This document shows positions 1 to 32,259 of a stretch of 32,259 bases of DNA, piece by piece. A program made the position numbers and the translations under genes. A model generated the notes under the pieces. That model was not told where the DNA came from, did no database searches, and saw only the letters and a program-made list of their open reading frames with translations. The stretch spans positions 5,352 through 37,610 of the IMG/VR virus record IMGVR_UViG_3300030106_005554; one strand, written 5' to 3'. Each line of letters starts with the position of its first letter. Position 1 is the first letter of the stretch. This DNA comes from a virus.

Positions 1-1551
1 TGCTGTATTGATGACATCGCCACTACTAACAGGCATAGCCTCTGTAAGGTAATTGCTTTTTATGTGAGCGCCACTAGCTATAGGTAAATATCCAAGCGTT
101 ATATTTGAACCGCTAGAAATAGGAAGGTAACCATTGATTATATTATCGCCACTAGCTGAGGGTAGAGCGTCTGTAATATAATTGTCAATGATGCTTTGAC
201 CGCTATTGATTGGAAGATAGTTCGAGACAATGTTTGAGCCGCTACCTATAGGCATATAGTTGTTTAATATATTATCCCCACTAGAGGTAGGTAATCCAGT
301 GCTGTTTGAAATCGCTGTATTTATAACGTCCCCGCTAGAAAGGGGCATTTTTTCAGCAATGCTAGCTGTTATTGCTGTGGCGAATCCTGCGTCATTGTTT
401 ATTGCGGTAGCTAGCTCTTGAAGCGTGTTTAATGCTGCGGGAGCAGAGTTAACAAGGCCAGCTACTTCTGAATCTACATATGATATAGTTGCTATTGAGG
501 AGCCGCTAGACAAGGGCATCTTTGCGTCAACATCAGTCCTAAGGGCTCCGGAAGCACTCGCTATATTTGATGTGTTGGTTGAAATGTTCGTAGTGTTTGT
601 TGAAATGTTTGAGCTGTTTGTTGAAGTGCTAGAGCTATTTGAAACGACAATGCCACTTAAGGTGACGAAATCTGCTGTGGGTATGGATGCTGTGACCTGA
701 GACGTACCATCAGCAAATCTTAAGGTAGTCATATTACCCGTACCGTCAATATCCAATTGGTAAGTTGGCGATGTTTTATTTATGGATATATAGCCGTCTT
801 TGTTGACAGAAGAAAGAGTAGTCCCTCCAGAGTTTTTCCATACTTGAAGTGGGTACGATTGAGCCGCTGCTCCTTTAACGGTTAAAGCATTAACGTTGGC
901 TGACCCATTTTTTATTTCAGTTCCACCATCTTTTGTTACCTGTACTAAATTTGAACTCTCATGAGATATATAGAACCCTAAGTTAGAGTCTATGTATGCA
1001 TACGCATCAGAATCTCCATAAAGTCCCGCAGTGCCATTCGCTCCATAAACATACCCATATTGTGGAGCTGTTGTTTTTGAGTTGGGAGTATTTTTTAATC
1101 CAAACTTCCAAGTTGGACTGCTTGAATTTTGCATGTGTAGAGCAACTGTTTCGTCAGAAGAGTTGTCTACATAAGCGTGTATGAAATTACCAGCGCTAGT
1201 TCTCTCAAGAGTAAAAGGATAGCCATCTGGAAGCATATTGACAGCGCCTAAAGAAACTGCTCTGGAGCCTGCGTATGTAGCAAATACAGTAGATAGACCA
1301 CTTAAGTCTATTAGGGAATCTGAGTTACTGCTTTTTAGGACCGTGTCTCTTGAAAGCTTGTTTGTAGACGCGGTGTAAGTACCTATACCTACCTCCCAGC
1401 TCGTGTCGTTCTCTATAGCATAATACGTGCTGTTGCCGTCACCGACACCTTGTGCAAATGTAGCGAAAGCTCCAAAGCTGGCGTTCAATAATATGTCGCC
1501 AGTACCTTCGGTGATCGTAGTTTCTTTTACTCTATCTGCAATTACAAACAT
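1..1551 (-). CDS. Phage tail-fibre-like protein, 3' end beyond the window
   Basis: The frame is open from an ATG at 1551 (purine-rich GAGAGAAAC just upstream) to the window edge, giving 517 codons with no stop, so the C-terminus is missing. The first ~100 residues (starting MFVIADRVKETT) match a module found at the N-terminus of many phage fibre-like proteins: DGNSTYYAI, WEVGIGTYTA and LSRDTVLKSS. Around residue 380 a LNTLQELATAINNDAGFAT segment is the usual fibre linker motif. From about residue 402 to the edge there are tandem short repeats of the form LPISSGSNI..NY, with spacing 13, 13, 17 residues repeating. The gene lies 18 nt after the metalloprotease gene in the same leftward transcript. 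Its likely role is host-surface recognition as a fibrous virion protein; the receptor is unknown. Module recognition is from memory of the family. Confidence 0.8.
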   Translation of the reverse strand, partial: MFVIADRVKETTITEGTGDILLNASFGAFATFAQGVGDGNSTYYAIENDTSWEVGIGTYTASTNKLSRDTVLKSSNSDSLIDLSGLSTVFATYAGSRAVSLGAVNMLPDGYPFTLERTSAGNFIHAYVDNSSDETVALHMQNSSSPTWKFGLKNTPNSKTTAPQYGYVYGANGTAGLYGDSDAYAYIDSNLGFYISHESSNLVQVTKDGGTEIKNGSANVNALTVKGAAAQSYPLQVWKNSGGTTLSSVNKDGYISINKTSPTYQLDIDGTGNMTTLRFADGTSQVTASIPTADFVTLSGIVVSNSSSTSTNSSNISTNTTNISTNTSNIASASGALRTDVDAKMPLSSGSSIATISYVDSEVAGLVNSAPAALNTLQELATAINNDAGFATAITASIAEKMPLSSGDVINTAISNSTGLPTSSGDNILNNYMPIGSGSNIVSNYLPINSGQSIIDNYITDALPSASGDNIINGYLPISSGSNITLGYLPIASGAHIKSNYLTEAMPVSSGDVINTA

Positions 1552-1569
1552 TGTTTCTCTCTTTTATTC

Positions 1570-4023
1570 TTAAGTGTCTGTTAATCTGTCACATTCTGTT
1601 GAATTATCCCAAGTCGTCGTTCCTTGCGTAAAGCAGTTCCAGCAAGAATTTGGTCCAATTCCGGGATTAATTACCTTGTTGGTGATCGTTGATATAGAGG
1701 TGGCCGATGAGTAATACCTGCCAGTATATGTCCTTGAGTAAGTTGGTTCTGGATAGTAATAGCTCTGGACATTAGGGATTGGGAAGTTAAGGTTGTAAAC
1801 CGCCCTGAACACATCTATAACTCTGATATCAGATTTTAGACTGTATTTTTCTGTCGTTGAATTATAGAAAAATCCCGGAAAAGTATGTACGCTGTTGTAC
1901 TTGCTGACATTCGCCGCCATTATAGAAGGCCACCAACAGCCCCAAGCTACATCATGTCTTTTTGTAGGCCAGTAGATTCTGGTGTCACCTTCGGTTCTAT
2001 GTTCGTTCCAGTCGCTACCATCTGGTTTTGAGTCTATTCCGGGAAGGTAATACTCTATATGATTAAGTCCTAACGCATGACCAAGCTCATGTAATGCGAT
2101 GTATAAAACACTATATGCAGTTCCGGCAGTATCTAAATCTTTTCTAAACAGCTTATCTACATTGAAATGCAAGTCCCCCCAAATACCCCCTAGAACGCCG
2201 GGCTCTCCTCTGGTTGGGTAATGGGCATGAGCAATTGTTGATGGATTACTCATTGGGTCGTCAGCGCCTATTCTAAAGTCGCCAACATTGGAGCCGGCAG
2301 GAAGAGATGCAAAATTATATTCTGTCCCTATGGGCACACTAAGGTTTTCATCTCCAAGATCAGTAAAATTCACGGTTACTTGTGGGCACATCCATTCTAT
2401 AAAATCTTTCCATATACTGAAGGCTAAGGTTATCTGAGCCTTGAAGTCTGCTTCAGATATTCCCTCTATATTTCGTATATGAACGTGTTCTCCCGAAGTA
2501 TGACCCTCGTTACCAGTGGCGTTGTCTTGCATATAGCTGTATGTAAAGTTTACTACCTTGGAATGTGCTGGGTCATGGAAAGCTCTGCATAGGGCGTCCC
2601 ACCCAGTACCTATCCTGCCCGTGCTGTTAACGAGACAGCCAGTCAAGTCACCGTGACAAGCAGTGGCTGGATCGGAATCTGGTGGTCCCGGATCAGACCC
2701 GATGTCTGAGTCTGTGATTGTTATAGTTGCTTTCTTTTGAGTTTGGTTTACTACAATATCTTCTGGCTTATCTGGAGAAAAATTGAATAGCTCCAAAATT
2801 ACTGTCTCGGGGCTATCAACTATTGCGTCATCTATAGCAGTCACCGTCAAAATATACTCTTGCTCTCCGGCGGGTATTACCGCTACAAAGTGGTCAAACT
2901 GATCTCTTGGGTCTGGGGCTATGCTGTAGTCTGTGTCAATAGTCGCCGTTCCAGAAATTGAAAAGTTAACGTAAATATCTTCAGTATAAGGTTTTGACAA
3001 GATTATCCTAAATGAGGCTGTTTGGTTGTTAGCTGCCTCTTCTTCTTGAGCACTATTATCAAGAGCAACTACCGAAATTGAAACTTTGCTAGGTACCGCA
3101 TCCAAGGCTCCGCAGTCCTCGGAGTTTGCTATCGCTTCTATAGCGTCTGATATGTGGGGGAGGTATCTTTCGCTGCCATTGTTATTTTCATTTACAACAC
3201 ATTTTGGAAAAACTTGACCAAGGCTGCAGTCGTCTGCATCCTTCTGGCCTATTATTCTATCATTAGGACCACGAACATTTTCTATTAGCTCACAATTTTC
3301 TAGGGGGTTTGGGTCTCCGTTTTCGTCAACTATATATCTAACGTAGTCAATACTTTTATTTGTAGCAAACATATCTCTAGCAGGAGGAAAGACTGTTTTG
3401 CTTGTCTCTGAAGTAGATATGTTCCAATACCACTCGTCTAATATATGTAAAATGTCTTCTCTTCTAGTTGATCCGCTATTATCTATAAAAACTGCAATAC
3501 ATGAAAACTTACCTCTTATTATGTTTTCCGTGATATGCTTCATCATATCTCTATCGTCTTGCGTGCTAGAAAATTTGACATTACGAAAATTAGAGTCGTT
3601 TGTTGGTGTTTCCTCTTGCCGCCAGCAATATCTACTGCAAGTGTTAGCATATATGAACTGTGGTGGAAGACCACCCGCTCCAGAGTAAGAGCCTATTTTA
3701 CTTGAAGGCAAAAGCCACCTGTTATTAAAGTCGCCTGATGAGCCAGTAAATATGGTGTGGCGAGGCTGAATAAAGGCAATGTTTATTTTGCCGGTAAGGG
3801 TTTCTTTTATGAAAAGATCGCTGAGGTCACTCTCCCAGCGAGCCAATTTTTCAGCAGCGAGCTCAGCCGTGTCGCCTGCAAGTCCGGGCCCCGGAGCATA
3901 ACCGTCGATTTTACTGTCGGCTTCGTCTTGGAAGTGCAGCACAAAAAAGTTGCCATCAAAATCTGGTCTAGGAGGGGTAGGAGGCACTACAGCTGTGCAC
4001 CTGCATTTACAAGGCTTTCCCAT
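1570..4023 (-). CDS. Virion-associated protein: vWA-like MIDAS, Calx-beta and matrixin-type zinc protease
   Basis: 817 aa. A Cys-rich start (MGKPCKCRC) is followed by a vWA-like region whose strand CIAVFIDNSGS carries a MIDAS-type DxSxS (D181, S183, S185). Residues ~313-440 look like a Calx-beta domain (SISGTATIDTDY, AIDDAIVDSPETVILEL, KKATITITDSD). The C-terminal third holds a metzincin zinc site HELGHALGLNH (residues 645-655, E646 the general base) and a Met-turn SIMA (M702) 47 residues later, as in matrixins (M10). It therefore probably cleaves protein, perhaps host surface or matrix protein, from the tip of the particle. No signal peptide is evident, which favours a virion component over a secreted host enzyme. 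It sits between two fibre genes, 11 nt after the upstream one. The vWA assignment is weaker than the Calx-beta and protease assignments. Confidence 0.8.
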   Translation of the reverse strand: MGKPCKCRCTAVVPPTPPRPDFDGNFFVLHFQDEADSKIDGYAPGPGLAGDTAELAAEKLARWESDLSDLFIKETLTGKINIAFIQPRHTIFTGSSGDFNNRWLLPSSKIGSYSGAGGLPPQFIYANTCSRYCWRQEETPTNDSNFRNVKFSSTQDDRDMMKHITENIIRGKFSCIAVFIDNSGSTRREDILHILDEWYWNISTSETSKTVFPPARDMFATNKSIDYVRYIVDENGDPNPLENCELIENVRGPNDRIIGQKDADDCSLGQVFPKCVVNENNNGSERYLPHISDAIEAIANSEDCGALDAVPSKVSISVVALDNSAQEEEAANNQTASFRIILSKPYTEDIYVNFSISGTATIDTDYSIAPDPRDQFDHFVAVIPAGEQEYILTVTAIDDAIVDSPETVILELFNFSPDKPEDIVVNQTQKKATITITDSDIGSDPGPPDSDPATACHGDLTGCLVNSTGRIGTGWDALCRAFHDPAHSKVVNFTYSYMQDNATGNEGHTSGEHVHIRNIEGISEADFKAQITLAFSIWKDFIEWMCPQVTVNFTDLGDENLSVPIGTEYNFASLPAGSNVGDFRIGADDPMSNPSTIAHAHYPTRGEPGVLGGIWGDLHFNVDKLFRKDLDTAGTAYSVLYIALHELGHALGLNHIEYYLPGIDSKPDGSDWNEHRTEGDTRIYWPTKRHDVAWGCWWPSIMAANVSKYNSVHTFPGFFYNSTTEKYSLKSDIRVIDVFRAVYNLNFPIPNVQSYYYPEPTYSRTYTGRYYSSATSISTITNKVINPGIGPNSCWNCFTQGTTTWDNSTECDRLTDT

Positions 4024-4033
4024 TTAAAACTCC

Positions 4034-7000
4034 TTACTGGCAGCTAGACCATATAGGCCTGTATTCGCCATTGATAAGTATAGCTATTACATAAGCTCCA
4101 TTATGAATACTCAGAGTTGTGTCTCTATTTACGACCAAAATTTCAAACTCTTCGTCGTTCCAATTTTTGTCTTTTACTTTCATTCTAGCAGAGGTAGGAG
4201 AGGTGGCGGATGAAGGAGTGGTTATTGATGACTGAAGATATCCTTCAACATATATTCTAGAGGTTGTTTTATTGGGGTCTGCCGGGTTAAAGTTAGTATA
4301 TTCAGCAAATGGAACACCATCTTCTTGTACGCCACCAACTTTCGTCCCCATTTGTTGATAGTCTATTATCCAATCGGTATCATTATGTCCTTGGTAGTTG
4401 TCTCTTTTAACTGACAAAACAGCGTCGGGTGTTAGGGTAGCGTCTCCAACGGAGAGTCTTCTTTGTGACATATCGCCAGCAAAACAATCACCGATGTTTA
4501 TTTTGTTGCTAATTGTACCGTTCATCAGTCTGGTTTCCCAAGGAGCAACACCGTCTTTGCCTATACCAGTAGTTATTTCTAAGTTACATGTGCCTGTAAC
4601 TCCCTCAAGAGCATTGTCTCCAATACCTACAGATCGGTTGGACTGAGCATTTTGACCAGCTTCATCTCCTATAAACGTAGATCTGTAAGACTGATCTGCA
4701 TTGAATCCAGCATTAGGGCCAATGAACGTAGCTGAGTGACAACCAACAGTATCTTCTCCGGCCTGATGGCCTACAAAAACAGAGGCGTGCTCACTGGATG
4801 AAGAATAGTGTATGTGGGCATTTCTACCGGCGTGAGTACCTACCATCACTGAGTGATTCCATCCATTAGACAAATGGCCGGCTTCATTACCCATGTATAT
4901 GGTATTACAGCCCCTGTCTCCTAGTGTGCTGTTATTTGTAAATAGGTATCTGTAGCCTTCTTGTCCGTCAACGCAAGCGTCAATTCTAGCAGCAAGAGGG
5001 TTCATGAGAGCTGCAAGACCGGCGACGTTAATCTTACTGTGAGTCTCTCCGCTAGCCATAGCAAGGTAGAAATCTGAAGCATTAGCTGAAGTGTTTGTTG
5101 GAAGGGTGTTGAACCCTAGATGAACCTTCGTATTATCTCCAAGAGACTGTTTTACAAGTATTCCGCTACCGGCGCTGATAACTAAATCCCCAACTGTGTC
5201 TAGACTTGTACCGTCGCAGAATCTTATTGCGCCTTTTACTCTTAAGTCGCCATCGAGTTGAGCGTATGGCCTTGCTGTGGACGGAGAAGAGAAATTGCAT
5301 GGGTCACATAAGTCGCTAACCATAGGCGCAACACTATGATTGAGTGTGAGTAGCGTATTAGGAGTGAGAACATTAGAAGAATTAGGGCCAGTAAAATTAA
5401 ACGTAATTTCTTGGTCTGGATATTGATTTACAGTGTCTGTTATGTTAATTCCACTGGTGTTAAACGTTATCAAGTCAAAATCATCGCTTGAGGTTACGTC
5501 TAAAGAACCTTTTCTTAATGTTAGTTTTCTATCTTCAGCGTCGGGACCCATCACACCACTTAAGAAAGGATCTGCTCCAAAACCAAGCATTACTGTATTG
5601 CTACAGTTTCCTGCGTCTAGGTCATGGCCAACAAATATGTTTTTAGAACCAGTTGTAATTGTCTCAACCGCACCGGCATTGTTTCCTATTAAAATATTTT
5701 CAGAACCAGTAGTTACTCCAGATCCTGCACCGCAGCCTACAGCAATATTTTTGTCACCACCATTTAAGTCCCTTAAAGAATGGTTGCCAAGCGAGGTATT
5801 TCCAGTAGACCCTCTAGACTCTATTAAGTGCCTATTGTCAGGGGAGTGGTTACCAACGTGTGTGTTGCAATTTGAGTCTGTGTAGACCCTGTCTCCAGAA
5901 GTGGCAAACTTATTACCTACTAAATTAAATTCATTCCCGCAATCGTCTAAGAAAAATATAGTTTGGCATTGGTTATTCGCTATATGTTCTTTTACGTATA
6001 TCTTACCAAAGCCTGCTGACGAACTTATTGCTCCAGAAGACTCAAGAACTGATATTGCTGCTGAAGTTCCAGATTGGACACCACTTCCGATGGTGAGCAT
6101 CTCGTTGGCTGTTGGGTGCCCAACCGAAACTTTATTATTGTCCTGAGACACATTAACGACCTGTTCTTCAACATAGTTCCTAAACATGTTAATGCTAGCG
6201 GATCTTGAAGAGTATTCGTATTCTAACTCTAAACCGTCTTTCTTTTTATTGCTAGAGGCTAAAAGTTGAAGTTTGGAACCTGTCGAGCCAGTCGTTCTAT
6301 TTTCTGGAACTCCTGTAGACTGGACATTAAATATCGTCTCGGGAAGTATATCTCCAGCATAATCTACAATACCTACGGTGCCGTGTGTATCTAAACTACC
6401 TGCACCCCTCATAATTGTAACGGCGTTTATGGGAGTAAGTGATTCATCATAAGCAGATATTTTTAGTCTGTCTTTAGGCTGGTCAGTACCTGTGTCAACT
6501 TCATCTTTCTCATCTTCGTACCTTATGTCAAAGCCAACAATTTTTTCCTGTGAAGGATCTGAGTTTTTGGTTCGAGACGTTCTTGATATTAAGTGCTGGC
6601 CAACGCTAACGCCTGAAGTGGTAGAGCTGTAAGCGACAGTGTAATCTGGGCTAGATCCAGAAGATACAACGTTAACATCTCCCATATTACCGTATGTATT
6701 GCTAGCCAAGTCCTCTTTAGATACAAACCATGCTGCCTCTCCAGAAGCGGCTTCTGTTATATTGTCTAATAAATCTCCCTTTTTCCTGATGAAGATTCCG
6801 TGGCAATTATTATTGGTTAATAGGCTTAGGTCATTATTGTTGGCTACTACTCTATCTACTCTTATGTGCCTTCCAGAGTCGATATTGACACTTATATTAC
6901 TATACCAATTTGCATGTGCCATAGCTGATACATCACCAACAAGATTGGTAGCGATGCAAGACTGTGAATAGTCTGGAGCTTTATATGTCCAGTGATAATC

Positions 7001-8089
7001 TCTCTTGTAATCTGAACCGCTGGCTTGAAGCACTAAGCCTCCGCCTTCTACTTGAGTGTCTGACAGATATCCGCAAGGAGGATTGCTGGTGCCGTCGCAT
7101 AAACCGCTTGAGGCAAGATATAAGGTTCTGCAGTCGTAAGTGCAGTCTTCTATTGTTGTCCATCTTAGATCAGTAATATTGGCAACGCCGCTTACAGTAA
7201 GATCATTGAAGAATCCGTCCCAGAGTAATCCTCTTCCTGAATCCCCTATTTTATATACGTTGGTCGCATCAGGTACTATATCTCCCTTGACCCTTGCGGC
7301 AGAAGAGTCGTTGAACATAATTTTTTCGTTAATGGAGTTAGAAAGATATGCGTGTCTCCATCTATAGTCCTCTGACCCTTGGTAATAGCCAAGGTCGTAC
7401 TGCTGTCCGCTTACAGGGCTAGTACTTCCACCAACTTGCAACGCCCCAAAGTCGTGCAGTACTTTTGTTTTTACTCCCAGCTTTAGAGTATTTAGGTCTC
7501 CATAGATTAAAGGATCAGGACCTACACCTGCAGTAACACCGCATAGAGTGGTGTCATTAACGTCGTGACTAGCAACGTAGAGCTTGTAGTTTTCGCTTTC
7601 GCCTATGTAATATCCTGCGCCATGACCAATAGCGATGTTAAAATTACCATGCTTGTTTGTCTGAATAGCATGAGAGCCTATGGCCACATTATGGCTTCCA
7701 AATACATTTCCGGCTAAAGCATTATAGCCAGCTGCTAAGTTTCCGCTACCATAGAGATTGCAGCTCATTGAGTATGAGCCGATGGCGGTATTTTTTGTTC
7801 CTGAGTAATTACCCTTTAAGGCTGAAAAACCAAAAGCTGAATTATCAGTGCTGTTATAGCCAGCTAAAGATAAGTTACCAAGAGCGTCTACTCCTCCCCT
7901 AGTTGTTCTCAGGTCGGGAGTGCCAAAATTGGCAAAGTTCAAGTCTTTGTCCGCTGTGACTAAGTGCACAGAATCTACAATATTCACCAAGTTAGACCTG
8001 ATGTCTCTTGGTGATATCTCTTGAGTTGAGTTGTCAGCTAACTGCAGGTTTATTTGCTCTAGCAGAGATAGCCTGTCAAGAATCGCCAT
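4034..8089 (-). CDS. Large fibre/adhesin-like virion protein with YadA-head-like repeats
   Basis: 1351 aa. The N-terminus (LEQINLQLADNSTQEIS.RDIRSNLVNIVDS) resembles the virion-attachment end of marine phage fibre proteins. Three blocks (about residues 83-165, 740-840 and 1060-1160) carry N-x-A-I-G-type repeats as in trimeric autotransporter head domains (left-handed beta-roll). In the first block the period is exactly 17 residues, for example NTAIGSYSMSCNLYGSG followed by NLAAGYNALAGNVFGSH. Between the blocks are beta-rich segments typical of structural phage proteins. The C-terminus ends in a short hydrophobic strand (YVIAILINGEYRPIW). The gene follows a small tail-protein gene by 12 nt and precedes the metalloprotease gene. 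It is inferred to be a trimeric receptor-binding or whisker-like fibre. No catalytic motif was seen. Confidence 0.75.
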   Translation of the reverse strand: MAILDRLSLLEQINLQLADNSTQEISPRDIRSNLVNIVDSVHLVTADKDLNFANFGTPDLRTTRGGVDALGNLSLAGYNSTDNSAFGFSALKGNYSGTKNTAIGSYSMSCNLYGSGNLAAGYNALAGNVFGSHNVAIGSHAIQTNKHGNFNIAIGHGAGYYIGESENYKLYVASHDVNDTTLCGVTAGVGPDPLIYGDLNTLKLGVKTKVLHDFGALQVGGSTSPVSGQQYDLGYYQGSEDYRWRHAYLSNSINEKIMFNDSSAARVKGDIVPDATNVYKIGDSGRGLLWDGFFNDLTVSGVANITDLRWTTIEDCTYDCRTLYLASSGLCDGTSNPPCGYLSDTQVEGGGLVLQASGSDYKRDYHWTYKAPDYSQSCIATNLVGDVSAMAHANWYSNISVNIDSGRHIRVDRVVANNNDLSLLTNNNCHGIFIRKKGDLLDNITEAASGEAAWFVSKEDLASNTYGNMGDVNVVSSGSSPDYTVAYSSTTSGVSVGQHLISRTSRTKNSDPSQEKIVGFDIRYEDEKDEVDTGTDQPKDRLKISAYDESLTPINAVTIMRGAGSLDTHGTVGIVDYAGDILPETIFNVQSTGVPENRTTGSTGSKLQLLASSNKKKDGLELEYEYSSRSASINMFRNYVEEQVVNVSQDNNKVSVGHPTANEMLTIGSGVQSGTSAAISVLESSGAISSSAGFGKIYVKEHIANNQCQTIFFLDDCGNEFNLVGNKFATSGDRVYTDSNCNTHVGNHSPDNRHLIESRGSTGNTSLGNHSLRDLNGGDKNIAVGCGAGSGVTTGSENILIGNNAGAVETITTGSKNIFVGHDLDAGNCSNTVMLGFGADPFLSGVMGPDAEDRKLTLRKGSLDVTSSDDFDLITFNTSGINITDTVNQYPDQEITFNFTGPNSSNVLTPNTLLTLNHSVAPMVSDLCDPCNFSSPSTARPYAQLDGDLRVKGAIRFCDGTSLDTVGDLVISAGSGILVKQSLGDNTKVHLGFNTLPTNTSANASDFYLAMASGETHSKINVAGLAALMNPLAARIDACVDGQEGYRYLFTNNSTLGDRGCNTIYMGNEAGHLSNGWNHSVMVGTHAGRNAHIHYSSSSEHASVFVGHQAGEDTVGCHSATFIGPNAGFNADQSYRSTFIGDEAGQNAQSNRSVGIGDNALEGVTGTCNLEITTGIGKDGVAPWETRLMNGTISNKINIGDCFAGDMSQRRLSVGDATLTPDAVLSVKRDNYQGHNDTDWIIDYQQMGTKVGGVQEDGVPFAEYTNFNPADPNKTTSRIYVEGYLQSSITTPSSATSPTSARMKVKDKNWNDEEFEILVVNRDTTLSIHNGAYVIAILINGEYRPIWSSCQ

Positions 8090-8101
8090 TGTGTACTACC
8101 T

Positions 8102-8557
8102 CTATTTAAAGCTTATTTCTAAAGTTTCTATATCAAACTTAGCGTTATCTCCAGTGTAAATTATTCTTGGGTTGTCTAATGTCGCGTGCATTAGCAGGTT
8201 TCCAGAACCCCAAGTACTATGGTCTATGATAGCAACTCCTGAAACATAACCCCAATCTAGAAGTGCCGTATTGAAAATTATTTGACCGCTATTTTTAATT
8301 GTTCCGCTGCCAGCAAGGAATCTTTCTTCTGTAAATGTCCAAGACGTATCTGTAGGGGCTCCTAGGTCAACTCTAGAATAACCAGTACCTGAGCCGTTTA
8401 TTCCACTTGGAATTTCAGGAAGTGTTGTGCCAGTATCAGAATCAGAAGGGACTCCACTGGTCAAGGCAAGCGATATATTAGAGGGTTTTTCAAATGTTCC
8501 CCCTCTAAAGAGGTGGTTTAGCAGGCCAGATTCTAAATAATCTGAAAGTGCAGCCAT
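8102..8557 (-). CDS. Small phage virion protein, tail-fibre-associated type
   Basis: 151 aa. The sequence (LSDYLESGLLNHLFRGG near the start, then ISLALTSGVPSDSD, GTGYSRVDLG, DWGYVSGVAIID and SGNLLMHATLD) matches a widespread small phage structural family often annotated as tail fibre protein. Members share a start of the type L.DYLE..LLNH.FR and a later DWG.V motif. It is the first gene after the intrinsic terminator that follows the capsid gene. A well-placed Shine-Dalgarno (AGGAGAAC) lies just upstream of the ATG, and a TATATATACTAAT sequence lies 50 nt further up. That placement makes it the head of a separate fibre transcription unit. The exact position in the particle is unknown. Confidence 0.6.
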   Translation of the reverse strand: MAALSDYLESGLLNHLFRGGTFEKPSNISLALTSGVPSDSDTGTTLPEIPSGINGSGTGYSRVDLGAPTDTSWTFTEERFLAGSGTIKNSGQIIFNTALLDWGYVSGVAIIDHSTWGSGNLLMHATLDNPRIIYTGDNAKFDIETLEISFK

Positions 8558-8605
8558 TTTGTTCTCCTATTGATGGTTAAATCCTAAAAAAGAAATCTTT
8601 CTATA

Positions 8606-8625
8606 TTAGTATATATACACATAAA
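8606..8625 (-). promoter_or_regulatory. Candidate late-type promoter box for the fibre genes
   Basis: Read on the minus strand this is TTATGTGTATATATACTAAT. It lies directly after the capsid terminator and upstream of the small tail gene. It resembles the GTGTATAA boxes in three other gaps of the leftward operon. No good -35 is visible because the upstream sequence is the terminator hairpin. Confidence 0.35.
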
Positions 8626-8660
8626 AAGAGCCACCCCCACAGAAATGGAGGTGGCCTCTC
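8621..8660 (-). terminator. Intrinsic terminator after the major capsid gene
   Basis: On the minus strand the RNA forms AGAGGCCACC / GGTGGCTCT (one bulge), followed at once by a run of U. It stands 26 nt after the capsid stop codon. It is the only clear intrinsic terminator seen in the leftward structural operon, and it splits head genes from fibre genes. Confidence 0.85.
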
Positions 8661-8685
8661 TTGCAAAACGGCATTTGGGTGACTA

Positions 8686-9693
8686 TTAGAATGATCCTAA
8701 GATAATTCTTCTGTTGTCAAGCACGCCAAACCCTTGCTCCATGAAGCCGTAGTAACCAGCTCGCTGTTGTCTATGAAGGGTAGGATCTTCAAAGATTTCA
8801 AGCTGCTGCTTAACAGGCATTACGAAACTGTCATTTGCTGACTGGTCAAGACCAACAACAAGTTCAGAATCGCCAGAAGCCAGATTACCGCTAAGATCGC
8901 TTGTGAAGAAATCTTGGTATTCTTGGCCTTCTCCAAGTTCGTCAAGGTCATGAAGATTTACACCAAAAATTCTAGTAATTGGTGCTCCGCCTTCACTTGC
9001 CGTATAAATTTCGCGTCTAGTGACTTCATCAACTTGATCAAGTCCCCAGTTTCTTACGTCTTCAAGTGCTTCTGGGCTGACATAAAGATCAGTTAAACGA
9101 CCTCTATTGGCAGAACCAGTGTTACCACCAGCGTTACGACGCATAACGGTTTGCATCAAAGATACAAGACGTTTGCTAAACATTCCAGCTGTAGCGTCAC
9201 CATCGTAAACCAAGATGTTTCTATCAACACCAGCGGCTAAAAGGGTGTGCCAGCCATCATCGTTAAGCTTTTTGGTAAAGCCAGCTTCCAATACCTGCAT
9301 AGCACGACCAACAATATCCCAGCGAGCTTCACGAGCATAACGCAGTAGATAGTCGATGGATGAAGTGATGCTATAAGTAGGAATCATTACGTAATCGCCT
9401 TCGACGGTACGTTCTGGTACTCTACCGTGTCCGGGATTAGTGTAAGCGACATGTTCGCCTTCCATTCCCGGAGAAATTAAGTCGAGAGGATACTCAGTAG
9501 AAGCACCGGGCTCGACATTGATAGTTTCAAAGATATTGCCAAGAACATCGCCTGCCAAAACGCCCTTGCGGAGAGGCAATTCGAGAGCCTTAGCAAACTC
9601 CCTTTGTGCTGCTTGCGCAGTATTCATGTCTCCATTACCTGACTGCTTAAGCAAGGTAATGAATTCATCGCTAGGTCTATTCATATATGACAT
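8686..9693 (-). CDS. Major capsid protein (HK97-fold candidate)
   Basis: 335 aa. The assignment rests on position and character. The gene follows the prohead protease/scaffold gene and a small capsid-associated gene and is closed by a strong terminator. It is a soluble acidic protein with the pattern of phage capsids: a helical N-terminal arm (residues 1-45), a long beta-rich stretch, a spine-helix-like segment (AMQVLEAGFTKKLNDDGWHTLL, about 130-150), a DLYVSPEALEDVRNW segment typical of P-domain and A-domain junctions, and a final GYYGFMEQGFGVLDNRRI.L strand. Start: GGAG lies seven nt before the ATG. A different capsid lineage cannot be ruled out, but no other gene here competes for the role. 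Confidence 0.75.
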   Translation of the reverse strand: MSYMNRPSDEFITLLKQSGNGDMNTAQAAQREFAKALELPLRKGVLAGDVLGNIFETINVEPGASTEYPLDLISPGMEGEHVAYTNPGHGRVPERTVEGDYVMIPTYSITSSIDYLLRYAREARWDIVGRAMQVLEAGFTKKLNDDGWHTLLAAGVDRNILVYDGDATAGMFSKRLVSLMQTVMRRNAGGNTGSANRGRLTDLYVSPEALEDVRNWGLDQVDEVTRREIYTASEGGAPITRIFGVNLHDLDELGEGQEYQDFFTSDLSGNLASGDSELVVGLDQSANDSFVMPVKQQLEIFEDPTLHRQQRAGYYGFMEQGFGVLDNRRIILGSF

Positions 9694-9717
9694 TTTAAGT
9701 CTCCTTAAGAGTTATAG

Positions 9718-10188
9718 TTATGGAAGGTTGACTTCAACTTTGCAGTATCCGTCAGCGTCCTTAGTGGAAAGAAACTTACCAATACGAAGGTTCTCTCTGT
9801 TTTCAATGCCAGCGTCTGCGATACCAGAAACGGTTCCGTTTACACTAGCTAGAGCCCACTCGCCTGCTGCTGGGGTACCACTAATTTGATCAGTGACAAT
9901 GTAACCCTTTCTCAGAACAGTAACTTTACCACCAAGCTGAACTTCGTCTTTATGCTGGTTAAGGTGAGTTCTTGTAAGGTCTTTATTGACCACGTCGTTA
10001 AGAAGAATGCCAAAAGGAACATCACTATTAGAAGGTGTGGCCTTCTTGACAACCTTGGCTGCGCCTTGGTCCATTGCTGCACCGGAGCCAACCGTGCTTA
10101 TGTGAACGACAATACCTTTTTCCGCTACTTCATTCATGAAAAACGAAATGTCAGTTTGAAGTTCATATCTATCTGCTTTAAGAGCCAT
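9718..10188 (-). CDS. Small capsid-associated (decoration-like) protein
   Basis: 156 aa, between the scaffold/protease and capsid genes, where head-decoration or cement proteins are usually encoded. The C-terminal half (GGKVTVLRKGYIVTD, GEWALASVNGTVSG, IGKFLSTKDADGYCKVEV) is beta-rich and resembles capsid decoration proteins of the DUF2190 kind. The N-terminal part (DISFFMNEVAEKGIVVHIST) is less typical. The gap to the capsid gene is 24 nt, with GGAG before the capsid ATG, so the two are co-transcribed. The function is inferred from position and fold character only. Confidence 0.55.
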   Translation of the reverse strand: MALKADRYELQTDISFFMNEVAEKGIVVHISTVGSGAAMDQGAAKVVKKATPSNSDVPFGILLNDVVNKDLTRTHLNQHKDEVQLGGKVTVLRKGYIVTDQISGTPAAGEWALASVNGTVSGIADAGIENRENLRIGKFLSTKDADGYCKVEVNLP

Positions 10189-10202
10189 TTTCTATCTCCT
10201 AT

Positions 10203-10919
10203 TTATTTAGATGAGAGAACATTTTCTGTTAACCACTCTGCTACACTAGCTCTTGTGGACTCCAGTTTATCTTCCTCTTGTGAAGCCTCAACGAGAGTTG
10301 CTTCGGAAGATTCTACGTTTTCAAAAGTTTCTTCAGACGCTTCAACAACTTCAGCTTCTGCTTCTTCTTCTGCTACTTCTTCAGTAGCTTCGTCTTCAGC
10401 TTTGGCTTCCTTATCTTTGTCTTTGTCTTTTTCGTCTTCGTCTTTTGGGGGAAACGCACCCTTTTTCTTTTTCTTCCCTATCATGTCTGTTTGAAGAGCT
10501 ACGATAGCGTCGAACATTTCTTCTGTTGCTTCAGCAAAAGTAACGAGGAGTTCCTCGATCTTTTCTTCATCAGCGCCAGCTTCTGCAAGAGCTGTTCTGC
10601 GAGCAAGTAGCTTAGCTTCTGCTTCTTGAGCTTCAATCTTAGTGATTGCTTCTGCAAGTGCTTCTTCTTTTTCAGCTACTGCTTCTTCAAGCTTTGCAAT
10701 TTTTTCTTCGGAAGCCTTAGCAGCTTCTTCTAGAGTTGCGATGCTCTCATCTTTAGATGTGAGATCACTTTGGAAGGCTTCAACCGTTGAAGCAAATTCT
10801 TTGTCTTTTGCTTCTTCGATATCTTTCTTCATTGCTTCGTTTTCGGCTCGGCTGGCGTCTAAGCTTGCTTTAAGCTCAGCTACCTGCTGTTCCAAAACAT
10901 TGTTATTGTCATTTGACAT
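10203..10919 (-). CDS. Nested in-frame scaffold protein (internal start)
   Basis: The internal ATG at 10919 (residue 262 of the fusion, MSNDNNNVLEQQ) has a near-ideal ribosome site, AGGAGAATTAGAT then ATG. The product would be 238 aa: the coiled coil plus the acidic tail, without the protease. This copies the arrangement of lambda C/Nu3, where the scaffold is read from inside the protease gene. The site is visible directly; its use is inferred. Confidence 0.6.
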   Translation of the reverse strand: MSNDNNNVLEQQVAELKASLDASRAENEAMKKDIEEAKDKEFASTVEAFQSDLTSKDESIATLEEAAKASEEKIAKLEEAVAEKEEALAEAITKIEAQEAEAKLLARRTALAEAGADEEKIEELLVTFAEATEEMFDAIVALQTDMIGKKKKKGAFPPKDEDEKDKDKDKEAKAEDEATEEVAEEEAEAEVVEASEETFENVESSEATLVEASQEEDKLESTRASVAEWLTENVLSSK

Positions 10920-11702
10920 ATCTAATTCTCCTGAAAATGTAGTGAGTTTTTCTTCGTCTTTGATGTCAAAGGCTTTGGCTGAGTTAAGAATGACACTTCT
11001 AGGGTTTGCAGGGTTAGAAACTAAACCTTTACCAGAGAAGGAAATATTTCTTAGCGCTCTACCTACTTGATATCCCTCATACTCTCCCTCGCCTCCGTAT
11101 GCACGAAGGTGTTTGGTTAGGAACGCTGAAGCTTCATTTCTCTCCAAGAGTTGACTTTTGCCTTTGGGGTCTATTAAAGCGTAGTCAAAATTTGAAAAGA
11201 GGCACTCCATCGAAACAAACCATTTTCCATCCTCAATTTCTGAAATTATCTTATTCATGCGTTCTCTATTTTCTGATTCTGTCCAGCTGTTATAAAGAAC
11301 TGCTTGTGTTATAATGTCAAATTGAGATGGCATCTCTTCACCTTCAACCCTGTTGCCTTCTCGGTCAACAACATGACTGCCGGTAATATGACCTATTATA
11401 TCGTTTTCATTATGCATCAAGTTAAATTGTTTATCTTCAGGCGTGTTTCTAGCAGCCCATGTTGCATCAGTTAAGAAAACGTCGTCATTTTTGTTCCATC
11501 CAGTTGAAACTAAAACAGAGTCAAGATAATATAAATCTATTTGGTCTGGATTGCTGTTAGCTAAAAGTTTTTCAATGCCAGAGTCATTCTGCGGAGTTTC
11601 GTCTGCAGGTGTTATGCTGGCAACGGAACAATAAGCTATCGAGGCTGAACTTTTAATTTGCTCAGCTAGACCAGCTTCTAATTCAGACTTGTAAATTTTC
11701 AT
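10203..11702 (-). CDS. Prohead maturation protease fused to scaffold
   Basis: 499 aa. The N-terminal ~240 residues look like a capsid-maturation protease: a beta-rich domain with LMHNENDIIGHI (H97) and GKWFVSMECLF (S164), the expected His and Ser about 65 residues apart. Residues ~262-400 are a long coiled coil rich in Ala, Glu and Lys, followed by a KKKKKG patch and a very acidic, low-complexity tail, as in scaffolding proteins. Start: GAGG eight nt before the ATG. A second strong Shine-Dalgarno inside the gene suggests the scaffold is also made alone (separate entry). The product should assemble inside the procapsid, cleave itself and the scaffold, and be lost before DNA packaging. The catalytic residue assignments are inference. 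Confidence 0.7.
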   Translation of the reverse strand: MKIYKSELEAGLAEQIKSSASIAYCSVASITPADETPQNDSGIEKLLANSNPDQIDLYYLDSVLVSTGWNKNDDVFLTDATWAARNTPEDKQFNLMHNENDIIGHITGSHVVDREGNRVEGEEMPSQFDIITQAVLYNSWTESENRERMNKIISEIEDGKWFVSMECLFSNFDYALIDPKGKSQLLERNEASAFLTKHLRAYGGEGEYEGYQVGRALRNISFSGKGLVSNPANPRSVILNSAKAFDIKDEEKLTTFSGELDMSNDNNNVLEQQVAELKASLDASRAENEAMKKDIEEAKDKEFASTVEAFQSDLTSKDESIATLEEAAKASEEKIAKLEEAVAEKEEALAEAITKIEAQEAEAKLLARRTALAEAGADEEKIEELLVTFAEATEEMFDAIVALQTDMIGKKKKKGAFPPKDEDEKDKDKDKEAKAEDEATEEVAEEEAEAEVVEASEETFENVESSEATLVEASQEEDKLESTRASVAEWLTENVLSSK

Positions 11703-11719
11703 ATCTATACCTCTAAATA

Positions 11720-11731
11720 CTTATACACAAA
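11720..11731 (-). promoter_or_regulatory. Candidate late promoter box upstream of protease/scaffold
   Basis: The minus strand reads TTTGTGTATAAG, in the 59-nt gap between portal and protease genes, 18 nt before the start codon. It is nearly the same 12-mer as at 13835-13846. A -35 is not clear. Confidence 0.35.
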
Positions 11732-11761
11732 TTTTTTAAAATATTGGAAAAGACGCTGTTT

Positions 11762-13786
11762 TTAGAGCAACAGGTGTTCGAGATAAACGCCTAAAACGTT
11801 CTTTCTAAACTCGTCAATTGAGAGCGTGTTGGTATCAATCCCTTTTGATGCCATCTGCTGTTTGATCTTAGGTGGTGTGACTTTGCCCGCGCTAAGCACT
11901 TTATGTATAGACTCTGCCGTAACTTCACTTAGAAGTTCTATGTTTGTAAGTATATCCACCTTCAGGGTTTCTAACTCTGAGACTTGAGCTTTTGTTAGCT
12001 GTCTTAAGTTTTTCTTATTATGGCTTCCAAGATATGCTTTATTTACTACAGAAGTGATGTCTGACCAACAACCTTCTAGCCACACAAGCGTTTCAGCAAC
12101 TCCGGGTTTTGACTTTGGTGTCTCAACACGTTTTTTCCTTGGTAGCTCATCTTTCATAAACAATGGTCTACCGTTTTCTTTTGGTCCTTCAGGCTTTTTC
12201 TCTTCCTTTTGCTCCTGCTGCTTTTCGTTTAGCTCAGACTGTTTCTCCATTTTTTCCATATCTTTTTTGTGATTAGCGTTATGAAATGGACTGGCTTTGT
12301 CTGGAAGACTATCTTTTGACCTGTCTTTGTTTTCTCTCTTGAGTCTGATTTTCTCAACTTGAGGGATCTCCTTAAATCTTTCTAAGATAGTCTCGTGACT
12401 GATAATGTCTCTATCAGCTAATTGGATCAGCAAGTTCTTTTCAGCAGCCTCGTCGGATAGACTCATTTGGTCAAACTGAACATGTGCTGGTTTTCTGAAA
12501 CCCATAGATCTTCTGACGATCTCAATTTCTTTTTGCCAGAACTTGATTAACATATCCCTTCCGTACTGAAGTCTTTCTACTAGAGTCTTCAGAGAAATGA
12601 AATTGTTTGTGAATCCTCCGCTTTGTCCAGCGATGCCTGTTAACGTGGGAGGAACGCCTAGTCCAGCATAAATGCTATTAAGAACAGACGAATATTTTTC
12701 AGAGCCTAGAAATTTATATACTTGGCTGTTAGATTCTGTATACGAAAGTTCTGGACCCCATACTAGCTCCATCGTTCCTCCGCCCACATTACTAGCTAAT
12801 ATGTCTCTAAGTTTGTTTATGGCGGTTTTGTTAGGGAGTATCTTATGGTCAAGATTACCCAAAGTCCACAGACGTATATTAGATATCGCTCCGTCAAGAG
12901 CTGATAAGTCTGCAAGCCTCATTTTCTCCAGCATAATAATATCATCTAAGATGGCGTAAATCATAGGGTTAGCCCACTGTCTCCAGTCATCTTTCTTGTA
13001 ATAGAAAACAGAAACCCTATCTTGATCTAAAGGTATATCCTTTTCACCTCTCTTGATTCTTCTTTTTGCGTCTGGGGGCAAAGTATCTAATATATGGGCT
13101 GGTATGGAGCCGTCTTTGAAGTTGTCAAACAGGGTGTGTGTTGAGATGTTGAATTGTCTTTTCCCTAAGAATAAACTTAGGTCCCCATCTTTGACATTCA
13201 CTGACGTGGGATTGAAGAAGTTGTACCTCCAAGGTATCTCGTTCTTTGTTATAGTAGGTATTTCTACTTTAATATCACTACCAACGGATCTCATGTATTT
13301 TGCCAGCTCTGGAGTGACGTCTGCATTACTTCTGTATATTATAACATTTCCACATCTATACAGATGATTTAAAAATCGCTCTGATCTTTCTTTTCCATCT
13401 ACTTTTTTAAACCACTGATTAAAGAATGACTCTGCAGTTTTGTTTTCGTGGACTAAACTTATCCCTTGACTACCAAAGTCTCCCATGAGGTCTATCACAT
13501 TCCGTATGATTCCAACCTTGTCATATGCATCCATGCACATTTTGATAATTTTTTTCTGTCTGTGAGGGACTTGCTCGTCTGGCCTAAACGCATAGTAATC
13601 GTTACTTCTAAAACCCGGCCTTACTGATCGGTTTGTCTCTACGTCCAAGAAGGTTCTATAATGACTGCCTTGAGATTTACTTAGCCCCCCGTAAGACTCG
13701 ATTGACTCGGAATAATTTCCAAACGCCTGCTGCCTACTGTTAGAATCAGAATCGTCCCAAGTTATAAAATCTTTGTTTTCACTCAT
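11762..13786 (-). CDS. Portal protein
   Basis: 674 aa from the ATG at 13786. A TTG 18 nt upstream is in frame but has no ribosome site, so the ATG is preferred. The protein sits directly downstream of the large terminase and has portal hallmarks: an N-terminal region ending in a long helix (ALDGAISNIRLWTLGN), a conserved ANPMIYAILDDIIMLEKMR helix, a SIYAGLGVPPTLTGIAG loop, and a C-terminal Lys/Glu-rich coiled region. It would form the dodecameric ring at the capsid vertex that docks the terminase and passes DNA. The C-terminal ~170 residues (after EIPQVEKIRLKRENK) are charged and low in complexity and may be specific to this phage. Confidence 0.85.
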   Translation of the reverse strand: MSENKDFITWDDSDSNSRQQAFGNYSESIESYGGLSKSQGSHYRTFLDVETNRSVRPGFRSNDYYAFRPDEQVPHRQKKIIKMCMDAYDKVGIIRNVIDLMGDFGSQGISLVHENKTAESFFNQWFKKVDGKERSERFLNHLYRCGNVIIYRSNADVTPELAKYMRSVGSDIKVEIPTITKNEIPWRYNFFNPTSVNVKDGDLSLFLGKRQFNISTHTLFDNFKDGSIPAHILDTLPPDAKRRIKRGEKDIPLDQDRVSVFYYKKDDWRQWANPMIYAILDDIIMLEKMRLADLSALDGAISNIRLWTLGNLDHKILPNKTAINKLRDILASNVGGGTMELVWGPELSYTESNSQVYKFLGSEKYSSVLNSIYAGLGVPPTLTGIAGQSGGFTNNFISLKTLVERLQYGRDMLIKFWQKEIEIVRRSMGFRKPAHVQFDQMSLSDEAAEKNLLIQLADRDIISHETILERFKEIPQVEKIRLKRENKDRSKDSLPDKASPFHNANHKKDMEKMEKQSELNEKQQEQKEEKKPEGPKENGRPLFMKDELPRKKRVETPKSKPGVAETLVWLEGCWSDITSVVNKAYLGSHNKKNLRQLTKAQVSELETLKVDILTNIELLSEVTAESIHKVLSAGKVTPPKIKQQMASKGIDTNTLSIDEFRKNVLGVYLEHLLL

Positions 13787-13834
13787 TTTTGTCTTTCTTT
13801 TCAATCAATTGGACTGTAATCGGAATGTTACAAC

Positions 13835-13863
13835 ATTATACACAATTAGTAGATATCTTTCAT
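13835..13863 (-). promoter_or_regulatory. Candidate promoter upstream of the portal gene
   Basis: On the minus strand ATGAAA (13858-13863), 17 nt, then TATAAT (13835-13840) lie within the extended box ATTGTGTATAAT, 49 nt before the portal ATG. The -35 overlaps the end of the terminase gene. The box recurs at 11720 and 20784. Confidence 0.45.
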
Positions 13864-15837
13864 GTTCTCAGTAAACCAGTTTGGTCCAGAGAAGTCTTCT
13901 CCTGAAAGTTTCTCTTTTTTGCTAGCCTCCGACATGGTAGCAAAGCCTCCATAGAAATTGTATTCAGTTGGCGATGGAGCTCTAGCTAAGCACCTTGCGG
14001 CCATGTTCGCCATGAGCAAAGCTGAGTAACGGTCTTTTCTCATTTTGCTTTTCTTTCCTGCCGCAACTATAACCTCGGGAGTGTCCCATTTGTCTCTTCC
14101 TGTTGCGGTTTGAGTTATTTGTATCATTGATAATTCGTCTTTCAGTTCTTCTATATCCATTACACATTCTTCTAGCGTATCAAACGTCCTGCCTTTTAGA
14201 CCGTCTTCTGCGTTTGATATTCCTAGACTTACGGCGTCAAAGTGCGGAAAAAGTAAAACCTTGTCTTCAAAGTCTTTTCTCATTCCATGGTTTGCTTCTG
14301 AAAGCCAGTCGTATTTTGCGAACTGACACATCTCTAGTATGTGAAGACCTTTTTCATCATCTGTGTCTTTCTCTTTGTCTTCGTCTATAACTGGCCATAT
14401 CGGATGCTCACCTTCTTTTATTTTATCGTTGTCGTGTAAAGACTCCATTACTGCTATGCCTCCACCCTGAGCATCCATCGCTATGTGTATGCACGGATAA
14501 CGTTTCATCAAGTCTCTTATCTTTCTTGCGCAGTAGGCGTAAAAATCTGTTTCTGAAGAGTATCCTTTTTTGACTTTTTCTCTATGTTCAGATCTGGTTG
14601 TTGTCCAGCAGTGAACAATTCTTCTGTGATCAGGACTCACCTCTAAGACAACTATAGAAAAGTTATCTACTTCCGAAGCCGGGTCAACACCAAAGATATA
14701 ATGTTTTTTACTATCGCCAATGATTGACGCGCTGAACGTTATCTCTTCACCGTTGTGCTTCTTTATTGGTTCTTGTTCAGAGGCTACACAAGACTCTATA
14801 AGAGACCTTTTGAAAAACCCCTGAGAATCCCTAGTGAAGCACGCGCCAAACTCCATCTGGTATATACCTGCATGTACTGTAGCTTTAGATCTTGCTACTT
14901 GAGCAGCGTCCATAAAACCTTCTGGGAGCAACTCGTATGGTATTCTAATTACGGAGTATTCAGTCCAGTCAAAGTCTGCTGGTGGATCTTCGCCACCAAA
15001 TAGGTCTCTTAGTCTAGATAGTTTTCCTTTACTTTTGATTATAGATTTCCACTTTTTCCAATAAGTAGCAAAGTGGTTAAAATCATAGTAAGCAGTTCCA
15101 GAGAGAATGATCTGGTTATTTTTGTTCTTTGCTACAGACTCTTCCTCTGAGTGCATCTCTATACCAAGCTCTTTGGCTTTTTTCTTAGCTGCTAACCTTT
15201 TAACGTTATCTATTGGGTCTGCACTTACAGCGGCGAAACCAGCAACGACAGTCTCAAAGATATCTCTAGGTATGGATGCGAACTCATCAGATATAATGTC
15301 GTTTGCTCGTTGACCACGAATTTTTTGCCCATCGCCCAGAGGTAGGCAGGTTACCCTGCTATCATTTATTCTCATAACACATCTATCGACATCTCTTCTA
15401 GGCCCGCTGTTACTATCGCATATGTCTCTAAGTATAGGAGAATTATTCCATATAGTCTCCATATACTCAAACAAAACTTTAGACTGCCTAAATGCAGCTC
15501 CAACAATAACAACTTTTCTCTTTGGTAATAATAACGCTCTAAGCATAGCGTATAATGATAACATGAAAGATTTACCAAAACCACGGCTGGCTATGAGCAT
15601 TGGAAACCTTCTATTCCAGAGCTCTTGTAGCATCAAGGCTTGAGATGGTAGGATTTGTATATTGAATATCTGCTTACAAAGAAAAGAAAAATACTCTGGC
15701 TTAACCATAAGCCAAGAAAGCCTAAGGTGGTAATCTTCTTTGGCTGGGTCTAAAAGCTCCATTGGGTTGAATATTTCATTTTCGGAAATATCTAAACCAA
15801 GCCAAGCTTCGTCTATCTTTTTTAATTCGCTACTCAT
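13846..15837 (-). CDS. terL: Terminase large subunit (packaging ATPase/nuclease)
   Basis: 663 aa. ATPase domain: Walker A SRGFGKS (residues 84-90) and Walker B with catalytic Glu in DIISDEF (D184, E185), then a coupling motif ILSGTAY (about 245-250). Nuclease domain of RNase-H type: FGVDPASE (D385), then HIAMDAQGGG (D455), and further acidic residues toward the C-terminus. It pumps DNA into the procapsid through the portal and cuts the concatemer. The start codon overlaps the stop of the ClpP-like gene by 4 nt (ATGA type), so the two are translationally coupled. Length and motif order are normal for the family. Confidence 0.95.
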   Translation of the reverse strand: MSSELKKIDEAWLGLDISENEIFNPMELLDPAKEDYHLRLSWLMVKPEYFSFLCKQIFNIQILPSQALMLQELWNRRFPMLIASRGFGKSFMLSLYAMLRALLLPKRKVVIVGAAFRQSKVLFEYMETIWNNSPILRDICDSNSGPRRDVDRCVMRINDSRVTCLPLGDGQKIRGQRANDIISDEFASIPRDIFETVVAGFAAVSADPIDNVKRLAAKKKAKELGIEMHSEEESVAKNKNNQIILSGTAYYDFNHFATYWKKWKSIIKSKGKLSRLRDLFGGEDPPADFDWTEYSVIRIPYELLPEGFMDAAQVARSKATVHAGIYQMEFGACFTRDSQGFFKRSLIESCVASEQEPIKKHNGEEITFSASIIGDSKKHYIFGVDPASEVDNFSIVVLEVSPDHRRIVHCWTTTRSEHREKVKKGYSSETDFYAYCARKIRDLMKRYPCIHIAMDAQGGGIAVMESLHDNDKIKEGEHPIWPVIDEDKEKDTDDEKGLHILEMCQFAKYDWLSEANHGMRKDFEDKVLLFPHFDAVSLGISNAEDGLKGRTFDTLEECVMDIEELKDELSMIQITQTATGRDKWDTPEVIVAAGKKSKMRKDRYSALLMANMAARCLARAPSPTEYNFYGGFATMSEASKKEKLSGEDFSGPNWFTENMKDIY

Positions 15838-16478
15838 TTAAGATCTGATATGCCTCTATACTTTCTTGTCCCAAGAACACCGTCTGCGAATCCGTAATAT
15901 ACAGCCTCGTTGCTCCCAATGTACCAGTCGCCATCTTTCAGTTTTCTTTTTATAAAAGATCTTACTTTCGACTCGCTTAAATCTTCAAACTTCTCTTTGA
16001 AAAATTTCCCTTTAATACATTTATCAACATACATATCAAGCATGGATTCTAGTATCCTTGATTCAAAGCTAGCCCAGTTTTGTGTGTCTAGAAAGTTCCC
16101 TGCGCTAGAACTGCTACCATAGTGGCACATAAAATAAGAGTTAGGCATCATAATCCTGATGTCGGCAGCCTGCAGTATTATACTACTCATGGATTCCGCT
16201 TGGCCATAAGCTATTATAGTTACGTGAGATCTTGCGACTTTAATAGCGTCGTATATAGCCATTCCGTCGCCCCAGTTTCCGCCAAGGCTATGCATATGAA
16301 TAAGAATTGGTTCATTTTTTAGAGAGTCTAAATATCTTATATTTTTTATAAAAGTGGTCGCCATCCGATATTCTACTCCGGGATCATCGTCAAAAGGGCC
16401 GTGATGCCCATGGAGATAAATTTCCCTTTGTTTGATATCAACACTTTGACCATGTATTGAATCTACAGTGTCATTCAT
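15834..16478 (-). CDS. ClpP-like serine protease (S14 family)
   Basis: 214 aa with the ClpP/crotonase fold. The substrate strand region is ILIHMHSLGGNWGDGMAIYDAI. The catalytic triad appears complete: Ser96 in GQAESMSS, His119 in YFMCHYGSS, and Asp184 in KDGDWYIGSNEAVYYGFADGV. Some phages use ClpP-like proteases for capsid maturation, but this genome already has a protease/scaffold fusion next to the capsid gene, so the role here is open (processing of another virion protein, or of a host protein). It overlaps both neighbours by 4 nt: terL downstream and the ERCC4 nuclease upstream. Confidence 0.85.
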   Translation of the reverse strand: MNDTVDSIHGQSVDIKQREIYLHGHHGPFDDDPGVEYRMATTFIKNIRYLDSLKNEPILIHMHSLGGNWGDGMAIYDAIKVARSHVTIIAYGQAESMSSIILQAADIRIMMPNSYFMCHYGSSSSAGNFLDTQNWASFESRILESMLDMYVDKCIKGKFFKEKFEDLSESKVRSFIKRKLKDGDWYIGSNEAVYYGFADGVLGTRKYRGISDLK

Positions 16479-16975
16479 TTATTTTTTCCAACAGTGTATA
16501 GCTCATTAACCCTTTTAAGTAAACTACTTACAGTCAAAAAAGCATTATACTTATTCCCACAAAATATAACGTGTATGTTATCATATAACTGAAACTCCAT
16601 TAGGCATTTAAGCATGTACTTTCCAGTTATTTTGACCGACCCCTTACTCTTCTCGGGTATTCGACTATTCTCAGGAAAGTCAACTAACTCCGACAAGCTG
16701 AACTCTAATATTATAAATTTATGGGGGAACTCCTTCATACGATCTATTTCTCTTAGAAACGTTTGTTTCTTTTGACCCAAGTTTATAGCAAGTTCTTCCA
16801 CACAGCCTTTTCTTTCAATGCATACCTTATCTTCCATGCCAACTATGGAGTAGTCTCCAGTATCGAGCTTCTGATCTACCATACCAAGGCACATATCATA
16901 CTCACTGAAGTAGTATCCTTCTTGTTCTCTGGTATCTCTTATCACTGTATATTTAGGTGCTTTTTTTCTTGCCAT
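16475..16975 (-). CDS. ERCC4-domain (XPF/Mus81-like) nuclease
   Basis: 166 aa, essentially one ERCC4 nuclease domain: VIRDTREQ at the start (D14), KLDTGDYSI (D38, D41), and the signature IERKGCVEEL (E54-R55-K56), where the usual ERKxxxD ends in Glu instead of Asp. Stand-alone ERCC4 nucleases occur in many phages and are thought to act on branched or flapped DNA in recombination, replication or packaging. It overlaps the HNH gene upstream by 23 nt and the ClpP-like gene by 4 nt, placing it in the packaging block. The precise substrate is not predictable. Confidence 0.8.
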   Translation of the reverse strand: MARKKAPKYTVIRDTREQEGYYFSEYDMCLGMVDQKLDTGDYSIVGMEDKVCIERKGCVEELAINLGQKKQTFLREIDRMKEFPHKFIILEFSLSELVDFPENSRIPEKSKGSVKITGKYMLKCLMEFQLYDNIHVIFCGNKYNAFLTVSSLLKRVNELYTVGKNK

Positions 16976-17234
16976 TGTTCTTCGATACTATAGTGTTAAA
17001 CATTGCTTCATAATGGGATTCAAACCCATTAATTCTATCGTGACACTCACGACATAATGTAATACCGTTATCAATATCGTATCTCAATGTAGCGGCGGTT
17101 GACCACTTTTTAATATGATGCGCTTGTAGCCTATATTTCGAGCTACACTTTGGCATTTGGCACTTGAAACCATCTCTTTGGTAAACTTTTTTTCTCCAGT
17201 CTTTATAGACAGGATCGTCATAATTTCTTCTCAT
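16953..17234 (-). CDS. HNH endonuclease, small stand-alone
   Basis: 93 aa, a complete HNH domain: C25 and C30 (CQMPKC), H39-H40 (AHHIKKW), N56 (DIDNGITL), then C61, C64, H65 (CRECH), giving the beta-beta-alpha metal site with a structural zinc. HNH proteins next to terminase genes are common in phages and often help the terminase cut or pack DNA. This one is four genes away from the putative small terminase and two from terL. Homing activity is also possible but less likely, given tight overlaps on both sides (4 and 23 nt). Confidence 0.85.
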   Translation of the reverse strand: MRRNYDDPVYKDWRKKVYQRDGFKCQMPKCSSKYRLQAHHIKKWSTAATLRYDIDNGITLCRECHDRINGFESHYEAMFNTIVSKNNGKKKST

Positions 17235-17479
17235 GGTGAATGCACTTTAATTACTCTAATGTCTTCAGGGATTCTCCGACACAAATCAACACCCTCTTCT
17301 GAGCCGTCTTGTCTCAGCAGCATGGTTATCAATCTAAAAATTACCTTGTAACATGCCCCATCTGGATTCTTAGCTTCTACAAACACTATCGGAAACTCAG
17401 CATTGTACTCATATATCCTGTATTTTTTCAAGCTAGAAATAACAAGAGTCATGTCTAAATAAACTTTATATATTTTCAT
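17231..17479 (-). CDS. Small protein of unknown function
   Basis: 82 aa, not recognised. It reads as a compact alpha/beta protein with no membrane span: an N-terminal strand-rich part (MKIYKVYLDMTLVISSL), a central FPIVFVEAKNPDG segment, and a helix (YKVIFRLITMLLRQDG). It overlaps the HNH gene by 4 nt and gmd by 14 nt, so it is clearly part of the operon and very likely translated. No function is proposed. Confidence 0.65.
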   Translation of the reverse strand: MKIYKVYLDMTLVISSLKKYRIYEYNAEFPIVFVEAKNPDGACYKVIFRLITMLLRQDGSEEGVDLCRRIPEDIRVIKVHSP

Positions 17480-18470
17480 TTACATCGTGGTCTACCATCA
17501 ACCTTACCAAGTCAGAGAATGAGTGTTTAGGTTCCCATCCTAGCTTTTCTTTGGCCTTAGTATTATCTCCTCTAAGGTAATCTACTTCGGCTGGTCTGTA
17601 AAATTCAGGGTCCTGTACTACATAGTCGGACCAGTCTTTAATATCTATATGAGAGAAAGCTACGTCTAGGAATTCACGAATAGTATGAGTTTCGCCAGTG
17701 CATATGACATAGTCATCTGGCTGTTCCTGTTGAAGCATCATCCACATTGCCTCAACATAATCTCCTGCATACCCCCAATCTCTGAATGCTTCTAGATTGC
17801 CTAAACGCAGCTTTGGGAAAGATTCATCCTTGCCGCTCTTAACAAAGTCTCCTATCCACTTGGTTACTTTTCTAGTTACAAAATTTTCGCCCCGTCTGGG
17901 ACCTTCGTGATTAAATAGAATTCCGGCGCTAGCATGAATCCCATACCCTTCTCTACATAGTCTTGTCATATAATGTGCTGCACATTTTGCGATAGCATAA
18001 GGAGACTGTGGAAGAAACTTAGTCTCCTCGTTTTGGAATTTAACCTGTTCTCTACTGATGTCATACGAAGAACCGAACATTTCACTACTAGATGCTTGAT
18101 AAAATCTGCATCCATAGATACCTAGATCCACAATAGACTGTAAGATGTTTAAGCAACCTTTTCCTGTTATATCCCAAGTTAAAGCAGGTTGATTGAAAGA
18201 GACTGCAACATGAGATTGTGCCGCAAGATTGTAGACTTCATCTACGTCACCGTTATCAGAAAATATCTTATTGACACTATATGCATCTGTGATGTCTCCA
18301 AGAATCAGACTGAATCTTTCGTGATCCAAAATGTGACTAATTCGGTCAGTATTATCAGTACTAGCTCTTCGATTCACTCCGATCACTTCATAGCCTTTAT
18401 CTAGCAACAGGTCTGCTAAATGACTACCGTCCTGCCCAGTAACTCCAAAAATAATTGCTTTCATCTTCAT
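17466..18470 (-). CDS. gmd: GDP-mannose 4,6-dehydratase
   Basis: 334 aa, close to the family norm. It is a short-chain dehydrogenase/reductase of the extended type: the nucleotide-binding glycine motif GVTGQDGS (residues 9-16), NLAAQSHV (about 81-88), and the catalytic set S128/S129-E130 (SSSEMFG) with Y158 and K162 (SPYAIAK). It converts GDP-D-mannose to GDP-4-keto-6-deoxymannose using bound NADP, the first step to GDP-fucose, GDP-rhamnose and related sugars. The phage may use it to alter host surface polysaccharide or to supply sugars for glycosylation. It is unusual to find it inside the terminase block. No downstream epimerase or reductase is seen here. Start: AGGAA lies just before the ATG at 18470. 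Confidence 0.92.
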   Translation of the reverse strand: MKMKAIIFGVTGQDGSHLADLLLDKGYEVIGVNRRASTDNTDRISHILDHERFSLILGDITDAYSVNKIFSDNGDVDEVYNLAAQSHVAVSFNQPALTWDITGKGCLNILQSIVDLGIYGCRFYQASSSEMFGSSYDISREQVKFQNEETKFLPQSPYAIAKCAAHYMTRLCREGYGIHASAGILFNHEGPRRGENFVTRKVTKWIGDFVKSGKDESFPKLRLGNLEAFRDWGYAGDYVEAMWMMLQQEQPDDYVICTGETHTIREFLDVAFSHIDIKDWSDYVVQDPEFYRPAEVDYLRGDNTKAKEKLGWEPKHSFSDLVRLMVDHDVNENI

Positions 18471-18490
18471 TGTTTCCTATTGTTAGTAAT

Positions 18491-19276
18491 TTAGTCCTTG
18501 ACTGTGTCCGGAGTCAGAAAGGGCTGATCCACCTGCCCGTCTTCATATTGGTGGAATTGCCCCAACCGCTCCTTTTCTTTCTGCATCGCGAGACGCATCT
18601 TTTCCATCTCTACCCCGTAGGATCGAGTTACTTCCGGATTGCCTATGAGATGCGCAACCCAGCCCGTGAAGCTTGACTTACTGTCTTCATATCGCTTCAC
18701 ACGCTGCTCTCGCGTCGCCTTCATCTCTTTAAGCATTGAGTTCTTCTTTGTCTGCAAGTCTCTATAGTCACGATTCAGGGACTCCTGAGAAGCCCGTAGC
18801 GATGCCACTTGCCGTTCTAGGTTTATTACAGTGTCCACATCTTGTTGATCAGGGTCAAGAGCCCTTTCCTCGCGAATAAGTTCGGTAAATGCATTTATTT
18901 GATCCATGTTGCTTTTGTTTACTTTGAGGCACCTGTTCATAAGTAGCTCAAGCTTGATAAGGTCAACAACCTGAATCTCTTCAGTAGGTATCACATCATC
19001 CTTAAATTGCGATATGACCCTTGTCCAGTGGTACTTAAACAACTCAAGCTCTTTCTCATCAAACTGAGCTCTGAGCTCAGCCCAGTAGGGGCGCTCCTCT
19101 AGCTCGTAAGCGGCTTCTTCCATAGAGGACAGTCCAACCTTAAACTTGCGCTTAATGAAGTCTCTGACGCTGTCAGGGTCTCTGTCAAGCTCCTGAGCTA
19201 TCTCCTCGTGGGAAAGACCCCTAAGGTTATTCTTTATGAATTCTTCTTCTTTTTTTGAGAAACGCCCTTTACGCAT
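18491..19276 (-). CDS. Putative terminase small subunit
   Basis: 261 aa. The N-terminal ~45 residues form a helix-turn-helix (FSKKEEEFIKNNLRGLSHEE, IAQELDRDPDSVRDFIKRKF), the rest is highly helical with coiled-coil stretches (LERQVASLRASQESLN, about 150-200). An N-terminal DNA-binding HTH followed by an oligomerising helical core is the layout of small terminases, which recognise the packaging site and feed DNA to TerL. However, it is separated from terL by five genes, and its length is above average. An alternative is a DNA-binding regulator. It overlaps the sigma-like gene by 8 nt. Confidence 0.5.
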   Translation of the reverse strand: MRKGRFSKKEEEFIKNNLRGLSHEEIAQELDRDPDSVRDFIKRKFKVGLSSMEEAAYELEERPYWAELRAQFDEKELELFKYHWTRVISQFKDDVIPTEEIQVVDLIKLELLMNRCLKVNKSNMDQINAFTELIREERALDPDQQDVDTVINLERQVASLRASQESLNRDYRDLQTKKNSMLKEMKATREQRVKRYEDSKSSFTGWVAHLIGNPEVTRSYGVEMEKMRLAMQKEKERLGQFHQYEDGQVDQPFLTPDTVKD

Positions 19277-19772
19277 GGCCGTGCTCCTTCAAAATGTTCA
19301 TGATGATTTCTAAAAGTTCCTCACGTTGCTTCTTTGGTACATAGACATCACTTATAATTTTTAAATAGTCAGTTCTGTATTGTGCTGGTAACTTGATATC
19401 TAAGATTTTCTTAAATTCTTTAATATCTACTTGTTTTTCCTGTTTAGCCTGCAGGCTTTGGGGCGATACGATGGAGTTTTCATTGGCAAGTTGGCCGGGC
19501 ATTATGACTTTGGCTTTTTCTTCTTCCTTTTTAATGAAGTGATTATCTCTAACGAAGTTCTTTAGTCTGTTAGATAGATGTACTGCTAGGAAGTTTTCTA
19601 GTGGGCGTCCTTCTTGGTATCTCTCAAGGGCGTCCATGCAGATGATAAAGGATTCTTGTTTTATATCATCAACCTCGTATCCGTAAAATGTATACTTGGC
19701 CGCTGTTCTGTTAACGACGAGCATTATTGTGTCGATAACTTCTTCTTCTGTCATACTACCGGGGATTTTCAC
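19269..19772 (-). CDS. Sigma-70 region 2-like protein (phage sigma factor candidate)
   Basis: 167 aa. Residues ~10-76 resemble region 2 of sigma-70-family factors: a helix with AAKYTFYGYEVDDIKQESFI, then CMDALERYQEGRPLENFLAV and HLSNRLKNFVRDNHF, matching the DxxQExFLxxxxxxxxF.p...F..Yl......RN..D pattern that binds the beta-prime coiled coil and the -10 element. A region 4-like HTH is not obvious: the C-terminal helices (LPAQYRTDYLKIISD, PKKQREELLEIIMN) could be one. It might direct host RNA polymerase to late promoters. It overlaps neighbours by 8 nt and 1 nt. Confidence 0.6.
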   Translation of the reverse strand: MKIPGSMTEEEVIDTIMLVVNRTAAKYTFYGYEVDDIKQESFIICMDALERYQEGRPLENFLAVHLSNRLKNFVRDNHFIKKEEEKAKVIMPGQLANENSIVSPQSLQAKQEKQVDIKEFKKILDIKLPAQYRTDYLKIISDVYVPKKQREELLEIIMNILKEHGHA

Positions 19773-20611
19773 TACTTATCTTTCTCCCAAGCTATCGTCC
19801 TCCATTCTTTTCCTGTATAATATTGTAATGTGTTGGTTTCATTGTTGAATATCAGAGCACCTTTTTGTGCTTTTGGTTGTTCATCGTTCTTGTAATGCGG
19901 GTAGAGCCTTACGATTGGCGTTGAGACTACGGAATCGTCAGAATTCATCCTGATTCTAGAGCAGGTAAGGGCGATTGGGCCTTTAGTAGTCTTTACGGCA
20001 TCTAGAATAGCTTCGTCAGTTAGAATTTCTCTAAGTTCATCTTTGTCTATAGACTGAACACGATCATCTATTCTTCCTAAGAGGGAATTTTCCTCTAGTT
20101 CTACGGGAGTGGGCCTGAAAGGTTGGTGAGATGCTATAATGGAGTGAGGTGAGGCTAGGGCTTCGGCGTAACTTGGAGGAATTGCGCTTGTTATGGCTAG
20201 ATAAGGGGCTTCGATACGGTATAGTGGCTGACTAGGATCAAAACCGCTGGCGGTTTGCTTGCCATTACCGTGTCTTAAGGGAGTTTCTCTGACAAAAAAA
20301 GTCTTTCTGCCTTCTTTTTTTATGTAGCCTATACCCTCTTCGGAGTAAATGATAGCCTCGTGAGGCTTTACTGGGTTTCCAGAGAACCCATGTATAAGAT
20401 AATAGAACCTAATCTCAGGATCTTGGTTGTCTCTGATGAATAAATCGTCGAAATCACCGTTATCACTTGGTAATTTGTAGTACTGACTGCAAAACTCGAA
20501 ATATTTACCCTTGGCGAGCTCTAAAACTCGTGGATCTTCGGTAGTTATGCCGGATTCTATAAAAAAAGTACTGAAATTATTCTGACTTTTCTGTTGTTTC
20601 TTCTTGGCCAT
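19772..20611 (-). CDS. Putative fibre/tail-associated protein
   Basis: 279 aa, not assigned to a family. The C-terminal end (GALIFNNETNTLQYYTGKEW) is the motif that in many phage fibre proteins closes a beta-stranded unit (type G.L.Y...T..LQYY.G..W). The N-terminal half is mixed, with acidic and aromatic stretches (RFYYLIHGFSGNPVKPHE). It starts inside the preceding small gene (35-nt overlap) and its stop shares a base with the sigma-like gene. A virion role is likely but not proven. Confidence 0.5.
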   Translation of the reverse strand: MAKKKQQKSQNNFSTFFIESGITTEDPRVLELAKGKYFEFCSQYYKLPSDNGDFDDLFIRDNQDPEIRFYYLIHGFSGNPVKPHEAIIYSEEGIGYIKKEGRKTFFVRETPLRHGNGKQTASGFDPSQPLYRIEAPYLAITSAIPPSYAEALASPHSIIASHQPFRPTPVELEENSLLGRIDDRVQSIDKDELREILTDEAILDAVKTTKGPIALTCSRIRMNSDDSVVSTPIVRLYPHYKNDEQPKAQKGALIFNNETNTLQYYTGKEWRTIAWEKDK

Positions 20612-20741
20612 CCAATAATTCCCCTAAAGACTTGTCCTCAGCATGTAAATCTTCTAAGACTTCTTCGTTTAGCGATGCTGTTGCCTTGATGTTCAAAGAG
20701 CACGGCACTGATTGCGTGTTCTCGTTTTCATTTGTAGTCAT
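20577..20741 (-). CDS. Small acidic protein, first gene of the leftward operon
   Basis: 54 aa. The start was chosen at the ATG at 20741, because it has GGAG seven nt upstream and because an earlier in-frame ATG (20792) would lie upstream of the predicted -10 box. The protein is hydrophilic and acidic (EEVLEDLHAEDKSLGELLDG) with no membrane span. Its 3' end overlaps the next gene by 35 nt in a different frame. Function unknown. Confidence 0.55.
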   Translation of the reverse strand: MTTNENENTQSVPCSLNIKATASLNEEVLEDLHAEDKSLGELLDGQEETTEKSE

Positions 20742-20783
20742 AATGTGCTCCAAACAATTGAATTGATTAATCTGAATCAAAAT

Positions 20784-20795
20784 ATTATACACTCC
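20784..20795 (-). promoter_or_regulatory. Promoter box of the leftward structural operon
   Basis: The minus strand reads GGAGTGTATAAT, with TATAAT at 20784-20789 and transcription expected near 20777, 36 nt before the first start codon. The -35 region is poor (GTGCAA at 17-nt spacing), as expected if a phage factor assists. The same GTGTATAA core appears upstream of portal and protease. Confidence 0.5.
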
Positions 20796-20840
20796 AGAGA
20801 GACAAATTGCACGATTATGGTGGATTTACACCGAACTTTG

Positions 20841-20869
20841 TTGTTTTTACACGGGTGAGACACTATAAT
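20841..20869 (+). promoter_or_regulatory. Promoter for the composite nuclease transcript
   Basis: TTGTTT (20841-20846), 17 nt, TATAAT (20864-20869). The predicted start near 20876 leaves a ~325-nt untranslated leader. It diverges from the leftward operon promoter about 75 nt away and lacks the CGATA spacer of the right-arm promoters. Confidence 0.55.
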
Positions 20870-20875
20870 TTAGTA

Positions 20876-21193
20876 CAAGATCTATCAGATCGGTTTCTTT
20901 CACCGAAATATGGCCTAGTAAAATAATTTCTGCTGTCTAGGCATTGCAGCTCTATGGTTTCCATGTGTTACGGAAGATGGGCGGGTTAGAAAACGTGATG
21001 GTCAGGGGCGGGTAGGCATGAGATCACCCATCCATGCAAGCTTGTGGACAATACTGGTGAGTTGACGCTTTCTCACAAACCCAGACGCGCAATAGTATTG
21101 ATAGGCTGCCCACTGATGATAGATTTGTACCCCCATGTTTGTTATTGCGTGGAGGGTAGAAAGCTAGGGGTCCGTAAACCAACAACCAAAAAC
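20876..21193 (+). ncRNA. Long structured leader / candidate RNA upstream of the composite nuclease
   Basis: No convincing ORF lies in this stretch. Perfect or near-perfect complementary arms occur in order: GATCT/AGATC (20879-20891), GCCTAG/CTAGGC (20913-20942), a two-tier stem GATGG..GTGAT/ATCAC-CCATC (20976-21032), a two-tier stem CAATACT..GTGAG/CTCAC..AGTATTG (21049-21100), and TACCCCCA/TGGAGGGTA (21128-21158). It ends just before the Shine-Dalgarno GGAGG. It could be a regulatory leader that restrains nuclease translation, or a stand-alone RNA. The pairings are visible; the function is inference. The region also separates the divergent operons and could hold an origin. Confidence 0.4.
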
Positions 21194-21203
21194 GGAGGTA
21201 TGT

Positions 21204-22628
21204 ATGCATATAACGGAATTGACTAATGAAATGATTGAGGAGCTGCGTGAGCATGTTGAGGCCAACTCGGAGGGTCACCTCATAACAAAGAAACAAATCA
21301 TTGTTCCTACTCCCAGAGGTGGGGCAGGTGGCGGTACGCGGACCAAGTTAGGTAAAAGGAGAGGCTGCAAGACAAAATATGGCTACACCTTTAGTTTTAC
21401 GTTTCCAGAAACCAGAGAGAAGATTGTATGTAGAGCTAAAGATGCGGTGTGGGTTCTGAATAATGGCGTATATGATCCAAAGTATAAGGTGTCTCATAAA
21501 AACGGAGACATATTTGATGATAAAATAGACAACCTGTATCTTGAAGAGAAGAAGAATGGGCGACCAGTTGGATCAAAAGACAAAAAGAAGAGACAGGGGA
21601 GAGACACACTAAATGCAAAGCAAGAGAAGGAGGTAGTTGAATTAAGAAAGAGCGGATTAACCACGCGTCAAATAGCAGAAAAAATGAAAACTACAACCGA
21701 TGTCATAAAATATGCGCTAAAGAGGGCAGTAAAGATGAAAAAAGTTAAGTATTTTTTTAATCAAGTGGTTATGAGAGAACGAGTAAGTGAGGATGGGTGT
21801 CAAATAGGGGTATATGTTTTGTTAGCATCATCCTTAGACAGAAAAAATCTCATCACTAAGGCCTACATTGGTTCATCTAGGAACACTTGGTCTAGAATTC
21901 AGACTCATTTTAGCGATTTAGAAAAAAACAAACACTACAATACAGAAATGCAGGACGCATACAACTCTGGAAAATACAAGTTCGGTGCATTTTGGTTAGA
22001 GAGGGGCGATTTTGAGCATGGGGTAGAGTTGGGGATGGAGACCGAGCATATAAATAAGTATGAAAAGGCTTCATTGTTTAACAAGTGGTCGCAACCAAGC
22101 TTTGAGGAGGTCCAGCCATATTTAGATAATTACAAACATTACCTAGATGATGAGAGTAGGTACACTGTAGATGAGAACGGATGCTGGAACTGGAACAGGA
22201 CTAAGCCAGATGGCTACTCAAAAGAAATCCAGTGTTGGTTTAAGGGCAAATTCAAGCATGTTAGACCTCACAGGCTAAGTTACTACAAGACCTACGGCGA
22301 ATATCCAGAGCTTATCCGTCATATGTGCGACAACAAAGCATGTGTCAATCCAAAGTGTCTTGAAAAAGGAAGTCACAGACAGAACCAATTAGACAGAAGC
22401 AGAGAGTTCAGGAAAAACTTTGAGCACTGGTGGATTCATTATGAGGGCGACGTTGTAAAGTTGACGGAACACTTTGGGTGGAAGCCAAATTGCATGTCTG
22501 GCAATAGAACCTTTTCTGCCTGCGTGTACGAATGGGAAAGGAAGCTGGGCCTAAGAGACAAATACAAAGACATCTACGCAAATAGGCGCTATGGAATCAA
22601 ACAGGTGCCGTCTGGGAGGATTGGGTAA
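21204..22628 (+). CDS. Composite homing-type nuclease: HNH_3-like, HTH, GIY-YIG-like, zinc HNH
   Basis: 474 aa. Four modules in order: (1) residues ~85-115, an HNH_3-like core YKVSHKNGDIFDDKIDNLYL; (2) residues ~136-175, an HTH (KQEKEVVELRKSGLTTRQIA, then EKMKTTTDVIKYAL) like those of homing endonucleases; (3) residues ~202-285, a GIY-YIG-like segment with GVY (202-204), AYIGSS (220-225), R231 and H235, and Glu281 as possible catalytic residues; (4) residues ~324-402, a zinc-type HNH module with CWNW (C327), RPHRLSY (H356), RHMCDNKACVNPKC (H373, C380, C385). A C-terminal ~65-residue helical tail follows. Start: GGAGG five nt before the ATG. It is probably a mobile, free-standing homing endonuclease, as no interrupted host gene is seen around it. 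Confidence 0.75.
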   Translation: MHITELTNEMIEELREHVEANSEGHLITKKQIIVPTPRGGAGGGTRTKLGKRRGCKTKYGYTFSFTFPETREKIVCRAKDAVWVLNNGVYDPKYKVSHKNGDIFDDKIDNLYLEEKKNGRPVGSKDKKKRQGRDTLNAKQEKEVVELRKSGLTTRQIAEKMKTTTDVIKYALKRAVKMKKVKYFFNQVVMRERVSEDGCQIGVYVLLASSLDRKNLITKAYIGSSRNTWSRIQTHFSDLEKNKHYNTEMQDAYNSGKYKFGAFWLERGDFEHGVELGMETEHINKYEKASLFNKWSQPSFEEVQPYLDNYKHYLDDESRYTVDENGCWNWNRTKPDGYSKEIQCWFKGKFKHVRPHRLSYYKTYGEYPELIRHMCDNKACVNPKCLEKGSHRQNQLDRSREFRKNFEHWWIHYEGDVVKLTEHFGWKPNCMSGNRTFSACVYEWERKLGLRDKYKDIYANRRYGIKQVPSGRIG

Positions 22629-22774
22629 GACATTGAAGTGTGCCTGCCAACTTAATATCGGAACCACCCCAGCTTTTTAGCAGTATGCAACGGAAGGCAG
22701 TTGTGAAGATAAAAGTACGGGTATTGTCTAAACTAGTCCTATAAACCTTATAGAAATCTGTACAGTAGGCAATT
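22629..22774 (+). other. Non-coding gap after the composite nuclease
   Basis: No ORF with a ribosome site. It contains one small perfect stem CTATAA/TTATAG near 22740 preceded by CTAGTCC. This recalls the 3' side of group I introns, but the matching P7 strand was not found. It has no clear terminator. It leads into the first hairpin cassette. Confidence 0.3.
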
Positions 22775-22813
22775 CCATACTGGGCTGGAGCCGTTATTGA
22801 GACTGAATCTCAA
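22775..22813 (+). repeat. Hairpin/palindrome cassette, copy 1 (degenerate)
   Basis: A weak CCA..TGG arm (22775-22788) followed by TTGAGACTGAATCTCAA (22797-22813), a 7-1-7 palindrome with one mismatch. It ends 52 nt before the next -35 box. Confidence 0.6.
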
Positions 22814-22865
22814 CAAGCACTCGGAAAATAAATAGGATTATTCTGAAAAAATACTCAAGAGTCTA

Positions 22866-22894
22866 TTGACAAACGCCGATATATATAATATACT
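22866..22894 (+). promoter_or_regulatory. Array promoter P1
   Basis: TTGACA, 17-nt spacer containing GCCGATATATATAA, then TATACT. It drives the 43-aa membrane peptide. Confidence 0.85.
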
Positions 22895-22925
22895 TAAGGT
22901 ATAAGATTAATCGAAAGGATATAAG

Positions 22926-23057
22926 ATGATTGATAAATTAATTGAGTTAAGAAAAGAGTTCGGCATACATGGCATAGCAATTATGTCTGCTTTTGGTATG
23001 TTTGTTGTCGGATGGTATGTAAAAGAATTATTGATTTATTTACAGAAAATCATGTAG
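22926..23057 (+). CDS. Single-span membrane micropeptide, 43 aa
   Basis: A small ORF starting MIDKLIELRKEFG, placed 31 nt after the P1 -10 box, with AAAGGA nine nt before the ATG. A hydrophobic stretch IAIMSAFGMFVVGWYV (residues 17-32) should cross the inner membrane, flanked by a charged N-terminal helix and a short LIYLQKIM tail. The next promoter begins 6 nt after the stop. Function unknown; it could be an early host-takeover or superinfection protein. Confidence 0.65.
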   Translation: MIDKLIELRKEFGIHGIAIMSAFGMFVVGWYVKELLIYLQKIM

Positions 23058-23063
23058 TAGCTA

Positions 23064-23092
23064 TTGACAAATGCCGATAGTTATGGTATACT
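23064..23092 (+). promoter_or_regulatory. Array promoter P2
   Basis: TTGACA, 17-nt spacer with AATGCCGATA, TATACT. The leader then contains GTTCTCGAAAGGAAC, whose arms GTTC/GAAC could hide the Shine-Dalgarno of the next gene. Confidence 0.85.
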
Positions 23093-23136
23093 AAGAGTAT
23101 AACAATTAAACAACGTTCTCGAAAGGAACACAAAAT

Positions 23137-23325
23137 ATGATCGTTACTAAAATCGGAACCAAGAGCGAAGCTAAACTAGAACTGTTCAAGATTGATCGAC
23201 GGATCGAAAAGAAGATTGAACAACACGTTAACGAGTTGGGTAAACACAACACCGATATCGTTGAACGTGAACTAGAGCAGCTTTGGGCTAAGAAAAGTAT
23301 TTTAGTTAATTTCATAAATAGCTAA
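23137..23325 (+). CDS. Small helical protein, 62 aa, unknown
   Basis: Starts at the ATG after AAAGGAACACAAAAT. Nearly the whole protein is charged helix (DRRIEKKIEQHVNELGKHNT, DIVERELEQLWAKKSILVNF), so a coiled coil or helix bundle is likely. It is a single-gene unit: P2 before it and P3 9 nt after its stop. Not recognised. Confidence 0.75.
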   Translation: MIVTKIGTKSEAKLELFKIDRRIEKKIEQHVNELGKHNTDIVERELEQLWAKKSILVNFINS

Positions 23326-23334
23326 AGATTACCC

Positions 23335-23363
23335 TTGACAAATGCCGATATATATTATATAAT
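23335..23363 (+). promoter_or_regulatory. Array promoter P3
   Basis: TTGACA, 17-nt spacer with AATGCCGATATATA, perfect TATAAT. It drives a six-gene overlapping cluster (23390-24285). Confidence 0.88.
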
Positions 23364-23389
23364 AAGAGCATAAGAGAAAAGGAAATAAG

Positions 23390-23542
23390 ATGAACGAAAA
23401 TAAGAAAATCAAATCTGACCTGTGGGACGTTTACTATAAGCTGGAAGAAGCTGGCGCGTCGAAGGTTGTTAAGTATGCCATCATCGACGTGATGATTCTG
23501 ATGGATAAAGAAGCAGAGAAAGAGGAAGAAGCAAAATGCTAA
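23390..23542 (+). CDS. Small helical protein, 50 aa, unknown
   Basis: ATG follows AAAAGGAAATAAG. The sequence (SDLWDVYYKLEEAGASKVVK, YAIIDVMILMDKEAEKEEE) is amphipathic helix ending in an acidic tail. Its last codons overlap the start of the next micropeptide by 7 nt, showing translational coupling. Function unknown. Confidence 0.65.
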   Translation: MNENKKIKSDLWDVYYKLEEAGASKVVKYAIIDVMILMDKEAEKEEEAKC

Positions 23543-23622
23543 CAGAAATAGTTTTATGCTCAATAGTCACACTACCATTAGTGTTCACAATATACGATAA
23601 CAACTTAAGGAAAACAAAATGA
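23536..23622 (+). CDS. Membrane micropeptide, 28 aa (paralogue of the one at 26058)
   Basis: Starts inside the end of the preceding gene and overlaps the next ATG. The sequence has a hydrophobic span (EIVLCSIVTLPLVFTIY) with a basic tail (LRKTK). It aligns without gaps to the 27-aa ORF at 26058: about 15 identities in 27, including T-E-I, S-I, T-L-P-L, F and N-N. Two independent copies conserved at protein level argue that this is a real gene. Function unknown. Confidence 0.7.
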   Translation: MLTEIVLCSIVTLPLVFTIYDNNLRKTK

Positions 23623-23879
23623 TTAAGATTAATCTAGGTACTGCTAACGGTTGGAAAGAAACACCAGCGGCATACACTAAGCACCTTGCTGAGTGTGGTA
23701 CTGAGTACGAAACAACCATGTGCTACATGGAGTACCCTGCAGAGGGTGGCGCAATCAAGCGTCAACGCCAAGAGATTAGGCGTAAGTATGACATGACGAT
23801 TACCCGCAAGGGTAACTGTTATCACAATCACACTTGTAATGAGTGTGGTATTACCTACGATGTTGATAGTGGAGGGTAG
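23619..23879 (+). CDS. Small protein with C-terminal zinc-ribbon-like motif
   Basis: 86 aa. The ATG overlaps the upstream stop. The C-terminus ITRKGNCYHNHTCNECGITY followed by DVDSGG has Cys/His pairs (C-x-H-x-H-x-C-x-x-C) that may bind zinc. The middle is basic (IKRQRQEIRRKYD), suggesting nucleic acid contact. The ending with -CNECGITYDVDSSG-like sequence recurs in small proteins of other phages, but no function is known to me. Confidence 0.7.
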   Translation: MIKINLGTANGWKETPAAYTKHLAECGTEYETTMCYMEYPAEGGAIKRQRQEIRRKYDMTITRKGNCYHNHTCNECGITYDVDSGG

Positions 23880-23883
23880 TATA

Positions 23884-24066
23884 ATGAGTGAGTTTAATGT
23901 GTTAGAGCTTGAGGCTGATGATACTGGTAGAGTAGTTGAGTTATTAAACTATAGTGGTGATGATGGGCTTATGCCTAAGTACATGGTGAAGGTTAATGGT
24001 GTGTTAGTCTTTCATGGTGAAGACTTTACACAGGCACAGTATGAATATAGTATGGAGTGCGAGTAA
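23884..24066 (+). CDS. Small acidic protein, 60 aa, unknown
   Basis: The ATG at 23884 has GGAGGG upstream; an earlier in-frame ATG lies inside the previous gene without a ribosome site. The protein (LEADDTGRVVELLNYSGDDG, MPKYMVKVNGVLVFHGEDFT) looks like a small beta-rich domain. Its stop overlaps the ATG of the next gene. Function unknown. Confidence 0.7.
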   Translation: MSEFNVLELEADDTGRVVELLNYSGDDGLMPKYMVKVNGVLVFHGEDFTQAQYEYSMECE

Positions 24067-24206
24067 TGAAGATGAGACGTATACACGCTATACAGATAGC
24101 AAGAGAACTACAACGTGTAGAGAATCAGAAGAAGCACGGTATCAAGAAGAAGCAGAGTAAACGCCGTGGTATCATTAGTAGATTGATGGGGAATAGAGAT
24201 GAATAG
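24066..24206 (+). CDS. Small very basic protein, 46 aa
   Basis: The ATG overlaps the preceding stop (TAATG). Highly basic helix: RRIHAIQIARELQRVENQKK, then HGIKKKQSKRRGIISRLMG. Likely to bind nucleic acid or a nucleoprotein such as the ribosome; this is an inference from charge only. Coupled to the next micropeptide by an 8-nt overlap. Confidence 0.6.
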   Translation: MKMRRIHAIQIARELQRVENQKKHGIKKKQSKRRGIISRLMGNRDE

Positions 24207-24285
24207 AGAGAGTGAAGCTAAGGCGATAGCCTACTGTGTACTATCATTGCTGGCCGGCTGGATAGTACTGTTATTAATAGGGTAG
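24199..24285 (+). CDS. Single-span membrane micropeptide, 28 aa
   Basis: MNRESEAKAIAYC followed by the hydrophobic span VLSLLAGWIVLLLIG. It overlaps the basic gene by 8 nt in another frame and ends the P3 cluster. A charged cytoplasmic head with a C-terminal anchor is the likely topology. Function unknown. Confidence 0.6.
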   Translation: MNRESEAKAIAYCVLSLLAGWIVLLLIG

Positions 24286-24341
24286 TCTTACCCAATGCAA
24301 TCCCCTAAGGGGGCGCTATAGGCAGGGCGCTGCGGACTGCT

Positions 24342-24380
24342 CCAGCGCGGGCTGGAAACGTTGTTGAGACTGGTTCTCAA
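24342..24380 (+). repeat. Hairpin/palindrome cassette, copy 2
   Basis: CCAGCGCGGGCTGG (24342-24355, perfect 5-bp stem) then TTGAGACTGGTTCTCAA (24364-24380). A CCCC/GGGG mini-hairpin lies ~35 nt before it. No U-run follows directly. Confidence 0.7.
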
Positions 24381-24423
24381 TAAGGGAAAATACTTTATAT
24401 TATTTTGAGAAAATGTTGAGCGA

Positions 24424-24463
24424 GTGACCTAACGTGTCACACCTATGTGCGATAATATATATA
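24424..24463 (+). promoter_or_regulatory. Divergent promoter with inverted repeat
   Basis: GTGAC-N7-GTCAC (24424-24440) stands where the -35 should be, followed by GCGATAATATATATATA. It keeps the CGATA/-10 part of the array promoters but has no TTGACA, so the inverted repeat may be a binding site for an activator or repressor. Confidence 0.45.
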
Positions 24464-24478
24464 TAAGGAGTTAAGAAA

Positions 24479-24622
24479 ATGATGAACAATAAACAAATAG
24501 CAATAGCAAAACACAACGCAAGCAAAAAACGCTTTGCGGACATATTCACAGGGTGCTTATCAGCCGGCACGCTGAAGCAAACACAGAAGAAAATAAAGAC
24601 GTTTAAATTGAAAAAAGGTTAA
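24479..24622 (+). CDS. Small basic protein, 47 aa, unknown
   Basis: AAGGAG lies eight nt before the ATG. Starts MMNNKQIAIAKHNASKKRF and ends in a Lys-rich tail (TLKQTQKKIKTFKLKKG). Single-gene unit, followed 8 nt later by P5. Charge suggests nucleic acid or ribosome binding, unproven. Confidence 0.6.
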   Translation: MMNNKQIAIAKHNASKKRFADIFTGCLSAGTLKQTQKKIKTFKLKKG

Positions 24623-24630
24623 TATTGCTC

Positions 24631-24659
24631 TTGACAAATACCGATGTTTATGGTATAAT
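24631..24659 (+). promoter_or_regulatory. Array promoter P5
   Basis: TTGACA, 17-nt spacer with AATACCGATG, TATAAT. The leader carries GTTCTTGAAAGGAAC (24682-24696), almost the same Shine-Dalgarno hairpin as after P2. Confidence 0.87.
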
Positions 24660-24703
24660 AGGGTCATAACGAAAACGATACGTTCTTGAAAGGAACAAAG
24701 ATT

Positions 24704-24865
24704 ATGGTTAACGAAAACCAAAACGAAAACGAAAACGACAACCAAGTTGATGAGCGTGTTAACGTTCCAGTCAACGAGTTGTTTGGCATGTCTGTTGATG
24801 AGTGGAATGCTTGTCAGTCGGCTTGGGATGTTCGACACGACCAGCACGGTCTAAGAGGATTCTAA
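24704..24865 (+). CDS. Small acidic protein, 53 aa, unknown
   Basis: Starts at the ATG after AAAGGAACAAAGATT. The N-terminus is an Asn/Glu repeat (NENQNENENDNQ), probably disordered, followed by VPVNELFGMSVDEWNACQSA, probably a helix pair. Single-gene unit between P5 and P6. Not recognised. Confidence 0.65.
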   Translation: MVNENQNENENDNQVDERVNVPVNELFGMSVDEWNACQSAWDVRHDQHGLRGF

Positions 24866-24875
24866 TAAAAAGAAT

Positions 24876-24903
24876 TTGACATCTAGCCAAACTATGGTAT
24901 AAT
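24876..24903 (+). promoter_or_regulatory. Array promoter P6 (spacer diverged)
   Basis: TTGACA, 16-nt spacer TCTAGCCAAACTATGG, TATAAT. The CGATA element is absent, but the GGTATAAT end matches P5, P10 and P11. Confidence 0.83.
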
Positions 24904-24929
24904 TGTGGTATAGAACGAAAGGAAATAAA

Positions 24930-25181
24930 ATGAGCAAAACTAGAAACTATCCAACGAATCACGTTAGTTATGAGAATGTTGGCGATGTTACTAATCACGA
25001 AGAAGGAACGTGTACCTTCGAGCTGGACACAATACCCGAAAAGGGTTTGCGTACTATCGACCTGTTTCAGGGTGATGAGCGTTTGTTTAGTATATCCATC
25101 AGTGATACAGGCGTATGCTATCAGATATTATCGGCTGGTGAGGCTAAAGGTTGTTTTACCCTATGGGAGGATGAAGTATAA
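24930..25181 (+). CDS. Small protein, 83 aa, unknown
   Basis: The ATG at 24930 follows GAAAGGAAATAAA; an apparent in-frame start further up would lie inside the promoter. The protein is beta-rich (TCTFELDTIPEKGLRTIDLF, ERLFSISISDTGVCYQILSA) and acidic. It overlaps the next gene by one base (TAATG). Not recognised. Confidence 0.7.
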   Translation: MSKTRNYPTNHVSYENVGDVTNHEEGTCTFELDTIPEKGLRTIDLFQGDERLFSISISDTGVCYQILSAGEAKGCFTLWEDEV

Positions 25182-25336
25182 TGAATGAATATTTTGAATA
25201 CCTAACCGATTTACGGGATGGCGGCACTATGAATATGATGTGGGCGCCAACCATGTTGCAAAGCAGATTTGACTTGAGCGTGAAAGAGTCGCGTGAAGTA
25301 TTTAGCAAGTGGTGCGAATCACTGAAAGGAAATTGA
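25181..25336 (+). CDS. Small phage protein, 51 aa, of a recurrent uncharacterised family
   Basis: The sequence (EYFEYLTDLRDGGTMNMMWA, then APTMLQSRFDLSVKESREVF) matches a pattern I recall in many phages: LR.SG..NM..A...L...F.L...EAREV...W. The region between reads as two helices. It is coupled to the upstream gene by a shared base and is followed after 3 nt by the next ATG. Function unknown. Confidence 0.65.
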   Translation: MNEYFEYLTDLRDGGTMNMMWAPTMLQSRFDLSVKESREVFSKWCESLKGN

Positions 25337-25339
25337 GAT

Positions 25340-25642
25340 ATGTTAAAAGCAAAAACAACACGCAAGGTTTACGATAACGCTGGCAATGAACATGATGTTT
25401 ATGGTTGGTACCTATTAAGGAATGGCTGGGAATACTGGCAACTTGAGCCGGTTGACGCTAACGGTGATATGTTTGGTTTCGTTATGGGATTCGCTCACGA
25501 GTTCGGGACGTTCAACATTCACGAGATTCAGCCGCATGTAGTAAGTGCTACTGAGGGCGATGGACTTTGGGACTTGGCACCGCCAAGCGATGGCGATTGG
25601 ACTGGTTGGTCTTGGTCTGATAATGAAGGAGAAGAAATATGA
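25340..25642 (+). CDS. Small protein, 100 aa, unknown
   Basis: GAAAGGAAATTGAGAT precedes the ATG. Rich in aromatic residues (YGWYLLRNGWEYWQLEPVDA, GDWTGWSWSDNEGEE) with an acidic end. Possibly a compact beta domain. It overlaps the next gene by 4 nt. Not recognised. Confidence 0.75.
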   Translation: MLKAKTTRKVYDNAGNEHDVYGWYLLRNGWEYWQLEPVDANGDMFGFVMGFAHEFGTFNIHEIQPHVVSATEGDGLWDLAPPSDGDWTGWSWSDNEGEEI

Positions 25643-25875
25643 TTCCACAATGGAAAATGAACGGCAAGGATATGCGATTCAATGGAGAGACTGAAATCGG
25701 AATCGTAGAAGTGCGCGACCTGTTTGATGATTTAGTTGTTACGCTATGGGTTGACCAAGAGGAAAGCGGAAGTATAACCGTCAAGAGCTTAGGCGGTATA
25801 GGCAATGGTCGTTATGATGTGCAGGTGGTAGCTAGGAAGAAGCCGGTTGAAGAAGGCGAGGAATGGAAGTCTTAG
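25639..25875 (+). CDS. Small protein, 78 aa, unknown
   Basis: The ATG overlaps the upstream stop (ATGA), with GGAGAAG upstream. Beta-rich (FNGETEIGIVEVRDLFDDLV, GSITVKSLGGIGNGRYDVQV). Last gene of the P6 unit; the copy 3 cassette follows 41 nt later. Not recognised. Confidence 0.75.
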   Translation: MIPQWKMNGKDMRFNGETEIGIVEVRDLFDDLVVTLWVDQEESGSITVKSLGGIGNGRYDVQVVARKKPVEEGEEWKS

Positions 25876-25915
25876 CTAAAACAAAAGGGTAGAGCTGGGG
25901 TTGACAAAATTCGGT

Positions 25916-25954
25916 CCAGCGCGGGCTGGAGCGCTTGTTGAGACTCATTCTCAA
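25916..25954 (+). repeat. Hairpin/palindrome cassette, copy 3
   Basis: CCAGCGCGGGCTGG (25916-25929), then TTGAGACTCATTCTCAA (25938-25954). It ends 45 nt before the P7 -35. A lone TTGACA without a -10 lies 10 nt before it. Confidence 0.7.
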
Positions 25955-25999
25955 TAAGGAAATACTTTGGGTTTTTTCTGGTTTTATGCTAAAGAACTA

Positions 26000-26028
26000 T
26001 TGACAAATGTGCCGATGTATGTTATAAT
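26000..26028 (+). promoter_or_regulatory. Array promoter P7
   Basis: TTGACA, 17-nt spacer with AATGTGCCGATG, TATAAT. It drives only the 27-aa membrane micropeptide. Confidence 0.87.
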
Positions 26029-26057
26029 GGAGACATAACAAAAACGAAAGGTTAAAA

Positions 26058-26141
26058 ATGTTTACAGAAATCCTACTATCCTCAATTATCACTCTTCCAC
26101 TTATCTTTGTATTAGTTGAAAATAATTTCAAAAAAAGTTAA
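26058..26141 (+). CDS. Membrane micropeptide, 27 aa (paralogue of the one at 23536)
   Basis: It has its own promoter, P7, and its own ribosome site (GAAAGG). The hydrophobic span is EILLSSIITLPLIFVLV, with a short basic tail (NNFKKS). It shares about 15 of 27 residues with the micropeptide at 23536, and most differences are conservative (V/I, L/F, D/E, R/K). P8 follows 8 nt after the stop. A full strong promoter for 27 codons underlines that the product matters. Confidence 0.72.
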   Translation: MFTEILLSSIITLPLIFVLVENNFKKS

Positions 26142-26149
26142 GATTGCCC

Positions 26150-26178
26150 TTGACATTTGCCGATAATTATAGTATACT
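26150..26178 (+). promoter_or_regulatory. Array promoter P8
   Basis: TTGACA, 17-nt spacer with TTTGCCGATAATTA, TATACT. A ~60-nt leader follows before the acidic protein gene. Confidence 0.86.
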
Positions 26179-26244
26179 TAAGACATAACAAAGGCAACAT
26201 TCAACTGGGGTAACCGACAGCACCCTAACACGAAAGGTTTTAAT

Positions 26245-26487
26245 ATGTTTTCTAAATTTGACACCAACCCACAGTCCGACGAACTGACCGCCGCTGACCT
26301 GCACGACGCGCAGGCTGAGTGGGAGGCTGAGCAGTACGAGCTGGAAGAGCCCGAAATGATTCTGGAGGATGATTTGTATATGCTCCTTGAGGATGACCCG
26401 TATGACGGTGAGATGTGGGAGGACGCTTACGACGACCACCCCGCCGACATGTACGAGTGGGACTGCGACCTGCATAACGAGTTTTGA
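26245..26487 (+). CDS. Extremely acidic protein, DNA-mimic candidate
   Basis: 80 aa, of which 29 are Asp or Glu against one Lys and no Arg. Acidic clusters recur through most of the chain (ELEEPEMILEDDLYMLLEDD, MWEDAYDDHPADMYEWD) and alternate with hydrophobic residues, so it can fold, unlike a plain acidic tail. Phage DNA mimics such as Ocr, Arn or Gam-type inhibitors show this profile and block restriction enzymes, nucleoid proteins or repair nucleases. No sequence family is recognised. Its base composition is visibly richer in G and C than its neighbours. It is a single-gene unit under P8, fitting an early defence-blocking role. Function is inference. Confidence 0.75.
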   Translation: MFSKFDTNPQSDELTAADLHDAQAEWEAEQYELEEPEMILEDDLYMLLEDDPYDGEMWEDAYDDHPADMYEWDCDLHNEF

Positions 26488-26543
26488 GCACTCACGCGGG
26501 AACTGGAGCCAATAGGCTAGGGTTAAGAGCCACTGAATCCCAG

Positions 26544-26599
26544 ACTGCCAAAATGGCAGTCCAGACCGGCGTGGAGCGCTTGTTGAGACACAGTCTCAT
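26544..26599 (+). repeat. Hairpin/palindrome cassette, copy 4
   Basis: ACTGCCA-AAA-TGGCAGT (7-bp stem, 26544-26560), a weak CCAGACCGGCGTGG arm, then TTGAGACACAGTCTCAT (26583-26599). It ends 45 nt before the P9 -35. Confidence 0.72.
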
Positions 26600-26644
26600 T
26601 AAGGAATAATCTATCTTTTTTCTGGAATTGTTAAAGGTTTGGGC

Positions 26645-26673
26645 TTGACCATGCCGATAATATATAATAGAAT
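26645..26673 (+). promoter_or_regulatory. Array promoter P9
   Basis: TTGACC, 17-nt spacer with ATGCCGATAATATA, TAGAAT. Preceded by GTTAAAGGTTT, the upstream element shared by the array. Confidence 0.78.
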
Positions 26674-26686
26674 AAAGGAGATTGAT

Positions 26687-26761
26687 ATGACGTTTTTTGT
26701 TTTACTTGTTGGTGCTTGTTTGGTTGGTCTTGTTGGTGCAGAGGTTATGAACGCCCAATAA
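26687..26761 (+). CDS. Membrane micropeptide, 24 aa
   Basis: AAGGAG lies seven nt before the ATG. Almost the whole peptide is a hydrophobic span (FFVLLVGACLVGLVGAEV) with GxxxG-like spacing that could allow helix pairing. Single-gene unit under P9. Function unknown. The short length leaves some doubt that it is a gene, but the promoter and ribosome site support it. Confidence 0.58.
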   Translation: MTFFVLLVGACLVGLVGAEVMNAQ

Positions 26762-26789
26762 ATACTTTCCAAAAATTCCGGTTTTCCTC

Positions 26790-26818
26790 TTGACAACCGG
26801 CGCAATTTATGGTATAAT
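26790..26818 (+). promoter_or_regulatory. Array promoter P10
   Basis: TTGACA, 17-nt spacer ACCGGCGCAATTTATGG, TATAAT. The spacer has drifted from CGATA. Confidence 0.86.
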
Positions 26819-26841
26819 GTAGACATAACGAAAGGGAAATT

Positions 26842-27165
26842 ATGAGCTACTTTAAATTCAGACAGAACAATTCATTTGGCCACTTTGTTGGCACTCCGTT
26901 GATATTCGTTCAGGCAGATAATGCCGCCGATGCTAACAGCATTGCACAGGATCACGGCGTTTACTTCAACGGCGTAGCCGATGGCGTTGATTGCGATTGT
27001 TGCGGAGATCGTTGGTACCCTGTCCACGACGACGACGCACAGGATCAGCCTTCGTCGTATGGTTACGGTGGTGGTGTTACTGTCTACAGCGACGGTGACA
27101 AATATATCGACTACTGTGGCGATACCCACGCCGTCAAAGTAATCCAACAAAATCACAAAAATTAA
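26842..27165 (+). CDS. Common small phage protein with CxCCGDRW motif
   Basis: 107 aa. The pattern FVQADNAADANSIAQDHGVYF, then NGVADGVDCDCCGDRWYPV, matches a family I recall in many phages (A.s..EAn..A...GvYFdGv....DC.CCGDRW, possibly DUF7296). The Cys cluster C-x-C-C-G-D may bind a metal. The C-terminal half is Gly/Asp-rich. Single-gene unit between P10 and P11. Function is not established. Confidence 0.72.
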   Translation: MSYFKFRQNNSFGHFVGTPLIFVQADNAADANSIAQDHGVYFNGVADGVDCDCCGDRWYPVHDDDAQDQPSSYGYGGGVTVYSDGDKYIDYCGDTHAVKVIQQNHKN

Positions 27166-27166
27166 T

Positions 27167-27194
27167 TTGACATACGTTAATCGTATGGTATAAT
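27167..27194 (+). promoter_or_regulatory. Array promoter P11 with palindrome in the spacer
   Basis: TTGACA, 16-nt spacer, TATAAT. The spacer holds ATACG-TTAAT-CGTAT (27172-27186), a perfect 5-bp inverted repeat exactly between the -35 and -10, where a repressor would block polymerase. Confidence 0.83.
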
Positions 27195-27218
27195 ATTGGT
27201 ATAACGAAAGGGAAAATT

Positions 27219-27566
27219 ATGAACGATAGAACTAAACAAATGCTAGCTGACTTGGAAGCCGCCACGATGGAGGCCATTTGGATTCCTAACGATTTACTGC
27301 CGGAGCGTTATCATGATGACCGTGAAGGTGGTAGGACTTTGGAACGTATCCAAGACGTTTACGAAAACGAAGTAGAACCGAACTTAGAATACCAACGTAT
27401 TCAAGCCGCTAAGGCTAAGCGAGTAGCCAAGTACGCCGCAGAGTATGCGGAAAGAGGCGAGTTCGAGTACGACGTTGACGCTGACCGTCAATACAAAAAT
27501 GAGCAATCATTTTGTGATGGCCTTGTCGCTGGCGGTATCCTTGACAGCGATGACTTCATGGAGTAG
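27219..27566 (+). CDS. Charged helical protein, 115 aa, unknown
   Basis: Starts after GAAAGGGAAAATT. Long helical stretches (RTKQMLADLEAATMEAIWIP, EYQRIQAAKAKRVAKYAAEY) and an acidic C-terminus (GGILDSDDFME). First gene of a seven-gene unit under P11. Not recognised. Confidence 0.75.
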   Translation: MNDRTKQMLADLEAATMEAIWIPNDLLPERYHDDREGGRTLERIQDVYENEVEPNLEYQRIQAAKAKRVAKYAAEYAERGEFEYDVDADRQYKNEQSFCDGLVAGGILDSDDFME

Positions 27567-27567
27567 A

Positions 27568-27633
27568 ATGTTACTTATAGTAGTATTGATTTTGATTTAT
27601 ATGATTGCAAGTGATTACGATGAAAAGAATTAG
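27568..27633 (+). CDS. Membrane micropeptide, 21 aa (similar to the one at 31628)
   Basis: The span LLIVVLILIYMIA is followed by SDYDEKN. The pattern LIVV..L.Y..A.DY.(D/E)KN is shared with the 28-aa ORF at 31628. It starts 2 nt after the upstream stop and overlaps the next gene by 14 nt. Function unknown. Confidence 0.55.
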   Translation: MLLIVVLILIYMIASDYDEKN

Positions 27634-27772
27634 AATGACAATTAAAGCCGCTGACATAAAGGTGTCAACAGGACACAAACAACACGCAAGCGGGTCAGGC
27701 TACCACAGTAATCAGCCCAAACGTAAACGCACTAGACAGGCACAGCGTGCCGCATGGAGTAAAGAATGGTAA
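27620..27772 (+). CDS. Small basic protein, 50 aa
   Basis: MKRIRMTIKAADIKVSTGHK, then HSNQPKRKRTRQAQRAAWSK: a His/Gly/Ser-rich middle and a strongly basic C-terminal helix. The QPKRKRTRQAQRAAW ending resembles small basic phage proteins whose function is unknown to me. It overlaps both neighbours (14 and 7 nt). Nucleic-acid binding is a guess from charge. Confidence 0.6.
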   Translation: MKRIRMTIKAADIKVSTGHKQHASGSGYHSNQPKRKRTRQAQRAAWSKEW

Positions 27773-27855
27773 AGAAGTTTGAAGAATATTTGTTTTGGTT
27801 TGGTGCTTTAAGCATCGCAAGTTTTGGTTCTTGGATTATTTGGGTAACACGATAG
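27766..27855 (+). CDS. Single-span membrane micropeptide, 29 aa
   Basis: MVKKFEEYLF followed by WFGALSIASFGSWIIWV and a TR end. It overlaps the basic gene by 7 nt. One Trp-rich membrane span with a charged N-terminal head. Function unknown. Confidence 0.6.
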   Translation: MVKKFEEYLFWFGALSIASFGSWIIWVTR

Positions 27856-27866
27856 GAGTATTGAAA

Positions 27867-28148
27867 ATGGGATTTCCTCAAATTAAAGATGTAACAATGT
27901 TGGCCGTAGTTGAGAAGGCTATGCAGAACGACCCTGTTCACTACTGCGGGCAGTTCTTACACGACAATAACGAGACAGCAGAAACTCTTTCTGCTCTCGC
28001 TGTTGAGTTGGCTCGCAGTTGGTTCGAGACTGACGACACCGCTGAGATTGTAGCACACAGCACAATCCTGTCGTCTGTAATGTTCATGACCTATGAGATG
28101 CTCAAGGCTGAAACAGAAGCCAAAGAGCTGGAGGAGTTGATAGGATGA
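27867..28148 (+). CDS. Helical protein, 93 aa, unknown
   Basis: The ATG at 27867 has GGAG nine nt upstream; a farther in-frame ATG overlaps the micropeptide and lacks a ribosome site. All-helical character (TMLAVVEKAMQNDPVHYCGQ, AEIVAHSTILSSVMFMTYEM), ending in an acidic KAETEAKELEELIG. It overlaps the RMF-like gene by 4 nt. Not recognised. Confidence 0.72.
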   Translation: MGFPQIKDVTMLAVVEKAMQNDPVHYCGQFLHDNNETAETLSALAVELARSWFETDDTAEIVAHSTILSSVMFMTYEMLKAETEAKELEELIG

Positions 28149-28417
28149 ACAACTTCAGCAAAGCAACATCACACGGGGACGCCTACCGATGGGGATACGC
28201 CGCCAGTTATGACGGCACCCCAAAGGACGGCAACCCATATGACGGAGCGTTAGAATCAGACCATTATTATTTTTGGAACAATGGCTGGTGGGACGCAAGG
28301 CGAGCAGAAGAACAGCGAAGCAAGTACTGGCGAAACTTTGGCCACAACTGGAAGCTGTGGAGCTATGTCGTTCACGATATGAAGAACAACCCTGACAAAT
28401 ACTGCAGCCTGCCATAA
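28145..28417 (+). CDS. RMF/CrpP-like small protein
   Basis: 90 aa. The segment AYRWGYAASYDGTPKDGNPY, a short linker, then FWNNGWWDARRAEE follows the ribosome modulation factor pattern (A...GY.A...G.....CPY......W..GW..A). RMF dimerises and inactivates ribosomes in stationary cells; CrpP and many phage proteins share the motif with other or unknown roles. In an early phage region it could tune host translation. The Cys before PY in RMF is Asn here. The C-terminal tail (KLWSYVVHDMKNNPDKY) is extra. The stop codon lies in the loop of the following cassette hairpin. Motif-level match only. Confidence 0.6.
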   Translation: MNNFSKATSHGDAYRWGYAASYDGTPKDGNPYDGALESDHYYFWNNGWWDARRAEEQRSKYWRNFGHNWKLWSYVVHDMKNNPDKYCSLP

Positions 28418-28463
28418 TGGCAGCCCAGCCCCGTCTGGAGACCTTATTGAGACTGGATCTCAT
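28409..28463 (+). repeat. Hairpin/palindrome cassette, copy 5
   Basis: CTGCCA-TAA-TGGCAG (28409-28423), CCAGCCCCGTCTGG (28425-28438), TTGAGACTGGATCTCAT (28447-28463). It overlaps the end of the RMF-like gene, whose TAA stop is exactly the loop. It ends 35 nt before the P12 -35. Confidence 0.72.
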
Positions 28464-28498
28464 TAACAAAATTTTCTGGAATTATCTAAAGTTTAGTC

Positions 28499-28526
28499 TT
28501 GACATTGACGATATATATAGTATACT
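28499..28526 (+). promoter_or_regulatory. Array promoter P12 (drives no ORF)
   Basis: TTGACA, 16-nt spacer TTGACGATATATATAG, TATACT, preceded by CTAAAGTTT. No ORF with a ribosome site follows for ~270 nt; the transcript would begin at the candidate RNA. Confidence 0.85.
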
Positions 28527-28530
28527 CTTA

Positions 28531-28700
28531 GTATAAGACAGCAGCCCAGTTAAAGCCTTAGTAGCCCCTGTGAGTCCGGTGAATTATCGCGATTGAAATA
28601 GCGGCAGGGGGACAGCATCGGTAAGACGGTGTAGGGTGTAGATGGTACGGCTTGCCATCCTGTTTGTCTTGCCTTATACAAAAGGGTAAAGGCCGCTATT
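28531..28700 (+). ncRNA. Candidate structured non-coding RNA
   Basis: It begins at the expected P12 transcription start. GTATAAG (28531-28537) can pair with CTTATAC (28673-28679) and ACAG with CTGT (28538-28541 / 28660-28663), closing a ~150-nt domain. Inside it: CCCCTG/CAGGGG (28565-28570 / 28605-28610), CATCG/CGGTG (28616-28631, with a G-U pair) and GATGG/CCATC (28641-28659). A competing pairing AATAGCGGC/GCCGCTATT (28597-28605 / 28692-28700, nine perfect pairs) would break the first hairpin. The region has no ORF. It matches no RNA family I can name. No intrinsic terminator follows; P13 starts 44 nt later. Confidence 0.55.
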
Positions 28701-28743
28701 ATTCGCCAGCGCAAAAAAGTTCAAAAAAAGTTAAAGTTTGGGC

Positions 28744-28771
28744 TTGACAATGACGATAAATATAGTATAAT
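28744..28771 (+). promoter_or_regulatory. Array promoter P13
   Basis: TTGACA, 16-nt spacer ATGACGATAAATATAG, TATAAT, preceded by TTAAAGTTTGGGC. Confidence 0.88.
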
Positions 28772-28804
28772 TCAAGAGTAACAAAAACTCACAAAGGAGA
28801 AATC

Positions 28805-29224
28805 ATGGGACTAGACCAATACGCAACGGCTCGTAAGGGCGAACCTCGTAAAGTACCGCAAACGTGGACTACCACAGATGCAGACGGCAATGAGGAGGAA
28901 GTTGTAGAATATTACAACGAGTGGGAAGACTCTAAGGAGTTAGCCTGTTGGCGTAAGCATCCTAATCTACAGGGATGGATGGAAGACCTTTGGATCGAGA
29001 AGGGTAATAGTGGCGAGTTTAATTGTGTCGATTTGGAATTGACACTTGGAGACTTGGAAGCGTTGGAGGAATCACTAGATAATGAAGCATTGCCGGAAAC
29101 CACAGGTTTCTTCTTTGGTACTGACTCTAGTATCCACTACGCCGAGCAAGACCGTGAGTTTATCCGTGAAGCACGGGCAGCTATCAAGCAGGGCTACACG
29201 GTAGTATATTCGAGTTGGTGGTAA
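28805..29224 (+). CDS. MGLDQY-family small phage protein
   Basis: 139 aa. AAAGGAG lies before the ATG. The MGLDQYATA start, the middle ELACWRKHPNLQGWMEDLW and the end GYTVVYSSWW fit a family seen often in phages (start MGLD.Y, a W.K...L..W... motif, C-terminal V.Y.SWW). I know of no proven function. The central LELTLGDLEALEESLDNEAL is acidic helix. Single-gene unit between P13 and P14. Confidence 0.75.
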   Translation: MGLDQYATARKGEPRKVPQTWTTTDADGNEEEVVEYYNEWEDSKELACWRKHPNLQGWMEDLWIEKGNSGEFNCVDLELTLGDLEALEESLDNEALPETTGFFFGTDSSIHYAEQDREFIREARAAIKQGYTVVYSSWW

Positions 29225-29252
29225 AAAATCCAAAAAAGATTAAAGTTTCCAC

Positions 29253-29280
29253 TTGACATTGACGATAATTATAATATAAT
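29253..29280 (+). promoter_or_regulatory. Array promoter P14
   Basis: TTGACA, 16-nt spacer TTGACGATAATTATAA, TATAAT, preceded by TTAAAGTTTCCAC. It drives three genes closed by the terminator at 29995. Confidence 0.88.
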
Positions 29281-29314
29281 ACAAGAGTAACACTCATTCA
29301 CAAAGGAGAATCAC

Positions 29315-29578
29315 ATGAAGATTCAAAAGACAGAGAAGCTCGCTTTGGACTACGGTAACGAAGTTTACATTAACACCTATGTTTCGAGTTGGTCAGGCAA
29401 CGTAGAACTAAAGTTCAATGACTATGCCTCTGATAGTTCAGAGCATCACCTAGTTCTCACGATGTCACTCGATAAGGCTCGTGCATTAGTCAAAGAGCTA
29501 ACCCAAGACTTAAATAACTACGAAGAAGAACAGGCTAAAAAAGCCGCAGAAGCTCAGGAGGAAAGCGATGCAGAATGA
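29315..29578 (+). CDS. Small protein, 87 aa, unknown
   Basis: AAAGGAGAATCAC before the ATG. A beta-rich front (GNEVYINTYVSSWSGNVELK) followed by an amphipathic helix and acidic tail (DKARALVKELTQDLNNYEEE). It overlaps the next gene by 11 nt. Not recognised. Confidence 0.75.
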   Translation: MKIQKTEKLALDYGNEVYINTYVSSWSGNVELKFNDYASDSSEHHLVLTMSLDKARALVKELTQDLNNYEEEQAKKAAEAQEESDAE

Positions 29579-29759
29579 AGAAGATAATGGTCTAGGCAGT
29601 TGCGAAAACCGTGTTGCACACGGAACAAAGTTGCAGGGACTTGGAGTTGTTACCAGAATACTAAATGATGGTGTTCTAGTAGAAGATGAATCCGGCAAAA
29701 CGTCAAAGGTTGACTTCGCCACAGTTGAAAAGGCTTTCATTAGCCAGAAAGGAAATTAG
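29568..29759 (+). CDS. Small SH3-like/KOW-like protein, 63 aa
   Basis: AGGAGGAAAGCG directly before the ATG is one of the strongest ribosome sites here. The core LGVVTRILNDGVLVEDESGK looks like a small beta-barrel of the SH3/KOW kind (G.V..I...GV.V....G). Its stop is followed after 1 nt by the next ATG. Function unknown. Confidence 0.7.
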   Translation: MQNEEDNGLGSCENRVAHGTKLQGLGVVTRILNDGVLVEDESGKTSKVDFATVEKAFISQKGN

Positions 29760-29760
29760 T

Positions 29761-29973
29761 ATGTCACTATTCACTAAACCAAATATCCGCAAGGGTCAAA
29801 CTCTTACATGCAAATACCCAAAGCATGGACGAAGAAACATTCTCAAGCGTCACAGCGGCGTTGTAGAAGCTATGGGATGCACACACAACGGCGTGTATGC
29901 AACCATTCGCTCAGAGAATGGTCAGGTTCGCAGCCTGTCACTGGAAAAGATGATTGACCTCTCTGTGGGCTAA
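29761..29973 (+). CDS. Small basic beta-barrel-like protein, 70 aa
   Basis: The ATG at 29761 has AAAGGAAATTAGT upstream; an in-frame ATG 75 nt earlier lies inside the previous gene. The sequence (IRKGQTLTCKYPKHGRRNIL, HSGVVEAMGCTHNGVYATIR) again reads as an SH3-like barrel, with many Lys/Arg. It may bind nucleic acid. It ends the P14 unit, 21 nt before a terminator. Confidence 0.72.
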   Translation: MSLFTKPNIRKGQTLTCKYPKHGRRNILKRHSGVVEAMGCTHNGVYATIRSENGQVRSLSLEKMIDLSVG

Positions 29974-29994
29974 TCGCTTTCCTTTCGTGAGTGT

Positions 29995-30038
29995 GGCGGG
30001 CTAGTCTTTTTCGAGAACGGGGCTAGCTCGCCCTTTTA
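29995..30038 (+). terminator. Intrinsic terminator
   Basis: GGCGGGCTAG (29995-30004) pairs with CTAGCTCGCC (30023-30032) with one G-U pair, followed by CTTTTAT. It closes the P14 unit. Confidence 0.8.
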
Positions 30039-30063
30039 TAAAACAGTATCAGGAGACACAGTT

Positions 30064-30189
30064 ATGAACGATGACACGATTGCATTGGAAGACCTTGAAA
30101 ATTATTGGTTTGAAAGTCCGGAGTGGGAAGAAGAATACCATGCTTCACTAGAGGATTTAGAAAGCTGGGAATGGGAAGAAGTCACCTAG
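30064..30189 (+). CDS. Very acidic micro-protein, 41 aa
   Basis: AGGAGACACAGTT before the ATG. 16 of 41 residues are Asp or Glu, with no Lys or Arg and four Trp (ENYWFESPEWEEEYHASLED, LESWEWEEVT). The profile again suggests a DNA or RNA mimic, or an inhibitor of a basic partner. No clear promoter is seen after the terminator 26 nt upstream, so expression may depend on read-through or on a weak TTTTATAAA. The copy 6 cassette follows at once. Confidence 0.6.
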   Translation: MNDDTIALEDLENYWFESPEWEEEYHASLEDLESWEWEEVT

Positions 30190-30197
30190 GTGGCGAA

Positions 30198-30275
30198 GCC
30201 TGCCATATTGGCAGGCCAGCCCGGTCTGGAGAATTTCCAGCGTGGGCGGGAGCCGTTGTTGAGACTCAGTCTCAT
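30198..30275 (+). repeat. Hairpin/palindrome cassette, copy 6 (most complete)
   Basis: GCCTGCCA-TAT-TGGCAGGC (perfect 8-bp stem, 30198-30216), CCAGCCCGGTCTGG (30216-30229), a second CCAGCGTGGGCGGG (30237-30250), then TTGAGACTCAGTCTCAT (30259-30275), whose core TGAGACTCAGTCTCA is a perfect 7-1-7 palindrome. It ends 35 nt before the P15 -35. Confidence 0.78.
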
Positions 30276-30310
30276 TAAGAAAATAATTCAGGATTTATTA
30301 AAGTTTTCGC

Positions 30311-30338
30311 TTGACTCTGGTCGATAATATAGTATACT
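30311..30338 (+). promoter_or_regulatory. Array promoter P15
   Basis: TTGACT, 16-nt spacer CTGGTCGATAATATAG, TATACT, preceded by TTAAAGTTTTCGC. Confidence 0.85.
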
Positions 30339-30366
30339 ATTAGTATAAACCATGAAAGGGAAAATT

Positions 30367-30768
30367 ATGATTGACCGCAACCGGCGTGTATACGTCTATT
30401 ACAATCTTCACCGTAAAATTTGGAGTGTCCGACAATCGGGCAACCGCGTAGAGCATCATAAAAATATCTGTTTGCGTGATGTCCGTTATCTAGTACAACC
30501 GGCAGGCCGCAAGCGTGTAATAAAATCAGGCGTGAAAAATGTTCACGCAGGCCTATCCGGTTATATGGTTGACAGCGTACCCGTTCCCGTTGTCAGTTTC
30601 GACGTTACCTACAATCCATTTAAGTATAAAACATTTGTTAACACAGAAGACCACGAACCGCAAGATTGGTCAGAGTTCGCCTACCTATCATCGGGCAAGG
30701 GTTGGAAAAATGTAGAAGCTATATTTACTAGAGAATATTTTTCAGAAAATACTAAAGTTTCCGCTTGA
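30367..30768 (+). CDS. Basic protein, 133 aa, unknown (recurrent in phages)
   Basis: The start at 30367 was chosen because GAAAGGGAAAATT then ATG is the standard leader of this region; an ATG 15 nt earlier would contain the ribosome site. The protein is basic and beta-rich (RVYVYYNLHRKIWSVRQSGN, EHHKNICLRDVRYLVQPAGR, KRVIKSGVKNVHAGLSGYMV). I recall similar proteins in other phages, always without known function. Its stop codon TGA is part of the next TTGACA -35 box, showing how tightly units are packed. Confidence 0.75.
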   Translation: MIDRNRRVYVYYNLHRKIWSVRQSGNRVEHHKNICLRDVRYLVQPAGRKRVIKSGVKNVHAGLSGYMVDSVPVPVVSFDVTYNPFKYKTFVNTEDHEPQDWSEFAYLSSGKGWKNVEAIFTREYFSENTKVSA

Positions 30769-30792
30769 CAACGCCGATATATATAGTATAAT
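30765..30792 (+). promoter_or_regulatory. Array promoter P16
   Basis: TTGACA (its TGA is the stop of the previous gene), 16-nt spacer ACGCCGATATATATAG, TATAAT, preceded by CTAAAGTTTCCGC. Confidence 0.88.
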
Positions 30793-30819
30793 GTTAGAGT
30801 ATCACACAAAGGAAATAAC

Positions 30820-31605
30820 ATGCTAAAATTCAGTAACGCAAACGCAAAAACCAAAGCACTCGCCAACGATTCAGAACTCGCAGAATATTTGACTGACAAG
30901 CGTAAAATCTATTCGCTTGACTTGCTATCAGGCCATTCGTGTCCATTCGCTCACGAGTGTCATTCTAAGGCCGTAGAATTATCCAACGGCAAGCGTAAAA
31001 TCAAGGACGGCAAACATACAAAGTTTCGTTGTTTCTCAGCGTCGCAAGAAGTGCAGTATACCAACGTGTACAATTTAAGGCGACACAATTTTGAGTTGTT
31101 AGCCAATGCACATCATTCAGACATGGTAAAAATCATCGACGATTCATTACCACCTAATGCAGGTATTGTTCGCATCCACGTTGCAGGTGATTTCTTCAAT
31201 CAGGAATATATGCACGCATGGTATACCGTCGCGCTGTTGAATCCCAATACGTTATTCTACGCTTACACCAAGTCGCTAAAATATTTACTCAGCGTTACAG
31301 AGTTTCCTATCCTACACAATTTTGTTTTGACCGCCTCATACGGTGGGCGTGATGACCATATGATTGACGAGTTCAATCTACGTTATGCTAAGGTTGTATT
31401 CAGCGAAGCAGAGGCAGCAGAGTTGGGGTTAGAGATTGACCACGATGACAGTCACGCAGCGAAGCCATCATTACGAGACCAAAGTTTCGCATTGCTCATT
31501 CACGGCACACAGCCAAAGGGCAGCGAAGCATCAACCGCACTTAGAGAGCTTAAAGGCAAGGGCTCATATTCACGAAAGACAAGTTCACTGGAGGTAGTAA
31601 AATGA
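30820..31605 (+). CDS. gp88-family phage protein
   Basis: 261 aa. It matches the family named after mycobacteriophage gene product 88: LDLLSGHSCPFAHECHSKAV (Cys-x5-Cys), the KFRCFSASQEV segment, RIHVAGDFFNQEYMHAWY, and LFYAYTKSL. The Cys positions (SCPFAHEC and KFRCFSA) suggest a metal or iron-sulphur site, and the HVAGDFF..EY....W pattern recalls a TIM-barrel strand of radical-SAM-like proteins; this is inference. The family is widespread in phages and has no proven function that I know. It opens the last unit under P16. Confidence 0.75.
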   Translation: MLKFSNANAKTKALANDSELAEYLTDKRKIYSLDLLSGHSCPFAHECHSKAVELSNGKRKIKDGKHTKFRCFSASQEVQYTNVYNLRRHNFELLANAHHSDMVKIIDDSLPPNAGIVRIHVAGDFFNQEYMHAWYTVALLNPNTLFYAYTKSLKYLLSVTEFPILHNFVLTASYGGRDDHMIDEFNLRYAKVVFSEAEAAELGLEIDHDDSHAAKPSLRDQSFALLIHGTQPKGSEASTALRELKGKGSYSRKTSSLEVVK

Positions 31606-31627
31606 TTTAGTAAAAGGAAATTTGCCT

Positions 31628-31714
31628 ATGTTGCATTTAATAGTTGTTGTCCTAGCCTATTGGTGGGCAGCGGATTACTTAGACAAAAACGATAATGGAG
31701 AATTATTGAGATGA
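31628..31714 (+). CDS. Membrane micropeptide, 28 aa (similar to the one at 27568)
   Basis: AAAAGGAAATTTGCCT before the ATG. The span LHLIVVVLAYWWAADYL is followed by an acidic tail (DKNDNGELLR). It shares LIVV, A-x-DY and KN with the 21-aa ORF at 27568. It overlaps the next gene by 4 nt (ATGA). Function unknown. Confidence 0.6.
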   Translation: MLHLIVVVLAYWWAADYLDKNDNGELLR

Positions 31715-32001
31715 TTAAAGTTGGAAATAAAGTTCGCTTCACTTACTTAAAAGAAGCACAAAAGGGATTAGTCAACGGAATCCTTACAACAGATTACGCC
31801 GCTAAAGCGGAAAACTATAAAGGTAAGGTTGTTGAAATTCGCTCCCTTAAAGAGCATCCCGTGTCTAGAGAGACGTTGCGTTATGGCAACATCAAGGGCG
31901 ACAGGTCAGAGAACCTTGTCACCGTTGAACTCAAAGACGGGGACACCAAAGCGTTCTACGATGGGCGCATGGTGAATCTCAAGGTTAGGAAATATTCCTA
32001 G
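31711..32001 (+). CDS. Small beta-barrel-like phage protein, 96 aa
   Basis: ATG overlaps the upstream stop; GGAG stands upstream. The pattern GKVVEIRSLKEHPVSRETLR, then SENLVTVELKDGDTKAFYDG-RMV, recurs in small proteins of many phages (G.V..IRD....P...ET......RS..L.TV....G..KAFYDGRMV). It reads as an SH3-like barrel. Function unknown. The unit ends at the terminator directly after the stop. Confidence 0.73.
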   Translation: MIKVGNKVRFTYLKEAQKGLVNGILTTDYAAKAENYKGKVVEIRSLKEHPVSRETLRYGNIKGDRSENLVTVELKDGDTKAFYDGRMVNLKVRKYS

Positions 32002-32008
32002 CCGGAGG

Positions 32009-32061
32009 GCGGCAAAGGGGGTTCGGTCATATGGCCTTTACCCCCGCCGCTTTTCATTTTT
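32009..32061 (+). terminator. Strong intrinsic terminator
   Basis: GCGGC (32009-32013) and GGGGGT (32017-32022) pair with ACCCCC (32040-32045) and GCCGC (32046-32050), with an AAA bulge, followed by TTTTCATTTTT. Confidence 0.88.
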
Positions 32062-32149
32062 AACACATGGGACTAGCTAGCAACTCAGTGAACTTAATCC
32101 ATTACTCAGAGGTTGCCGCGTATGCAGGTTTTGGATTGTCCCTTTTTTT

Positions 32150-32225
32150 CTGCCAAAATGGCAGTCCAGCCCAGTGTGGAGTTTCCAGCCCAGTCTGGCC
32201 CTTATTGATATTGAGTCTCAGTATC
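32150..32225 (+). repeat. Hairpin/palindrome cassette, copy 7 (variant end)
   Basis: CTGCCA-AAA-TGGCAG (32150-32164), CCAGCCCAGTGTGG (32166-32179), CCAGCCCAGTCTGG (32185-32198), then GATATTGAGTCTCAGTATC (32207-32225), a 9-1-9 palindrome with one mismatch that agrees with the classic E. coli Fur box GATAATGATAATCATTATC at 14 of 19 positions. Confidence 0.72.
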
Positions 32226-32259
32226 ATCTAATCTATCCTAGTATAGTAATTTAGTAATA

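Follow-up and report, generated by a model that had tools for sequence, protein, structure and literature searches.

The window analysed here, a 32,259-nt stretch of a 43-kb IMG/VR virus record, carries a member of a small, knotted, non-coding RNA family that was previously unlisted. Besides the window, the family comprises 41 loci in IMG/VR phage contigs, with 32 distinct cores when the window is included, and its carriers are many uncultivated phages, probably mostly aquatic. The novelty that we claim is that of the fold and the family; structured phage RNAs as a general kind are already known.

The element is preceded on the + strand by a sigma70-type promoter at 28499-28526 (TTGACA, 16 nt spacer, TATACT; 11 of 12 matches to the consensus), in agreement with the initial annotation, which described a full-strength promoter followed by no gene and by a candidate structured RNA. 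Indeed, no plausible ORF is present on the + strand before the next promoter at 28744-28771, which has a 12 of 12 match. No tRNA or tmRNA was found in the window by ARAGORN or Rfam, and the window phage fragment has no tRNA, tmRNA or manA RNA. The position of the promoter is maintained in the window clade: it lies 26-38 nt 5' of a conserved GCC in eight loci (window, L015, L073, L075, L076, L078, L086, and L091) and about 100 nt 5' of it in L074, L077, L088, L090, and L093, where another hairpin is interposed. The latter five loci have a second conserved hairpin-rich leader, GUAAGUUAGCUACAACCCAGUUGGAACUACGCCGCUGGACUUGGUUCCCCGAAAGGGGCAUCUUAC, between the promoter and the element, which is perhaps another small RNA. 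The window has no canonical terminator 3' of the closing helix P1; terminator-like hairpins with T-runs were seen soon 3' of P1 in L094 and L298 and slightly later in L105 and L118.

The minimum-free-energy fold of 28531-28720 contains five helices, P1 to P5, all described here for the + strand. P1 is formed by AAGACAGCAG (28535-28544) and CUGUUUGUCUU (28660-28670). Within it, P2 joins CCC (28545-28547) to GGG (28634-28636). The A-GCC bases (28554-28557) make up the 5' strand of a pseudoknot, and its 3' strand is GGCU (28649-28652) in the CGGCU loop of the P5 hairpin (28641-28659, stem strands GAUGGUA and UGCCAUC). The A-GCC strand is followed by a conserved unpaired segment, UUAGUAGC (28558-28565; consensus UUCRUAGC in alignments A4 and A5), the P3 hairpin arm (28565-28611, CCCCUG...CAGGGGG) of variable length and loop, the GACAG conserved in the alignments (28611-28615) and the P4 hairpin (28615-28632), in which GCAUCG and CGGUGU close an invariant GUAAGA hexaloop. 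P3, P4, and P5 are the three internal hairpins expected from the first inspection, and all of them are conserved. For its composition, the single sequence has an ordinary folding energy (z +0.62; 144 of 200 shuffles fold equally well), therefore energy alone would not support a structured RNA.

The first relatives, L015 and L016, were fetched via a neighbouring 139-aa protein, and the remainder via pattern scans of IMG/VR. Since the search patterns held GACAG (required by most of them), GTAAGA, AGGG or GCCT/TAGC, the invariance of these letters is partly by construction. P1, P3, P4, P5, and the variable pair of the pseudoknot were not included in the patterns, and the GGG of P2 was present in just one of the four scans; the P5 stems were picked by a parser seeking complementarity. 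The family consensus can be written as P1 [ P2 - N-GCC - UUCRUAGC - P3 - GACAG - P4(GUAAGA) - UUA - P2' - P5(loop with GGC-N') ] P1', and the window RNA has all five helices, the N-GCC/GGC-N' pseudoknot and the UUCRUAGC...GACAG...GUAAGA series. RNA size across the family is about 90-190 nt. The distance from AGC to GACAG, which spans the P3 region, varies from 7 to 48 nt in the relatives, and part of the clade carries an extra domain of about 60-70 nt; these length changes argue against a conserved reading frame.

Two covariance models were used. Members score 43-77 bits with model R1, while everything else in the same loci scores 17 bits or less, and each whole phage record has one strong copy of the element. 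Model R2 was blind to the window, being built from members outside the window clade only. Its sole match in the window is located at 28542-28637 (49.9 bits, E about 1.6e-12).

The pairs themselves provide the main evidence. In alignment A4 (16 sequences), 94.7% of the P2/P3/P4 cells are paired and covariation is 0.44 vs 0.18 for shuffled data (0 of 500 shuffles). In alignment A5 (15 sequences, window clade left out), these helices are 96.9% paired, 11 of 13 pairs have changed on both sides, and covariation is 0.69 vs 0.27 shuffled (0 of 500 shuffles) and at most 0.15 when slid. P2 occurs as CCC/GGG, UCC/GGA, CUC/GAG, UUC/GAA, CUG/CAG, and CCG/CGG, the pairs of P3 covary, and P4 has 98.9-100% paired cells with both-side changes in four to five of its six pairs. 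The pseudoknot pair, formed by the base before GCC and the base after the P5-loop GGC, is kept as A-U, G-C, C-G or G-U in 26 of 27 distinct members (the exception is L293); the shuffled mean is 15.3, and none of 20,000 shuffles reaches 26. P1 strands pair far better within a member than when swapped between lineages (p 8e-11), and P5 is represented by 19 different stems, with GGC in the loop. The compensatory changes looked for in homologous phage loci are strong in P2/P3/P4 and the pseudoknot. Judging from this comparison of sequences, the structured RNA is real, and its support is comparative, not thermodynamic. Chance foldability of an intergenic stretch, with which the ordinary folding energy would agree, is already refuted by covariation and the blind model match, and we regard it as negligible.

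Two details of the initial annotation do not hold up in the relatives. A closing helix had been proposed between GTATAAG (28531-28537) and CTTATAC (28673-28679). The letters are there, but among 13 clade loci both halves are found in the window only, and the conserved P1 pairs AAGACAGCAG with CTGTTTGTCTT (28660-28670), one register inside the proposed helix, with AAG common to both. The second detail is a nine-base alternative pairing of AATAGCGGC (28597-28605) with GCCGCTATT (28692-28700), read as a switch. It can be traced in the window sequence, but both halves are present in 1 of 13 clade loci; L016 and L073 have the 5' half only, L091 has the 3' half only, and nine others lack the complete pair. 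The switch is thus not supported. GCCGCTATT seems to be part of the stretch downstream of the RNA (window, L091) rather than of the RNA itself. A short intergenic tail containing GCCAGCG and then an A-run precedes the next promoter at 28703-28717 in the window and is also located downstream of the element in L075, L086, and L015. With these two corrections, the proposal of a novel structured RNA under a promoter of its own is strongly supported by covariation, the blind R2 match and promoter spacing.

The impression that no known RNA class fits was borne out as well. Rfam 15 returned no family at gathering score for the RNA, and none even at E 10 on a 451-nt stretch; a preQ1-II match (15.4 bits, 28761-28807) lies outside the RNA and was considered a chance one. 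Blastn of the window region and the conserved cores against 50,697 deposited phage records found no homologue, including none in a cultured phage. No member was found with R1 in 289 Alphaproteobacteria genomes or with R2 in 369 genomes of the class to which a Pseudomonas genome belongs, 194 of the phylum to which a cyanobacterial genome belongs and 297 of a Pelagibacteraceae family, about 1150 bacterial genomes in total, searched with stricter filters that can lose weak matches. A pattern scan of genome contigs with 15 fixed bases was too loose and gave only chance hits among the matches listed. One 22-bit candidate (G090/L339) was rejected as it lies inside a protein-coding stretch resembling a penicillin-binding protein gene. 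No description of the family was found in the open-access literature (PMC), a limited set, so that an account in a subscription journal or a preprint is possible.

Genomic context was beyond the reach of the sequence-only view of the initial annotation and came as a surprise. In six loci (L096, L312, L313, L330, L332, and L333), alpha_tmRNA matches enclose the element: the tmRNA is a permuted phage one, and the element serves as its intervening segment, flanked by ...CTCCACCA on one side and by the G-run opening the other tmRNA piece on the other. This home is not obligatory, as it accounts for 6 of 42 loci. Twelve alphaproteobacterial tmRNA loci do not have the element, nor does the tmRNA locus of the Melnitz phage, where, as in L105, the slot is occupied by another sequence. 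In L107, L267, L300, and L119 the element is 34-81 nt away from tRNAs, and manA RNA is close to it in L105, L118, L298, L289, L312, L332, and L333. Overall, 10 of 18 lineages have a tRNA, tmRNA or manA RNA within 600 nt of the element vs 3.05 expected for random placement in the same loci, the lineages being not fully independent; no such neighbour is present in the window clade, L269, L288, and L293. Such neighbours suggest a link with translation or tRNA metabolism.

The phage tmRNA loci have some features of their own. In the permuted tmRNAs of phages, a helix flanks the intervening segment, the cargo of which varies (L105 5322-5733 (-), L340 1266-1718): L105 and the Melnitz phage have a possible small ORF there, and others have the new RNA. 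Permuted tmRNA, manA RNA and the new element form clusters in L105, L118, L298, L312, L332, and L333. In such clusters manA may belong to an RNA array rather than act as the leader of a metabolic gene.

Several other features were observed around the RNA in the window. A 90-aa ORF located just 5' of it (28145-28417, +) has weak likeness to ribosome modulation factor (RMF), below the cut-off both in Pfam (PF04957, 15.1 bits) and in NCBIfam (17.1 bits), and is another feature of the region that hints at translation control. No partner gene is common to all lineages. A GP88 family protein (PF17338, 127 bits) is encoded at 30820-31605 (+), and its relatives are found within 5 kb of the element in nine loci of several lineages. 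The hairpin TTGAGACNNNNTCTCA, with (A/T)TAAG or a similar sequence just 3' of it, occurs six times between gene blocks on the + strand (22797, 24364, 25938, 26583, 28447, and 30259), compared to 0.18 expected by chance. It has no T-run and is possibly a processing or termination signal.

Considering all of the above, we lean, with modest confidence, towards a stand-alone phage RNA of about 130-140 nt that acts in trans on a conserved host partner, plausibly one involved in translation or tRNA metabolism. This reading is favoured by the blind R2 match, covariation, promoter spacing and one strong copy per record, by the variability of downstream genes and the intervening new promoter at 28744, and by the location of the element inside tmRNAs and near tRNA, tmRNA or manA RNA. 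We infer that the RNA is transcribed and has its ends near P1; judging by the promoter at 28499-28526, transcription would start at or just 5' of P1. The product would fold into a multibranched core closed by P1 and locked by the pseudoknot between N-GCC and the P5 loop, leaving UUCRUAGC, GACAG, and the GUAAGA hexaloop exposed as three unpaired motifs that hardly vary. Three routes could release this core: its own promoter in the window clade, a terminator in L094 and L298 and, presumably, tRNA-type processing from tmRNA intervening segments and tRNA arrays. Early in infection, the RNA would most likely bind one conserved host partner in trans via the invariant loops; a regulatory RNA or the titration of a host protein, as initially suggested, is possible. 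Because of the permuted tmRNA, tRNA and manA RNA company, our best guess is that the partner has a role in translation or tRNA metabolism. The window clade, L269, L288, and L293, which have no tRNA-type neighbours, speak against this guess, and tRNA-gene adjacency could be due to co-transcription or to a site that tolerates insertion, not to a common function.

A broader version of this proposal can be put forward only tentatively. The element may represent a widespread phage RNA class that targets the host translation or tRNA-handling machinery, e.g., as a tRNA-elbow, RNase P or ribosome-binding RNA, and that has spread partly in the intervening segment of phage tmRNAs, to be released by tRNA processing.

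It is doubtful that the element is a cis-acting processing or protection module of phage RNA arrays, i.e., a stable knot setting RNA ends or spacing tRNA/tmRNA precursors. Its location in permuted tmRNAs, where the CCA end immediately adjoins it on one side and the 5' piece on the other, as well as in tRNA arrays, would suit such a role, but the window clade and L094 come with a promoter or terminator of their own and have no tRNA in the surrounding 1.4-3 kb. Moreover, a different sequence can fill the slot in the Melnitz phage and L105 tmRNAs, and a mere clamp needs no conserved unpaired loops.

A strict binder of the tRNA elbow or tRNA machinery, acting like RNase P, T-box or the L1 stalk via a T-loop-like module made of UAAGA in the P4 loop and UUCRUA, appears unlikely. 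UAAGA fits the U1...A5 closing pair that defines a T-loop (PMC4810234), and the tRNA and tmRNA neighbourhood agrees with such a function. However, the second motif deviates from a strict T-loop in L073, L119, L094, and L088, and neither RNase P nor T-box was matched in Rfam. From the sequence motifs, a T-loop-type tRNA-elbow module may be considered a clue rather than a finding.

Catalysis, by self-cleavage or otherwise, would account for excision from the tmRNA intervening segments, and the compact pseudoknotted core of the RNA, with its conserved unpaired bases, would be in line with it. Still, we consider it quite improbable, with no conserved putative cleavage site beside P1 and no Rfam ribozyme match.

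Even less can be said for a riboswitch or another cis-regulatory leader of the next gene, which we find very improbable. The conserved aptamer-like fold is located 5' of genes, and a related protein gene lies within 240 nt 3' of the RNA in the window, L015, and L075. But the separate promoter at 28744-28771 stands between the RNA and the gene, and the proposed alternative helix is not conserved. As the genes 3' of the RNA vary among the other relatives, cis regulation is unlikely.

Since the core of this RNA is conserved across quite different phage lineages, and each record has about one copy, selection appears to maintain the RNA in phages. Among known phage RNAs, GOLLD and ROOL are ornate, often located near tRNAs and several hundred nucleotides long; the new RNA is smaller (about 90-190 nt) and has no Rfam match. 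RNA C and RNA D of phage T4 (species 1 and 2 RNA) are likewise small and stable and belong to a tRNA cluster, and their function is unknown; homology to them was rejected, as the T4 locus (L242) has no match to either family model or the motifs. RNase P RNA has a GGUAAGAG hairpin loop which resembles the GUAAGA loop. T-loop logic is possibly shared with RNase P RNA, T-box leaders and the L1 stalk, but the architecture is different and no Rfam match was obtained. manA RNA (RF01745) resembles the new element in being a structured marine-phage RNA and in sharing clusters with it and with permuted tmRNA. It differs in giving a separate, non-overlapping Rfam match beside the element and in having been described as a candidate cis-regulator of mRNAs, its function being unproven (PMC2864571). 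Finally, the permuted two-piece tmRNA (RF04321, RF01849) houses the element as its intervening segment in six loci, although the element itself is not a tmRNA and stands alone in the window clade. Its presence in the intervening segments suggests a so far unnoticed cargo slot in phage tmRNAs and the production of small RNAs by tRNA processing.
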